64,000 bases of DNA, taken from NCBI RefSeq assembly GCF_000021545.1, contig NC_012438.1, positions 1,238,003-1,302,002 of the forward strand, given 5' to 3'. The DNA comes from Sulfurihydrogenibium azorense Az-Fu1. Its GTDB lineage: Bacteria; Aquificota; Aquificia; Aquificales; Hydrogenothermaceae. Of the stretch, positions 1 to 64,000 are shown in pieces; the first letter of the stretch is position 1, and each line of letters begins with the position of its first letter. The notes beneath the pieces are model-generated. The model was not told the origin of the DNA. It saw only the letters and a list, made by a program, of their open reading frames with translations, and ran no database searches. Made by a program: the position numbers and the translations under genes.

Positions 1-26
1 AACTTTTAGAAGAATTAGGATTATAA
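1..26 (+). CDS. 3' end of an upstream gene (partial)
   Basis: Frame 3 reads LLEELGL followed by TAA at 24-26, directly before the strong ribosome-binding site of cheY. Only seven residues are visible, so the product cannot be named. The tight spacing suggests the same operon as cheY. Confidence 0.4.
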
Positions 27-33
27 AGGAGGT
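26..33 (+). promoter_or_regulatory. ribosome-binding site of cheY
   Basis: AAGGAGGT is a full anti-Shine-Dalgarno match seven bases before the ATG at 41. It overlaps the stop codon of the upstream gene and fixes the cheY start. Confidence 0.8.
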
Positions 34-40
34 TAACGAA

Positions 41-433
41 ATGGGATTTCCTTCAGATGCTAAAATTTTAACAGTAGACGATATGGCTACAATGAGAAAG
101 ATAATAAAAAGTCTTTTAACACAACTGGGATATACAAACGTTGATGAAGCTGAAAACGGAAAAGAGGCTTTAGCAAAGTTAAAACAACAAAAATACGACT
201 TAGTTTTATTAGACTGGAATATGCCAGAGATGGATGGAATCACATTACTACAAGAAATAAAAAAAGACCCAGATTTGAAAAATATACCGGTTATAATGGT
301 TACAGCTGAGGCAAAAAAAGAAAATGTATTACAAGCTATACAAACTGGAGCCAATAATTACATTGTTAAGCCTTTCACAGCTGAAACTTTAAAAGAAAAA
401 ATGGATAAAGTTTGGGCACAACTACAGGGTTAA
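41..433 (+). CDS. cheY: Chemotaxis response regulator CheY
   Basis: Single-domain receiver protein of 130 residues, the usual CheY length. The acidic pocket is D13/D14, the phospho-acceptor is D58 in LLDWNMPEMDG, and the switch residues T88, Y107 and K110 (in VKPF) are all present. When phosphorylated by CheA it binds FliM and FliN at the flagellar switch and alters rotation. No output domain follows the receiver. It opens the visible flagellar operon and lies four bases before fliG, whose products with FliM and FliN form the rotor it acts on. No cheA, cheW or cheZ lies in the window. Confidence 0.92.
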   Translation: MGFPSDAKILTVDDMATMRKIIKSLLTQLGYTNVDEAENGKEALAKLKQQKYDLVLLDWNMPEMDGITLLQEIKKDPDLKNIPVIMVTAEAKKENVLQAIQTGANNYIVKPFTAETLKEKMDKVWAQLQG

Positions 434-437
434 TAAA

Positions 438-1454
438 ATGGATAAAGAAAAGCTTTCAGGATTAGATAAAGCAGCAATACTTTTATCAATACTGCCAGAA
501 GATAAAAACGTAAAGATTTTTAAACACTTAAAACAGACAGACTTAGAAAAAATTATTAAAAGACTCCTTACACTTGAATCTCCAGATAAAGAGACTTTGA
601 AAAAGGTTATAGAAGATGCCTATAAGGAAATATCTGAGGCAGCTCCTTTAAGACTTCTTCCAGAAAACCTTAGAAAGATACTGGAAAAAGCTCTTCCCCC
701 TGAGAAAGTTAAAGAGCTTTTTGACGGATTACTTTTAGCAGAGCAAGGAAAAGCCATATTCAATGAACTTGAAAAACTCCCCTCTAAAGTGGTGGCTAAC
801 CTCATAAAAAATGAGCATCCTCAAGTTATAGCACTTATACTAAGTCAACTAAAACCAAATAAAGCAGCTGAGATAATCCAATTTTTACCAAGAAGACAAG
901 GAATATCAAACATTCAAGAAGAAGTAATAAAAAGACTTGCCTCTTTAGAGAAAGTGTCATCTAACATGATTAAGATGGTTGCTGATAACCTTGAAGCTGA
1001 GCTGTACACTATAGGAGCTGGAAAAGAAGAGATGTTAAGCGGTTTAGATATAGCAGCTGAGATTGTAAACAACCTTCCAAAAGACTTTGCACAGGAAATA
1101 CTAGACGAAATTAGAAAAGAAGCTCCTTCTCTGGCAGACAATATTGAAGAAAGAATGTTTAAATTTGAAGATATTATCAAACTCGACAACAGAGCTATTA
1201 TGGAAATACTTAAACAGGTTGACAAAAACGACCTTCTTATTGCACTTAAAGGCGCTCCTCAAGAGATTATTGACAAATTCCTTGCCAACATGTCAAAGAG
1301 AGCTGCCCAAATGTTTATGGAAGATATGGAAGTACTTGGACCTGTTAAAAAATCAGATGTTGAAAATGCCCGTAAGAAAATTATACAAGTTATTAAAAAT
1401 CTTATTCAGGCTGGTGTTATTGAGTATGGTGGTGGTGGAGAAGAGATGCTATAA
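438..1454 (+). CDS. fliG: Flagellar motor switch protein FliG
   Basis: Rotor protein of the C-ring, 338 residues (usual length 330-345). It links the MS-ring (FliF) to FliM/FliN and its C-terminal domain makes torque against MotA. The conserved EHPQ motif of the middle domain is at residues 126-129. The C-terminal domain carries the charged helix expected to face the stator, and the protein ends in EEML, typical of the family. The ATG lies four bases after the cheY stop, so the two are probably translated together. Confidence 0.95.
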   Translation: MDKEKLSGLDKAAILLSILPEDKNVKIFKHLKQTDLEKIIKRLLTLESPDKETLKKVIEDAYKEISEAAPLRLLPENLRKILEKALPPEKVKELFDGLLLAEQGKAIFNELEKLPSKVVANLIKNEHPQVIALILSQLKPNKAAEIIQFLPRRQGISNIQEEVIKRLASLEKVSSNMIKMVADNLEAELYTIGAGKEEMLSGLDIAAEIVNNLPKDFAQEILDEIRKEAPSLADNIEERMFKFEDIIKLDNRAIMEILKQVDKNDLLIALKGAPQEIIDKFLANMSKRAAQMFMEDMEVLGPVKKSDVENARKKIIQVIKNLIQAGVIEYGGGGEEML

Positions 1455-1478
1455 TTATAAGTAAGTGGGGTGATTTAA

Positions 1479-2447
1479 ATGTCTGAATTTTTATCTCAAG
1501 AAGAGATTGATGCACTACTTGGAGGTGGGAAAAAAGAAACTGTTGTTGAAACAAAAAGGGAAAAACCTTTTGATTTTTCTAAAGTTGAAAAGATAAAAAA
1601 AGGCGGATTCCCCGGATTAGAGGTAATCTTTGAGAGATGGGCTAAAATCTTCCGTGAAGAGATAAGATCCTTATTTCCAGTTATAAACATGGTCTCTAAA
1701 AACAGTATAACTGTAATGAAGTTTGGAGATTTTATTAACAAAATTCCACTGCCTGCATCTTACACAATATTTACTATGAAACCACTTAATGAGTCTGCTC
1801 TTTTGGTAATAGACTCAAGAGTAGTTTTTAATTTGATAAGTGCTTTGTTTGGAGGAGGAGCAAGACCATTTAAGATAGAGGGAAGAGATTTTACAAAGTT
1901 AGAGCTTAATATAATCCATGATTTTGTAGATACAGTTTTAACCAGTTTTGAGAAAATATGGCAAACTGTTTATCCCGTTGAAGTAGAAAGAAAATCTGTA
2001 GAACTAAACCCATTCTTAGTAAGGATAGTATCTCCAGCTGAAAAAGTTATAGTGGTTGAGATGATACTTGACATAGAAGGCTTGGAAGTACCTTTTAGTT
2101 TTGCCTTTCCACAGATGATGTTTTTACCACTAAAAGATATTATCTTCTCAGAAACTTCAAGTTTAGAGATACCAGCTGATTGGAAAGAGAACATACTAAA
2201 GAAACTATCTAAGGTAGAACTAAACTTTACATTAGAGTTAAGCCGTTTTACTATGCTTGTAGAAGAACTGTTAAACTTAGAGGTAGGAAGTGATATAATC
2301 CTTAATGTGAAAAAAGATGACAGTATTAATTTAATGGTTGAAGGAAAACCAAAGTTTACTGCAAAACTTGGAAGATACGATAAAAAGTACGCAGCAATGA
2401 TAGTAGATAGAGTAAAAGGTGAGGAAGATGGAAGAGAAAGAGAATAA
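1479..2447 (+). CDS. fliM: Flagellar motor switch protein FliM
   Basis: C-ring protein of 322 residues. The N-terminus carries the CheY-P docking peptide LSQEEIDALL at residues 5-14, followed by the CheC-like middle domain and a C-terminal SpoA (FliN-like) domain from about residue 235. GGGG precedes the ATG by a few bases. The 3' end overlaps fliN by 20 bases. CheY, FliG, FliM and FliN are encoded side by side, so the whole switch and its input signal form one block. Confidence 0.95.
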   Translation: MSEFLSQEEIDALLGGGKKETVVETKREKPFDFSKVEKIKKGGFPGLEVIFERWAKIFREEIRSLFPVINMVSKNSITVMKFGDFINKIPLPASYTIFTMKPLNESALLVIDSRVVFNLISALFGGGARPFKIEGRDFTKLELNIIHDFVDTVLTSFEKIWQTVYPVEVERKSVELNPFLVRIVSPAEKVIVVEMILDIEGLEVPFSFAFPQMMFLPLKDIIFSETSSLEIPADWKENILKKLSKVELNFTLELSRFTMLVEELLNLEVGSDIILNVKKDDSINLMVEGKPKFTAKLGRYDKKYAAMIVDRVKGEEDGRERE

Positions 2448-3006
2448 TAACCAAGAAAATCAAGAAGAAATATCCCAAGAAGATTTAGCCAAAGCTTGGG
2501 CAGAAATGCTTGAGCAAGAGCCTGTTGTAGAAGAAAAAGAAGAAAAAAAAGAAGAAACTACGCCTTCAGAATCTCAAGAAGACTTGGCAGCTGCATGGGC
2601 ACAGATGCTTGAGCCCGAAAAGAATGAAGAGAAAGAAAATATAAATGAAGAACCTATAAAAGACCAACCAAAAATAGAAAGTAAAGAAGAGAAAAAAGAT
2701 AGATTTCAAAACCTTCCAGCTGATATTGAGAAAAAGCTTAATTTACTTTTAGACCTTCCTATAACTATAACTGTAGAGATAGGCTCAAAAGTAATGACAA
2801 TTGAAGAGATAGTAAAACTATCTCCAAGTAGTGTGGTAGATTTAGACAGATTCATAACAGAACCAATAGACTTAAAGGTAAACGGTGTTTTAGTAGCAAA
2901 AGGAGAGCTTTATCAGGTTGAAGACCAGTTTGCAATAAAAATAAAAGAGATTTTGACCAAAGAAGAAAGAGTAAACCTTATATCAAAACAATTTAAGAGG
3001 TTATAA
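2428..3006 (+). CDS. fliN: Flagellar motor switch protein FliN with long acidic N-terminal tail
   Basis: C-ring protein. The C-terminal SpoA domain, about residues 105-190, is canonical. The ATG at 2428 is preferred over a GTG at 2419 because AGGTGA sits five bases upstream; the product is then 192 residues, longer than the usual 100-140 because of an N-terminal tail rich in Glu and Lys. That tail contains two near-copies of a motif, EDLAKAWAEML (residues 18-28) and EDLAAAWAQML (residues 51-61). The motif resembles the short DDLWAEAL-like peptide near the N-terminus of enterobacterial FliN. It overlaps fliM and is followed two bases later by flgF. Confidence 0.92.
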   Translation: MEEKENNNQENQEEISQEDLAKAWAEMLEQEPVVEEKEEKKEETTPSESQEDLAAAWAQMLEPEKNEEKENINEEPIKDQPKIESKEEKKDRFQNLPADIEKKLNLLLDLPITITVEIGSKVMTIEEIVKLSPSSVVDLDRFITEPIDLKVNGVLVAKGELYQVEDQFAIKIKEILTKEERVNLISKQFKRL

Positions 3007-3008
3007 AG

Positions 3009-3722
3009 ATGGCAGTAAACTTTCAACCAATATATATTTTAGCTTCCGGAGGAAGTAGAGCCGTAGAGCAGTTAGACACTATAACAAACAACATAGCAAA
3101 TGCAAACACATCCGGATTTAAAAAAATACTCATGAGGGAGATAAGCCAAAAAATCCCAGAGAATGTAGGACAGACAGGAGACTTACTTGTATTTCCAAGA
3201 TTTAGAGATACGCCTGTTATAAACAATCAAGGAGCTTTAATAAAAACAGATAACCCTTTAGATGTAGCAATAGAAGGAGAAGGATTTTTTAACGTAGAGA
3301 CAAATGTAGGGAGATTTTACACAAGGAATGGACACTTTTCTATAAACAACGAAGGTTTTTTAGTTGATCAAAACGGTGGATATATACTTGATACAAACCG
3401 ACAGAGAATAAAGTTAGATACAAACGGTAGAGTAGACATTACAACTAAAGGAGAAATATATCAAAACGGCCGACTTGTTGCAACGTTAAGGGTAGTAAAC
3501 CTACAAAACCTTCAACCTGTAGGAAATGGATACTATAACGGACAAGAGCAGGCAACTGAAAGATACACATTAAGACAAGGATTTTTAGAAGGTTCTAACG
3601 TAAACATAGTAAAAGAGATGGTTGAAATGATAAACAGTCACAGAAGGTTTGATATTTATATGAATTTAGCAAAATCTTTGGACCAACTTGAAGGAAGATT
3701 AAACGAAATAGGAAAAGCTTAA
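3009..3722 (+). CDS. flgF: Flagellar basal-body rod protein FlgF
   Basis: Proximal rod protein of 237 residues. It has the rod/hook N-terminal signature (LDTITNNIANANTSGFKK, about residues 22-39) and the C-terminal helix motif EGSNVNIVKEMVEMI. It is shorter than its neighbour FlgG and diverges from it, which supports FlgF rather than a second FlgG. It is exported by the flagellar type III apparatus and has no Sec signal. The start is two bases after the fliN stop. Assignment to FlgF rather than another rod protein rests on length and on its place before flgG. Confidence 0.85.
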   Translation: MAVNFQPIYILASGGSRAVEQLDTITNNIANANTSGFKKILMREISQKIPENVGQTGDLLVFPRFRDTPVINNQGALIKTDNPLDVAIEGEGFFNVETNVGRFYTRNGHFSINNEGFLVDQNGGYILDTNRQRIKLDTNGRVDITTKGEIYQNGRLVATLRVVNLQNLQPVGNGYYNGQEQATERYTLRQGFLEGSNVNIVKEMVEMINSHRRFDIYMNLAKSLDQLEGRLNEIGKA

Positions 3723-3739
3723 AAGGGAGGTGTATAAAA

Positions 3740-4540
3740 ATGCTTAGAGCACTTTGGACATCAGCATCAGGAATGGAAGCACAACAAACAAACTTAGACG
3801 TTATATCCCACAACATTGCAAACGTTAATACTGTCGGATTTAAAAGAAGTAGAGCAAACTTTGAAGACCTTATCTACCAAGACATAAGAGATCCGGGAGT
3901 TTTAAGCTCTACCCAAAACAGGGTTCCAGCAGGGATACAAATAGGTTTAGGTGTAAAAGTTTCTGACGTTGCAAAGATATTTTCCCAAGGAAGCCTTATA
4001 AAAACAGATAATCCATTAGACCTTGCTATACAAGGAGATGGTTTTTTCAAAATAGAAATGCCAGATGGTAGTGAAGCATTTACAAGAGCCGGAAACTTCC
4101 AGCTTGACAACGAAGGTTATATAGTAAACCCAGAAGGATATAGATTAAGTCCAAACATCCAAATATCAGCTCCTGAGACGGTTATAAATATATCAGTTAG
4201 CCCAAACGGTAAAGTGGTCGTAGTTAGAAATAGCGGAGGACAACAAACAACGGAAGAAGTAGGAGATATAAAACTTTATAGATTTATGAACCAAGCAGGA
4301 TTAAAAGCAATAGGGCAAAACCTATTTAAGTATACAGAAGCTTCTGGAGAGCCAATAGAAGGAGACCCTAACACAGACGGCTTTGGAAAAATCACACAAG
4401 GATTTTTAGAAGCTTCAAACGTAAATATAGTAGAAGAGATGGTTAACCTTATAGTTGCCCAAAGAGCCTACGAAGTAAACTCAAAAGGAATAATTACAGC
4501 TGACGAGATGTTAAGGACTGTTTCAACCCTTAAAAGTTAA
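3740..4540 (+). CDS. flgG: Flagellar distal rod protein FlgG
   Basis: Distal rod protein of 266 residues, close to the family norm of about 260. The N-terminal motif LDVISHNIANVNTVGFKR and the C-terminal motif EASNVNIVEEMVNLIVAQRAYE are both textbook. A strong GGGAGG lies upstream of the ATG. The rod passes through the P- and L-rings encoded just downstream (flgI, flgH), so gene order follows assembly partners. Confidence 0.95.
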   Translation: MLRALWTSASGMEAQQTNLDVISHNIANVNTVGFKRSRANFEDLIYQDIRDPGVLSSTQNRVPAGIQIGLGVKVSDVAKIFSQGSLIKTDNPLDLAIQGDGFFKIEMPDGSEAFTRAGNFQLDNEGYIVNPEGYRLSPNIQISAPETVINISVSPNGKVVVVRNSGGQQTTEEVGDIKLYRFMNQAGLKAIGQNLFKYTEASGEPIEGDPNTDGFGKITQGFLEASNVNIVEEMVNLIVAQRAYEVNSKGIITADEMLRTVSTLKS

Positions 4541-4545
4541 TTAGG

Positions 4546-5049
4546 ATGGTATGGGTTTTTATATTAATTTTAATTTTTTTTAAGTTTAGTTTTTCTTCTG
4601 ATAACATAGAAAAGTTTAAAAATTTAGTTGACAATTACGTAAAGACGAACTTTAAAGAGTTTGAAATTGTAAATATGGTTAAGATACCTGAAAGTTATAC
4701 AAAACAGATTCCCCAAGACTTTGACAGTGTAGATTGTAAAAGTAAAGGAAACAGTGGACTGTACCTTTATTTGTCTTGCTTGGTACTAAAAGATGGTAAG
4801 AACTTAGTAGAAATACCAATCACTTACAGAATAAGTCAGCAAAAAGACGGAAAATTAATTACAGTTATACAAAAAAATCAGAAAGTGAATATTTTATATA
4901 TAAACGGCCCTATAAAGATTCAGCTTCTTGGTGTTGCACTGGAAAGTGGAAAAGAAGGAGATTACATAAAAGTTAAAAATATCTCCACCGGAAAAGAGAT
5001 AGTAGGAAAGGTTGTAGATAACCAGACAGTTTTAGTTGAGGGAGAGTAG
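4546..5049 (+). CDS. flgA: P-ring assembly chaperone FlgA
   Basis: Periplasmic protein of 167 residues with a Sec signal peptide (hydrophobic residues 2-16) and a C-terminal SAF-like domain, the core of FlgA, ending in the typical segment on dispersal of the 'ISTGKEIVGKVVDNQTVLVE' type. It assists P-ring (FlgI) assembly. It is shorter than many FlgA proteins, which often have an extra N-terminal domain. The ATG lies five bases after the flgG stop with only a weak TTAGG before it. The stop abuts the flgH ATG. Confidence 0.85.
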   Translation: MVWVFILILIFFKFSFSSDNIEKFKNLVDNYVKTNFKEFEIVNMVKIPESYTKQIPQDFDSVDCKSKGNSGLYLYLSCLVLKDGKNLVEIPITYRISQQKDGKLITVIQKNQKVNILYINGPIKIQLLGVALESGKEGDYIKVKNISTGKEIVGKVVDNQTVLVEGE

Positions 5050-5721
5050 ATGAAATTAAAGAAATTAGTTTTAATACTGTCGGCTTTTGTTATAGGATGT
5101 GCATCTAAAAAAGATGAGTACGCTAAACCTTACAACCCTGTTCCACCTGATATTCCTCAAGAAAAAGTCTCAAGAACTGCAGGATCTCTATACACTGGAA
5201 GTTATAACAACCTGTTTACAGATTCAAAAGCGTTTAACGTCGGAGACATTATTACTATAAAAGTTGTAGAGACGATAGCAGGTCAAACAGCTTCTGGAAC
5301 GAATACACAAGAACAATCTAAAATGTCTTTAGGTGTACCATCTCCGACAATAATGGGAAAACAAGTACCAAATAAAACACCTATAGCTGGTATTACAGAA
5401 AATAACTCAGACAGTTATAAAGGAACAGCTTCAACAAACAGGTCTTCTAAACTTATTGCTACAATATCTGCAAGAGTTACTAAGGTTTATCCCAATGGAA
5501 ATCTATTTATAGTAGGAAAAAAAGTTGTAAAAGTAAACGATGATTACCAAACACTTGTAATATCTGGAATAGTAAAACCTACAGATATACTACAAGATAA
5601 CTCTGTTGACTCATCAAGAATATCTGATATGTACGTTGAATACAATGGAGAAGGCTATATAGCTGACAGTACAAAACCAGGTTGGCTTGCCCAATTCTTA
5701 AAGAAAATTTGGCCGTTTTAA
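5050..5721 (+). CDS. flgH: Flagellar L-ring lipoprotein FlgH
   Basis: Outer-membrane L-ring subunit of 223 residues. The N-terminus is a lipoprotein signal with lipobox ending in IGC; Cys17 is the acylation site. The conserved FlgH core (SLYTGSYNNLFTDSKAFNVGDIITI, described by its start at about residue 45) and the terminal YVEYNGEGYI region are present. An L-ring requires an outer membrane, so this gene indicates a diderm cell. The ATG directly follows the flgA stop. Confidence 0.94.
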   Translation: MKLKKLVLILSAFVIGCASKKDEYAKPYNPVPPDIPQEKVSRTAGSLYTGSYNNLFTDSKAFNVGDIITIKVVETIAGQTASGTNTQEQSKMSLGVPSPTIMGKQVPNKTPIAGITENNSDSYKGTASTNRSSKLIATISARVTKVYPNGNLFIVGKKVVKVNDDYQTLVISGIVKPTDILQDNSVDSSRISDMYVEYNGEGYIADSTKPGWLAQFLKKIWPF

Positions 5722-5732
5722 GGGTAGGAAAA

Positions 5733-6827
5733 ATGTTTAAAAAAATCATCGTTTTATTACTTTTTATATCTCTAACAACATTTGGTGCTACTAATGAAAT
5801 AAAAATTAGAGATTTAGTAGAAGTAGAAGGATTTAGGACTAACTATCTTACAGGTTATGGTATTGTAGTAGGACTAAACGGTACGGGAGATGGAACAACA
5901 AGTAGGTACACTCTTATAAGTATTGCCAACATGCTTAGAAAACTTGGTATATACATAGACCCAGCCCAAGTAAGGACAAAAAACGCAGCAGCTGTCATTG
6001 TTACAGCAAACCTTCCACCTTTTGCAAAACCGGGAATGAGTGTAGATGTTCAAGTAGCTTCCTTAGGTGATGCAAAAGACATAAGAAATGGACTTTTAAT
6101 AAGAACTCCACTTTACGGTCCAGATGGTAAGATATACGCTTTTGCCCAAGGTCCCGTATCAACTGGAGGAGGATTTAGTGAATCTAACAAGACTGGTAAA
6201 GTCCAAAAAGGATTTACAACAGCCGGAATAATACCAAACGGTGCAGTTATAGAAGAGGAACTTCCTTTTGATTTTAACTCATTGACGGAGATAACCCTTA
6301 ACCTGAAAAACCCGGACTTTAAAAGGTCTACACTTATTGCAGAGACTATCAATAAAAAATATCCAAACATAGCCAATGTTTTAGATGCAACTTCTGTTAA
6401 AGTTAAACTCCCAGACGGAAGCTCAAAAGCAGAGTTTTTAGCCTCAATATTAGACCTAAAAGTTTCATTAGATACAGACTATCCAACTATTGTTATCTAT
6501 GAAAAAACAGGAACTGTTATAATGAGTGGAGACATTAAGATAGACCCTCCTGTTTACGTGTCCCACGGTAATATCTACGTATCTGTTGAAACAATTCCTT
6601 TAGTATCTCAACCTCCACCTCTATCAGGTGGTCAAACTGTAACTGCTCAGAAGACCATAACAAAAGTAGTTGAAGAAAAAGGAAGAATTATAGAGATAGA
6701 AAAGCCTTCTTTAAAAGATTTAGTAAAAGCTCTCAATGATTTAGGTGTTTCCCCTTACGACCTGATAGCTATTATTCAAGCAATAAAAAGTGCAGGAAAG
6801 ATTAACGCAAACATAATAATCATGTGA
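5733..6827 (+). CDS. flgI: Flagellar P-ring protein FlgI
   Basis: Periplasmic P-ring subunit, 364 residues from the ATG at 5733. This start is chosen over an upstream in-frame ATG at 5682 because it begins a clear Sec signal peptide (MFKKIIVLLLF, cleavage near residue 19) and follows a GGGTAGGAA ribosome site; the upstream start would put 17 charged and polar residues before it and overlap flgH. The conserved region from RDLVEVEGFRTNYLTGYG onward and the C-terminal LVKALNDLGVSPYDLIAIIQ motif are typical. Confidence 0.94.
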   Translation: MFKKIIVLLLFISLTTFGATNEIKIRDLVEVEGFRTNYLTGYGIVVGLNGTGDGTTSRYTLISIANMLRKLGIYIDPAQVRTKNAAAVIVTANLPPFAKPGMSVDVQVASLGDAKDIRNGLLIRTPLYGPDGKIYAFAQGPVSTGGGFSESNKTGKVQKGFTTAGIIPNGAVIEEELPFDFNSLTEITLNLKNPDFKRSTLIAETINKKYPNIANVLDATSVKVKLPDGSSKAEFLASILDLKVSLDTDYPTIVIYEKTGTVIMSGDIKIDPPVYVSHGNIYVSVETIPLVSQPPPLSGGQTVTAQKTITKVVEEKGRIIEIEKPSLKDLVKALNDLGVSPYDLIAIIQAIKSAGKINANIIIM

Positions 6828-6836
6828 GGAGTTAAA

Positions 6837-7127
6837 ATGGAGATAAATCGTATAAACTCTTACTTTGATTTAAAAAGTATCCAAGAAGCAAAAACACCAG
6901 AAGAAGTAGCAAAAAACTTTCAAACTATCTTTCTATCAATGTTAGTTAAGGAGATGAGAAAAACTATTCCTCAGTTTTCGTCAAACGACTTTGGAAGTAG
7001 GATGTACCTTGATATGTTTGATATGCAACTTGCACAGGTAATGGCAGATTCAGACCAGCTTGGTTTAAAAGATTACATACTAAACGCAATAAAAACCTAC
7101 ACCCAAAACCAAAACAACAAGGGTTAA
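6837..7127 (+). CDS. flgJ: Flagellar rod-binding protein FlgJ (N-terminal domain only)
   Basis: Protein of 96 residues matching only the rod-capping domain of FlgJ (motifs FLSMLVKEMRKTIP and MYLDMFDMQLAQVMA). The muramidase domain found in enteric FlgJ is absent, as is usual outside the beta/gamma proteobacteria, so a separate hydrolase must open the wall. It lies between flgI and flhA with short gaps. Confidence 0.88.
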   Translation: MEINRINSYFDLKSIQEAKTPEEVAKNFQTIFLSMLVKEMRKTIPQFSSNDFGSRMYLDMFDMQLAQVMADSDQLGLKDYILNAIKTYTQNQNNKG

Positions 7128-7129
7128 AT

Positions 7130-9211
7130 TTGGAAAGAGCTTTAAGTGTATTTGAGAAAATAAATCAATATTCAGATGCAATAGTAGTTATTCTTATTTT
7201 AATAATTTTAGGTTCGTTAGTTTTACCTGTCCCACCTTTTTTACTTGACATACTTCTTACGTTTAGTATTACATTTTCTATGCTGATTTTAATGGCCGCT
7301 GTATATGTAGAAAGTCCTTTAAAATTTTCATCCTTCCCATCAATACTACTTATAGCCACCCTTTTTAGATTATCTTTAAACGTTGCATCTACAAGGAGAA
7401 TACTTCTTCACGGACACGAAGGACCTGATGCGGCAGGACATGTTATACAGGCTTTTGGTCAGTTTGTTGTTGGAGGTAATTATGTAGTTGGTATTATTGT
7501 ATTTTTGGTGTTAGTTATAATCAACTTTATTGTAATTACAAAAGGAACAGAGAGAATATCAGAAGTTGCTGCAAGGTTTACACTTGATGCTATGCCCGGA
7601 AAACAGATGAGTATAGATGCTGATTTAAACAGTGGTCTTATAGATGAGAAAGAAGCTCAAAGAAGAAGACAAGAAGTTCAAAGAGAAGCTGATTTTTACG
7701 GGGCTATGGATGGTGCTACTAAGTTTATAAGGGGAGATGCTGTAGCCGGAATAATTATCGTTTTTATAAACATAATAGGTGGAATCATAATAGGTATGGT
7801 TCAAAAGGGTATGGACTTTCAAACAGCTTTACAAAACTTCACAATACTGACAATAGGTGATGGGCTTGTATCCCAGATACCTGCCTTAATCACTTCAACA
7901 GCTGCCGGCCTTATGGTAACAAGAGCAGCCTCTGAGATGAACTTAGGAAGAGAGATATTTACACAGCTTACAAGCTATCCAAAAGCACTGTTTATGGCTG
8001 CCGGTGCAATATTTGTTATGGGTATTATTCCGGGAATGCCTACATTACCTTTCTTAATCTTGGCTTCTATAGTAGGTATTTCTGGTTATATGATGAGTTT
8101 GATACTTAAAGAAAAAGAAGCTAAAGAAAAAGAAGAGAAAGCAAAGGAAATGGTTAAGTCTTTAGAGGAAGAAAAACCGGAAGATTATGTTCAACCTCCA
8201 GAACCTCTAACATTAGAGATAGGATACGGACTTATATACCTTGTAGATGAAAATCAAGGAGGAGAGTTATTAAAAAGAATAAAAAATCTAAGAAAACAGT
8301 TAACAAAAGAACTTGGCCTTTTAATACCATTGGTTCATATAAAAGATAACCTCGAATTAAAACCAAATGAGTATAGACTACTGATAAAAGGTGTAGAAGT
8401 TGCAAAATACGAAGTTTACCCAGGAAAGTACCTAGCCATAGATACAGGAATGATAAGAGAAAAGGTTGAAGGTGTACCTACAAAAGACCCTGCCTTTGGT
8501 TTAAATGCTCTATGGATAGATGAAAATCTAAAAGATAAAGCGAGGATATCAGGCTATACAGTTGTAGACGTAAACACAGTTATAATAACACATCTTTCAG
8601 AAACAATTAAAAAGTACTCTTACGAAATACTCACAAGACAACAGGTAAAAGAACTTTTAGACATTGTATCTAAAAACTATCCTATGGTAAAAGATATCGT
8701 TCCAGACCAAGTACCTTTAAACGTTTTACACAAAGTTTTACAAAACCTATTAAAAGAAGGTATCCCTATAAAAGACATACCTACTATCGTAGAAGCACTG
8801 TCAGATAACATAAATAAAACAGCTGACCCAGACATTCTAACAGAATACGTAAGAATGGCTCTCAAACGAGTAATTACAAGTATGTATCAGAAAAATGGAG
8901 AAATCATTGCGTTAGTTTTAGGAAATAGAACAGAAAACTATATAAATAAGTTGCTTAATGAAAACAAAAACGGAAATCTACCTGTAAGTCCTGTTTTTGT
9001 ACAAAAATTAATAACAACCATAAGCCAACACTTAGATAAGTTTATACTTAACTCAAGCCAGCACATACTTATAACTTCACCTATTGTCAGAAGACACATA
9101 AAACAGATGCTTGAAAATTATCTTCCAAATCTTGTTGTTTTATCTTACGGAGAGATAGAAAACAGTGTAAAATTAAATATAATAGGGATGGTGGATGTAG
9201 ATGAAAATTAA
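7130..9211 (+). CDS. flhA: Flagellar export gate protein FlhA
   Basis: Inner-membrane export-gate protein of 693 residues. The N-terminal third holds about eight membrane segments and the FHIPEP signature (LFRLSLNVASTRRILL, residues near 78-93). A charged Lys/Glu-rich linker (around residues 325-345) leads to the cytoplasmic domain that receives FliH-FliI-cargo. It begins with TTG two bases after flgJ and overlaps flhF by 11 bases. Confidence 0.96.
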   Translation: MERALSVFEKINQYSDAIVVILILIILGSLVLPVPPFLLDILLTFSITFSMLILMAAVYVESPLKFSSFPSILLIATLFRLSLNVASTRRILLHGHEGPDAAGHVIQAFGQFVVGGNYVVGIIVFLVLVIINFIVITKGTERISEVAARFTLDAMPGKQMSIDADLNSGLIDEKEAQRRRQEVQREADFYGAMDGATKFIRGDAVAGIIIVFINIIGGIIIGMVQKGMDFQTALQNFTILTIGDGLVSQIPALITSTAAGLMVTRAASEMNLGREIFTQLTSYPKALFMAAGAIFVMGIIPGMPTLPFLILASIVGISGYMMSLILKEKEAKEKEEKAKEMVKSLEEEKPEDYVQPPEPLTLEIGYGLIYLVDENQGGELLKRIKNLRKQLTKELGLLIPLVHIKDNLELKPNEYRLLIKGVEVAKYEVYPGKYLAIDTGMIREKVEGVPTKDPAFGLNALWIDENLKDKARISGYTVVDVNTVIITHLSETIKKYSYEILTRQQVKELLDIVSKNYPMVKDIVPDQVPLNVLHKVLQNLLKEGIPIKDIPTIVEALSDNINKTADPDILTEYVRMALKRVITSMYQKNGEIIALVLGNRTENYINKLLNENKNGNLPVSPVFVQKLITTISQHLDKFILNSSQHILITSPIVRRHIKQMLENYLPNLVVLSYGEIENSVKLNIIGMVDVDEN

Positions 9212-10358
9212 AATATACGAGGGTTTTGATTTAGAAGAACTGTTAAATAAGGTAAGTCAAGAGTTAGGAGATAAATACAAGATACTGTATAGAGATACGG
9301 TAAAGGTAAAAACAAAAATACCTTTTATAAAAAAAACAAAACATATACTTATAGTTGAGCCTGAAGAAGAAAAAAAAGAATTTGAAGAATTGTTAGAAAA
9401 AGAGTTAGAACTTGAACAAGATGAGAAAGAGACGTATCAACCTACTTACAATCCACTTAGAAATTATCCATTAGTAGAGGAGAGCGTTGTAAAAGAACCG
9501 GAGACTAAAAAAGAAATAACAATAAACGATAATAAATTAGAAGAGATTACAAAAGAGTTTTCAGGTAAAGCTATAGATTTAATAAATATTTTAACACAAA
9601 AAGAAGTAAGCTTAGACATAGCTAAAGAGGTTGTAAAAGGAGGATGTGGTTTAGAGTTGTCTTCTAACAAACTTGATTTAAGACACTTTACTTTTAGAGA
9701 GTCTCTTATAGAAGGTTTAAATAGTAAAGTTGATTTTAAAGGGGATATATTTGAAAATTTAACAAGACAAAAAGTTTTAGTATTTTTAGGTCCAACAGGT
9801 GTTGGAAAAACGACAAATCTATTTAAAATAGCATCAAACTTGGTTTTAAATAAAAATAAAAAAGTAGCGGTGCTTTCTATAGATACATTTAAAGCTGGAG
9901 CTGCAGATCAGGCGAGGAGTTATTCTAATATTTTAGGAATACCATTTTATCTACTATCAGACCCTAAAAAAATAAGAGAAACTGTAGACGATTTAAACTT
10001 TGTAGATGTTATACTCGTAGATACTATTGGTAGAAGTCATTACGACCACTGGAAGTTAGGAGAGATGAAAGAAACTTTAAGGTTTTTAGATGAAGCTCAG
10101 TATATGATGGTTCTTAGTGCTAATATGAATACAAAAGAAAGTTTTAACATTATAAAAAAATACCAGAAATTTTTTAAGATAGATTACTTATTTTTTACAA
10201 AAATAGATGAAACTTCCTATCCTGGAGTGATACTCAACCTTACAGTTAAAACAGGAATACCTCTAACCTACATAAGTACGGGTCAAAACGTGCCAGAAGA
10301 CATAAAAGTTTTAACACCAGAAAGACTTGTCTCTTTACTACTAAAGGAGACAGACTGA
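9201..10358 (+). CDS. flhF: SRP-type GTPase FlhF
   Basis: Flagellar placement GTPase of 385 residues. The C-terminal NG domain has the P-loop GPTGVGKTT at residues 197-205, the SRP-family DTIGR motif (G3) and TKID (G4). The N-terminal basic/acidic B region is variable as usual. FlhF recruits early flagellar proteins to the pole, so polar flagella are likely. It overlaps flhA upstream and the first base of flhG downstream. Confidence 0.93.
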   Translation: MKIKIYEGFDLEELLNKVSQELGDKYKILYRDTVKVKTKIPFIKKTKHILIVEPEEEKKEFEELLEKELELEQDEKETYQPTYNPLRNYPLVEESVVKEPETKKEITINDNKLEEITKEFSGKAIDLINILTQKEVSLDIAKEVVKGGCGLELSSNKLDLRHFTFRESLIEGLNSKVDFKGDIFENLTRQKVLVFLGPTGVGKTTNLFKIASNLVLNKNKKVAVLSIDTFKAGAADQARSYSNILGIPFYLLSDPKKIRETVDDLNFVDVILVDTIGRSHYDHWKLGEMKETLRFLDEAQYMMVLSANMNTKESFNIIKKYQKFFKIDYLFFTKIDETSYPGVILNLTVKTGIPLTYISTGQNVPEDIKVLTPERLVSLLLKETD

Positions 10359-11230
10359 TGGAACAGCAACTTCAACATTTGAAAGAGTTAGTAAAACAGA
10401 AGTTAGATAACAGTGATAATACTATAAAAAACTCAAAATTTATATGTGTAGCTTCTGGAAAAGGAGGAGTAGGAAAAACAAACTTTTCTATAAACTTTGC
10501 TTACATTTTGGCTAATAAATTTAATAAAAAAGTCCTTCTTATTGATGCAGATATAGGTCTTGGTAATATTCATGTTATTTTAAATATACCATTAATAAAG
10601 TCGTTAAAAGATTTCTTTGAAGGCAAGAAAGATATAGAAGAAAATATACTTAATGTAAAAAACTTTGACTTAATACCTGGCTTTTCAGGAATAGATAATG
10701 TATCAGATTTAGAAGAAGAGAAGATAATTATGTTGATTGATAAACTTGATAAAATTTCAAAACGGTACGATTACGTGATTATAGATACTGGAGCAGGTAT
10801 AGGAAAAGATGTTATAAATTTTGTAATTCCATCAGATAAAACCTACGTTATAACAACTCCAGAACCTACAGCGCTTACAGATGCATACAGTTTTATAAAG
10901 TCTTTATACAAAATCTACAACTATAAAAACTTTAAAATAGTTATAAATATGGTGAAGAGAGAGGAAGAAGGGTACGAAGTATTTGAAAGATTAAAAGAAT
11001 CTTGTAAAAAGTTTTTAGATTTAGATTTAGAGTTTTCGGGATTATTACCTATATCTGACAACTTAAAAAAATCAGTTTTAGAAAGAAAATTAATATGTGA
11101 AGAGTATCCAAAAGATATCTTTTCAGAAAAACTTACCCAAATAGCAGTAAAAGAAACGGGAGAAGAAGTTAAAATTAAAGAAGAAAAAAGCTTTTTTAAG
11201 AAATTTTTATCTATGATAAAAGGTAAATGA
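10358..11230 (+). CDS. flhG: MinD-like ATPase FlhG (FleN)
   Basis: ParA/MinD-family ATPase of 290 residues that limits flagellar number and stimulates FlhF. The deviant Walker A GKGGVGKT is at residues 34-41, with a LLIDADIGLGN box after it. The preceding short basic/Gln-rich N-terminus is the FlhF-activating region in this family. It overlaps flhF by one base and fliA by four bases, so flhF-flhG-fliA are probably translationally coupled. Confidence 0.92.
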   Translation: MEQQLQHLKELVKQKLDNSDNTIKNSKFICVASGKGGVGKTNFSINFAYILANKFNKKVLLIDADIGLGNIHVILNIPLIKSLKDFFEGKKDIEENILNVKNFDLIPGFSGIDNVSDLEEEKIIMLIDKLDKISKRYDYVIIDTGAGIGKDVINFVIPSDKTYVITTPEPTALTDAYSFIKSLYKIYNYKNFKIVINMVKREEEGYEVFERLKESCKKFLDLDLEFSGLLPISDNLKKSVLERKLICEEYPKDIFSEKLTQIAVKETGEEVKIKEEKSFFKKFLSMIKGK

Positions 11231-11904
11231 AACTAGACAAAGAGAAGAAAAGATTAGTAGAAGAAAACCTAAACCTTGTTAAAAAGGTTGCATCTAAGAT
11301 TTACTATAGACTACCAGATTGTAGTATTGATTTTGATGATTTATTTCAAGTAGGAGTGATAGGACTTATTAAAGCTACAGAAAACTATCACCAAGATAAA
11401 GGAAAATTTTCAACTTACGCTTACATAAGAATTAGAGGAGAGATTTTAGATTTTTTAAGAAGTTTAGAGGTTTTTCCACATACAGAAAAAGATTATATAA
11501 CAGTAGAAAAAGCAGAACCTGACGATAATTTACCTTACTCTAACACTGCTGTTATACTTAGCCTTGATAAAATTATTTCCATAGAAGATGACAGTATATC
11601 TTTAATAGATTCTATAGTATCAAACTCAAAGACACCAGAAGAAGAGTACGCTCTAAAAGAACAGATTGAGAAAATATCCCAAATAATAGAGCAGTACTTA
11701 GACGAAAATGAAAAAAAAGTTATAAACTACCTATTTTTTGAAGAAAAAGATCCGAAAGAGATACAAGAGATTATGGGAATAAGCCTTGGCAGAATATCTC
11801 AAATAAAAGCAAAAGCAGTGGAAAAAATTAGAGAAATTATGTATCATAATAATGAGAAAGTTGGAGGGAAACATGAACTCTATAAAAGAAAGCAGTATAA
11901 ATAG
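11227..11904 (+). CDS. fliA: Flagellar sigma factor FliA (sigma-28)
   Basis: RNA polymerase sigma factor of 225 residues for late flagellar genes. Region 2 (DFDDLFQVGVIGLIKA) and region 4 with its helix-turn-helix (EIQEIMGISLGRISQIKAKAVEKI) are intact; region 1 is absent, as in the FliA class. The ATG overlaps the flhG stop (ATGA). No flgM anti-sigma gene is present in the window, so the checkpoint partner must be elsewhere or missing. Confidence 0.93.
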   Translation: MKLDKEKKRLVEENLNLVKKVASKIYYRLPDCSIDFDDLFQVGVIGLIKATENYHQDKGKFSTYAYIRIRGEILDFLRSLEVFPHTEKDYITVEKAEPDDNLPYSNTAVILSLDKIISIEDDSISLIDSIVSNSKTPEEEYALKEQIEKISQIIEQYLDENEKKVINYLFFEEKDPKEIQEIMGISLGRISQIKAKAVEKIREIMYHNNEKVGGKHELYKRKQYK

Positions 11905-13168
11905 CAGCTTAATAGAAACAAAAAGTATTAAAGGAAAGCAAAAACCAAAGACATCTATTTTTGATTTAATCCTATCTAAAGAGTTTATTTCAAAAGAATC
12001 TTTAAAATCAGAAAAGTCAGCTGTAGATGGCAAAAATTTAATAGACTTAGATAAAAAATTTAGAACCAAATCAGAAAAAAACGATAAAACTCTAGACAAT
12101 ACATCTTTACCGCAAATAGATTTTAACAGCTTTGAAGTAAGTAAGAATTTAGAACTCACTAAAAAAGCATTAATAAAAAATATATTGAAAATAGATAATG
12201 ATAAAAAATCATTAACCTCTAACAATGTAAGTTTAAAAAACGAAATTAAAACTTTTCAAGAAAAAAATAAACCTCAAAAGATTTTATCCCAGCAAGAAGT
12301 TAAAGAACCAAAGCATAGTGAACTTTTAAACCAAGTAAAAGTTTCTGAAGAGCCTAAAACTAAAAAAACTTTACCGCAGCAAGCTCCTAAACTTACACTA
12401 AGCCAGTTAGAGAATCAATTAGATATAAAATCAAATAAATCACAAAAACAGACTACAGAACTTAACGAAAACTTGAAAATCCCTCAAAATACCTCTCTAA
12501 AAAGGGAAAATAATAAAGGAAAAAATATATCTGAAATTCAAAAAGATATAACTCAAACAGGACGAAAAGATACTTCTAATGATAAATTTTTAGATATAAA
12601 AACAGAATCTAAAAACCAAAATTTCAATAAACTTCAAAACCTTGAAAGAGAAGACCTTGTAAACAACTTAAATGTTAACTTTTCAATAGAAAACTTTAAA
12701 ACTATAGAGAAACAGGATAGTAATAATAATTTTAATAACAAGATCATAGACCAAAACACAACTAAAAACAACAACTTTGATTCTATTAATGGCAACAACC
12801 TTACAGCTATCAACTACGACATTACTTCTGGATACAATAGCTCAAAATCATCAAGTGATAACCAAAATAATTTTACTCAAAATCAGTCCCATACTTTTCA
12901 ACAAAACAGCTTCCAAAATTTCAACCTAACTTATCAAAACACAACTATCAACGCTATTATTACACAAACAACATTAAACCTTTTCATAAAAACTTCAGAT
13001 ATAGTATTTACACCACAGATGATAGATAGTATAAAAAACATTCTTGAAACAAACGGTTATAAAGATTTAAAACTTACTTTGAAAGATAGAGAAAAAGTTT
13101 ACAAATTAAATAGTGTAGAAAAAAACACTCAACCCATAACCGAAAAAGGTATTAATATTGCAGTATGA
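11873..13168 (+). CDS. Candidate hook-length control protein FliK
   Basis: Protein of 431 residues from the ATG at 11873, chosen because GGAGGG lies just upstream; an ATG at 11852 is further into fliA. About 340 residues are low-complexity, rich in Lys, Asn, Gln and Ser, with no membrane segment or signal. The last 80 residues look folded (LNLFIKTSDIVFTPQMIDSI and a short GYKDLKLTL stretch), reminiscent of the hydrophobic C-terminal substrate-switch domain of FliK. Long disordered N-terminus, compact C-terminus and position in a hook/basal-body operon otherwise lacking fliK support the call. Sequence similarity itself is weak, so the name is inferred. Confidence 0.5.
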   Translation: MNSIKESSINSSLIETKSIKGKQKPKTSIFDLILSKEFISKESLKSEKSAVDGKNLIDLDKKFRTKSEKNDKTLDNTSLPQIDFNSFEVSKNLELTKKALIKNILKIDNDKKSLTSNNVSLKNEIKTFQEKNKPQKILSQQEVKEPKHSELLNQVKVSEEPKTKKTLPQQAPKLTLSQLENQLDIKSNKSQKQTTELNENLKIPQNTSLKRENNKGKNISEIQKDITQTGRKDTSNDKFLDIKTESKNQNFNKLQNLEREDLVNNLNVNFSIENFKTIEKQDSNNNFNNKIIDQNTTKNNNFDSINGNNLTAINYDITSGYNSSKSSSDNQNNFTQNQSHTFQQNSFQNFNLTYQNTTINAIITQTTLNLFIKTSDIVFTPQMIDSIKNILETNGYKDLKLTLKDREKVYKLNSVEKNTQPITEKGINIAV

Positions 13169-15066
13169 AAAAACTTTTTTTTATAACATTTATCTTTCTT
13201 TTTATCATTTCAAACTCTTACGGTAAAAACAATAACGAAGATTATCAAATCTACCAAAAAGCTTTATCTTACTATAACTACGGTTCTTACTACTCTGCGT
13301 TAGAAGAGTTAGATAAAATAATCTACAAGAAAAATCTAAAATTTTATCCTGATGTTTTACTTTTAACAGCAAAAACTTATTTAAGTATAGGAATAAAGTC
13401 TGGGATAAAAAAATATCTATGGAACGCAGTTTACTATCTAAACTACTACGTAGGTTATAACGGCAAAAGAAATGAAGATTACTACTATACAAAAGGATTG
13501 GCATACGAGAGACTTGGATTTTATGAAAGAGCACTTACAAACTATAAAATAGCTTTACTATCAAAATCAGAAAGAAGTAATCTTACAAACAAAATAATTC
13601 TTGGAATTATGAGAACTTCCATCTTAATGGGAAGGGTTGATAACATAACAAAGTACATAGTGTACCTTGCACCGTTAGAAGCAAGGGAGGGACAGGAGCT
13701 CTCAATCGTTTTAGGGATGAAGTATTTTTACGAGGGTAATTACGATTTGGCATTTAACTATTTTTCACAGGTTTACCAAGATTTTGAAGAGTATCTCCTT
13801 TACAATCCCGAATTTTATTATTACATTGGAGAGACTGCGTATAGACTTAAAAAGTATGACTTTGCAAAAAGGATTTTTAGAAAAATTGTGAACAATGTGA
13901 AAAATGATGATGTTATAAGGAAAGCTTACTTAAGACTTGGAGATATAGCTGTAATACAAAACGATAAATATGAAGCATTTAACAACTATTACATAGTTAT
14001 AAACAGATTTCCTGAGACAAATGAAAATACAGTAGCAAGACTCAAAATGTTAGCTCTTGGATTAAAGTATCCTGATTTAGAAAGTAGAATAAAAAAAGTA
14101 AAACAGCTTGAAGACCCTGTTAAGTTTATAGTCCAGACATTAGTGTCAAACAGGACAAACTACATAGGAAAGTACGCTATAGGAAACTTCGGTGTTTTAG
14201 TTTTGCAAAATCCTACAGATTTTTTAATTGATAAACTTTCTTATGAACTTTCTCTTCTGTATCCTGCTAACTTTACCTATGAACAAGCAGAGTACATAAG
14301 AGGTTTGTGGACTCCTTACTTGGAAAAATTAGATAATAAAGCACTTATAAAACTTTACAAAGCAAATCCCAAGTTTTTTAAAGATATTTTTGATGAAAAT
14401 ATTCTCAAAAAAATACTACAAAATCTAACAGATAATTACTATAGAAAAGATTTACTAAAACATCTAATCAAAAACTACGATAAAGATGAATATAAAATAC
14501 AGCTTGCAAAGATATACTATGAAGAAAAACAGTACTCTAAGGCTTTAGAGATCCTTTCTGGTATAAAAGATAAAAACTGTGATTTTTACATTATCTCAGC
14601 GTTAATTAAAAAAGCTATGAATATGAATTACAAAGATGATATGGAAAATATGGAAAAAAGCTGTAAAGATTTAAAACTACCTTTTGAGATTGCTCTTGAT
14701 TACTACTTGATGAAAAAGGATTTACCAAAAGCAGTATCTACTATTTTAGAGAATAAAAACAGATTAAAAGATGACGATAACACTAAGAATAAAATTTTAG
14801 ACTTAATCTCAAAACTTTACGGTAGTAAAATGTATAAAGAACTTTCCCAGCTTCTAGATAACATTCCAGAGAACTTAATACCAAAAGAAAAACTTTGTGA
14901 TGTATCTTCCTACTACCTAATTACAAAGGTTAAACTAAACTCAACTAACGTTAAAGACTTGTATTATAATACTGTTAAAAATTGTAATACAGAAATGGCT
15001 AAAGTCTCTCTTGAGCTTTACGAAACATTAAAAGTAATACAGGAGGTGAAGGGAAATGTTCGATAA
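13165..15066 (+). CDS. Secreted tetratricopeptide-repeat protein of the flagellar operon
   Basis: Protein of 633 residues with a Sec signal peptide (MKKLFFITFIFLFIISNSYG). TPR-like helical pairs rich in Tyr, Leu and Ala fill most of it, for example ALSYYNYGSYYSALEELDKI, AYERLGFYERALTNYKIAL and LRLGDIAVIQNDKYEAFNNY. It starts four bases inside the preceding gene and overlaps flgB by 11 bases, so it is firmly part of the operon. A periplasmic TPR scaffold around the motor (compare PflA of Campylobacter) is possible, but I see no specific similarity. Function unknown. Confidence 0.75.
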   Translation: MKKLFFITFIFLFIISNSYGKNNNEDYQIYQKALSYYNYGSYYSALEELDKIIYKKNLKFYPDVLLLTAKTYLSIGIKSGIKKYLWNAVYYLNYYVGYNGKRNEDYYYTKGLAYERLGFYERALTNYKIALLSKSERSNLTNKIILGIMRTSILMGRVDNITKYIVYLAPLEAREGQELSIVLGMKYFYEGNYDLAFNYFSQVYQDFEEYLLYNPEFYYYIGETAYRLKKYDFAKRIFRKIVNNVKNDDVIRKAYLRLGDIAVIQNDKYEAFNNYYIVINRFPETNENTVARLKMLALGLKYPDLESRIKKVKQLEDPVKFIVQTLVSNRTNYIGKYAIGNFGVLVLQNPTDFLIDKLSYELSLLYPANFTYEQAEYIRGLWTPYLEKLDNKALIKLYKANPKFFKDIFDENILKKILQNLTDNYYRKDLLKHLIKNYDKDEYKIQLAKIYYEEKQYSKALEILSGIKDKNCDFYIISALIKKAMNMNYKDDMENMEKSCKDLKLPFEIALDYYLMKKDLPKAVSTILENKNRLKDDDNTKNKILDLISKLYGSKMYKELSQLLDNIPENLIPKEKLCDVSSYYLITKVKLNSTNVKDLYYNTVKNCNTEMAKVSLELYETLKVIQEVKGNVR

Positions 15067-15424
15067 TTTAGATAAGATAAATAAGATGTCTTCATTTTAC
15101 TTTGAAAGGTTTAAAGTTATTCAAGGAAACATTGCAAACGTCAATACACCGTTTTATAAACCTAAAGATTTAAAATTTGAAGAGGTTTTTAAGAACTTCA
15201 TTCCTATGAAATTAACTAATCCAAAGCACATTAACCCAGCAGGTAGTGAAGATATTAAAATAACGAGTTTTGAAAACGGATACATAACAGGCTACGACCA
15301 AAATAAAGTTAATCTTGAAGAGGAGATGGCTAAACTTGCAGAGAGCTCCATAATGTATAAGACCCTTGTTGAAGTTATGAAAAAAGAAATGGTAAAATTA
15401 AAGTATGCAATATCAGGTAAGTAA
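15056..15424 (+). CDS. flgB: Flagellar proximal rod protein FlgB
   Basis: Rod protein of 122 residues with the N-terminal IQGNIANVNTPFYKPKDLKFEE motif region (about residues 22-43) and a C-terminal helix. It lies directly before flgC and fliE in the standard flgB-flgC-fliE-fliF order. AGGAGGTGA lies upstream of the ATG, inside the end of the TPR gene. Confidence 0.92.
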   Translation: MFDNLDKINKMSSFYFERFKVIQGNIANVNTPFYKPKDLKFEEVFKNFIPMKLTNPKHINPAGSEDIKITSFENGYITGYDQNKVNLEEEMAKLAESSIMYKTLVEVMKKEMVKLKYAISGK

Positions 15425-15438
15425 GGAGGGATTAAAAG

Positions 15439-15852
15439 ATGATTTTTAAGGGGCTTGAAGTATCAGTTTCAGGGATGCAAGCAGAAAGAGTAAGGATAGA
15501 CTTATCTGCCAGCAACCTTGCTAATGTCAACTCAACAAGGGCAGAAGATGGGCAACCTTACAGGAGGAAAGTTCCCGTATTTGAAGCCGTATTAGATAGC
15601 CAGTCAAAAAATACGCCTATATACAAAGTAAGAGTAAAAGAGATTCAAACAGACCCTTCTCCTTTTAAATTAAAGTTTGATCCAAACAATCCTGACGCTG
15701 ACCAAAACGGCTACGTAAGACTACCAAATGTAGACCCTATAAGAGAGATGGTAGATATGATGTCAGCAATGAGGAGTTATGAAGCAAACCTTACTGCTTT
15801 TAACACCCATAAAGATATGATTTTAAAAAGTCTTGAAATAATAAGAGTGTAA
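15439..15852 (+). CDS. flgC: Flagellar proximal rod protein FlgC
   Basis: Rod protein of 137 residues. The N-terminal SGMQAERVRIDLSASNLANV motif, the PYRRKVPVFE segment and the C-terminal REMVDMMSAMRSYEAN motif are all characteristic. AAGGAGGG precedes the ATG. It builds the proximal rod with FlgB, FlgF and FliE. Confidence 0.94.
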   Translation: MIFKGLEVSVSGMQAERVRIDLSASNLANVNSTRAEDGQPYRRKVPVFEAVLDSQSKNTPIYKVRVKEIQTDPSPFKLKFDPNNPDADQNGYVRLPNVDPIREMVDMMSAMRSYEANLTAFNTHKDMILKSLEIIRV

Positions 15853-15863
15853 AGGAGTAAGCT

Positions 15864-16154
15864 ATGAAGGTAGAAGGTTTAAATACTCTTCCATTAAAGA
15901 TAGACCAAGAAACACAAATAAATAGTCAAGAAAAACAATCTTTTGCAGATATTTTAAAAAACTTTATCCAAGATGTAAACAACGACCTTCTAACGGCAAA
16001 GCAGGTTGGACAAGATTTAGCAGTAGGAAAGGTAGAAAATATTCAAGAAGCTATGTATCTAATTGAAAAAGCTGATATATCATTCAAACTGTTAACAGAA
16101 ATAAGAAACAAAGCATTAGAAGCTTACCAAGAAATAATGAGAATGCAGGTGTAA
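15864..16154 (+). CDS. fliE: Flagellar MS-ring/rod adaptor FliE
   Basis: Small exported protein of 96 residues joining the MS-ring to the rod. The segment FADILKNFIQDVNNDLLTA and the terminal KALEAYQEIMRMQV are standard FliE features. It sits between flgC and fliF as in most flagellar clusters and has a good ribosome site (AAGGAG). Confidence 0.92.
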   Translation: MKVEGLNTLPLKIDQETQINSQEKQSFADILKNFIQDVNNDLLTAKQVGQDLAVGKVENIQEAMYLIEKADISFKLLTEIRNKALEAYQEIMRMQV

Positions 16155-16157
16155 TCT

Positions 16158-17762
16158 TTGGCTGTAGATTTTAACCAGATAAAACAAAAAGTAGGAGAAT
16201 TTTTAAAAGACAAGAAAAACCTCAAATACATAGTATCGGGTCTTATAGGACTTTTTTTAGTTGTTATTCTATCAATAGTACTGCTAAAATCTTTCCACAA
16301 AGAGGATTACGCAGTTTTATACTCCGGCTTATCTCCTGATGATGCAGGAAACGTACTTACAGCTTTATCACAAGAAAACATACCTTATAAGCTTGAAGGG
16401 AATGGAACAATTATAATGGTTCCAAAAGATAAGGTTTACGATGCAAGGTTAAAACTTGCTGCAAAAGGACTTCCTTCTGGGAAAGTTGTTGGATTTGAGA
16501 TATTTGAAGAACCAAAGCTTGGAACTACTCAATTCCAAGAAAACGTTAACTATATAAGAGCTGTAGAAGGAGAGCTTACAAGAACTATAAAACAGCTTGA
16601 TGCCGTAATGGATGCAAAAGTAAACATCTCAATGCCAAAAGACTCTCTCTTTGTAAGGGAAGATGAAGAGGCAAAAGCATCAGTAATAATAAAACTCTGG
16701 CCTGACAAAGACTTAACAAAAGAACAGATAAAGGCTATCGTATTTTTAGTTTCCCATGCAGTACCAAAATTAAAGCCAGAAAATGTAACTGTTGTAGATA
16801 ACAGAGGAAGGGTTTTATCAGACCTAATAGACGAAAATGTTTCAGAAGCTTCAGGAGATAAAACGGTAGAGTTAAAAAGAAAACTTGAAAAACAGTTAGA
16901 AAAAGATATTCAATCAATGCTTGCGAAGGTAGTAGGACCAGAGAGGGTTGTTGTTAAAGCAAGTGTAGAACTTGAAACAGGAAAAGTAAATCAAAAAGAT
17001 GAAATATACGACCCTGACAAAGTAGCAGTAGTCAGCGAAAGGAAGATAAAAGAATCAGAAACAGAAGAAGCAAACACTATTAACGCACCACCGGGAACTC
17101 CTACAAACGTTCCACCAGTAATGAACACACCTATTTTTGGTGGAGGTGGTAAGAAAAAAGAAAAAAGTGATATAACAACAAACTACGATGTTTCTAAATC
17201 TATGATAGAAACTCAAAAACCTTTGTTTGTTATAAAGAAAGTAAGTGTAGGTGTTATGATAGATGGCAAGTATAAAGAAGTTAAAGACAAAGATGGAAAC
17301 GTAAAGTTAGAGTTTGAACCAAGGTCTCCACAAGAACTCCAATCTTACGAAAATCTTATAAAAAGTGCGATAGGTTTTGATCCAAACAGAGGAGACCAAG
17401 TTACTGTAATAAGCGTACCTTTTGAATCATTAGAAACACAAAAACAAGAAGTAAAGCAAGCAAATATAATCCAGTATATAATTGCAGGTTTATTAGGGTT
17501 AGTATTACTCGGATTAGTAGTATTCTTATTACTTAAGACGAAAAAGAAAAAACAAGAGACTATCATCGCACCTTTACCTTCTGGAGAAGTTCCTTCAAGT
17601 TTAGCTACCCAGCTATCTAAAATATACGAAGAAGAAAAAGAACTACAACCAGAGTTTGAAAAAATACCTGAGTATATAAAACTATTAGAAATAGCGGAAG
17701 AAAACCCTGTACTTATTGCTAATCTCATATCAAAATGGTTAAAAGAAGAAGGTAAAAAGTAA
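16158..17762 (+). CDS. fliF: Flagellar MS-ring protein FliF
   Basis: Inner-membrane ring protein of 534 residues starting with TTG. Membrane segments lie at about residues 24-46 and 438-458, enclosing the periplasmic ring-building domains with the YVLYSGLSPDDAG-like start and the conserved NYIRAVEGELTRTI segment. The short cytoplasmic tail after the second segment binds FliG. A Gly/Pro-rich insertion lies near residues 310-330. It overlaps the first base of fliH. Confidence 0.95.
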   Translation: MAVDFNQIKQKVGEFLKDKKNLKYIVSGLIGLFLVVILSIVLLKSFHKEDYAVLYSGLSPDDAGNVLTALSQENIPYKLEGNGTIIMVPKDKVYDARLKLAAKGLPSGKVVGFEIFEEPKLGTTQFQENVNYIRAVEGELTRTIKQLDAVMDAKVNISMPKDSLFVREDEEAKASVIIKLWPDKDLTKEQIKAIVFLVSHAVPKLKPENVTVVDNRGRVLSDLIDENVSEASGDKTVELKRKLEKQLEKDIQSMLAKVVGPERVVVKASVELETGKVNQKDEIYDPDKVAVVSERKIKESETEEANTINAPPGTPTNVPPVMNTPIFGGGGKKKEKSDITTNYDVSKSMIETQKPLFVIKKVSVGVMIDGKYKEVKDKDGNVKLEFEPRSPQELQSYENLIKSAIGFDPNRGDQVTVISVPFESLETQKQEVKQANIIQYIIAGLLGLVLLGLVVFLLLKTKKKKQETIIAPLPSGEVPSSLATQLSKIYEEEKELQPEFEKIPEYIKLLEIAEENPVLIANLISKWLKEEGKK

Positions 17763-18433
17763 TGTTAGACCTGATAGATTTTAGTAATATAAATAAAAGC
17801 AATAATTTAGAAGATGATGAAAAATATCAAAAACTCTTGGTAGAAAACTCTATTTTAAAACAGAAAATTCAAGAACTTGAAAAAAAGTTAGAAGAAGTTA
17901 GACAGGTTTCCCTAATAGAAGGTTACGAAAGAGCAAAAGAAGAGATGTTAAAAGAGTTAGAACTTGAAAAGCAAAACTATTACAATCAATTAAAGCAAGA
18001 GTTTGAAAAACAAATAGCTCAAAAGTTAGAAACTTACAAAAAAACTTTTGAAGATCTAAATTATAAACTAAATCAAAGCTTGAAAGAGATTTTAGACAAA
18101 ATAAACATAATCATATCTGACTCTATAGAAGAAATTTTAGATTTTCTATCTTTAAATTATCACAATCCTCAAACAATTAAAGATAACATTCTATCTATAA
18201 TAGAAACCTTAAAGTCTAACAACCTTGTTAAGATAAAAGTTGGAACGAAAGAATTACAGGAACTCTTAAAAAAAGCTTTACCAGATGTAGAAGTAATACT
18301 TGAGGAAAGTTTAAACCCAAACGATTTTAAAGTGGAGTTAGACATTGTAAAAATGGAAAATAATGTTAAAGAAAAAATAGAACTGGTAAAAGATGAGATT
18401 AAAAGAGAGATTAAAAAGCTATCCGAAGTATAA
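17762..18433 (+). CDS. fliH: Flagellar export regulator FliH
   Basis: Protein of 223 residues with a long Lys/Glu-rich coiled coil (about residues 20-110) followed by a compact C-terminal domain, the FliH/SctL/V-ATPase E architecture. It holds the FliI ATPase at the C-ring. It begins one base before the fliF stop and its end overlaps fliI by 41 bases. The assignment rests on architecture plus its invariable position before fliI. Confidence 0.85.
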   Translation: MLDLIDFSNINKSNNLEDDEKYQKLLVENSILKQKIQELEKKLEEVRQVSLIEGYERAKEEMLKELELEKQNYYNQLKQEFEKQIAQKLETYKKTFEDLNYKLNQSLKEILDKINIIISDSIEEILDFLSLNYHNPQTIKDNILSIIETLKSNNLVKIKVGTKELQELLKKALPDVEVILEESLNPNDFKVELDIVKMENNVKEKIELVKDEIKREIKKLSEV

Positions 18434-19706
18434 GATAATAGGGAAAGTAAAGAAAATTAAAGGGAACACAATAGAAGCTGTTATGCCTGAAGTTAGTATA
18501 GGAGATGTCTGTTTTATAAACGGTAAAATAGAGTCTCAAGTGGTAGGTTTTAACGATAACTACACAATACTGATGACTTACGAAGATGTTGAGGGAGTAA
18601 AAGTAGACAGTCCTGTTGTTTTAAGTTATACAAAAGGAAATGTTTTAGTGGGAGATGATCTTTTAGGGTCTATTTTAGACCCTTTCGGAAAACCACTCAA
18701 TAGAGAAAATATAAATTACTCAAATAGTTATTATTTAAAGTTAGAGTCTATAAATCCCCTTGAAAGAGAAAGGATAAAAGAAGTTTTAGACGTTGGTGTA
18801 AAAGTAATAAATGCCCTGATTACAATAGGAAAAGGGCAGAGAGTAGGAATACTTGCTCCGGCTGGAGTAGGAAAAAGTACTCTTCTTGGAATGATTGCAA
18901 GATACACAGACGCGGATGTAAACGTTATTGCTCTAATAGGTGAAAGAGGAAGGGAAGTAAAGGAGTTTATAGAAGATAACTTGGGAGAAGAAGGTTTAAA
19001 AAAATCAGTGGTTGTCGTTGCAACATCCGATATGTCACCACTGGCTAAAATAAGAGCTGTTTTGACTTCTTTAACTATTGCAAAGTATTTCTCAGACAAA
19101 GGTAAAAACGTTCTTTACCTTCTTGACTCATTAACAAGAGTTGCTATGGCTCAAAGGGAGATAGGTCTTTCTGCTGGAGAACCACCAACTACAAAAGGCT
19201 ACACACCATCAGTCTTTACTCTTATGCCTAAAATAATAGAACAAGCCGGAAACTTTAAAGGCAAGGGAAGTATAACAGGAATATACACAGTCTTGATAGA
19301 AGGAGAAGAAATATCTACAGACCCAGTGGCAGACGCAGCTGTATCATTCTTAGATGGTCATATATTCCTATCAAGACAGATAGCCAATAAAAGAATCTAT
19401 CCAGCTGTTGATATATTGAAAAGTATTAGTAGACTAATGCCCCAACTGGTAAATGACGAAATAATGAATTATCAAAGGATTATTATAAATTTAGAGAGTA
19501 AATACAGAGATATGGAAGATATGATAAACCTTGGACTTTATAAAGAAGGTTCTTCAAAAGAGATAGATATTGCAATAAAGATGCATCCGATAATAGAAGA
19601 TTTTATTAGACAAAGTATAAATGAAAAATTTGACTTTAACTCTTCTGTTGAAAATTTAAAAAAAGTGATAGAATATTATCTAAAGATGGGAGGTGAGATA
19701 AGATGA
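18393..19706 (+). CDS. fliI: Flagellar export ATPase FliI
   Basis: F1-like ATPase of 437 residues that drives flagellar type III export. Walker A APAGVGKST is at residues 155-163, a GERGREV motif follows, and the Walker B region is VLYLLDSLTRVAMAQREIG. The SAGEPPTTKGYTPSVF signature of flagellar/type III ATPases is intact. The ATG at 18393 lies inside fliH; the N-terminal beta-barrel would be incomplete from a later start, so the overlap is accepted. Confidence 0.96.
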   Translation: MRLKERLKSYPKYKIIGKVKKIKGNTIEAVMPEVSIGDVCFINGKIESQVVGFNDNYTILMTYEDVEGVKVDSPVVLSYTKGNVLVGDDLLGSILDPFGKPLNRENINYSNSYYLKLESINPLERERIKEVLDVGVKVINALITIGKGQRVGILAPAGVGKSTLLGMIARYTDADVNVIALIGERGREVKEFIEDNLGEEGLKKSVVVVATSDMSPLAKIRAVLTSLTIAKYFSDKGKNVLYLLDSLTRVAMAQREIGLSAGEPPTTKGYTPSVFTLMPKIIEQAGNFKGKGSITGIYTVLIEGEEISTDPVADAAVSFLDGHIFLSRQIANKRIYPAVDILKSISRLMPQLVNDEIMNYQRIIINLESKYRDMEDMINLGLYKEGSSKEIDIAIKMHPIIEDFIRQSINEKFDFNSSVENLKKVIEYYLKMGGEIR

Positions 19707-20362
19707 TAGATACCTCTTTCATAAAGTTCCCCGATACAGTAAATACAGGTAAACCTAAAGTCGTAGATGCAAACTATGATAACTCTAAGATATCAAACTC
19801 AGACTTCTTAAAAATTCTTCTAACAGACCTTCAATGGCAAGATCCATTAAACGCTAAAGATATATCAGACTTTCTTGATAATACAGTAAAACTAAGACAG
19901 ATGGAGTCCTTAGATAGTTTTCAAAAGTTAGCAGATGCGCTGTCTAAATTTACAAACAGTATTCTTACAGCATCTTCTTTAATAGGTAAAAAAGTAAAGT
20001 ACGAAGGAAATCAGACTTACTTAGAAAATGGTAAGTCCCAGATAGAGTTTAAGTTAGAAGCTCCAGCTTCTTTAGTGAAAGTCTCTATAATAGACCAAAA
20101 TGGTAATGTAGTGGAAGAAAATACATTTAAAGATTTAAAAGGTAATACTATATATCCTTATGAGATAAATAACACAAATCTACAAAACGGTTATTACAGA
20201 GTTTCTATATCAGCTGTAGACTCTCAAGGTAAAGACGTATCATACACTTTATACTCAACAGGGATAGTTAACAGTGTTTACAAAGACGAAAACGGTTCAA
20301 TATCTGCTAAGATAGCAAATGATCCAGTTTCTATGGATAAAATTTTAGAAATAAGTATGTAA
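19703..20362 (+). CDS. flgD: Flagellar hook-cap scaffold FlgD
   Basis: Hook assembly cap protein of 219 residues. The N-terminal signature SDFLKILLTDLQWQDPLNAK (about residues 33-52) is diagnostic; the rest forms a FlgD Tudor-like/Fn3 domain. It overlaps the fliI stop by four bases (ATGA) and lies just before flgE, the protein it helps polymerise. Confidence 0.93.
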   Translation: MIDTSFIKFPDTVNTGKPKVVDANYDNSKISNSDFLKILLTDLQWQDPLNAKDISDFLDNTVKLRQMESLDSFQKLADALSKFTNSILTASSLIGKKVKYEGNQTYLENGKSQIEFKLEAPASLVKVSIIDQNGNVVEENTFKDLKGNTIYPYEINNTNLQNGYYRVSISAVDSQGKDVSYTLYSTGIVNSVYKDENGSISAKIANDPVSMDKILEISM

Positions 20363-20375
20363 GGGGGTAGTAGCC

Positions 20376-21605
20376 ATGCTTCAATCATTTTACACAGCTG
20401 TAAGTGGATTAAACGGTAATCAAAAATGGATAGACGTAATATCTGATAACATTGCAAACGTTAACACAATTGGTTTTAAATCAGAGAGAGTTACTTTTGA
20501 AGATTTAGTAGCAAAAAGTTTAACAACCTTTGCAAATAACACACCTAAAAATATGGAGATAGGTGGTGGGTCGTTTATAGCGTTAACAACTAAAGATTTT
20601 TCACAGGGGTCATTCCAAAATACAGTTAATCCGTTGGATTTGGCGTTAGATGGAGAAGGATTCTTTATGGTAAAAGATAATCAAGGGACTGTTTACTATA
20701 CAAGAGCTGGACAGTTTAGATTAGACGCTAATGGTGATATTGTAAACGTAGATGGTATGAAACTTCAAGGGTGGAAGTTAGATACTGCTGGAAATATATC
20801 CGCTGCTTTAGACAAAATAAACATTCCATACTCTATACTACCATCTATAACCACAAAAATAAATCTTGTAGAACCTACAAACTTAGATTCAAGGGTAAAT
20901 ACAATCTCTGGAACCATAGACCCAACTAACCCTGCAACATTCAACTATGCAAACTCTATGACTATATACGACTCTTTAGGAAATCCTCATACTTTAACAT
21001 TTTACTTCCAAAAAAGTTCTCCAAACACTTGGAATGTTGCAGCTTACGTAGATAATAATACGACTACACCAGTTGGAAGTGGGACTTTACAGTTTGATTC
21101 TACAGGAAAATTAATATCTGGTTCTCCAATCACTTTAAGTATACCTTTAACAAACGGAGCTACAACCCCACAAACTGTTACGGTGGATCTTACTCAAGTT
21201 AAACAGGTTGCCTCTGACTTTATCTTTTATGCAAATCAAGACGGATTTGCAAAAGGAGATTTAATAGGGGTATCTGTATCAGAAGACGGTGTAGTTAGGG
21301 GAATGTACTCTAACGGTAAAGTGGAGCTCATTGCAAGACTTGCAGTTGCAACCTTTAAAGATAAAGAGATGTTAGTAAGAAAGGGCAATAATTTATATCT
21401 ACCTAACACTCAATCCTTTACGCCTATTATCACACCAGGGGGGATATTAAGTAAGGTTAGAAGTGGATTTTTAGAACTCTCTAACGTAGATATCTCTAAA
21501 GAATTTATAAATCTTATAACTGCACAGAGAGCTTACCAGGCAAATGCAAGAGTAATCACTACAGACGATCAAATTCTACAAGAGGCAATGAACATTAAAA
21601 GATAA
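20376..21605 (+). CDS. flgE: Flagellar hook protein FlgE
   Basis: Hook subunit of 409 residues. N-terminal motif WIDVISDNIANVNTIGFKSE, DNPLDLALDGEGFF-type central motif (here VNPLDLALDGEGFF) and C-terminal ELSNVDISKEFINLITAQRAYQ are all present; the central variable domain forms the hook surface. GGGGG precedes the ATG. Length is within the usual 390-430 range for short hook proteins. Confidence 0.95.
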   Translation: MLQSFYTAVSGLNGNQKWIDVISDNIANVNTIGFKSERVTFEDLVAKSLTTFANNTPKNMEIGGGSFIALTTKDFSQGSFQNTVNPLDLALDGEGFFMVKDNQGTVYYTRAGQFRLDANGDIVNVDGMKLQGWKLDTAGNISAALDKINIPYSILPSITTKINLVEPTNLDSRVNTISGTIDPTNPATFNYANSMTIYDSLGNPHTLTFYFQKSSPNTWNVAAYVDNNTTTPVGSGTLQFDSTGKLISGSPITLSIPLTNGATTPQTVTVDLTQVKQVASDFIFYANQDGFAKGDLIGVSVSEDGVVRGMYSNGKVELIARLAVATFKDKEMLVRKGNNLYLPNTQSFTPIITPGGILSKVRSGFLELSNVDISKEFINLITAQRAYQANARVITTDDQILQEAMNIKR

Positions 21606-21619
21606 TAAGAGGTAAGTTA

Positions 21620-22129
21620 ATGGCGGAAGAAAAAGAACAGCAAGAACTGCAACAAGAAGAAGGAAAAGGTGGCAAGAAAAAGCTAATAATCATACTTATA
21701 CCGGTTTTACTACTTATACTTGGAGGCGGTGGCTTTGCCGCCTACAAATTCCTATTTGCTTCAAAAAATGAAGAAAAACCAGCAGAAAAAGTAACAAAAG
21801 AAGTAAAAAACGTTGAAGAGCATGGAGTTGAACTGGAAGTAGGTACATTTATCGCAAACTTAGCTGATAAAGATGCTGATAGATACATAAAAGTAACTAT
21901 AGTGATGGAAGTTCAAGATGAGAAAGTAAAAGAAGAAGCAACAAAAAGAATGCCTCAAATAAAAGACTCAATAAACACTCTATTATTTACAAAAACGTCA
22001 GAAGATTTAAAATCTCCAGAAGGTATAGAAAGACTTAAAGAAGAAATCATAAGAAGAGTGAATGCCATCTTACCAACAGGTGGTGTTAAAGATGTTTACT
22101 TTACAGAATTTATAATACAAACTAGTTAA
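21620..22129 (+). CDS. fliL: Flagellar stator-associated protein FliL
   Basis: Single-pass inner-membrane protein of 169 residues. A short Glu/Lys-rich cytoplasmic tail is followed by one membrane helix (about residues 20-44) and a periplasmic domain with the typical GTFIANLADKDADRYIKV start and VYFTEFIIQT end. FliL surrounds the stators. It begins the fliL-(fliN-like)-fliO-fliP-fliQ-fliR-flhB block. Confidence 0.92.
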   Translation: MAEEKEQQELQQEEGKGGKKKLIIILIPVLLLILGGGGFAAYKFLFASKNEEKPAEKVTKEVKNVEEHGVELEVGTFIANLADKDADRYIKVTIVMEVQDEKVKEEATKRMPQIKDSINTLLFTKTSEDLKSPEGIERLKEEIIRRVNAILPTGGVKDVYFTEFIIQTS

Positions 22130-22132
22130 ACG

Positions 22133-22384
22133 ATGATAACGATAGAAGATTTAAAACTTTTAAAAGATGTAGAAGTAGAAGTAAGGGTAGAGCTTTCAAC
22201 TATTGTTAGAAATTTTGAATTTTTACTAAACATAAAAGAAGGAGATATAATCCCCCTTGAAAAAAGTTTAGAAGATTTTCTTATAATGCACGTAGGGAAT
22301 ATTCCCTTTGCCATCGGAGAGATGACTAACATAAATGAAAAGTACGGAATAAGAATAGTAGATTTAATAAAAGAAGATGTTTGA
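22133..22384 (+). CDS. Second small FliN-like (SpoA domain) protein
   Basis: Protein of 83 residues consisting of one SpoA/FliN domain and nothing else: LLKDVEVEVRVELSTIVRNF, IIPLEKSLEDFLIMHVGNIPFA and YGIRIVDLI align by eye with the FliN core. It lies between fliL and fliO, where fliM/fliN sit in many other genomes, while this operon already encodes FliM and FliN near its start. It may be a C-ring or export-apparatus component comparable to the extra SpoA proteins of injectisomes. It overlaps fliO by eight bases. Confidence 0.75.
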   Translation: MITIEDLKLLKDVEVEVRVELSTIVRNFEFLLNIKEGDIIPLEKSLEDFLIMHVGNIPFAIGEMTNINEKYGIRIVDLIKEDV

Positions 22385-22652
22385 ACTTACTGTCATTGTT
22401 AAAGTAATTTTTTCGTTGATTATTGTTATTCTCACTATGTACGGTTTATTGTTTATTGTGAAAAAATACTCTCCCATTGGGTCAGGATTTTCCACTGAAA
22501 ATGATATAAAGATAAGAGATTTAAAGTTTATTGGAAAGGAGAAAGGTCTTTTTACGGTAGAGTTTAACAAAAAAGTAATTCTATTTTCTTTTAGTCCTAC
22601 AAATATTGAAAAAATTGACGAAATGGAGTTAGAAAAAAAAGAAAATGGGTAA
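22377..22652 (+). CDS. fliO: Flagellar export protein FliO
   Basis: Short membrane protein of 91 residues: one N-terminal membrane helix (about residues 7-28), then a small cytoplasmic beta-rich domain (IRDLKFIGKEKGLFTVEF) typical of FliO. FliO assists FliP folding and gate assembly. Placement directly before fliP supports the name; the sequence of FliO is poorly conserved in general. Confidence 0.8.
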   Translation: MFELTVIVKVIFSLIIVILTMYGLLFIVKKYSPIGSGFSTENDIKIRDLKFIGKEKGLFTVEFNKKVILFSFSPTNIEKIDEMELEKKENG

Positions 22653-23364
22653 AGCTTTATTTATTTTACTTTCTTTATTTGTATTCTTTGATTTTAGCCA
22701 AGCTGATTTACTCACAGAGACTTTGCAAAATTTTAATAGGTTAGATACTTCTTTAAAAATTCTCCTTCTTATAACAGTACTTAGTATAGCTCCTGCTATT
22801 CTTATAAGTATGACATCCTTTGTGAGGATAGTTATAGTCCTATCTTTACTAAGGCACGCCCTTGGTATTCCTACAGCTCCTCCAAATCAAGTTATTGTAG
22901 GTCTTGCATTATTTTTAACTTTTTTTATAATGAAACCTGTTTTTGATAAGATAAACGAAGTAAGCCTTACACCTTACCTTAAAAAACAAATTTCAGATGT
23001 TCAAGCTATAGAAAATGCAAAACAACCTCTAAAAGAGTTTATGCTAAAAAATACAAGGAAAGAAGATTTAAAACTTTTTATAGATATATCAAAAGAAAAA
23101 CCACAAAAACTGGAAGATGTAAGTATGACTACACTTATTCCTGCATTTATGATAAGTGAGATAAAAACAGCTTTTGAGATAGTTTTTATCATATACTTGC
23201 CGTTTATAGTTATAGACTTTGTAGTTGCAAGTATCCTTATGTCTATGGGTATGATGATGGTGCCACCAATGTTTATCTCACTTCCTTTTAAGCTTATGCT
23301 TTTTGTTCTTGCTGATGGTTGGGAACTGTTAACAAAGGCTTTAATACAAAGTTATAAATTTTAA
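22645..23364 (+). CDS. fliP: Flagellar export gate protein FliP
   Basis: Export-gate protein of 239 residues with a cleavable N-terminal signal (MGKALFILLSLFVFFDFSQA) and four membrane segments. The motifs VIVLSLLRHALGIPTAPPNQV and the C-terminal MGMMMVPPMFISLPFKLMLF are characteristic. It overlaps fliO by eight bases and forms the FliPQR pore with the next two genes. Confidence 0.95.
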   Translation: MGKALFILLSLFVFFDFSQADLLTETLQNFNRLDTSLKILLLITVLSIAPAILISMTSFVRIVIVLSLLRHALGIPTAPPNQVIVGLALFLTFFIMKPVFDKINEVSLTPYLKKQISDVQAIENAKQPLKEFMLKNTRKEDLKLFIDISKEKPQKLEDVSMTTLIPAFMISEIKTAFEIVFIIYLPFIVIDFVVASILMSMGMMMVPPMFISLPFKLMLFVLADGWELLTKALIQSYKF

Positions 23365-23373
23365 AGGATTGAT

Positions 23374-23643
23374 ATGAGTGTAGACTTAGCAGTAAACTTA
23401 GTAACGGAGATGTTTAAGATTGCTTTACTTGTAAGTACACCTGTAATTCTTCTTATATTTATAGTAGGATTGATAATCAGTATATTTGAGGCTGCTACAC
23501 AGATAAACGAGATGACTATTACATTTGTTCCAAAAATTGTTGCAGCTGTGATAGGACTTATAATTTTTGGTTCTTGGATGACTACAGAACTTGTAGATTA
23601 TACCCGTCAGATGTTAGAAACAATAATCCAGATAATAAAATAG
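23374..23643 (+). CDS. fliQ: Flagellar export gate protein FliQ
   Basis: Two-helix membrane protein of 89 residues, the standard FliQ length. The segment SIFEAATQINEMTITFVPKI is diagnostic. It lies ten bases after fliP, and its stop codon abuts the fliR ATG. Confidence 0.94.
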   Translation: MSVDLAVNLVTEMFKIALLVSTPVILLIFIVGLIISIFEAATQINEMTITFVPKIVAAVIGLIIFGSWMTTELVDYTRQMLETIIQIIK

Positions 23644-24417
23644 ATGGTTTTAATAACTCCTGATCAGGCTATTGCGCTTGCACTTGTATTTTCAAGAATA
23701 ATAGCTTTCTTTTCTACTTTTCCATTAATATCCTCAACTGTAATTCCCCACAACGTTAAAGTTTTACTGGTTGTATCTTTTGCATTTTTTACTATGCTTA
23801 ACTTTGATATCCAAGTTAAAGTAAATCAGATAGAGCTTATTACCTTTTTAATTTTAATTGTTAAAGAAATTTTTATCGGTTTGTCTTTAGGACTTATAGT
23901 TAACATACTGATTTCTGCATTTTCCTATGCAGGAGAAATAGTTGGTTTTTTAATGGGTTTAACTGTTATGAATATGTATAACCCTGCTTTTGGTCAGACT
24001 TCCGTTTTATCAGGATTTTTTGTTTTTTTATTTTATCTATTATTTTTCGTCTCTGGATCTTACCAGATACTTATAGGATCTTTATTTAAAAGTTTCGAGA
24101 TTTTACCACTAACAGAAGCTTCCATAAATCAAGGCATATTTCCCTACTTAATAGAAAAGTCTGGAGATATTTTTTTACTGTCATTTCAAATGGCTTTTCC
24201 TTTTATACTCGTTTTACTTGTTTTTAACGTAGTGTTAGCACTTATAAACAGGCTCATCCCCCAGATAAACGTATTCTTTATAGGTCTTCCTGCTCAGATA
24301 TGGATAGGGTTTATAGTCCTTATGTTTTCAAGCATTTTACTTGTTAAAGTAGGACTTAATTTTATTGATAAAATGGTAGAATATTATCTAACGGGATTAA
24401 AAATACTGAGCAGGTAA
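23644..24417 (+). CDS. fliR: Flagellar export gate protein FliR
   Basis: Polytopic membrane protein of 257 residues with about six hydrophobic segments. The motifs FSRIIAFFSTFPLISS, KEIFIGLSLGL and FIGLPAQIWIG fit FliR. It completes the FliP5Q4R1 pore. The ATG follows the fliQ stop immediately. Confidence 0.94.
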   Translation: MVLITPDQAIALALVFSRIIAFFSTFPLISSTVIPHNVKVLLVVSFAFFTMLNFDIQVKVNQIELITFLILIVKEIFIGLSLGLIVNILISAFSYAGEIVGFLMGLTVMNMYNPAFGQTSVLSGFFVFLFYLLFFVSGSYQILIGSLFKSFEILPLTEASINQGIFPYLIEKSGDIFLLSFQMAFPFILVLLVFNVVLALINRLIPQINVFFIGLPAQIWIGFIVLMFSSILLVKVGLNFIDKMVEYYLTGLKILSR

Positions 24418-24420
24418 TCT

Positions 24421-25479
24421 ATGGCAAAAGATCCTCGTAAAACAGAAAAAGCAACTCCTAAACGAAGACAGAAAGCCAGAGAAGAAGGACAGGTTTTAAA
24501 AAGTACAGACGTTGCAGTTGCTTTATCGTTATTTGTAGTTTTTTTAGTGATGATATTTTATATACCTTTTTTATACAAGTATCTTCTTGGTTATTTTAAG
24601 TACACCTTTTCAAACCCCTTTTATTTAATTCCAGAAGAAAGCGGTAAAAATTTTATATGGTTTACTTTTAAAGTCTTAGCTATTTTAATACTACCCTTTG
24701 TTTCTATACTTTTTATCGTAGGAATAGTAGCTAACGTAGCACAGTTTGGATTTTTATTTACATTAAAACCGCTAACCCCTAAACTCAGCAAAATAAACCC
24801 TATATCAGGATTACAAAGACTTTTTTCTCTTTCTACTTTATTTGAACTTGTAAAGAGTATCTTAAAGCTATCTTTAGCATTGTTTGTTTCATACTTTCTT
24901 GTTAGTTATTTACTTGATGGTTTTTTGGTCTATATGACTGCAAATATAAACTCTCAAATCTACATCCTTGCAAAAACAATAATTATACTAATAATGGCAT
25001 TTACCTTTTTATCCATACCAATAGCCATAGCTGACTTTTTCTACCGTAGATACGAATACGAAGAGAATCTAAAGATGACAAAAGATGAAGTAAAAGAAGA
25101 AAGAAAGTCTTACGAAGGAAACCCTATTGTTAAAAAAGAAATAAGGAAAAGAATGAGACAACTGGCATTAAAGAGAATGATTGCAGAAGTCCCAAAAGCT
25201 GATGTTGTAATAACAAACCCAGACCACTACGCCGTAGCTTTAAAGTATGAAAAAGGAAAAATGAAAGCACCACAAGTAATTGCCAAAGGACAAGATTTAA
25301 TAGCTTTAAAGATAAAAGAGGTTGCTAAAGAGCATAATGTAAAAATCGTAGAAGACCCACCTTTAGCCAGATCTTTATACTCTTCATGTGAAGTAGGAGA
25401 TTACATACCAGAAGATTTTTACGAAGCTGTTGCAAAAATTCTTGCAGTTATTTACAAGCAAAAAGCTAAAATGATATAA
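24421..25479 (+). CDS. flhB: Flagellar export switch protein FlhB (NPDH variant)
   Basis: Export-gate and substrate-specificity switch protein of 352 residues. The N-terminus (KTEKATPKRRQKAREEGQV) and the four membrane helices are typical. The cytoplasmic domain normally self-cleaves at an NPTH loop; here residues 266-269 read NPDH, with the Thr replaced by Asp while the Asn-Pro scissile bond is kept. Whether cleavage proceeds as usual cannot be told from sequence. It is the last recognised structural flagellar gene of this strand. Confidence 0.95.
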   Translation: MAKDPRKTEKATPKRRQKAREEGQVLKSTDVAVALSLFVVFLVMIFYIPFLYKYLLGYFKYTFSNPFYLIPEESGKNFIWFTFKVLAILILPFVSILFIVGIVANVAQFGFLFTLKPLTPKLSKINPISGLQRLFSLSTLFELVKSILKLSLALFVSYFLVSYLLDGFLVYMTANINSQIYILAKTIIILIMAFTFLSIPIAIADFFYRRYEYEENLKMTKDEVKEERKSYEGNPIVKKEIRKRMRQLALKRMIAEVPKADVVITNPDHYAVALKYEKGKMKAPQVIAKGQDLIALKIKEVAKEHNVKIVEDPPLARSLYSSCEVGDYIPEDFYEAVAKILAVIYKQKAKMI

Positions 25480-25506
25480 TTATAACAACTTAAGTTGGAG
25501 GGTAAA

Positions 25507-26871
25507 ATGGTTTTTCTAAGGACTATTTTTATAGTGGCTTTATTTATAATAAGCTTTTCAAAAGCACAAGTGTTAGTAAAACCGGGTGAGATAACTTATT
25601 TAGAAGTAAAGTATAGTGATACCATAATTGCTGGAGAGCCTCAAAATATAGAGTTTAAAGCTACAGATGCATTTGGAAACTCCTCTAACAACTTAGGTTT
25701 ATCAGACAAAATAAAAGTGGTATCAAACGGCTTAATTCTTGATAAGCTGGAGATATATCCAACAGAGATAAAAAACGGTGTATTTACATTAAAAGTAAAT
25801 GGTAGAAAAGTAGGAGACTACTCTATCCAATTCTTGTTAAACGAAAAACCTATTATAATAAAAGTACAACCTACAAATGCTTTAACTCCAACTTTAAGAT
25901 TTAAAGTGATAAACAATAGAGCGGATTTTGTTATTATAACTTCCCCTGACACGTTTTTACCAGGATATCCTTACACAGTAAAAGCCTCTTTCTACGATAA
26001 AGAAGGTAATCCTATAATAACAAAATACCATCTAAATCAATCATTTGTTATAACTGCCAATGGGAATTCAAAAGAGGTTAACATTAACGATTTTATAGGC
26101 GAAACTTACGAATACCAAATAATACCTTACTTAACAAAAGAGTTTAGTATAGAAGTTATAGATAAATCTACAAACAAAAAAGTAGCTTCTAAAGTTGTAC
26201 AACCAGAAAAACAAGAGATAGGTAAGATTGATATAGAGATGCCTTTAGATATAGAAGTAGGAAAACCTTTCAAAATAAAATTAAAAGCCTATGACACAAA
26301 AGGAAAACTGATAAAGGTCTACGATAAAATAGGAAGAGATGTGATACTTAAAACTTCTGGAAGTGGAGATTTAATACCTAACAAAGTCCCAAAAGAAGCT
26401 TTTTCTGATGGGGTTGCTGAAGTAGATGTTATATACACAAAAAGTGAAACTATATCTATATACCCTGAGATAGAAGGGTCGTCAAAACCAGTTGAAGCTG
26501 AAAAACCTCAAAAGGAAATAAAACAAGAAAAAAAGCAGGAAGTTAAAGAAACTCCAAAAAGTAAAGAGAAAACATCTATAAAATTAAAATTCCCATCAGA
26601 AGTAGGTACTATAGGTAGATTAGTAGAGTTATCTACAACTGAAAAGGGAGTTTCATTAAAAGTAATCTTTTCAAAGAGAGACTTAGACTATGAGATTAAA
26701 AAATATGAAAAAGAGATAACTATTAATAACAAAACTGTAGGTAAAATAGTATTCTTTGAAGAACCTGACCATAATGTAAAAATAGATGTATTAGTAGACA
26801 CTAAACAGTACAATGTAAAGTATCAGCTTTTACCTAAAAACTCTGTAGAGGTTGAAATTGAAGAAAAGTAA
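25507..26871 (+). CDS. Secreted multidomain protein downstream of flhB, unrecognised
   Basis: Protein of 454 residues from the ATG at 25507 (GGAGGGT six bases upstream; a TTG at 25495 is less likely). A Sec signal peptide ends near residue 21. Three repeated Ig-like openings are visible: IAGEPQNIEFKATDAFGN, LPGYPYTVKASFYDKEGNP and VGKPFKIKLKAYDTKGK. A Lys/Glu/Pro-rich linker (about residues 332-358) leads to a 100-residue beta-rich C-terminal domain that vaguely resembles an AMIN domain. A periplasmic or cell-surface role is likely. No family is recognised with confidence; the link to motility rests on position only. Confidence 0.7.
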   Translation: MVFLRTIFIVALFIISFSKAQVLVKPGEITYLEVKYSDTIIAGEPQNIEFKATDAFGNSSNNLGLSDKIKVVSNGLILDKLEIYPTEIKNGVFTLKVNGRKVGDYSIQFLLNEKPIIIKVQPTNALTPTLRFKVINNRADFVIITSPDTFLPGYPYTVKASFYDKEGNPIITKYHLNQSFVITANGNSKEVNINDFIGETYEYQIIPYLTKEFSIEVIDKSTNKKVASKVVQPEKQEIGKIDIEMPLDIEVGKPFKIKLKAYDTKGKLIKVYDKIGRDVILKTSGSGDLIPNKVPKEAFSDGVAEVDVIYTKSETISIYPEIEGSSKPVEAEKPQKEIKQEKKQEVKETPKSKEKTSIKLKFPSEVGTIGRLVELSTTEKGVSLKVIFSKRDLDYEIKKYEKEITINNKTVGKIVFFEEPDHNVKIDVLVDTKQYNVKYQLLPKNSVEVEIEEK

Positions 26872-27049
26872 GCTTTTAACAGGTCTTTTAGCTATTTCTG
26901 TTTTATTTTTTACTTCATATGGAAAAGAAAAGAAAGTCAAAAAACAGGAAATTGTTGTTCCGGTTGAAAAGAAAATAAATGAAAAAGAGTTTTCTAAAGT
27001 AAATCTGAAGAAAAAACAAAAGAAGGAAGTAGAAGTAGAAGTTAAGTAA
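26852..27049 (+). CDS. Small basic protein with N-terminal membrane/signal helix
   Basis: Protein of 65 residues starting with TTG (26852 or 26858) inside the end of the previous gene. A hydrophobic helix (LLTGLLAISVLFFTSYG) is followed by a very Lys/Val/Glu-rich tail with no recognisable fold. It ends two bases before the convergent motE stop. Charge-rich composition alone is weak evidence for a gene, but the signal-like start and coupling argue for translation. Confidence 0.45.
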   Translation: MKLKKSKLLTGLLAISVLFFTSYGKEKKVKKQEIVVPVEKKINEKEFSKVNLKKKQKKEVEVEVK

Positions 27050-27051
27050 TT

Positions 27052-27501
27052 TTAAGGGTTTTGCTTTTTTAAACCTGAAAGTATTTTTACAATTTTATTT
27101 ACCATAACAGGATCTGTATTGTTTAAAATTGCAGCTGCTTTCTTTTCATTCATGTTATAGAGTATGTAAGCTGCATCTTCAGCTGATTCCATCTTAGAAA
27201 ACTTCTCTCCTGCAAGCTCTGGATCCATTTTCTCAAATATCTTTGCTAACTTTTTGTATCTTTCTTCAGAAATCTTTTTTTGAGATTCTTCAATCTGTTT
27301 TTTTAATTTTTCTAACTCTTCTTTCTCTTTCTTTATCTGTTCTAATAATGCTTGATTTTTTTGGTATGTCTCTTTTATTTCATTTCTTGCTTTTATAAGT
27401 TTTTCTAATTCTGCCTTTATTTCTTTCTCTTGAGGATAGCTAACTGTTATAGCTGTTAAAATTCCTATTGTAAATATCTGAATTTTTGATACTTTCTTCA
27501 A
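27052..27501 (-). CDS. MotE-like periplasmic protein (MgtE_N-type domain)
   Basis: Protein of 149 residues with a signal peptide or anchor (residues 7-23), a long coiled coil (about residues 25-80) and a C-terminal helical domain (LAKIFEKMDPELAGEKFSKM, AAYILYNMNEKKAAAIL) of the type shared by MotE and the MgtE N-terminal domain. MotE acts as a periplasmic chaperone or partner of stator proteins in several bacteria. It is the last gene of the motA-motB-fliJ set and overlaps the fliJ candidate by 62 bases, which is long but leaves the signal peptide intact. Confidence 0.75.
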   Translation of the reverse strand: MKKVSKIQIFTIGILTAITVSYPQEKEIKAELEKLIKARNEIKETYQKNQALLEQIKKEKEELEKLKKQIEESQKKISEERYKKLAKIFEKMDPELAGEKFSKMESAEDAAYILYNMNEKKAAAILNNTDPVMVNKIVKILSGLKKQNP

Positions 27502-27856
27502 ATTGAGCTTTTACCTCCATTTGCAGTTGTTTCTTAATGGTATACTTCTCTAAGGCTTTTTTGTAAGCATTTTTTTCTTTTATACTCTCTATGATTTTAC
27601 TTTCTTCTTGGTGTAAGTCTTTCAGCTGCTTTTCAACTTCTTCTATTTTTTTATTTAAAAAATTTATATACTCACTTTTAATTTGTAAGTCGTAAATGTT
27701 TTCAACTTTAAAGTTATTTTCTATTTTTAACTGATTAACTAAACCATCTTTATACATATTTTTCTCAAGTATTTTTTTCCTAACTTCCAGCAGTCTATAA
27801 GTATCATTGTTTATTTGATTTTCCAGTACCTTCAAGATTCGGTCTAACTTCTTCAT
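27440..27856 (-). CDS. fliJ: FliJ-like coiled-coil export chaperone
   Basis: Protein of 138 residues that is almost entirely charged coiled coil (for example YINFLNKKIEEVEKQLKDLH), matching the two-helix FliJ/gamma-subunit form. FliJ sits in the FliI hexamer and escorts substrates to FlhA. The main flagellar operon lacks fliJ at its usual place after fliI, and this gene lies between motB and motE, so it is the best candidate. Its start overlaps motB by 53 bases. Sequence conservation is low in this family, hence moderate confidence. Confidence 0.65.
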   Translation of the reverse strand: MKKLDRILKVLENQINNDTYRLLEVRKKILEKNMYKDGLVNQLKIENNFKVENIYDLQIKSEYINFLNKKIEEVEKQLKDLHQEESKIIESIKEKNAYKKALEKYTIKKQLQMEVKAQFEESIKNSDIYNRNFNSYNS

Positions 27857-28601
27857 TAGTCTCTACCTTTTCTGTTTTTACTTTTTCTTTATACTCCTCT
27901 TCCTTGTCCGTTCCTGTTATTAGATTTATCTCTATCCTCCTGTTCATTGACCTTCCTATTTCAGAGGTGTTTGGTGCTATTGGTCTGGTGTCTGCGTATC
28001 CTACAGCCGTAAACATTGCAGGTGGGAGGTTTTTAGACTGTATTAAAAACCTTACAACAGAAGCTGCCCTTGCAGCTGACAGTTCCCAGTTAGACGGGTA
28101 AATACAGTTGCCAGAAGGGGGTATGTTATCTGTATGTCCTTCAACTTCAACAGGTAAGTTTGCTTCTTTTATAACTTCAGCAACTGAAGATAAAAGTTCT
28201 TGGTATTCTTTTTTTATCTCAACACTACAAGGATTAAAAAGTATATAATCTAATATTCTTATTCGTACTCCCATAGGTATTACTTCTACTTGGACTTTTC
28301 CTTCAAGATTTAGCTTTTTTACTATCTGTTCAACTCTTTCTTTTATCTTTTTTTTCGTATCTTCTCTTTTTTGTTTTACACCCACACCTTCTATAATAGA
28401 AGGTGGCGCGGAAGTTGATATAGGTTTAAAACTAAATGCTGCCGATATTGCTTCCACAAAAGAAGCTAGTTTCTTTTTATCTATAGTTGAAATTGCAAAG
28501 AGTGCTATGAATAAAGCAAGAAGTAAACTTAAAAAGTCCGCATAGGGAACAGCCCATCTCTCTCCAGCTCCGTGTTCTTCATGTTTTTTCTTTTTAGCCA
28601 T
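27804..28601 (-). CDS. motB: Stator protein MotB
   Basis: Stator protein of 265 residues. A single membrane helix follows the WAVPYADFLSLLLALFIALFA start; Asp22 is the expected ion-binding residue. The periplasmic OmpA-like domain anchors to peptidoglycan (VEVEGHTDNIPPSG, WELSAARAASVVRFL, NRRIEINL). The Tyr/Phe around Asp22 does not by itself decide H+ versus Na+. The ATG overlaps the motA stop by one base, consistent with coupled 4:2-type stator synthesis. Confidence 0.94.
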   Translation of the reverse strand: MAKKKKHEEHGAGERWAVPYADFLSLLLALFIALFAISTIDKKKLASFVEAISAAFSFKPISTSAPPSIIEGVGVKQKREDTKKKIKERVEQIVKKLNLEGKVQVEVIPMGVRIRILDYILFNPCSVEIKKEYQELLSSVAEVIKEANLPVEVEGHTDNIPPSGNCIYPSNWELSAARAASVVRFLIQSKNLPPAMFTAVGYADTRPIAPNTSEIGRSMNRRIEINLITGTDKEEEYKEKVKTEKVETNEEVRPNLEGTGKSNKQ

Positions 28602-29362
28602 TACTTACCTTGTTCTTCAGATTTTCCTGTGTATATTAAGAGTTGTTCTCTTAGCATTTTAGGGTTTTTAGCTAAAGCTATACCTATTATTCCCTCTAAT
28701 ATCATTTCTCTGGTTTTTATTATATCTTTCGCTTTAGCCTTCATCTTGTGTCCAAATGGTCCAAATAAAAGGTAAGAAGATACAATACCTGTAACAGTTG
28801 CTGTAAAAGCTCCCGCAATACCTTCTGCCATTTCTACAGGGTTTTCAAGTCTCTTTAAGGCAAGTATCAAACCCATAACAGCTCCAACAAGACCAAAAAC
28901 AGGTGTAGTTTCTCCTGCCGTTATCCAGTACTTTGCAGCTCCTTCGTAATACTCTTCTATCTCTGCAATTTCAAGTTCCATCCTTTCTCTGATTACTTCT
29001 GGCTCTAATCCATCAACTAACATCTGAAGTCCTCTTCTAAAAAATGGGTCATCTATGTTTCCTATCTCCGCTTCTATGGATAGTATCCCTTCTTTTCTGG
29101 CTTTTTCTGCTATTTTTATTATCTGGTCTAACGTTTCTTCTGGATTAAGCTGAGGATTACCAAAGACAATTTTAAGTTCTTTATAAGCAGCTACAACGTA
29201 TTTTTGCTTTGTTGCAACTGCAGCAGCTGATAGTGTCGTAGGTACAACAATTATGATAGATGATATATGTATAAGCCCAGCTGGGTTTCCCCCTTCTAGT
29301 ATGTCTCCGATAGCAAATAACACTAACGCTGCAATTATACCACCAATTGTTGTTATATCCAC
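28601..29362 (-). CDS. motA: Stator protein MotA
   Basis: Four-helix stator protein of 253 residues. The first two helices lie in the first 55 residues; the cytoplasmic loop contains the RKEGILSIEAE segment and charged residues for FliG contact; the last two helices start at TTPVFGLVGAVMGLILAL and FTATVTGIVSSYLLFGPF. It is the first gene of the mot block, 18 bases downstream of the ABC exporter ATPase gene. Confidence 0.94.
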   Translation of the reverse strand: MDITTIGGIIAALVLFAIGDILEGGNPAGLIHISSIIIVVPTTLSAAAVATKQKYVVAAYKELKIVFGNPQLNPEETLDQIIKIAEKARKEGILSIEAEIGNIDDPFFRRGLQMLVDGLEPEVIRERMELEIAEIEEYYEGAAKYWITAGETTPVFGLVGAVMGLILALKRLENPVEMAEGIAGAFTATVTGIVSSYLLFGPFGHKMKAKAKDIIKTREMILEGIIGIALAKNPKMLREQLLIYTGKSEEQGK

Positions 29363-29380
29363 GGTTTATCTCCGTTTTTT

Positions 29381-30070
29381 TTATTTTATTATATCAGATT
29401 TTAATAAAACTTCTTCTACGATTTGACCGTCCCTCATCTTGACTATCCTGTCTGTTCTTTCTGCTAAATCAGTTTCGTGGGTCACCATTATTATTGTTTT
29501 TCCTTCTTGGTTTATCTGCTTAAAAATTTCCATTACCTTTTCGGTATTTTTTGAGTCAAGATTACCTGTAGGCTCATCTGCAATTAGTATATCTGGGTCG
29601 TTTGATAGTGCCCTTGCAATAGAGACTCTTTGTTGTTCACCACCTGATATCTGGTAAGGTTTTCTATTTTCTTTTCCTTTTAAACCTAACTTCTCAAGTA
29701 AAACGTTAGCCTTTTCTTTTGCAACTTTTTTATCTACTTTCGCCTTCAACATAGGAACCATAACATTTTCTTCTAAAGTAAGCTCGTTTACAAGGTAGTG
29801 AAACTGAAAAACAAAACCAAACTTTTTATTCCTAAAAGTTGCAAGTTTATTTTTATCTTTGAATGAGACTGAACTACCTTCTACAATAACTTCTCCAGAA
29901 GTAGGACTGTCTAAAAGTCCAAGTATGTAAAGCAACGTACTTTTACCTGACCCTGAAGGCCCTATTATACTTAAAAACTCTCCTTTTTTTACCGAAAGAT
30001 TTACATTTTTTAGTATCTTCTCTTGACCTATTATTTTTTCTATGTTTTTAACTGACAGAATCTCCATCAA
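29381..30070 (-). CDS. ABC transporter ATPase, LolD/MacB/DevA type
   Basis: ATPase of 229 residues of the lipoprotein/peptide exporter family. Walker A GPSGSGKST is at residues 37-45, the signature ISGGEQQRVSIARAL and Walker B DILIADEPTGNLDS follow. It pairs with the FtsX-type permease encoded just upstream (four-base overlap). With an adaptor gene before that, the three form a tripartite exporter. LolD is the alternative reading, but the adaptor favours a MacAB/DevBCA-like export system. Confidence 0.88.
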   Translation of the reverse strand: MMEILSVKNIEKIIGQEKILKNVNLSVKKGEFLSIIGPSGSGKSTLLYILGLLDSPTSGEVIVEGSSVSFKDKNKLATFRNKKFGFVFQFHYLVNELTLEENVMVPMLKAKVDKKVAKEKANVLLEKLGLKGKENRKPYQISGGEQQRVSIARALSNDPDILIADEPTGNLDSKNTEKVMEIFKQINQEGKTIIMVTHETDLAERTDRIVKMRDGQIVEEVLLKSDIIK

Positions 30071-31317
30071 CCACTCCGGAATATATCAACGGGGTTTAGT
30101 TTTGATGCTTTGTAAGAAGGATAAAAAGACGCTAAAACAGAAAAAATTATAGAAAAGAAAAAACCGTAAATATAGTAAACAACACTTCTATCTAAAATAA
30201 AACCTTTTGACCTTACCAGTCCTTCTACATCTATCTTAACAGAAGATAACCACTCTTGAATACTATAACCTAAAACACTACCGATTAAGTAGCCAAAAAA
30301 ACCAACAACAAAGCCTTGATAAACAAAAATTTTTATAATATCTCCCTCTTCGTATCCTACAGCTTTTAAAATTGCTATATCTTTTTTCTTTTCCATTACG
30401 GTCATCATTATTATGTTAAATATTCCAAATGCAGAAACTACCAGTATAGCAAAAACAATCATATATGTTATGTAGTTTTGGATTTTAAAAATTTGTAAGA
30501 AGTTTTTGTAAGCGTACTGCCAGCTTTCTGTGTAGTATCCTGTCTCATTGTGTATTTTTTTTGCTAACCTTTCTGCCATATTTACATCTTTTATCTTAAA
30601 TATTAGCTCATTAACTTCATTGGGTCTTTCTAAGATGGACTGGGCAGTTCTTAAGTTTACATAAACTCTCGTTTGATCTAAGTTTGTTATACCTGATTCA
30701 AAAAAATCAATAACCTTAAATATCTGTTGATTACCGTTAGGTGTTGTAATTATCACTTTTTTACCAATCTCATCTATTCCTAAATCCTTTGCAAGTAATC
30801 TACCCAGTATCACACCGTTTCTATCGGAGAGAAGGTCATTTAACCTTTTGTTAGTAATAAATTTATCTATGACAGAAGCTCTTCTCTCTAATACAGGGTC
30901 TATTCCTATTAAATTTCCTGCTTTTTCTACAGTACCGTACCTTACTATAACTTGACTTGTAAGGTGGGGAGCTATGCCAAGTATATCACTACTGGGGCTA
31001 TACTTTTCTATTATGTACTTGTAGTTTGTTATTTTGTCTTTTTCTTCTTTTGGTTTGTATCCGTAAACTTTTGCGATAGTATCTCTACCAAAAAACAGTT
31101 TTACTATCTCTTGTGGGTTGTTGTCTGGTTTTACTTTTAAGGTAATGTGGGCGTTTAGGTCTATGGCTTGTTCTATAAAGTACTTTTGAAAGCCGTTCAT
31201 CAAGGACGCCATAACGATAAATGCAGCAACTCCAATAGATACTCCAATTATCGATACAAAGGTTTGTCTTTTTCTTTCAAACATAAGTTTTAAAGATAGA
31301 AAAATTACATGGTACAT
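30067..31317 (-). CDS. ABC transporter permease, FtsX/LolC-E/DevC type
   Basis: Permease of 416 residues: one N-terminal membrane helix, a large periplasmic MacB-like domain (about residues 45-270) and three C-terminal helices ending in SFYPSYKASKLNPVDIFRSG, the classic family terminus. It lacks a fused ATPase, so the nucleotide-binding subunit is the downstream gene. Its length equals that of LolC/LolE. Only one permease is encoded here, so the transporter would be a homodimer. Confidence 0.88.
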   Translation of the reverse strand: MYHVIFLSLKLMFERKRQTFVSIIGVSIGVAAFIVMASLMNGFQKYFIEQAIDLNAHITLKVKPDNNPQEIVKLFFGRDTIAKVYGYKPKEEKDKITNYKYIIEKYSPSSDILGIAPHLTSQVIVRYGTVEKAGNLIGIDPVLERRASVIDKFITNKRLNDLLSDRNGVILGRLLAKDLGIDEIGKKVIITTPNGNQQIFKVIDFFESGITNLDQTRVYVNLRTAQSILERPNEVNELIFKIKDVNMAERLAKKIHNETGYYTESWQYAYKNFLQIFKIQNYITYMIVFAILVVSAFGIFNIIMMTVMEKKKDIAILKAVGYEEGDIIKIFVYQGFVVGFFGYLIGSVLGYSIQEWLSSVKIDVEGLVRSKGFILDRSVVYYIYGFFFSIIFSVLASFYPSYKASKLNPVDIFRSG

Positions 31318-31318
31318 C

Positions 31319-32437
31319 TTACTTTCCGATAACCAGTGTATCGCCTTCTTTCAAGCCTTTTAAAACTTTTACATAGCCGTTGTAATCTTCACTTTCAGTC
31401 TGTATATTTATCTCTTTTACTTGGTTTCCTTGAAGGATTTTTACTCTACCTTCTGAGATAAACTCTTTTGGGATAAATATACCTTCTTCCTTTGATAGAA
31501 TTATATTTCCTTCTACTGTCATGTTTACAACAACTGGTAGGTCATAGTTAACATCTGCTTTAACCTTGACGGTTCTTGAGTTTCTGTCTGATTGGAGTTC
31601 TATAGTTTTTATCTTTCCTGTAAAAACTTTATCAGGGTAGGAGTCCAACTTTATTAAAACTTCCATACCTTCTTTTATCTTTGGAATGTACTCTTCATCA
31701 ACAAGTAAGACTGTTTCTATTTTGTTTGGATTTCCTATAGAGACTATCTGGTTAAACTGGGTCATTGAGTTTACGTAATCTCCTTCGTTTAAAAATTTTC
31801 TTAAAACTTTACCGTCTGTAGGAGATTTTACTATGTACTTGTCAAGTTCTTTTTCCAGTGAATTTTTCTTTGCAGATAGGCTTTTTAGTTGAAAGTTAAG
31901 GTCTTGGAGTGTGTCTTTGTAAAGCTCAAGCTGTTTTTTGTAATCTTTCTCTGCAACTTCTAAGTTTTTTGCAACTTCATCAAACTGTTCTTTAGATATA
32001 AGACCTTTTTCAAAAAGGGCTTTTCTTCTTTCGTATATTTTTTTTGCATTTTCATAGACTTGCCTTTTTATCTCTATCTGGGCTTGGTTTTCTCTTTGGA
32101 AAGGTGAGTTTTCTAAGAGTTTCTCTCTTATAGATGCAATCTGGTAATCTATGTCTTTTATGTTTTCATAGATAGTTTGGTTTGATATTTTGGCTATTGG
32201 CTGACCTTTTTTTACTGTATCTCCTTCTTTTATGTACATTTTTTCAACGTATCCAGATACTTCTGACTTTACTACTACTAAATCTGATGTATCTATGTAT
32301 CCTGATGCGTAAACAGATTTTACTACCTGTCTTTTTTCTACTTTGTATGTTTGATAACTGTTATTTTTTTTGTAAAAAAACAAACCTAAAAGTATTAAAG
32401 CTAATACAATGCCAAGGATTACTACTTTTTTAACCAT
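31319..32437 (-). CDS. Periplasmic adaptor of the ABC exporter (HlyD/MacA family)
   Basis: Membrane-fusion protein of 372 residues: N-terminal membrane anchor (residues 4-22), a biotinyl-lipoyl half-motif (VEKMYIKEGDTVKKGQPIAKI), a long alpha-helical hairpin (about residues 80-200), the second lipoyl half (YIVKSPTDGKVLRKFLNEGD) and beta-barrel domains. It bridges the inner-membrane permease to an outer-membrane channel, which is not encoded here. One base separates it from the permease, and its start overlaps the deaminase gene by eight bases. Confidence 0.88.
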   Translation of the reverse strand: MVKKVVILGIVLALILLGLFFYKKNNSYQTYKVEKRQVVKSVYASGYIDTSDLVVVKSEVSGYVEKMYIKEGDTVKKGQPIAKISNQTIYENIKDIDYQIASIREKLLENSPFQRENQAQIEIKRQVYENAKKIYERRKALFEKGLISKEQFDEVAKNLEVAEKDYKKQLELYKDTLQDLNFQLKSLSAKKNSLEKELDKYIVKSPTDGKVLRKFLNEGDYVNSMTQFNQIVSIGNPNKIETVLLVDEEYIPKIKEGMEVLIKLDSYPDKVFTGKIKTIELQSDRNSRTVKVKADVNYDLPVVVNMTVEGNIILSKEEGIFIPKEFISEGRVKILQGNQVKEINIQTESEDYNGYVKVLKGLKEGDTLVIGK

Positions 32438-33731
32438 TTAGTATTTTTTCTCTCCATTTTTTAGCTATGTATAGTACCTTATCTTTTTCTACTGTTTGAA
32501 CTACTTTATTTTTCATCACAACCTTCCCATTTATTATTACAGTGTCAACGTCTAAACCTTTTGCTGAGTAAACAATTTGGGTGTAAGGGTCAAAAAGTGG
32601 CTGTAGGTGTGGCTGATTTACATCTATGACAACTATGTCTGCATCTTTCCCAACTTCTATACTTCCTATTTTGTCTTCCATCATTACTGCTTTTGCACCT
32701 TGTCTTGTAATCATAGCTAAAACTTGTCTGGCAGGTAAAACTGTAGGGTTTAAGTTGTATCCTTTATGTAGCTTTGCAGCTGTAGAAGCTTCTCCTATAA
32801 GGTCTAAGTCGTCGTTGGAAGCTGTCCCATCTGTTCCAAGGGATACAACTACTCCCTTTTCTAACATCTTAGGAATGGGTGCTATTCCTGATGCAAGTTT
32901 TAGATTACTTTCTGGACAGTGGGCTATCTTTACATTTTTCTCTGATAGAAGCTCTATCTCTTCTTCTGTAGGATGAACCATGTGTGCAGCTAAAACTCTC
33001 TCATTTAAAACGCCTATACTGTCTAAATGTTTGACTGGTGTGTTTCCGTACCTGTTTTTAATCTCTTGTACTTCATGCTGTGTTTCTGAGACGTGAATAT
33101 GGTATAAAACGTTGTACTCTATAGCGACTTCCATGGCTTTTACTAAAGTGTTTGGACTACAGGTGTAGGGTGCATGGGGACCAATTGCTGGAAATATATT
33201 TTTATCTTGTCTGTAGGTTAATATAAAATCTTTAGTTTTTTGTATTCCTTCTTCAGGGGTTTTTGCTGCTGGTGTTGGAAAGTCAAGTATACCTGTTGTT
33301 AAAACTGCTTTCATTCCTGCTTCTTTTACAGACTGGGCAACTGCATCTTCGTAAAAGTACATATCTACAAAACATGTTATACCATTTCTTATCATCTCAT
33401 AGCAGGCTAAATCAGTGCCATCTTTTACAAACTCGTAACTTACGTACTTTCCTTCTACTGGCCATATGTACTGTTCAAGCCAAACCTTTAAGGGGTTATC
33501 ACTTCCATACCCTCTAAGTAGTGTCATAGCTGCGTGGGTATGGGTGTTGATTAATCCAGGTATTACTACGTTTGAATTTAGGTCTATCACTTCTTTAGCT
33601 TCAAACTCTGACTTTCCTTCTCCTACTTCTACAATCTTTCCATCTTTTATGGCTACATAGCCGTTTTTGTACTCTGTAAAGTTTTCATCCATCGTTAAAA
33701 TGTAGCCGTTTTTCAAAACTAAATCAAACAT
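32430..33731 (-). CDS. mtaD: MTA/SAH deaminase-type amidohydrolase
   Basis: Metal-dependent amidohydrolase of 433 residues. The metal site residues are visible in NTHTHAAMTLLRGYG, HIHVSETQHEV, VKIAHCPESNLKLASG and LGTDGTASNDDLD. This pattern fits 5'-methylthioadenosine/S-adenosylhomocysteine deaminase, which converts these to inosine forms in a salvage route for methylation and polyamine by-products. A related deaminase (guanine, cytosine) is the alternative. It overlaps the exporter adaptor by eight bases, though no functional link to the exporter is obvious. Confidence 0.85.
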   Translation of the reverse strand: MFDLVLKNGYILTMDENFTEYKNGYVAIKDGKIVEVGEGKSEFEAKEVIDLNSNVVIPGLINTHTHAAMTLLRGYGSDNPLKVWLEQYIWPVEGKYVSYEFVKDGTDLACYEMIRNGITCFVDMYFYEDAVAQSVKEAGMKAVLTTGILDFPTPAAKTPEEGIQKTKDFILTYRQDKNIFPAIGPHAPYTCSPNTLVKAMEVAIEYNVLYHIHVSETQHEVQEIKNRYGNTPVKHLDSIGVLNERVLAAHMVHPTEEEIELLSEKNVKIAHCPESNLKLASGIAPIPKMLEKGVVVSLGTDGTASNDDLDLIGEASTAAKLHKGYNLNPTVLPARQVLAMITRQGAKAVMMEDKIGSIEVGKDADIVVIDVNQPHLQPLFDPYTQIVYSAKGLDVDTVIINGKVVMKNKVVQTVEKDKVLYIAKKWREKILNG

Positions 33732-33741
33732 TCTCTTCCTC

Positions 33742-34053
33742 CTAAATAAACTCTTTTAAAAATTCGTAAAGTTCTTGACTTGGTTGTAAGTCAACATAGT
33801 ACGTTCCATCTTCATGTTCTATTCTTAAAGTTTTCCCATCATCTTTAAAAAAGATGTTTGTAAGACCTTTTGAAAAGTACCACTCAAGTTCTTGGGTTAT
33901 TGACTTCATATAGAGAGTAAATCCTCCCGGTCTTTTGGCTACTTTTGTTAGGACAACGGGAGCTTTGTTGACCCAGTCTTCTTCTTCCCATTCAAAAGTG
34001 TTAACGTCTGTTGCTATACCTTTTAGATTAAACTCTTTCTCTATCCAATTCAT
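33742..34053 (-). CDS. Conserved-looking small protein, function unknown
   Basis: Protein of 103 residues, acidic and rich in Trp, Phe and Tyr, without signal peptide or membrane helix. Alternating short beta stretches (GGFTLYMKSI, TNIFFKDDGKTLRIEHEDGTYYVDL) suggest a compact alpha/beta fold. It lies between a LAGLIDADG-like gene and mtaD with gaps of 4 and 10 bases, so it is likely co-transcribed with them. I do not recognise the family. Confidence 0.65.
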   Translation of the reverse strand: MNWIEKEFNLKGIATDVNTFEWEEEDWVNKAPVVLTKVAKRPGGFTLYMKSITQELEWYFSKGLTNIFFKDDGKTLRIEHEDGTYYVDLQPSQELYEFLKEFI

Positions 34054-34057
34054 TTTC

Positions 34058-34483
34058 CTAACCCTCTACAAATTTTCTTACAGAGCTCCTGCCATGTTTT
34101 ACTTTAGTGTTTTTAAACTCCTTTACTACATCTTTCAAGACTTTCTTTCTTCTCTCTTTTTCAAACTGGTTTGAAAATTTTACTTCAAACAATTTTAAAG
34201 CATTTTCAATCTCTTCTCTACTTGAGACGGTATAATCTTTTATAGTTTTTAAAAAATCTCTTGCTTTTTTATGGGTAAGTGTAAGGTAAACTTTTTTTCT
34301 GTTTTTTCTTAAACTCCCTCCAAAAGTTTCCTTTATAGGTTTTAGTGCATCTTGAGATTTTGCCTTTAATGTTATATGAAGATAAATTGATGTTTTTGAC
34401 CTTTGGTCTTTTCTAAAAGAGATTTTTCCTCCACTGTCAAACAAGCCTGCTGTGTAAAAGAGTAGAGCCTGTTTTTCCTCCAT
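34058..34483 (-). CDS. Free-standing LAGLIDADG-fold protein lacking the catalytic acid
   Basis: Protein of 141 residues. Residues 10-23 (YTAGLFDSGGKISF) match the LAGLIDADG helix-and-strand, and the following strands and helices (SIYLHITLKAKSQDALKPIKETFGGSL, YLTLTHKKARDFLKTIKDY) match the rest of a single-motif homing-endonuclease domain. In active enzymes the eighth position of the motif is Asp or Glu; here it is Gly18, so DNA cleavage is unlikely. A basic C-terminal tail of 35 residues follows. It directly abuts the ispG stop and is not inside an intein or intron. A domesticated DNA- or RNA-binding role is inferred. Confidence 0.7.
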   Translation of the reverse strand: MEEKQALLFYTAGLFDSGGKISFRKDQRSKTSIYLHITLKAKSQDALKPIKETFGGSLRKNRKKVYLTLTHKKARDFLKTIKDYTVSSREEIENALKLFEVKFSNQFEKERRKKVLKDVVKEFKNTKVKHGRSSVRKFVEG

Positions 34484-35545
34484 TTACTTTATATCCATCT
34501 GGGATATTTCTTTTAAAAGTTCATCTACCATCTCTTCTTCTGATACTTTTCTGATTGGCTGACCATTTTTAAACAGTATAGCAGACTTATAACCACAGGC
34601 AAGCCCTATATCAGCTTCTTTTGCTTCTCCTATAGCATTTACAACACATCCCATTATAGCAACTTTTAAGGGTTTATCTATTCCTGAGAGTTTTTCTTCA
34701 ACTTGTTTTACTACCTCAGGAAGGTTAACTTCTATTCTTCCACAGGTAGGACAGGAGACTATCTCTACTCCTTTCCTTCTAAGTCCAAGAGATTGAAGTA
34801 TCTGGTATGCAACTTTAACCTCTTCTTCAGGGTCTGCTGTTAATGATACCCTAACAGTATCTCCTATACCTAAGTAAAATAGAATTCCAAGACCTACAGC
34901 TGACTTGATAGATCCTCTATCCTTTGGTCCTGCTTCTGTGATACCAACGTGGAGTGGTATATCTGTTTTTTCTGCAAAAATTTTGTTTGCTTCTACATTT
35001 TGAAGAACATCAGAGCCTTTTATAGAGACTTTAAAGTTTGTAAACCCAACCTTTTCAAAAAACTCTGACCAGTACAGTGCACTTTCTGCCAGAGCCTGGG
35101 CTGACGGATAACCATACTTATCTAAAAGTCTTTTTTCTAGTGAACCTGAGTTAACTCCAAGTCTTACAGCAATGTTTCTTTTTTTACACTCTTGTAAAAT
35201 CTCTTTTATCTTTCCTTCGTCGTTTATATTTCCGGGGTTAAGTCTTATTCCGTGTATACCACTTTCTAAAGACAGCATTGCAATTCTAGGAGAAAAATGT
35301 ATATCTCCTATTACAGGAATAGGTGAGTTTTTAACTATCTCAGGTAGGGCTAAAGCGTCTTCTTCTCTGGGGACTGCAACCCTTATTATCTCACAACCTG
35401 CTTTTGCAAGTCTGTTTATCTGGTTTAAAGTGGCCTCTATATCGTGGGTTTTAGTGTCTGTCATGGACTGGACAACTATAGGAGCTCCATCTCCTATTTT
35501 AACGTTTCCTACAAAAACAGGTCTTGTCTTTCTTCTTTTAATCAA
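34484..35545 (-). CDS. ispG: 4-hydroxy-3-methylbut-2-enyl diphosphate synthase IspG (GcpE)
   Basis: Iron-sulfur enzyme of the MEP isoprenoid pathway, 353 residues, converting ME-cPP to HMBPP. The N-terminal TIM barrel starts RRKTRPVFVGNVKIG and IVVQSMTDT; the C-terminal 4Fe-4S cysteines are in SCPTCGRIEV and IMGCVVNAIGEA. It starts with TTG overlapping the stop of the lytic transglycosylase gene. It has the two-domain bacterial length, without the plant/Chlamydia insertion. Confidence 0.95.
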   Translation of the reverse strand: MIKRRKTRPVFVGNVKIGDGAPIVVQSMTDTKTHDIEATLNQINRLAKAGCEIIRVAVPREEDALALPEIVKNSPIPVIGDIHFSPRIAMLSLESGIHGIRLNPGNINDEGKIKEILQECKKRNIAVRLGVNSGSLEKRLLDKYGYPSAQALAESALYWSEFFEKVGFTNFKVSIKGSDVLQNVEANKIFAEKTDIPLHVGITEAGPKDRGSIKSAVGLGILFYLGIGDTVRVSLTADPEEEVKVAYQILQSLGLRRKGVEIVSCPTCGRIEVNLPEVVKQVEEKLSGIDKPLKVAIMGCVVNAIGEAKEADIGLACGYKSAILFKNGQPIRKVSEEEMVDELLKEISQMDIK

Positions 35546-36846
35546 GGTACTGTCAACTCCATTCCTACAGAAATTGTGTTATCTTCTAAGTTATTCAATC
35601 TTTTGATTGTTTCAACATCAGTTCCATATCTTTTTGCTATACTGTAAAGTGTGTCTCCGGGTTTAACTATGTATTTTTTAACTTTATAACTAGCTTTTAT
35701 AATCTCAGGTTTGTCTTTATCAGATTCTATAAGACTAACAACAATGTTTTCTTGTTTAGGCTCTGGTATGGTTTTAGGACTTTCTCTTGGTTTTCTATTG
35801 TTAGCATACATTTTAGGTGGTGGAGATGTTATAAATCTTCTGTCAAAGCTTGCGGTGTCTATCTTAGGTAAATTTATGTTTATTCCTTCAAAGGCAACGT
35901 CTGTTTTAAGATGGGCGTTGTAAAACTTTAGTATATCGTAATCTATATTTTTTTCTTTAGCTAAATCCAAAAGGTTTATCTCTTTATCAGCTGTAAAGTT
36001 TATAACATCGTAAATGTTAGACCTTGTATCTAAACCGTACTTCTCTGGGTTGTTTGCTATAAGAAGAATGGCAAAAAACCTTGGAACGTATTCCCTTGTT
36101 TCAGAAGGAAGGTAATCTTTTATATCTTTATAGGTTATACCGTTGTAAGCTTCTAATCTCTTTGCAACACATTTTTCTCCACAGTTATAACCTGCAATGG
36201 CAAGTTCCCAATTTCCAAACATACTGTAGAGGGATTTAAGGTATTTGGCAGCTGCTACAGTAGATTTGTAAGGGTCTCTTCTTTCGTCTACAAACTCATC
36301 AATTCTAAGTCCAAACCTTCTTGCTGTAGATGGGATAAACTGCCATATACCTGCTGCGTTTGAAGGAGAGGTAGCATAAGGATTAAACCCACTTTCTACA
36401 ACAGCAAGGTAAGCTATCTCTTGTGGAAGTCCTTCTTGTAAGAAAATTCTTTTAACCATAGGTAAAAAGTAGTTTGCCCTTTTTAGTGCATTCTCTGTAA
36501 AGGATTTTTTAGTAGTAGTAAAGTAGTTTATAAAGTATTCTACATCTTCATCTCTTGGAACTTCTATACCAAGTATCTGTGCTTCTTGAGTTATATAATT
36601 TTTATCACTTTCACTTAGTCCATAATTAACAGCTTCTATTATTGCTTTTGAATCAAAATAATTAATTTTATCTTCCCTTATAGGATTAGTGCTTTGTTTT
36701 GTTTTAGGTGTATCAGGGAGTTTAACTGTAGAGTAAGTTTTTTTAGAAGGCGGTTTAGTAGTTGTCTTTACATCTCTAACTTGGACTGAGCAGGATGTTA
36801 AAACAAAACTTATTAATAAGAAGTATACTACTACTTTTAATTTCAC
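35542..36846 (-). CDS. Membrane-bound lytic murein transglycosylase, MltD-like, with LysM
   Basis: Lipoprotein of 434 residues with a signal ending in LTSC (Cys19). A family-1 transglycosylase (SLT) domain lies at about residues 125-235: catalytic Glu in AYLAVVESGFNPYATSPSNAAGIWQFIPSTA and the GNWELAIAGYNCGE motif. A C-terminal LysM repeat (KYIVKPGDTLYSIAKRYGTDVETIKRLN) binds peptidoglycan. It cuts glycan strands non-hydrolytically at the outer membrane. Only one LysM is present, whereas E. coli MltD has two. Confidence 0.9.
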   Translation of the reverse strand: MKLKVVVYFLLISFVLTSCSVQVRDVKTTTKPPSKKTYSTVKLPDTPKTKQSTNPIREDKINYFDSKAIIEAVNYGLSESDKNYITQEAQILGIEVPRDEDVEYFINYFTTTKKSFTENALKRANYFLPMVKRIFLQEGLPQEIAYLAVVESGFNPYATSPSNAAGIWQFIPSTARRFGLRIDEFVDERRDPYKSTVAAAKYLKSLYSMFGNWELAIAGYNCGEKCVAKRLEAYNGITYKDIKDYLPSETREYVPRFFAILLIANNPEKYGLDTRSNIYDVINFTADKEINLLDLAKEKNIDYDILKFYNAHLKTDVAFEGININLPKIDTASFDRRFITSPPPKMYANNRKPRESPKTIPEPKQENIVVSLIESDKDKPEIIKASYKVKKYIVKPGDTLYSIAKRYGTDVETIKRLNNLEDNTISVGMELTVP

Positions 36847-36877
36847 AATCTATCCAAGTTAATAGGGTTTTATATAC

Positions 36878-37282
36878 TTATTCGTCAACAGATGTTAAAA
36901 CTTTACTATTTAACGCTTTGACTCTTTTATGTTCTTTTATTGTGTTTGAATTTTCATCAATATATACAAGGTCAACATAGAAGTTTTCTAAATCTTTTTC
37001 GTTAACTGCTGCGTAAGAAGCTATTATAATAATGTCATTGTAATGCCCAAGTCTTGCAGCTGCACCATTTAAAATACATTCCCCCGAGTATCTAACACCC
37101 GGTATAACGTAAGTAGAAAATCTTTGACCGTTGTTTACGTTATAAACCTCTATCTTCTCAAAAGGTATAAGGTTTGCAGCTTCCATTATAGCTTCATCTA
37201 ACGTTAAACTTCCTTCGTAATGAAGGTCAGCTCCTGTTATCTTTATTCTGTGTACTTTTGATTTTAGTAAAGTTCTATACAT
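36878..37282 (-). CDS. panD: Aspartate 1-decarboxylase PanD
   Basis: Pyruvoyl enzyme of 134 residues making beta-alanine for pantothenate. The self-processing site is Gly24-Ser25 in LHYEGSLT, and the [16 protein letters not shown] core is typical. The ATG at 37282 is chosen over an upstream GTG at 37291 because AGGAGG lies nine bases before it and the start then aligns with the usual MxRTxLKSKxHR. The C-terminus is about 15 residues longer than in E. coli. The pathway partner panB lies at the other end of the window. Confidence 0.93.
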
Positions 37283-37294
37283 AAAAAACACCTC

Positions 37295-38248
37295 CTAACT
37301 TTCTCTTTTAACAATGTAATGGGCAAGGTTAATAAGGTCTTGTTTATCTTTATTATCAGGGAAATCTTTTAAATTTTCAATGGCTTTTCTCACATAACTT
37401 TCTGCGTCTGCTTTTGCTTTTTCTATCCCACCGTAATCTTCAACAATTTTTTTAGCCTTAAGAAGGCTCTCTACAGAGGGATTTTTATCTAGGACAACAG
37501 ATTTGATAAAATCCTTATCTTCTTTGTTTAAAATGTCTTTAACTACAAGTAGTGGATAGGTTATCTTCCCTTCTTTAAGGTCATTCATAAGACTTTTACC
37601 TACTTTTTCTTCATCTCCTTCGTAGTCTAAAATATCATCTACTATCTGAAAGGCAACACCTAAGTTAACACCGTACTGGTAAGCATTTTCTTTAAGATTT
37701 TTATCTTCACTAGCAAGTGCTGTTCCTACATAACAGCAGCTCCCAAACAAGACTGCAGTTTTTCCTAATACAATTTTGTAGTAATCATCAAAGGTAGTGT
37801 CAAAGTTAGCTATTTTTTTTAGTTCTAACAGTTGTCCTTCTGCCATCTTTTTTACACTATCGCTAACGTTTTTAATCATATCTATATCACCGTAAATAGA
37901 AAAAAGGTAAAGGGCGTTTGCATACATGTAATCACCAACTAAGACGGTTGTATCGTTTCCAAAAACTCTGTTTGCTGTAAGTCTTCCCCTTCTCTTTTCA
38001 GACTCATCAACAACATCGTCGTGTAAAAGTGATGCAGTATGAAGGTACTCTAAAGCAGATGCTAATATGTAGTCTTCCTCTTTATTGTACCCTCTTATCA
38101 TACTTGCAAATTTTAAAACAAGGTAAGGTCTAACTCTTTTTCCACCACCGTCAAGTATGTATCCACCAACTTGTAAAATAAAGTCAACTGAAGAGTCTAA
38201 ATACTTTCTTAACGTGCTTTCTACTTTTTCCTTGTCAAAAACTATCAA
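37295..38248 (-). CDS. Trans-polyprenyl diphosphate synthase
   Basis: Prenyl chain-elongating enzyme of 317 residues. The first Asp-rich motif is in LLHDDVVDESEKRRG and the second in FQIVDDILDYEG; GGKRVRPYLVL is the substrate-binding loop. Length and motifs fit the long-chain (hepta/octaprenyl, IspB-like) class that supplies quinone side chains, but chain length cannot be read with certainty. It starts with TTG preceded by AGGAG. It neighbours ispG-mltD-panD, so an isoprenoid link with ispG is plausible. Confidence 0.87.
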   Translation of the reverse strand: MIVFDKEKVESTLRKYLDSSVDFILQVGGYILDGGGKRVRPYLVLKFASMIRGYNKEEDYILASALEYLHTASLLHDDVVDESEKRRGRLTANRVFGNDTTVLVGDYMYANALYLFSIYGDIDMIKNVSDSVKKMAEGQLLELKKIANFDTTFDDYYKIVLGKTAVLFGSCCYVGTALASEDKNLKENAYQYGVNLGVAFQIVDDILDYEGDEEKVGKSLMNDLKEGKITYPLLVVKDILNKEDKDFIKSVVLDKNPSVESLLKAKKIVEDYGGIEKAKADAESYVRKAIENLKDFPDNKDKQDLINLAHYIVKRES

Positions 38249-38301
38249 CTTTTACTCCTGCTGAAAAGTGTAAATACATTATAAATTATTTTTTAGATTC
38301 T

Positions 38302-39039
38302 TCACTTTGAATTTATATAACTTAAGACTGCCTTTTTTAAGAAAATAGAAAACGGTGCTTCAGGGTTGTACATTATAATAGGTTTACATTTACCTTGAGA
38401 CTCTGAAACCTGTTTATCTGTTGGTAATATACCTAAAATATTTTTCTTGTTTAGTTCGGCTACAATTAAGCGGGTAAAATCTTCACTTATTAATGTGGGC
38501 TCTGTTTTATTTATAATGGTATATATTTCTGATTTGATTCCACTTTTTTGAATAAATTGTAGAAATATCTTCAAAGAAGAGTAAGTGGCAGGGTCTGGGT
38601 TTAAAACCATTAAAAAGTCTTCTGATACGTTTAAAAGGGTTTCTATGTGTTTTGATATTCTAGGAGGAGTGTCATAAACTACAAAATCAAAGTTAAACTT
38701 GCTAATGTTAGTTAAAAACTTTCCAACTAAGTCAACAGTAAAGCCATCTTCATACAATATAGGATTCTTTATACAAAAAACTCCTGTTGGTAAAAAGTAG
38801 AAATTAGGATTCTCTTTTAAAAAAGGAGTTTTAACCAATCCTTCTGAGTTTTCTCCTTCAAACAGTATCTCAGAAAATCCTTTTTTAAATTCTTGACATA
38901 AAAAAAATGCTAAACTGTTTTGAGGGTCTGTGTCTACAAGAAGGACTTTATAATATTTAGATAGCTCGTAAGCGAAGTTTAAAGCTACTGTAGATTTTCC
39001 TACACCTCCTTTGAAAGATCCTACTGTTATATTAATCAT
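38302..39039 (-). CDS. ParA/MinD-family ATPase, BcsQ-like
   Basis: ATPase of 245 residues with a deviant Walker A (GGVGKST near residues 10-16) and VLLVDTDPQNSLAFFL, both typical of MinD/ParA/BcsQ. It is the last gene of the cellulose operon and overlaps bcsC by four bases (ATGA), so it is made with the Bcs proteins. BcsQ is a MinD-like ATPase required for cellulose secretion and polar placement of the synthase in enterobacteria. Position at the operon end rather than before bcsA is unusual. No parB or replication gene is nearby, which argues against plasmid partition. Confidence 0.7.
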   Translation of the reverse strand: MINITVGSFKGGVGKSTVALNFAYELSKYYKVLLVDTDPQNSLAFFLCQEFKKGFSEILFEGENSEGLVKTPFLKENPNFYFLPTGVFCIKNPILYEDGFTVDLVGKFLTNISKFNFDFVVYDTPPRISKHIETLLNVSEDFLMVLNPDPATYSSLKIFLQFIQKSGIKSEIYTIINKTEPTLISEDFTRLIVAELNKKNILGILPTDKQVSESQGKCKPIIMYNPEAPFSIFLKKAVLSYINSK

Positions 39040-42000
39040 CTCTTATAAATCTCCTTTTCTAATTTGAGTAAATCGTTTTCAGTAATGTTGTATCTTTTAC
39101 CAAAGAAGTATTGTAAGTAAGCAGATGTAAAGATCTCAGAATATTTAGATGTTTTTCTATACTCTCCTGCCAAGTTTAGAAAAATGTTATCTCTAAGCAT
39201 GTACACTCCTCCTAAATAACCATCGAAAGCCAAATCTGTACTTGATTTATCGTTATTTTTTAATAATAAGCCACCTAAAAATACTTTATAGTGAATGCCA
39301 AATCTTTCGTTCATAAAGTAAAAACCTTCAAGCATAGGTGCAACTATAAACATATTTTTTGGTGAGAAGTATCCTCCACAACCGTAGTAGTAGCAATCTT
39401 GGTCTTTAGAGTATTTACTATACAAAAAGAAAAGCCCCAAATAGTCTTTATCTCCAATAAGTTTACCAGCAAAGATTTTAGGTAAAACTATTAAGTTTAT
39501 GTTTGTATTTTCTTGTATGTCTTGTCCTTTTATCTTCTCAATGCTAGCTTGAGTATAAACAAATGATCCTTTTTCATCAATAGATTGTTCGTAAGAAGCC
39601 TTTACTCCTGTTCCTACAGCTCTTCCCCAGTTTTTGTATGAATATGGGTCAGCTGTTCCTACATAGGATAGAATAGAATCTCTTATGGGTCTTTGATACA
39701 ATCCTATGCTTATTTTGTTATTTGTAGTTTTTAACTTTCCTTCAATATCATAAATAAATTTAGAGTTTATACCGTTGTTAACTTTTGGTGTTAAGCCAAC
39801 GTTTCCATTTAAGTCAAAATAGTTACTGTTTAGACTAAACCCTGCAAAAGGTTCTATACCAGAGTAAGATGAAGGTACAGATCTTAAAATAGTTATATTT
39901 TGAGGGGTTCCAAAATTGTTGTAATCCTTTAAAGTTCCGGAATCTAAATTTGTAAAATAAGTTCCCACATAAACCATTAAGTTTTCATTAAAGTAGTAGT
40001 TTAGCTTTAAAAAAGGTGAAGTGTCTGTAAGTTTACTTTTGCCACTCTCTCCACTTTTATCTCTAAACTTTACTCCTAAAACCACATTACTAACATAATC
40101 TTGTTCTTGTAATTTAATTTTTTGTTTAATCTCCTCTATTTCAAGCTTATCTTTTTTTTTCTCAGAGTTATCTTGAGTTAAAAATCTTTCATCTCTATCA
40201 ACTATTTCTACCTCGGAGTTATATTTTCTTTTGTCAAGATCACTTTGATTTAATTTTTCAAATTTATCGTTATTCTCAGTAGTGATATATTCTTTTTTTT
40301 CATTTTGAAGGTGAGAGTTAGAATCTTCATCAAGTATAAAAGGAACTTCTCTTTCTCTTTTTTCTATAGGTGCTGGCTTCTTATAGATAGGTTGTTTTTC
40401 TATATTTTCTTCAACTGGTTTAGTATCATATGTACTTTCATACTTTTTTATGATCCTTTCTGCATCTTTGTATCTTCCCATTGAGTAGTAAATCGTAGCT
40501 AACTCTTTTAAAATATTCTTATCTGTTGATTTTTCTAAACTACTAAGCAAGTTTTCTAAATCTTTAACTTTTTTTAGATTTAAGTAAGTGTATGCTAAAC
40601 CTAACTTTGCGTTTTCATCTTCAGGATTAAACAAAAGTAGTTGGTTAAATATTTTTTCACTACATTTGTAATCTTTGAGATTATAGCAAGACCAACCTAA
40701 AACTTGCAGTAGTGTACTATCGTTCGGGAAGATCTCCAGTCCTTCTAATGCTACTCTTTTTGCCTTTGAGTAATTTTTGGTGTTTAAGTAATAAGAAGCA
40801 AGTTTTCCATAAAATACTTGGTAAAACTCTTTTAATTGATCCTTTTCTTCTTGGGATAAATTCTTCGGATTGATCGTAGATAGTATAGTCTTTACTTGGT
40901 CAAATAGTCCTAGATTGGTAAGTCCATAGAGATATGCTATTTTTATACCAGTGTTATTTGGATCTAATTGGTAAGCTTTTGTTATATACTGGAAAAACTT
41001 TTTTTCATCTTTTCTGTCTTTATAAACATTTGCTAAAATTGGATATGCAACTGGATTATTCTTGTTTAACTCTAAAACTTCTAATGCGTACTTTTCTGCT
41101 AAATCTAAATTCTTTCTTTTATACTCTTCTTGAGCTTTTGATATTAGTATTAACTCTTTAATCTTCTTTTCGTCTTGATCGTAAACTCCTAAAGCTTTTA
41201 GTTTTTCTATTAAATCTAGAGCTTCCTCGTACCTTTGAGTTTTTATATAAACAGCTTTTAAACCCTTTAAAGCATCTATGTTTTTACTGTCTATAAAAAG
41301 AACGTTTCTATAGTAACTTTCAGCTTTTTCAAGATCTTCTTTTTTTAAGTACAGATAACCTAAATTCAAAAGAACGTAAATATTGCTTGGATTTTGTAAA
41401 TATAACTCTTTCAACTTACTTTCTGCAATCTCGTACTCACCTGCATCTATATACTTTTTAATGCTATCTAAATCTTTGTAAAACGACTTACTTTTTAAAG
41501 TAATTCTTTGTTCCTCAGTTAAATAATTCTCAAATTTTCTAAGCTCATCAATTTGATTTGTTTCTATTAGATAATCAATATAAGCTTGAATTACTTTTTT
41601 ATCGTTTGGATACTTGTTATAAAGACTTTTTATTTCCCTTTCAGCTTCTTTTAAATCTTTTTGCCTTAGATATGTATAGAATATACCTATTTTTGACTCT
41701 ACATTATCTTTATAAGATAAGCTTAATTTAAAGTTTTCATAAGCTCTTTTTAGATCATTTTTTTCTAGGTATTCATAACCTAATTTCATATGATAAACAT
41801 AACACGAATCTTTTACCAAATTTTTTGCTTCTGGTTTTACATTTTGAATTTCCTTAAATACACTACAAGCTTTTTCAAAGTTCTCATTTTTTAGATTAAT
41901 TAATCCTATAACAAACTTTGCATCATTTTTATAAGGAGTTTCTTTTAAATTTTCTGCTATTTCTAATGCTTTACTATAATTACCTGCGTTAAGTTCCTCG

Positions 42001-42431
42001 TACATGGGTTCAACTTCTTTTGAAAGATTAAAAGACTTTTTTCCTTCAGATTTTTCTTCCTGTACTACTTTTTTAATAGTTTGGTTTTGTTTATCTTTTA
42101 AAACTGGTGTGTCTTTGGAAGTGCCAATATTTATATTCTCAACTTTTTCGGATTTTTCTTGAGATTTAGCCGGTGATTGGGTAGAGTTTGAAACAGAAGC
42201 TCTAAAACCATTTTTCTCAAGAAAATCTCTAAGCTGTAGAACATAATTTATATTGTCAGACTTTGCACATACATACATTGAAGTATTTAATTTTTGACAT
42301 TTTTTAAATCCTAAATCGTTTAATCTTTGAAAATCTTTATTATCTTTTACAACAACTATGAGTTGATACTCTTGGCTGTAAGCGAGTAAACTAAACGTTA
42401 AAATAGTTAAAATTGTACCTATTTTACGCAT
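39036..42431 (-). CDS. bcsC: Cellulose synthase outer-membrane protein BcsC-like (TPR plus beta-barrel)
   Basis: Protein of 1131 residues with a signal peptide (cleavage near residue 19). A SPOR-like segment lies at about residues 20-80, then some fifteen TPR units (about residues 135-690), a charged linker (690-790) and a C-terminal domain with the alternating pattern of an outer-membrane barrel (for example LKLNYYFNENLMVYVGTYF, IFLNLAGEYRKTSKYS). BcsC TPRs bind peptidoglycan and guide the polymer to the barrel. The length is close to that of E. coli BcsC (about 1150). PelB-like systems are the alternative, but bcsA, bcsB and bcsZ neighbours favour BcsC. Confidence 0.82.
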   Translation of the reverse strand: MRKIGTILTILTFSLLAYSQEYQLIVVVKDNKDFQRLNDLGFKKCQKLNTSMYVCAKSDNINYVLQLRDFLEKNGFRASVSNSTQSPAKSQEKSEKVENINIGTSKDTPVLKDKQNQTIKKVVQEEKSEGKKSFNLSKEVEPMYEELNAGNYSKALEIAENLKETPYKNDAKFVIGLINLKNENFEKACSVFKEIQNVKPEAKNLVKDSCYVYHMKLGYEYLEKNDLKRAYENFKLSLSYKDNVESKIGIFYTYLRQKDLKEAEREIKSLYNKYPNDKKVIQAYIDYLIETNQIDELRKFENYLTEEQRITLKSKSFYKDLDSIKKYIDAGEYEIAESKLKELYLQNPSNIYVLLNLGYLYLKKEDLEKAESYYRNVLFIDSKNIDALKGLKAVYIKTQRYEEALDLIEKLKALGVYDQDEKKIKELILISKAQEEYKRKNLDLAEKYALEVLELNKNNPVAYPILANVYKDRKDEKKFFQYITKAYQLDPNNTGIKIAYLYGLTNLGLFDQVKTILSTINPKNLSQEEKDQLKEFYQVFYGKLASYYLNTKNYSKAKRVALEGLEIFPNDSTLLQVLGWSCYNLKDYKCSEKIFNQLLLFNPEDENAKLGLAYTYLNLKKVKDLENLLSSLEKSTDKNILKELATIYYSMGRYKDAERIIKKYESTYDTKPVEENIEKQPIYKKPAPIEKREREVPFILDEDSNSHLQNEKKEYITTENNDKFEKLNQSDLDKRKYNSEVEIVDRDERFLTQDNSEKKKDKLEIEEIKQKIKLQEQDYVSNVVLGVKFRDKSGESGKSKLTDTSPFLKLNYYFNENLMVYVGTYFTNLDSGTLKDYNNFGTPQNITILRSVPSSYSGIEPFAGFSLNSNYFDLNGNVGLTPKVNNGINSKFIYDIEGKLKTTNNKISIGLYQRPIRDSILSYVGTADPYSYKNWGRAVGTGVKASYEQSIDEKGSFVYTQASIEKIKGQDIQENTNINLIVLPKIFAGKLIGDKDYLGLFFLYSKYSKDQDCYYYGCGGYFSPKNMFIVAPMLEGFYFMNERFGIHYKVFLGGLLLKNNDKSSTDLAFDGYLGGVYMLRDNIFLNLAGEYRKTSKYSEIFTSAYLQYFFGKRYNITENDLLKLEKEIYKR

Positions 42432-42440
42432 TTCATCACC

Positions 42441-43406
42441 TTAATCCAAAAAAAGTTCAAAAGTATCACAAAAATAATTATTTTTATCGTTATTCTTTAA
42501 AACTTTATACCTTTCTAAATATTTTTCATCATTGTACAGTAAATAAAAAAATCTATAAACACAAAATGGTGATTCACTTACTTCTTGCTGTAAACTTCCC
42601 AAGTTATAGTTAAAAGGAATATAACCTTTTGCTTTAAAAAAAGAATCTACTTCAGAGAAAGATGTTTTTAAGTCTTCCAGACTCTCCTTAGCCATGTATG
42701 TATAAGGTATAACTCTGTAAACATCAAGATTAACAGGACTTATAGGAATAAGTTTTTTCTCTATTAAGTTGAATTTCAAGTTTGTGGATAGTATGGTTTT
42801 AAACAAAATGTTTTTAGTATAGTTATACACTCCCTTCCAAAGGTTATCTTTGTAAGACAATTCTTTAAGTATAAAAGTTATATAATAAGAAGGAAATATA
42901 ACTATATCATACTTTTCGTTAGAAAAACCGTAAGTAGCAGGTAAAAGTAAGTAGTTATCTTTCAACTTATTATCTTTTACAATAACTATCAAATTCTTCA
43001 AAGAATTGAAAATTTTCTCTCCTTCATCTTTATATGCCTTATCTCCCCACTTTTCGTATGCCTTCAACAATGCATAAGCAATTAAGAAGTCTCCATCTGT
43101 AGCGTTATTTTTATCTTTTACTTCATCATTCCAAAGCCATGAGAAAAGATAATCTTCTCTTTGAAGGTTTTTCCTAGTCCACTGCCAAAGGTTATCAAAA
43201 GTTGTTTTATCATCGTTTAAAATGGCGAGTATCATACCGTAACCTTGAGATTCAGATGTAACCCGGTTTTCATTGTAAGGATCTATTACATAACTTCCAT
43301 TAGGTATATACTTGTTTTTGTAGTTCTGCCATGTTAGAATCTCCTGTCCATTTGAAAAGCCTAAAAAACCAAGCACTGAAAAAATTATTAACAACCTTTT
43401 CATCAT
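42441..43406 (-). CDS. bcsZ: Periplasmic endoglucanase BcsZ (GH8)
   Basis: Glycoside hydrolase family 8 protein of 321 residues with a signal peptide (MMKRLLIIFSVLGFLGFSNG). The catalytic acid lies in SESQGYGMILAI, and DGDFLIAYALLKAYE contains the conserved Asp of the second motif. BcsZ cuts beta-1,4-glucan in the periplasm and tunes cellulose output. The start overlaps the bcsB stop. A cellulase of this type supports a beta-1,4-glucan product. Confidence 0.88.
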   Translation of the reverse strand: MMKRLLIIFSVLGFLGFSNGQEILTWQNYKNKYIPNGSYVIDPYNENRVTSESQGYGMILAILNDDKTTFDNLWQWTRKNLQREDYLFSWLWNDEVKDKNNATDGDFLIAYALLKAYEKWGDKAYKDEGEKIFNSLKNLIVIVKDNKLKDNYLLLPATYGFSNEKYDIVIFPSYYITFILKELSYKDNLWKGVYNYTKNILFKTILSTNLKFNLIEKKLIPISPVNLDVYRVIPYTYMAKESLEDLKTSFSEVDSFFKAKGYIPFNYNLGSLQQEVSESPFCVYRFFYLLYNDEKYLERYKVLKNNDKNNYFCDTFELFLD

Positions 43407-45544
43407 ATTTCACCGTCTAATCTTCTCTTTTCTCTATAATCTAAAATTTTCTTAACTACCAAAGAAAGAATTATTGTTAAAATTACTGCCGCCAAGGCTA
43501 ACTTCATAGGTGAAAATCCTAATTCAAATATAAGCCTTTCAAAAAATGGTAAGTTCCCTATATAAAATTTTTCACTAATATTATCACTGAAGAACTGGTT
43601 GACATAAAAGTCCCATATAGCAATATCCCCTTTTACCTGCCCAGCAAATTTTGGTATATATAACATATAAGAAGCTTTCTCTATACCATTTAAATTTGGA
43701 GAGTAAAGTACCGTAACAACTTTTTGACTATCGTAAGGTGATTGGAACATTATGAAAAATACTTGATTAGTAAGGGTGTTAAGATAGTTAAGGTTAGCTA
43801 TATTAGATTTATCCTTTTTTAATTTTTTTAAAAAACTACCATTAAAGATACTTTTAAATATAGGTACAGATAAATCTATGTTTTCTGTTATCTTTATAGG
43901 CGATTTAGATTGAAGCTCCAAAGGTATACTTCTTCCTACGTATATTATGTGTTTTGATTTTACATCCTCGTTTATATAACTATAAACTCTGAGGTTAACA
44001 TAAGGGCTTAAAGACCTGGACCCAAGATAGGAAGATAAAGTCAACAAAGAAGATATAATAGTATCATTTTTTTCATTTATTAAAAACACAGTATCACTTA
44101 AATCAGCTTGCATAGAATAGGGGAAGCCTGAATCTACAAAATATTCAAGATAAGGCATCTCAAACCAATATGGCATTTTAGGAATCTCAATGTAAGATTT
44201 AGAAGTAAAGAAAGTACCTCTAAGAGCTTCTATGTTAGGTGATATACAGAAACCTCCTCCAGGTGCCATTATAGCATATTCTATTTTTAATTTATTTAAG
44301 CCTTGTTGTAAAAGGTAAGCAGGTATATCTATATCTTTTTCTTCCATCACTGTTCCATACTTCTTTTCAATCTTTAATGAGGTTATATACTTATCGTTTA
44401 AGTATATATTTATAACTGAATCCTCTCTGGCACCAGCTCCATAGTTGTATGCAAAATGAAACTTTATCTTTTTATTTTTCTGAATATATAGTCCTTGAGG
44501 TATTCTAAACTCTACTACTGCAGGTGGTGGATATATACCTTTAAATTTAAAATCATCATAACCTAATTCACTTAAGTAAACTTTTTTGCCAAGAGGTATA
44601 AACATAGCGGTGTTGTAAATTGATAAATCTGCTTGTTTTATATTTAGAATGTTATAATCTTTTCCTGTGTATACATTTTCCTTAACACTCATAAAACTGT
44701 TTAAACTCTTTAAAATTCGATCATAACTGTTTCCTGTTATTACGACAACAGCTTTTGTAATATCAAAAGGATTTGGGTATACAGCTATATCTGGTATTCT
44801 TCTTTCATCTTGAAGATTTAAAATCTGTTTCACAAAGCTTTTAGATCCTATTATAAAAACATCTTTATCTTCAGGAATTTTATTTAAATAATCTATCTTT
44901 ACTCTCCTATACCTTAAGTAGCTACCTATGTATCCAGCAAGTCTTGCTGCTAATGATAGATAAGAGTCTTCTTTATTCTCCGTAATTATACCTACATTTA
45001 TAGGGTTAAAAAGTTTTTGGTCAAGTACGTAGTCTCTTATTAGTAATGTGTCCTCCAAGATAGGTTTTTCATCGTAAGTAATTTTTATGTAGCTATTTTC
45101 TAAATCTAATTTAGACCAAAGTTCCGGACTTCCTTCAAACTCACAACAGTTTAAGCAATAATGATGAATAGCAGATATTTTTAAATCATTAAACGGTTCT
45201 AAATTTACGGTAGGTAGATTAGTTTCTATTATCATTATATCTAGTAGTGGATCAAAAGGTTTTTGTAAAACAAGCTTATTGTTAAAAAACAATGCTATAC
45301 TACTTCTTTCTTTAACTAACGCTCTAGATTTTTCAACTTCTAAGTGTAGAAATAAATTTTTAACCAAATACCTTGAAGATATGGGAATTTTCACTGTATA
45401 CTCAGCTTCTATACTTCTTAACATGGGATTTTGAAAAGCAATATCTTTAAGAGGAACTACTATTTCTTTACCGTAAGCACTGTTAATAAGAAAAGTAAAA
45501 AAACTAAGCCATACTAAATATACAATAGTCACCTTTTTCTTCAT
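43403..45544 (-). CDS. bcsB: Cellulose synthase periplasmic subunit BcsB
   Basis: Protein of 713 residues from the ATG at 45544 (a GTG two codons earlier at 45550 is possible). A signal peptide is followed by alternating carbohydrate-binding and flavodoxin-like domains and a single C-terminal membrane helix (MKLALAAVILTIILSLVVKKIL, about residues 681-702) that anchors it beside BcsA. The segment LSAIHHYCLNCCEFEGSPELW resembles the family's CxD-box region. It overlaps the bcsD-like gene upstream and bcsZ downstream. Confidence 0.88.
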   Translation of the reverse strand: MKKKVTIVYLVWLSFFTFLINSAYGKEIVVPLKDIAFQNPMLRSIEAEYTVKIPISSRYLVKNLFLHLEVEKSRALVKERSSIALFFNNKLVLQKPFDPLLDIMIIETNLPTVNLEPFNDLKISAIHHYCLNCCEFEGSPELWSKLDLENSYIKITYDEKPILEDTLLIRDYVLDQKLFNPINVGIITENKEDSYLSLAARLAGYIGSYLRYRRVKIDYLNKIPEDKDVFIIGSKSFVKQILNLQDERRIPDIAVYPNPFDITKAVVVITGNSYDRILKSLNSFMSVKENVYTGKDYNILNIKQADLSIYNTAMFIPLGKKVYLSELGYDDFKFKGIYPPPAVVEFRIPQGLYIQKNKKIKFHFAYNYGAGAREDSVINIYLNDKYITSLKIEKKYGTVMEEKDIDIPAYLLQQGLNKLKIEYAIMAPGGGFCISPNIEALRGTFFTSKSYIEIPKMPYWFEMPYLEYFVDSGFPYSMQADLSDTVFLINEKNDTIISSLLTLSSYLGSRSLSPYVNLRVYSYINEDVKSKHIIYVGRSIPLELQSKSPIKITENIDLSVPIFKSIFNGSFLKKLKKDKSNIANLNYLNTLTNQVFFIMFQSPYDSQKVVTVLYSPNLNGIEKASYMLYIPKFAGQVKGDIAIWDFYVNQFFSDNISEKFYIGNLPFFERLIFELGFSPMKLALAAVILTIILSLVVKKILDYREKRRLDGEI

Positions 45545-57993: not shown

Positions 57994-59268
57994 ATGATAC
58001 TAATCTACGGAAAAGGGAAAACTGGAACAGCTGTTAAAAATTTTTTAGATAAAAAAGGTATAAAAAATCTAATAATAGATGATGAAGACAGATTACCAGA
58101 TATAAATCCCCAGCTGATAATAGTATCTCCCGGCATTCCTTTTTATCACAGGATATATAAGTTTGCAAAGAAAAATAAAATCCCAATCATATCAGATGTA
58201 GAGTATGGGTATAGATTTTTTAAAGGAGATGTTATTGGAATAACAGGAACAGATGGTAAAACCACTACCACTACACTCGTGTATGAGATTTTTAAAAATG
58301 TATCAGGTAAGAGTGTGTTTGTAGGTGGAAACTATGGAGTGCCTTTTATAGAAACAGCCGGCAAAAATGATGTTGCAATTTTGGAGTTGTCTTCTTTTCA
58401 ACTTTACTCTACAAAAACATTTAAGCCAAAAATTGCCGTTATATTAAACATATCAAAAGACCACCTTGACTGGCATAAAAAGATGAAACATTACATTCTT
58501 TCAAAATTTAAAATCTTTAAAAATCAAACTGAAGAAGACTACCTTATTTTAAACTACGATGATAACTGTTTAAAACAAATCAAAGCAAAAAGCCAGATTT
58601 ACTACTTTTCATTAAATCAGCTTCCACAGGATAAAAAAGGAATATACCTTAAAAATATTGAAAAATCGGGAGAGTATATATTAACACTTCAAGACAAAGA
58701 AAAGATAGATATCAAAGTAAAAACTTCGTTAGTAGGACTACATAACCTTCAAAATATAATGGCATCTTTAGTTGTGTCTTACCTTTATGGACTGGATTTA
58801 GATAAGGTTTTAAAAGTAATTCAAGAGTTTAAACCCCTATCCCATAGAATAGAGTTTGTAAGCAGTATAAACGGTGTTTCATTTTACAATGACTCAAAAG
58901 CAACAACTGTTCAAGCAGTTGAAAAGGCTATAGATAGTTTTGATAAAAACGTAGTACTCATATTAGGAGGAATAAATAAAGGAGGAGACTTTTCTGTTTT
59001 AAAAGATAAATTAAAACAAAAAGTTAAAAAAGCCATAATAATAGGAAGAGACAAAAACCAGATAAAAAGTATGATAGAAGAGTACACGCAAGTTGAGCTT
59101 GCAGACAGTTTAGAGGAAGCTGTAATAAAAAGCTACAATACTGCCGAAAAGGGAGACACTGTAATACTGTCTCCGGGGTGTGCAAGTTTTGATATGTTTA
59201 AAAGTTATGCTGACAGAGGAAACCAGTTTATAAACATTGTAAAAAATTTGGAAAATCAAAATGGTTAG
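57994..59268 (+). CDS. murD: UDP-N-acetylmuramoylalanine-D-glutamate ligase MurD
   Basis: Cytoplasmic peptidoglycan ligase of 424 residues adding D-Glu to UDP-MurNAc-Ala. The P-loop is GITGTDGKTTTT, followed by LELSSFQL and the C-terminal SHRIEFV and NDSKATT motifs. It heads the murD-ftsW-murG run; its stop overlaps ftsW by eight bases. murC, murB, murE and murF are not in the window. Confidence 0.95.
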   Translation: MILIYGKGKTGTAVKNFLDKKGIKNLIIDDEDRLPDINPQLIIVSPGIPFYHRIYKFAKKNKIPIISDVEYGYRFFKGDVIGITGTDGKTTTTTLVYEIFKNVSGKSVFVGGNYGVPFIETAGKNDVAILELSSFQLYSTKTFKPKIAVILNISKDHLDWHKKMKHYILSKFKIFKNQTEEDYLILNYDDNCLKQIKAKSQIYYFSLNQLPQDKKGIYLKNIEKSGEYILTLQDKEKIDIKVKTSLVGLHNLQNIMASLVVSYLYGLDLDKVLKVIQEFKPLSHRIEFVSSINGVSFYNDSKATTVQAVEKAIDSFDKNVVLILGGINKGGDFSVLKDKLKQKVKKAIIIGRDKNQIKSMIEEYTQVELADSLEEAVIKSYNTAEKGDTVILSPGCASFDMFKSYADRGNQFINIVKNLENQNG

Positions 59269-60361
59269 AAGTTTTTACATAGATTGGCCGTTATTTATCT
59301 CTTTTGCTTTACTTGTTATAATAGGTTTAGTTGCCGTATACAGTGCTACCTACACAGCTACCTCTGACCCATTTTACTACCTTAAAAGACATATTTTTGC
59401 TTTAATAATTGCTACAGTTGGTCTGATTGTTGCTTTTTCTATTCCTATAGACTTTTGGAAAAAAAACGCCTACTTTATATTTATAATTTCTGTTATTCTT
59501 TTACTGGTTGTTTTAATCTTACCATCTGATGGAACGGGGACAAAAAGATGGATTAACTTAGGATTGTTTAAATTTCAACCATCAGAGTTTGTCAAATTTG
59601 CAACTGTTTTATTTATAGCTAAGTATCTATCAAGGAAAGAGGATAGGTTAGAGAGTTTTGAGCCTGTTGTTGTTATATACACTATCGTTGGGTTGGTAGG
59701 CTTACTTGTAGCAGTTGAACCACACAAGGGAGCTGCACTTTTTCTATTTATACTTACAGGACTGCTACTTTTTTCATCTCCCTTAAAGGTTAGATACGTT
59801 TTAACACCTGTATTTTTCATTCTTCCTTTTTTTATGGTGTTTTTTATACTAAAGAGTAATTATGCTTTTAGTAGATTGAAGGGTTGGCTTAATCCTGACC
59901 CATCTTCAAAGGAAGGTTATCAACCTTATCAGGCTATGTTATCCTTTGCAAAAGGTGGCCCCTTTGGAGAAGGGATTGGAATGGGAACCCAAAAGCTAAA
60001 CTACCTTCCAGAGATTCATACAGACTATATATTCTCTCTTATAGGAGAAGAAACAGGATTAATAGGGTCTTCTTTGGTTATGTTTTTGTTTTTTGTTATT
60101 TTGTACAGAGGTGTTAAAATCTCGTTGGAAAAAGAAGACCTATTTACACAGGTATTAGGTTTGGGGGTTATTTACATTATCACTTTAAACTCAGTGTTTC
60201 ACATGTTTGTAAACCTCAACATCTTCCCTTCTACCGGGTTTACACTACCTTTTATAAGTTATGGAGGGTCTTCTCTTATAATGTCTTTTATCTATATCGG
60301 TATTCTACTGAGAATATCTAAAGAACCTGTGAAAGTAAACTTTGTAAAGAGGGCTAAATGA
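59261..60361 (+). CDS. ftsW: SEDS peptidoglycan polymerase FtsW/RodA
   Basis: Polytopic SEDS protein of 366 residues with about ten membrane helices. The motifs QPSEFVKFA, HTDYIFSLIGEETG and FPSTGFTLPFISYGGSS are typical. It polymerises lipid II with a partner PBP. Context beside murD and murG favours FtsW over RodA. It overlaps murD and murG. Confidence 0.92.
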   Translation: MVRSFYIDWPLFISFALLVIIGLVAVYSATYTATSDPFYYLKRHIFALIIATVGLIVAFSIPIDFWKKNAYFIFIISVILLLVVLILPSDGTGTKRWINLGLFKFQPSEFVKFATVLFIAKYLSRKEDRLESFEPVVVIYTIVGLVGLLVAVEPHKGAALFLFILTGLLLFSSPLKVRYVLTPVFFILPFFMVFFILKSNYAFSRLKGWLNPDPSSKEGYQPYQAMLSFAKGGPFGEGIGMGTQKLNYLPEIHTDYIFSLIGEETGLIGSSLVMFLFFVILYRGVKISLEKEDLFTQVLGLGVIYIITLNSVFHMFVNLNIFPSTGFTLPFISYGGSSLIMSFIYIGILLRISKEPVKVNFVKRAK

Positions 60362-61383
60362 AGACTGTTTTTATATCTGGTGGTGGAACAGGGGGACATT
60401 ACTATCCTGCTTTAGCCGTTGCACAAGCTTTAAAAGAAAAAGGTTATAAAGTAGTCTACATAGGGACAGATAAAGGAATAGAAGCAAAAAAGGGTTTTCC
60501 TTACGCAGATGAAGTTATACTGTTTGAGATGGAAGCTGTAAGAGGAAGAGGACTTTTAGGAAAAGTTAAAGGAGTTTACTCTCTTTTAAAAACAACTTTT
60601 AAAGTAAAAAAAGTGATAGAAAAAGAAAATCCTATCTTTTCTGTGTGTTTTGGAGGATACACATCTTTTCCACTTGGAGTTGGGTCATTTTTGACAAAAA
60701 CGCCTTTATACATACACGAGCAAAACTCAATCCCTTCTTACACAAACCGTTTACTATCTTTATTTGCAAAAAAAATTTTTATAACTTTTGAGTATACAAA
60801 AAAATTTTTCAACCCTACTAAAACTTTTTTAACAGGAATGCCACTGAGAAAAGCCATAGTAGAAGAAGCCAAAAAGTACATTTACACACCAAAAGATAAA
60901 AAAACTGTTTTAGTAGTAGGTGGAAGTCAAGGAGCTAAAAAACTGTCTCAAATAACAGTAAACCTTGCCAAAACTTTACCTGAGATTGAGTTTATACTAA
61001 TAAAGGGTAAGTGGGAGGTTGATATACCAAGCCTTAACAATCTAACTGTTTACGACTACTACGAAAATATGGAGAAGTTGTATAAACAAGCTGATATAGT
61101 TGTATCAAGAAGTGGATCTGGAACGGTAAACGAGATTTTGGCTTTTGGAAAGTATGCAATATTTGTACCTTACCCTTACGCAGCTTCTAACCATCAGTTT
61201 TACAATGTTAAATGGCTTTATGATTTAGGGTTGTGTGAGATAGTTGAGGAAAAAGATTTAACAGAAGAAATACTAAAAGAAAAAATAAATCAATCTTTAA
61301 ACAAAAACTTATTAAAACTACATCAAGAGATAAAAAAATATTCTATTCTCAATTCTGTTGATAAAATTGTTGAAAGTTTTTAG
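60358..61383 (+). CDS. murG: UDP-GlcNAc transferase MurG
   Basis: GT28 glycosyltransferase of 341 residues that makes lipid II from lipid I. The N-terminal GGGTGGHYYPALAVA loop, VVGGSQGAKKLS and the UDP-binding SRSGSGTVNEILAFGK motif are all intact. It is coupled to ftsW by an ATGA overlap. It is the last gene before the CRISPR leader. Confidence 0.95.
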   Translation: MKTVFISGGGTGGHYYPALAVAQALKEKGYKVVYIGTDKGIEAKKGFPYADEVILFEMEAVRGRGLLGKVKGVYSLLKTTFKVKKVIEKENPIFSVCFGGYTSFPLGVGSFLTKTPLYIHEQNSIPSYTNRLLSLFAKKIFITFEYTKKFFNPTKTFLTGMPLRKAIVEEAKKYIYTPKDKKTVLVVGGSQGAKKLSQITVNLAKTLPEIEFILIKGKWEVDIPSLNNLTVYDYYENMEKLYKQADIVVSRSGSGTVNEILAFGKYAIFVPYPYAASNHQFYNVKWLYDLGLCEIVEEKDLTEEILKEKINQSLNKNLLKLHQEIKKYSILNSVDKIVESF

Positions 61384-61661
61384 TAAGTATATGTGTTTTT
61401 ATTTTTTTCTAACCATCGAATTGCCGTCGTCGTCCTATCCAAAATGGCAGTTTTTGAGTCTCAATTAGAATAGGTTAATTGAGATTAATTAAACTAAGTG
61501 ATTGAAAAATAACCACTGTCGATCTCCAGTGATTTTTGCAGGATCAAAGGTCGACAGGAAAAAATACATTCCGGTTGCATTTTTTAGAAAAGTGTATTAT
61601 AATATCTAACAGTTGATAATAAACGATTTGAACCTTGACAACCGAATAGGCTAAAAGAAGG
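61384..61661 (+). promoter_or_regulatory. CRISPR leader region
   Basis: This 278-base non-coding stretch separates murG from the first repeat. It is A/T-rich except for a GC block near 61420-61440. Two inverted repeats lie within it: arms 61459-61467 and 61476-61484 (nine bases, eight-base loop) and arms 61516-61522 and 61551-61557 (CTGTCGA/TCGACAG, 28-base loop). It ends with a sigma-70-like promoter. Its role as leader follows from the degenerate repeat at the opposite end of the array. Confidence 0.65.
61575..61603 (+). promoter_or_regulatory. Promoter of the CRISPR array
   Basis: TTGCAT (61575-61580), 17 bases, TATAAT (61598-61603). Transcription would start near 61610, about 50 bases before repeat 1, producing pre-crRNA on the plus strand. 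Confidence 0.6.
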
Positions 61662-63091
61662 GTTTTTCTCCCGACTATGAGGGAATTGAAGTTTCTTCAT
61701 CTTTAAGGTAAAAATTCAAACCTGTCGTTTTTCTCCCGACTATGAGGGAATTGAAGCTTCCTTTTTAAACGGTTTGATTCCATAGATTTCATCGTTTTTC
61801 TCCCGACTATGAGGGAATTGAAGACATCCTGAGTGGATTCTGTTGTATCCTTTATCATGGTTTTTCTCCCGACTATGAGGGAATTGAAGCTTTTATTTTT
61901 TCATCTTTAGTAACTATAAACACGCCGTTTTTCTCCCGACTATGAGGGAATTGAAGTAACCTTTTTCATAAAAAGATATTGTTTTTATATCTGTTTTTCT
62001 CCCGACTATGAGGGAATTGAAGCCATAATCGTAAGACAGAAAAATATTTTCTGTCCCTACGTTTTTCTCCCGACTATGAGGGAATTGAAGTTCTTTTGAA
62101 TATATATACTTCAGTTTGAAGTCAAAGTTTTTCTCCCGACTATGAGGGAATTGAAGTTTTTCTGATTTTGTTATAATGAAGGAGCCAGTATATGTTTTTC
62201 TCCCGACTATGAGGGAATTGAAGTTGTTTGTTTTGTCAGATAGATTGCTAACAACTTCTCGTTTTTCTCCCGACTATGAGGGAATTGAAGTTTGACTCCA
62301 GTAAACGGCACTATAGAGAGTACAAAGTTTTTCTCCCGACTATGAGGGAATTGAAGGCAGTTGCATACATCAATTCCGTCACTATCTTGTGGGTTTTTCT
62401 CCCGACTATGAGGGAATTGAAGAAAAGATTGCTTGATAGGAACCATGTTTTTTTAATTGTTTTTCTCCCGACTATGAGGGAATTGAAGCGTTTTTTGGAT
62501 CGCAATGAGTTACATACTCAACGGGTTTTTCTCCCGACTATGAGGGAATTGAAGATCACCTCCTTTATTAAATAATTTCTACTGCTGGTTAGTTTTTCTC
62601 CCGACTATGAGGGAATTGAAGACTTTCCTATATACACTCCCCCGATTATTGCTTCTTCTGTTTTTCTCCCGACTATGAGGGAATTGAAGCACTATTGTAT
62701 TTTTAGAATCACAATTTGTACTTAGGGGTTTTTCTCCCGACTATGAGGGAATTGAAGGCAAATGCTGGCATGAACGCTGTCAAGGCCAAGCCCTTGTTTT
62801 TCTCCCGACTATGAGGGAATTGAAGTATTTCCCATTTGGAAATAGATGGGTAGATAAATTCGTTTTTCTCCCGACTATGAGGGAATTGAAGTGACGAAAA
62901 CAATGTTGTTATTCGCGAGAACGAACAGTTTTTCTCCCGACTATGAGGGAATTGAAGTATACTCGAATTGGGTGGTTGGGGTCCTCCAGTTCCGTTTTTC
63001 TCCCGACTATGAGGGAATTGAAGCTTCATACATGATACTACCTCCTATAAATATAAAAATTGTTTTTCTCCCGACTATGAGGGAATTTTTT
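61662..63091 (+). CRISPR. CRISPR array, 22 repeats and 21 spacers
   Basis: The 30-base repeat begins GTTTTTCTCCCGAC and ends GAGGGAATTGAAG; 21 copies are identical. Repeat starts are 61662, 61727, 61794, 61860, 61927, 61993, 62061, 62127, 62194, 62261, 62327, 62393, 62459, 62525, 62592, 62660, 62728, 62796, 62862, 62928, 62994 and 63062. The last copy keeps only its first 26 bases. Spacers are 35-38 bases and all different. The ATTGAAG end resembles the 8-base 5' handle of class-1 (type I or III) crRNAs, which fixes the plus-strand orientation. The degenerate end lies at 63062, so new spacers should be added near 61662. No cas gene lies in the window, so the subtype cannot be named. Confidence 0.97.
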
Positions 63092-63141
63092 ATATCTTTT
63101 ACTCCCCAAAATCTCTCTAAATTTTTCCCTGATTAACAATC

Positions 63142-63170
63142 TGGAAAAACTCATTATTAGCATATATAAT
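63142..63170 (+). promoter_or_regulatory. Possible panB promoter
   Basis: TGGAAA (63142-63147), 17 bases, TATAAT (63165-63170), 33 bases before the panB start. The -35 matches four of six consensus bases. It lies beyond the last repeat, so panB need not depend on array transcription. Confidence 0.45.
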
Positions 63171-63203
63171 ATTTTCAAATCCAAATTCCGGAGTAAAAAC
63201 AGC

Positions 63204-63992
63204 TTGAAAGATATTACACAGTTTCTTAAAGCCAAAGAGACAGGACAAAAAATAACGATGGTATCTACCTACGACTACTGGTCTGCCAAACTTTGTGAAG
63301 AAGCCGGAATAGATGCCATACTTGTTGGAGATTCCCTTGGAATGGTTATTCAAGGAAACAACTCAACCCTACCTGTCTCATTAGAGGAGATGATTTACCA
63401 CACCAAAGCAGTTAGAAAAGGAGCACCAAACACCTTTATAGTCGTAGATATGCCATTTATGAGTTATCATACATCAGTAGAAGAAGCTGTTAAAAATGCA
63501 GGCAGAGTTATAAAAGAGACAGGAGCAAACGCAGTTAAGTTAGAAGGAGCTGGCATAGTTTTAGAAATAACAAAAAAATTAGTGTCCATAGGAATACCAG
63601 TAATGGGACATTTAGGATTGACACCCCAATTTATAAACCTGTTTGGAGGTTATAAAGTTCAAGGAAAAACCATAGACAGTAGAAAAAGAATATTGGAAGA
63701 TGCAAAAGCTTTAGAAGAAGCAGGAGTATTTTCCATAGTTTTAGAAGCTGTCCCTTCAGATTTAGCCAAAACAATTACAGACAGTTTAAAAATACCCACA
63801 ATAGGAATAGGAGCCGGAAAAGACACAGACGGACAGATACTGGTTTTCCACGACTTAATAGGAGTATTTGAAAAAACACCTAAATTCGTAAAAAGATACC
63901 TTGAAGCAGGTAAGTTAATAAAGCAAGCTTTATCTTCTTACAATCAAGAGGTAAAAGATGGAAAATTCCCAACAGAAGAATATTCATATTAA
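63204..63992 (+). CDS. panB: 3-methyl-2-oxobutanoate hydroxymethyltransferase PanB
   Basis: Ketopantoate hydroxymethyltransferase of 262 residues, the first committed step of pantothenate synthesis. The motifs MVSTYDYWSAKL, ILVGDSLGMVIQG, GAGKDTDGQILVFHDLIG and AVKLEGAG are standard, including the metal-binding Asp residues. It starts with TTG (GGAG ten bases upstream); the N-terminus aligns with the family start. panD lies about 26 kb away on the other strand. Confidence 0.94.
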   Translation: MKDITQFLKAKETGQKITMVSTYDYWSAKLCEEAGIDAILVGDSLGMVIQGNNSTLPVSLEEMIYHTKAVRKGAPNTFIVVDMPFMSYHTSVEEAVKNAGRVIKETGANAVKLEGAGIVLEITKKLVSIGIPVMGHLGLTPQFINLFGGYKVQGKTIDSRKRILEDAKALEEAGVFSIVLEAVPSDLAKTITDSLKIPTIGIGAGKDTDGQILVFHDLIGVFEKTPKFVKRYLEAGKLIKQALSSYNQEVKDGKFPTEEYSY

Positions 63993-64000
63993 AATATCAA

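Follow-up and report, generated by a model that had tools for sequence, protein, structure and literature searches.

The single-motif homodimeric endonucleases of rRNA introns, I-CreI, I-CvuI and I-MsoI, are among the known proteins closest to the one considered here. In I-CreI the helix bearing the LAGLIDADG motif forms the dimer interface, and Asp20 is the catalytic aspartate, one being supplied by each monomer (PMC6035192). Phages carry free-standing LAGLIDADG endonucleases, which are stand-alone single domains of about 140–160 residues (PHROG 5046; Microbacterium phage Pumpernickel gp170; Cyanophage PP U5PVP4). To our knowledge, domesticated homing endonucleases are rare, with WhiA and HO as examples. 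WhiA (DUF199) couples a degenerate LAGLIDADG domain, kept by the host with its catalytic residues lost, to a separate C-terminal helix-turn-helix (HTH) that binds DNA (PMC3781837). Yeast HO is a stand-alone domesticated LAGLIDADG protein, and the yeast WHO elements sit beside a single host gene, FBA1 (PMC7282813). HO still cuts, however, and belongs to another subfamily, related to intein–zinc finger fusion proteins.

The window analysed here, a stretch of 64 000 nucleotides from Sulfurihydrogenibium azorense Az-Fu1, contains a gene for a 141-residue protein which shares with I-CreI, I-CvuI and I-MsoI the full-length fold, the LAGLIDADG helix and the C-terminal segment (Table 1). Its family differs from these enzymes in lacking the catalytic acid in all members and in lying outside any intron. 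Domestication of this protein without cutting is well supported.

Table 1. Features of the ispG-linked LAGLIDADG locus (window coordinates).
Feature	Position	Strand	Basis or remark
Gene for the 141-residue acid-less I-CreI-type LAGLIDADG protein	34058..34483	-	ORF and translation, PF00961, orthologues in 18 genomes, purifying selection
LAGLIDADG motif YTAGLFDSGG, residues 10-19	34427..34456	-	HMMER alignment with I-CreI
Gly18 codon, position of the metal-binding acid (Asp20 of I-CreI)	34430..34432	- ('tcc' on +)	
C-terminal segment, residues 101-141	34061..34183	-	Column conservation, structure alignment, pN/pS
ispG	34484..35545	-	Invariant upstream neighbour of the LAGLIDADG gene
Conserved 103-residue gene	33742..34053	-	Next gene downstream of ispG in most genomes without the LAGLIDADG gene

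Genomic setting and distribution

A preliminary description of the locus had placed a stand-alone gene directly after ispG, in neither an intein nor an intron, and this holds. The ATG (34481–34483) abuts the ispG TAA (34484–34486) with a gap of 0, the stop lies at 34058–34060 and the 103-residue gene starts 4 bases after it. The gene is outside any intein, and a search of this genome and of further family members revealed no group I introns. The N-terminus of the protein is MEEKQALLFYTAGLFDSGGKISFRKD; the protein and its orthologues have a pI of 9.7–10.2 and a net charge of +11 to +19. NCBIfam provided no name for the protein, the product of the 103-residue gene gave no match in a Pfam scan and LAGLIDADG is absent from the papers listed for the genera concerned.

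Of the 136 genomes of the phylum, 18 yielded orthologues in a family-profile search; these 18 belong to a single family, the Hydrogenothermaceae-type Aquificota, and a scan of a genome collection gave matches only in Hydrogenothermaceae or Aquificota records. Searches of viral contigs, plasmids and non-family genomes by conserved motif or tblastn confirmed none beyond distant phage matches. The gene is directly behind ispG with an open frame in every one of the 18 genomes. The conserved gene order is ispA-panD-mltD-ispG-(LAGLIDADG gene)-103-residue gene. Genus g8 displays the empty site, with the 103-residue gene directly after ispG, while in genus g6 ispA, panD, mltD and the 103-residue gene have dispersed and ispG and the LAGLIDADG gene are still paired. 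This pairing in g6 hints at local action, but two genes with no function in common could also be kept adjacent by translational coupling or by inertia of the operon. Two hallmarks of an active homing endonuclease are absent: an Asp or Glu at the end of the motif (18 genomes) and an intron, intein or mobile setting, the site behind ispG being fixed. A recently inserted mobile copy is ruled out by synteny, empty sites and distribution.

In an IspG tree rooted on other families the gene-bearing lineages are basal, with weak support for the deep branches. The simplest reading is therefore presence in the family ancestor and several losses, so that the gene was probably ancestral and then lost a few times. 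Since whole clades of the family live without it, the gene is not essential; no gene relics were seen in the gaps between ispG and the 103-residue gene in genomes that lack it. The C-terminal segment, which aligns with the C-terminal end of I-CreI, is mostly missing in three lineages (G015, G012 and G019). The G019 copy (L018) is truncated, fast-evolving and possibly in decay; an in-frame TAG occurs in its stretch corresponding to the C-terminal part.

Fold and loss of the catalytic acid

The protein matches Pfam LAGLIDADG_1 (PF00961) with 24.8 bits against a cut-off of 23.1 (E=4e-5), and an HMMER search of PDB sequences with the family profile returned I-CreI entries (E about 1e-4). An AlphaFold model of the window protein, built with 17 orthologues, shows helices and strands in the order typical of LAGLIDADG proteins (pLDDT 78.8); that of the G017 orthologue (pLDDT 88.8, pTM 0.82) is more confident in its C-terminal part. 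The predicted fold is alpha-beta-beta-alpha-beta-beta-alpha with a LAGLIDADG helix (AlphaFold, VIA). Foldseek ranked I-CreI first for the window model (E about 2e-6), and VIA gave I-CvuI as its best match (Z 13.7, 137 residues, 3.2 Å) and I-CreI as that of the G017 model (Z 15.0, 134 residues, 2.6 Å), in both cases over the full length; the structure alignment sets residues 1–140 on residues 8–152 of I-CreI. The LAGLIDADG fold originally proposed is therefore confirmed by two models that match I-CreI-type endonucleases from end to end, in agreement with the Pfam and PDB profile searches, and structure prediction gave no different fold. The motif forms the end of a helix (residues 2–18 in the AlphaFold model) that corresponds to the dimer-interface helix of I-CreI.

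The protein had also been described as a domain followed by a basic tail. The C-terminus is indeed basic, but it is not an added tail: because the VIA matches span the full length, it represents the C-terminal region of I-CreI, and it is constrained like the core, with conserved F103, E108, R111 and S134. One of the structure matches listed (2o7m) describes in its title the C-terminal loop of I-CreI as essential both for binding DNA and for cleaving it.

The HMMER profile alignment places YiaglldscG of the family on YLAGFVDGDG of I-CreI, and position 18 therefore corresponds to Asp20. The assignment of Gly18 to the site of the metal-binding acid is thereby upheld. Across the 18 genomes, which give 17 distinct sequences, position 18 holds Cys, Ser, Gly or Thr and in no case Asp or Glu, so the loss is common to every orthologue found. 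In the same alignment, the position of Gln47 of I-CreI is hydrophobic in the family and that of Lys98 is Lys in most members and Ser in the window protein. Judged from its sequence, the 141-residue protein almost certainly does not cut. Cys is the commonest residue at position 18 (seven of the 16 aligned sequences) and Cys17 occurs in three of the four Gly18 copies; in an I-CreI-type dimer a pair of such residues would be near each other, and a redox or metal role is possible.

Phage LAGLIDADG endonucleases are the nearest relatives by PHROG profile (the phage family PHROG 5046 hits 16 of 17 orthologues, best E 1.4e-10), by tblastn (E=2e-4) and by a fold search among viral proteins (TM 0.72). 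All five related phage proteins examined, which were found by tblastn with acid-less queries, keep the acid as E or D (Youna2, GLFDGEG; Pumpernickel, GFFDGEG; WilliamBoone, GMIDADG; Anedea, GLFDGEG; J2-1, GLFDADG), whereas the chromosomal, ispG-linked family never does. The acid is likewise kept (E) in eight of eight 23S-intron-type endonucleases of f2, a sister family in the Aquificota (GFVDGEG or GLVEGEG and variants), a set that was found via the Pfam model and may favour intact motifs because the model motif includes the acid. Descent of the ispG-linked family from these f2 endonucleases is not supported (hhalign probability 10%), the phage proteins being the better match.

The f2 LAGLIDADG_1 genes (L052/L062 in genome G083, L051 and L053–L057) appear to lie in 23S rRNA introns, judging from their setting and from weak matches to group I introns next to some of them; G083 has two different LAGLIDADG_1 types about 700 bases apart. 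PHROG 5046 is labelled 'HNH endonuclease', a label that is probably wrong given its match to the LAGLIDADG family over nearly the whole length. A Gordonia phage protein annotated as an HNH endonuclease carries the motif GMIDADG.

The proposed parallel with WhiA-type regulators survives as an analogy only. Both proteins represent a LAGLIDADG fold kept by the host after loss of the catalytic residues, but the 141-residue protein is one I-CreI-type domain whose nearest relatives are phage and intron endonucleases. Pfam and NCBIfam scans detected neither an HTH nor a WhiA family in it, and the I-CreI-type match covers all of it. The best 50 structure matches listed are all homing endonucleases or variants; the absence of WhiA from this list is uninformative either way.

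Selection on the retained gene

Retention of the open frame had been taken as a sign of selection, and the selection is purifying. Nei–Gojobori dN/dS is 0.21, 0.07, 0.10 and 0.25 in the four informative pairs, with a significant synonymous excess in each (Fisher p 1.9e-9, 8e-25, 8e-21 and 1.3e-9), dS being near saturation in some pairs; the most similar pair, G002/G004, differs at too few sites (p 0.08). The values for ispG are 0.02–0.075, and those for the LAGLIDADG gene are about two to ten times as high. The pN/pS of the tail is about as low as that of the core. In an alignment of 16 sequences, which omits the truncated G019 copy, Y10, K25, S32, G55, G56, H71, K73, F103, E108 and R111 are invariant, as is S134 where present. 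Ser40 and Arg68 of I-CreI contact DNA; by alignment, S32 falls on Ser40 and residue 59 (R59 in the window protein; R or K in 13 of 16) on Arg68.

Proposed function and alternatives

Because the cutting residue has been lost and the gene has nevertheless been kept beside ispG, the host probably uses it anew, for DNA binding. An I-CreI-type protein without the acid can bind DNA, since a complex titled I-CreI(D20N)/DNA has been deposited (1t9i, among the matches listed). We propose that an ancestor of the Aquificota family acquired, directly behind ispG and ahead of the following gene, a free-standing I-CreI-type homing endonuclease like those that phages carry today; the enzyme then lost the metal-binding acid, and the host retained it. 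The protein would form a homodimer through its LAGLIDADG helices, and the two β-sheets would contact, without cutting, a pseudo-palindromic stretch of DNA about 20 bp long. Tight DNA binding of this kind would make a local transcription regulator the most likely role, possibly one acting on its own ispG operon. A DNA binder derived from an endonuclease, devoid of the acid and kept by the host is probably the best explanation of the data. Sequence-specific DNA binding is fairly probable, and a homodimer on a site of roughly 20 bp is its likely form. Regulation of the ispG operon is a guess, and a doubtful one. No candidate target site was found. The one conserved promoter block examined, TAGATTAATTTAT upstream of ispG in genus g6, was rejected as not specific: it has single occurrences at unrelated genes in G000 and G006 and is also found in a genome without the LAGLIDADG gene.

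The protein might instead bind RNA, as LAGLIDADG maturases do, the fold having been kept for rRNA, tRNA or ispG mRNA after loss of endonuclease activity. The very basic character of the protein is compatible with this, and LAGLIDADG maturases use a surface other than the DNA-binding one and include single-function forms (PMC3943268). However, the fold that has been kept is the DNA-binding fold of I-CreI, and since the genome and its family yielded no group I intron, a classical maturase substrate is lacking, which rules out a maturase of a local group I intron. Binding of RNA appears unlikely. A protein–protein or structural role, for example with IspG, in which nucleic-acid binding has been dropped, would account for the constant adjacency to ispG even in genus g6 after the break-up of the operon; the high positive charge and the C-terminal segment kept in most members fit nucleic acid better and render this role improbable. 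It is very improbable that the protein is a guard, that is, a dead endonuclease that still occupies its ancestral homing site (within ispG or at another locus) and keeps out active homing endonucleases of phages or introns. Its relatives are phage endonucleases, and f2 carries 23S-intron-type LAGLIDADG genes while no group I introns were found in the gene-bearing family, but introns were not found in family members without the gene either, so that gene and intron show no correlation. A slowly decaying relic without host function, for which the truncated, fast copy in G019 and the several independent losses might speak, is scarcely tenable: decay is contradicted, except perhaps in G019, by the four independent pairs, whose dN/dS lies far below 1 (p no higher than 1.9e-9), and the open frame in 18 of 18 genomes and the invariant charged or polar residues K25, S32, H71, K73 and R111 also stand against it.

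The acid has disappeared from all known copies in one bacterial family while the rest of an I-CreI-type protein has remained under purifying selection. On the preferred reading, that of a host-kept, non-cutting DNA binder, such a case would illustrate how a selfish DNA cutter is turned into a DNA-binding protein of the host when nothing but the acid is lost; WhiA, which carries an added HTH, offers no such illustration. We suggest only tentatively that this is a second, independent bacterial domestication of LAGLIDADG, in which the I-CreI-type homodimer itself, with no further DNA-binding domain, acts as a site-specific, non-cutting DNA-binding regulator tied to the ispG isoprenoid operon. The small size of the protein, its thermophilic source and its likeness to a well-studied meganuclease scaffold make both the binding site and the dimer structure readily testable.

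Three other features of the window may be recorded. A minus-strand gene run at 38302–48358 resembles, judging from translations, a cellulose-synthesis locus, with a ParA-like ATPase, a TPR/outer-membrane protein, a glycoside hydrolase and BcsB-like and BcsA-like proteins. An Rpn-family nuclease/transposase-like gene on the plus strand (56970–57986) contains an internal GIQQGIQQGIQKG repeat, and a similar, shortened copy is present in the same genome (L150:1512-2162). At 61927–63090 lies a CRISPR array in which about 18 copies of the 30-base repeat GTTTTTCTCCCGACTATGAGGGAATTGAAG are separated by spacers about 36 bases long.
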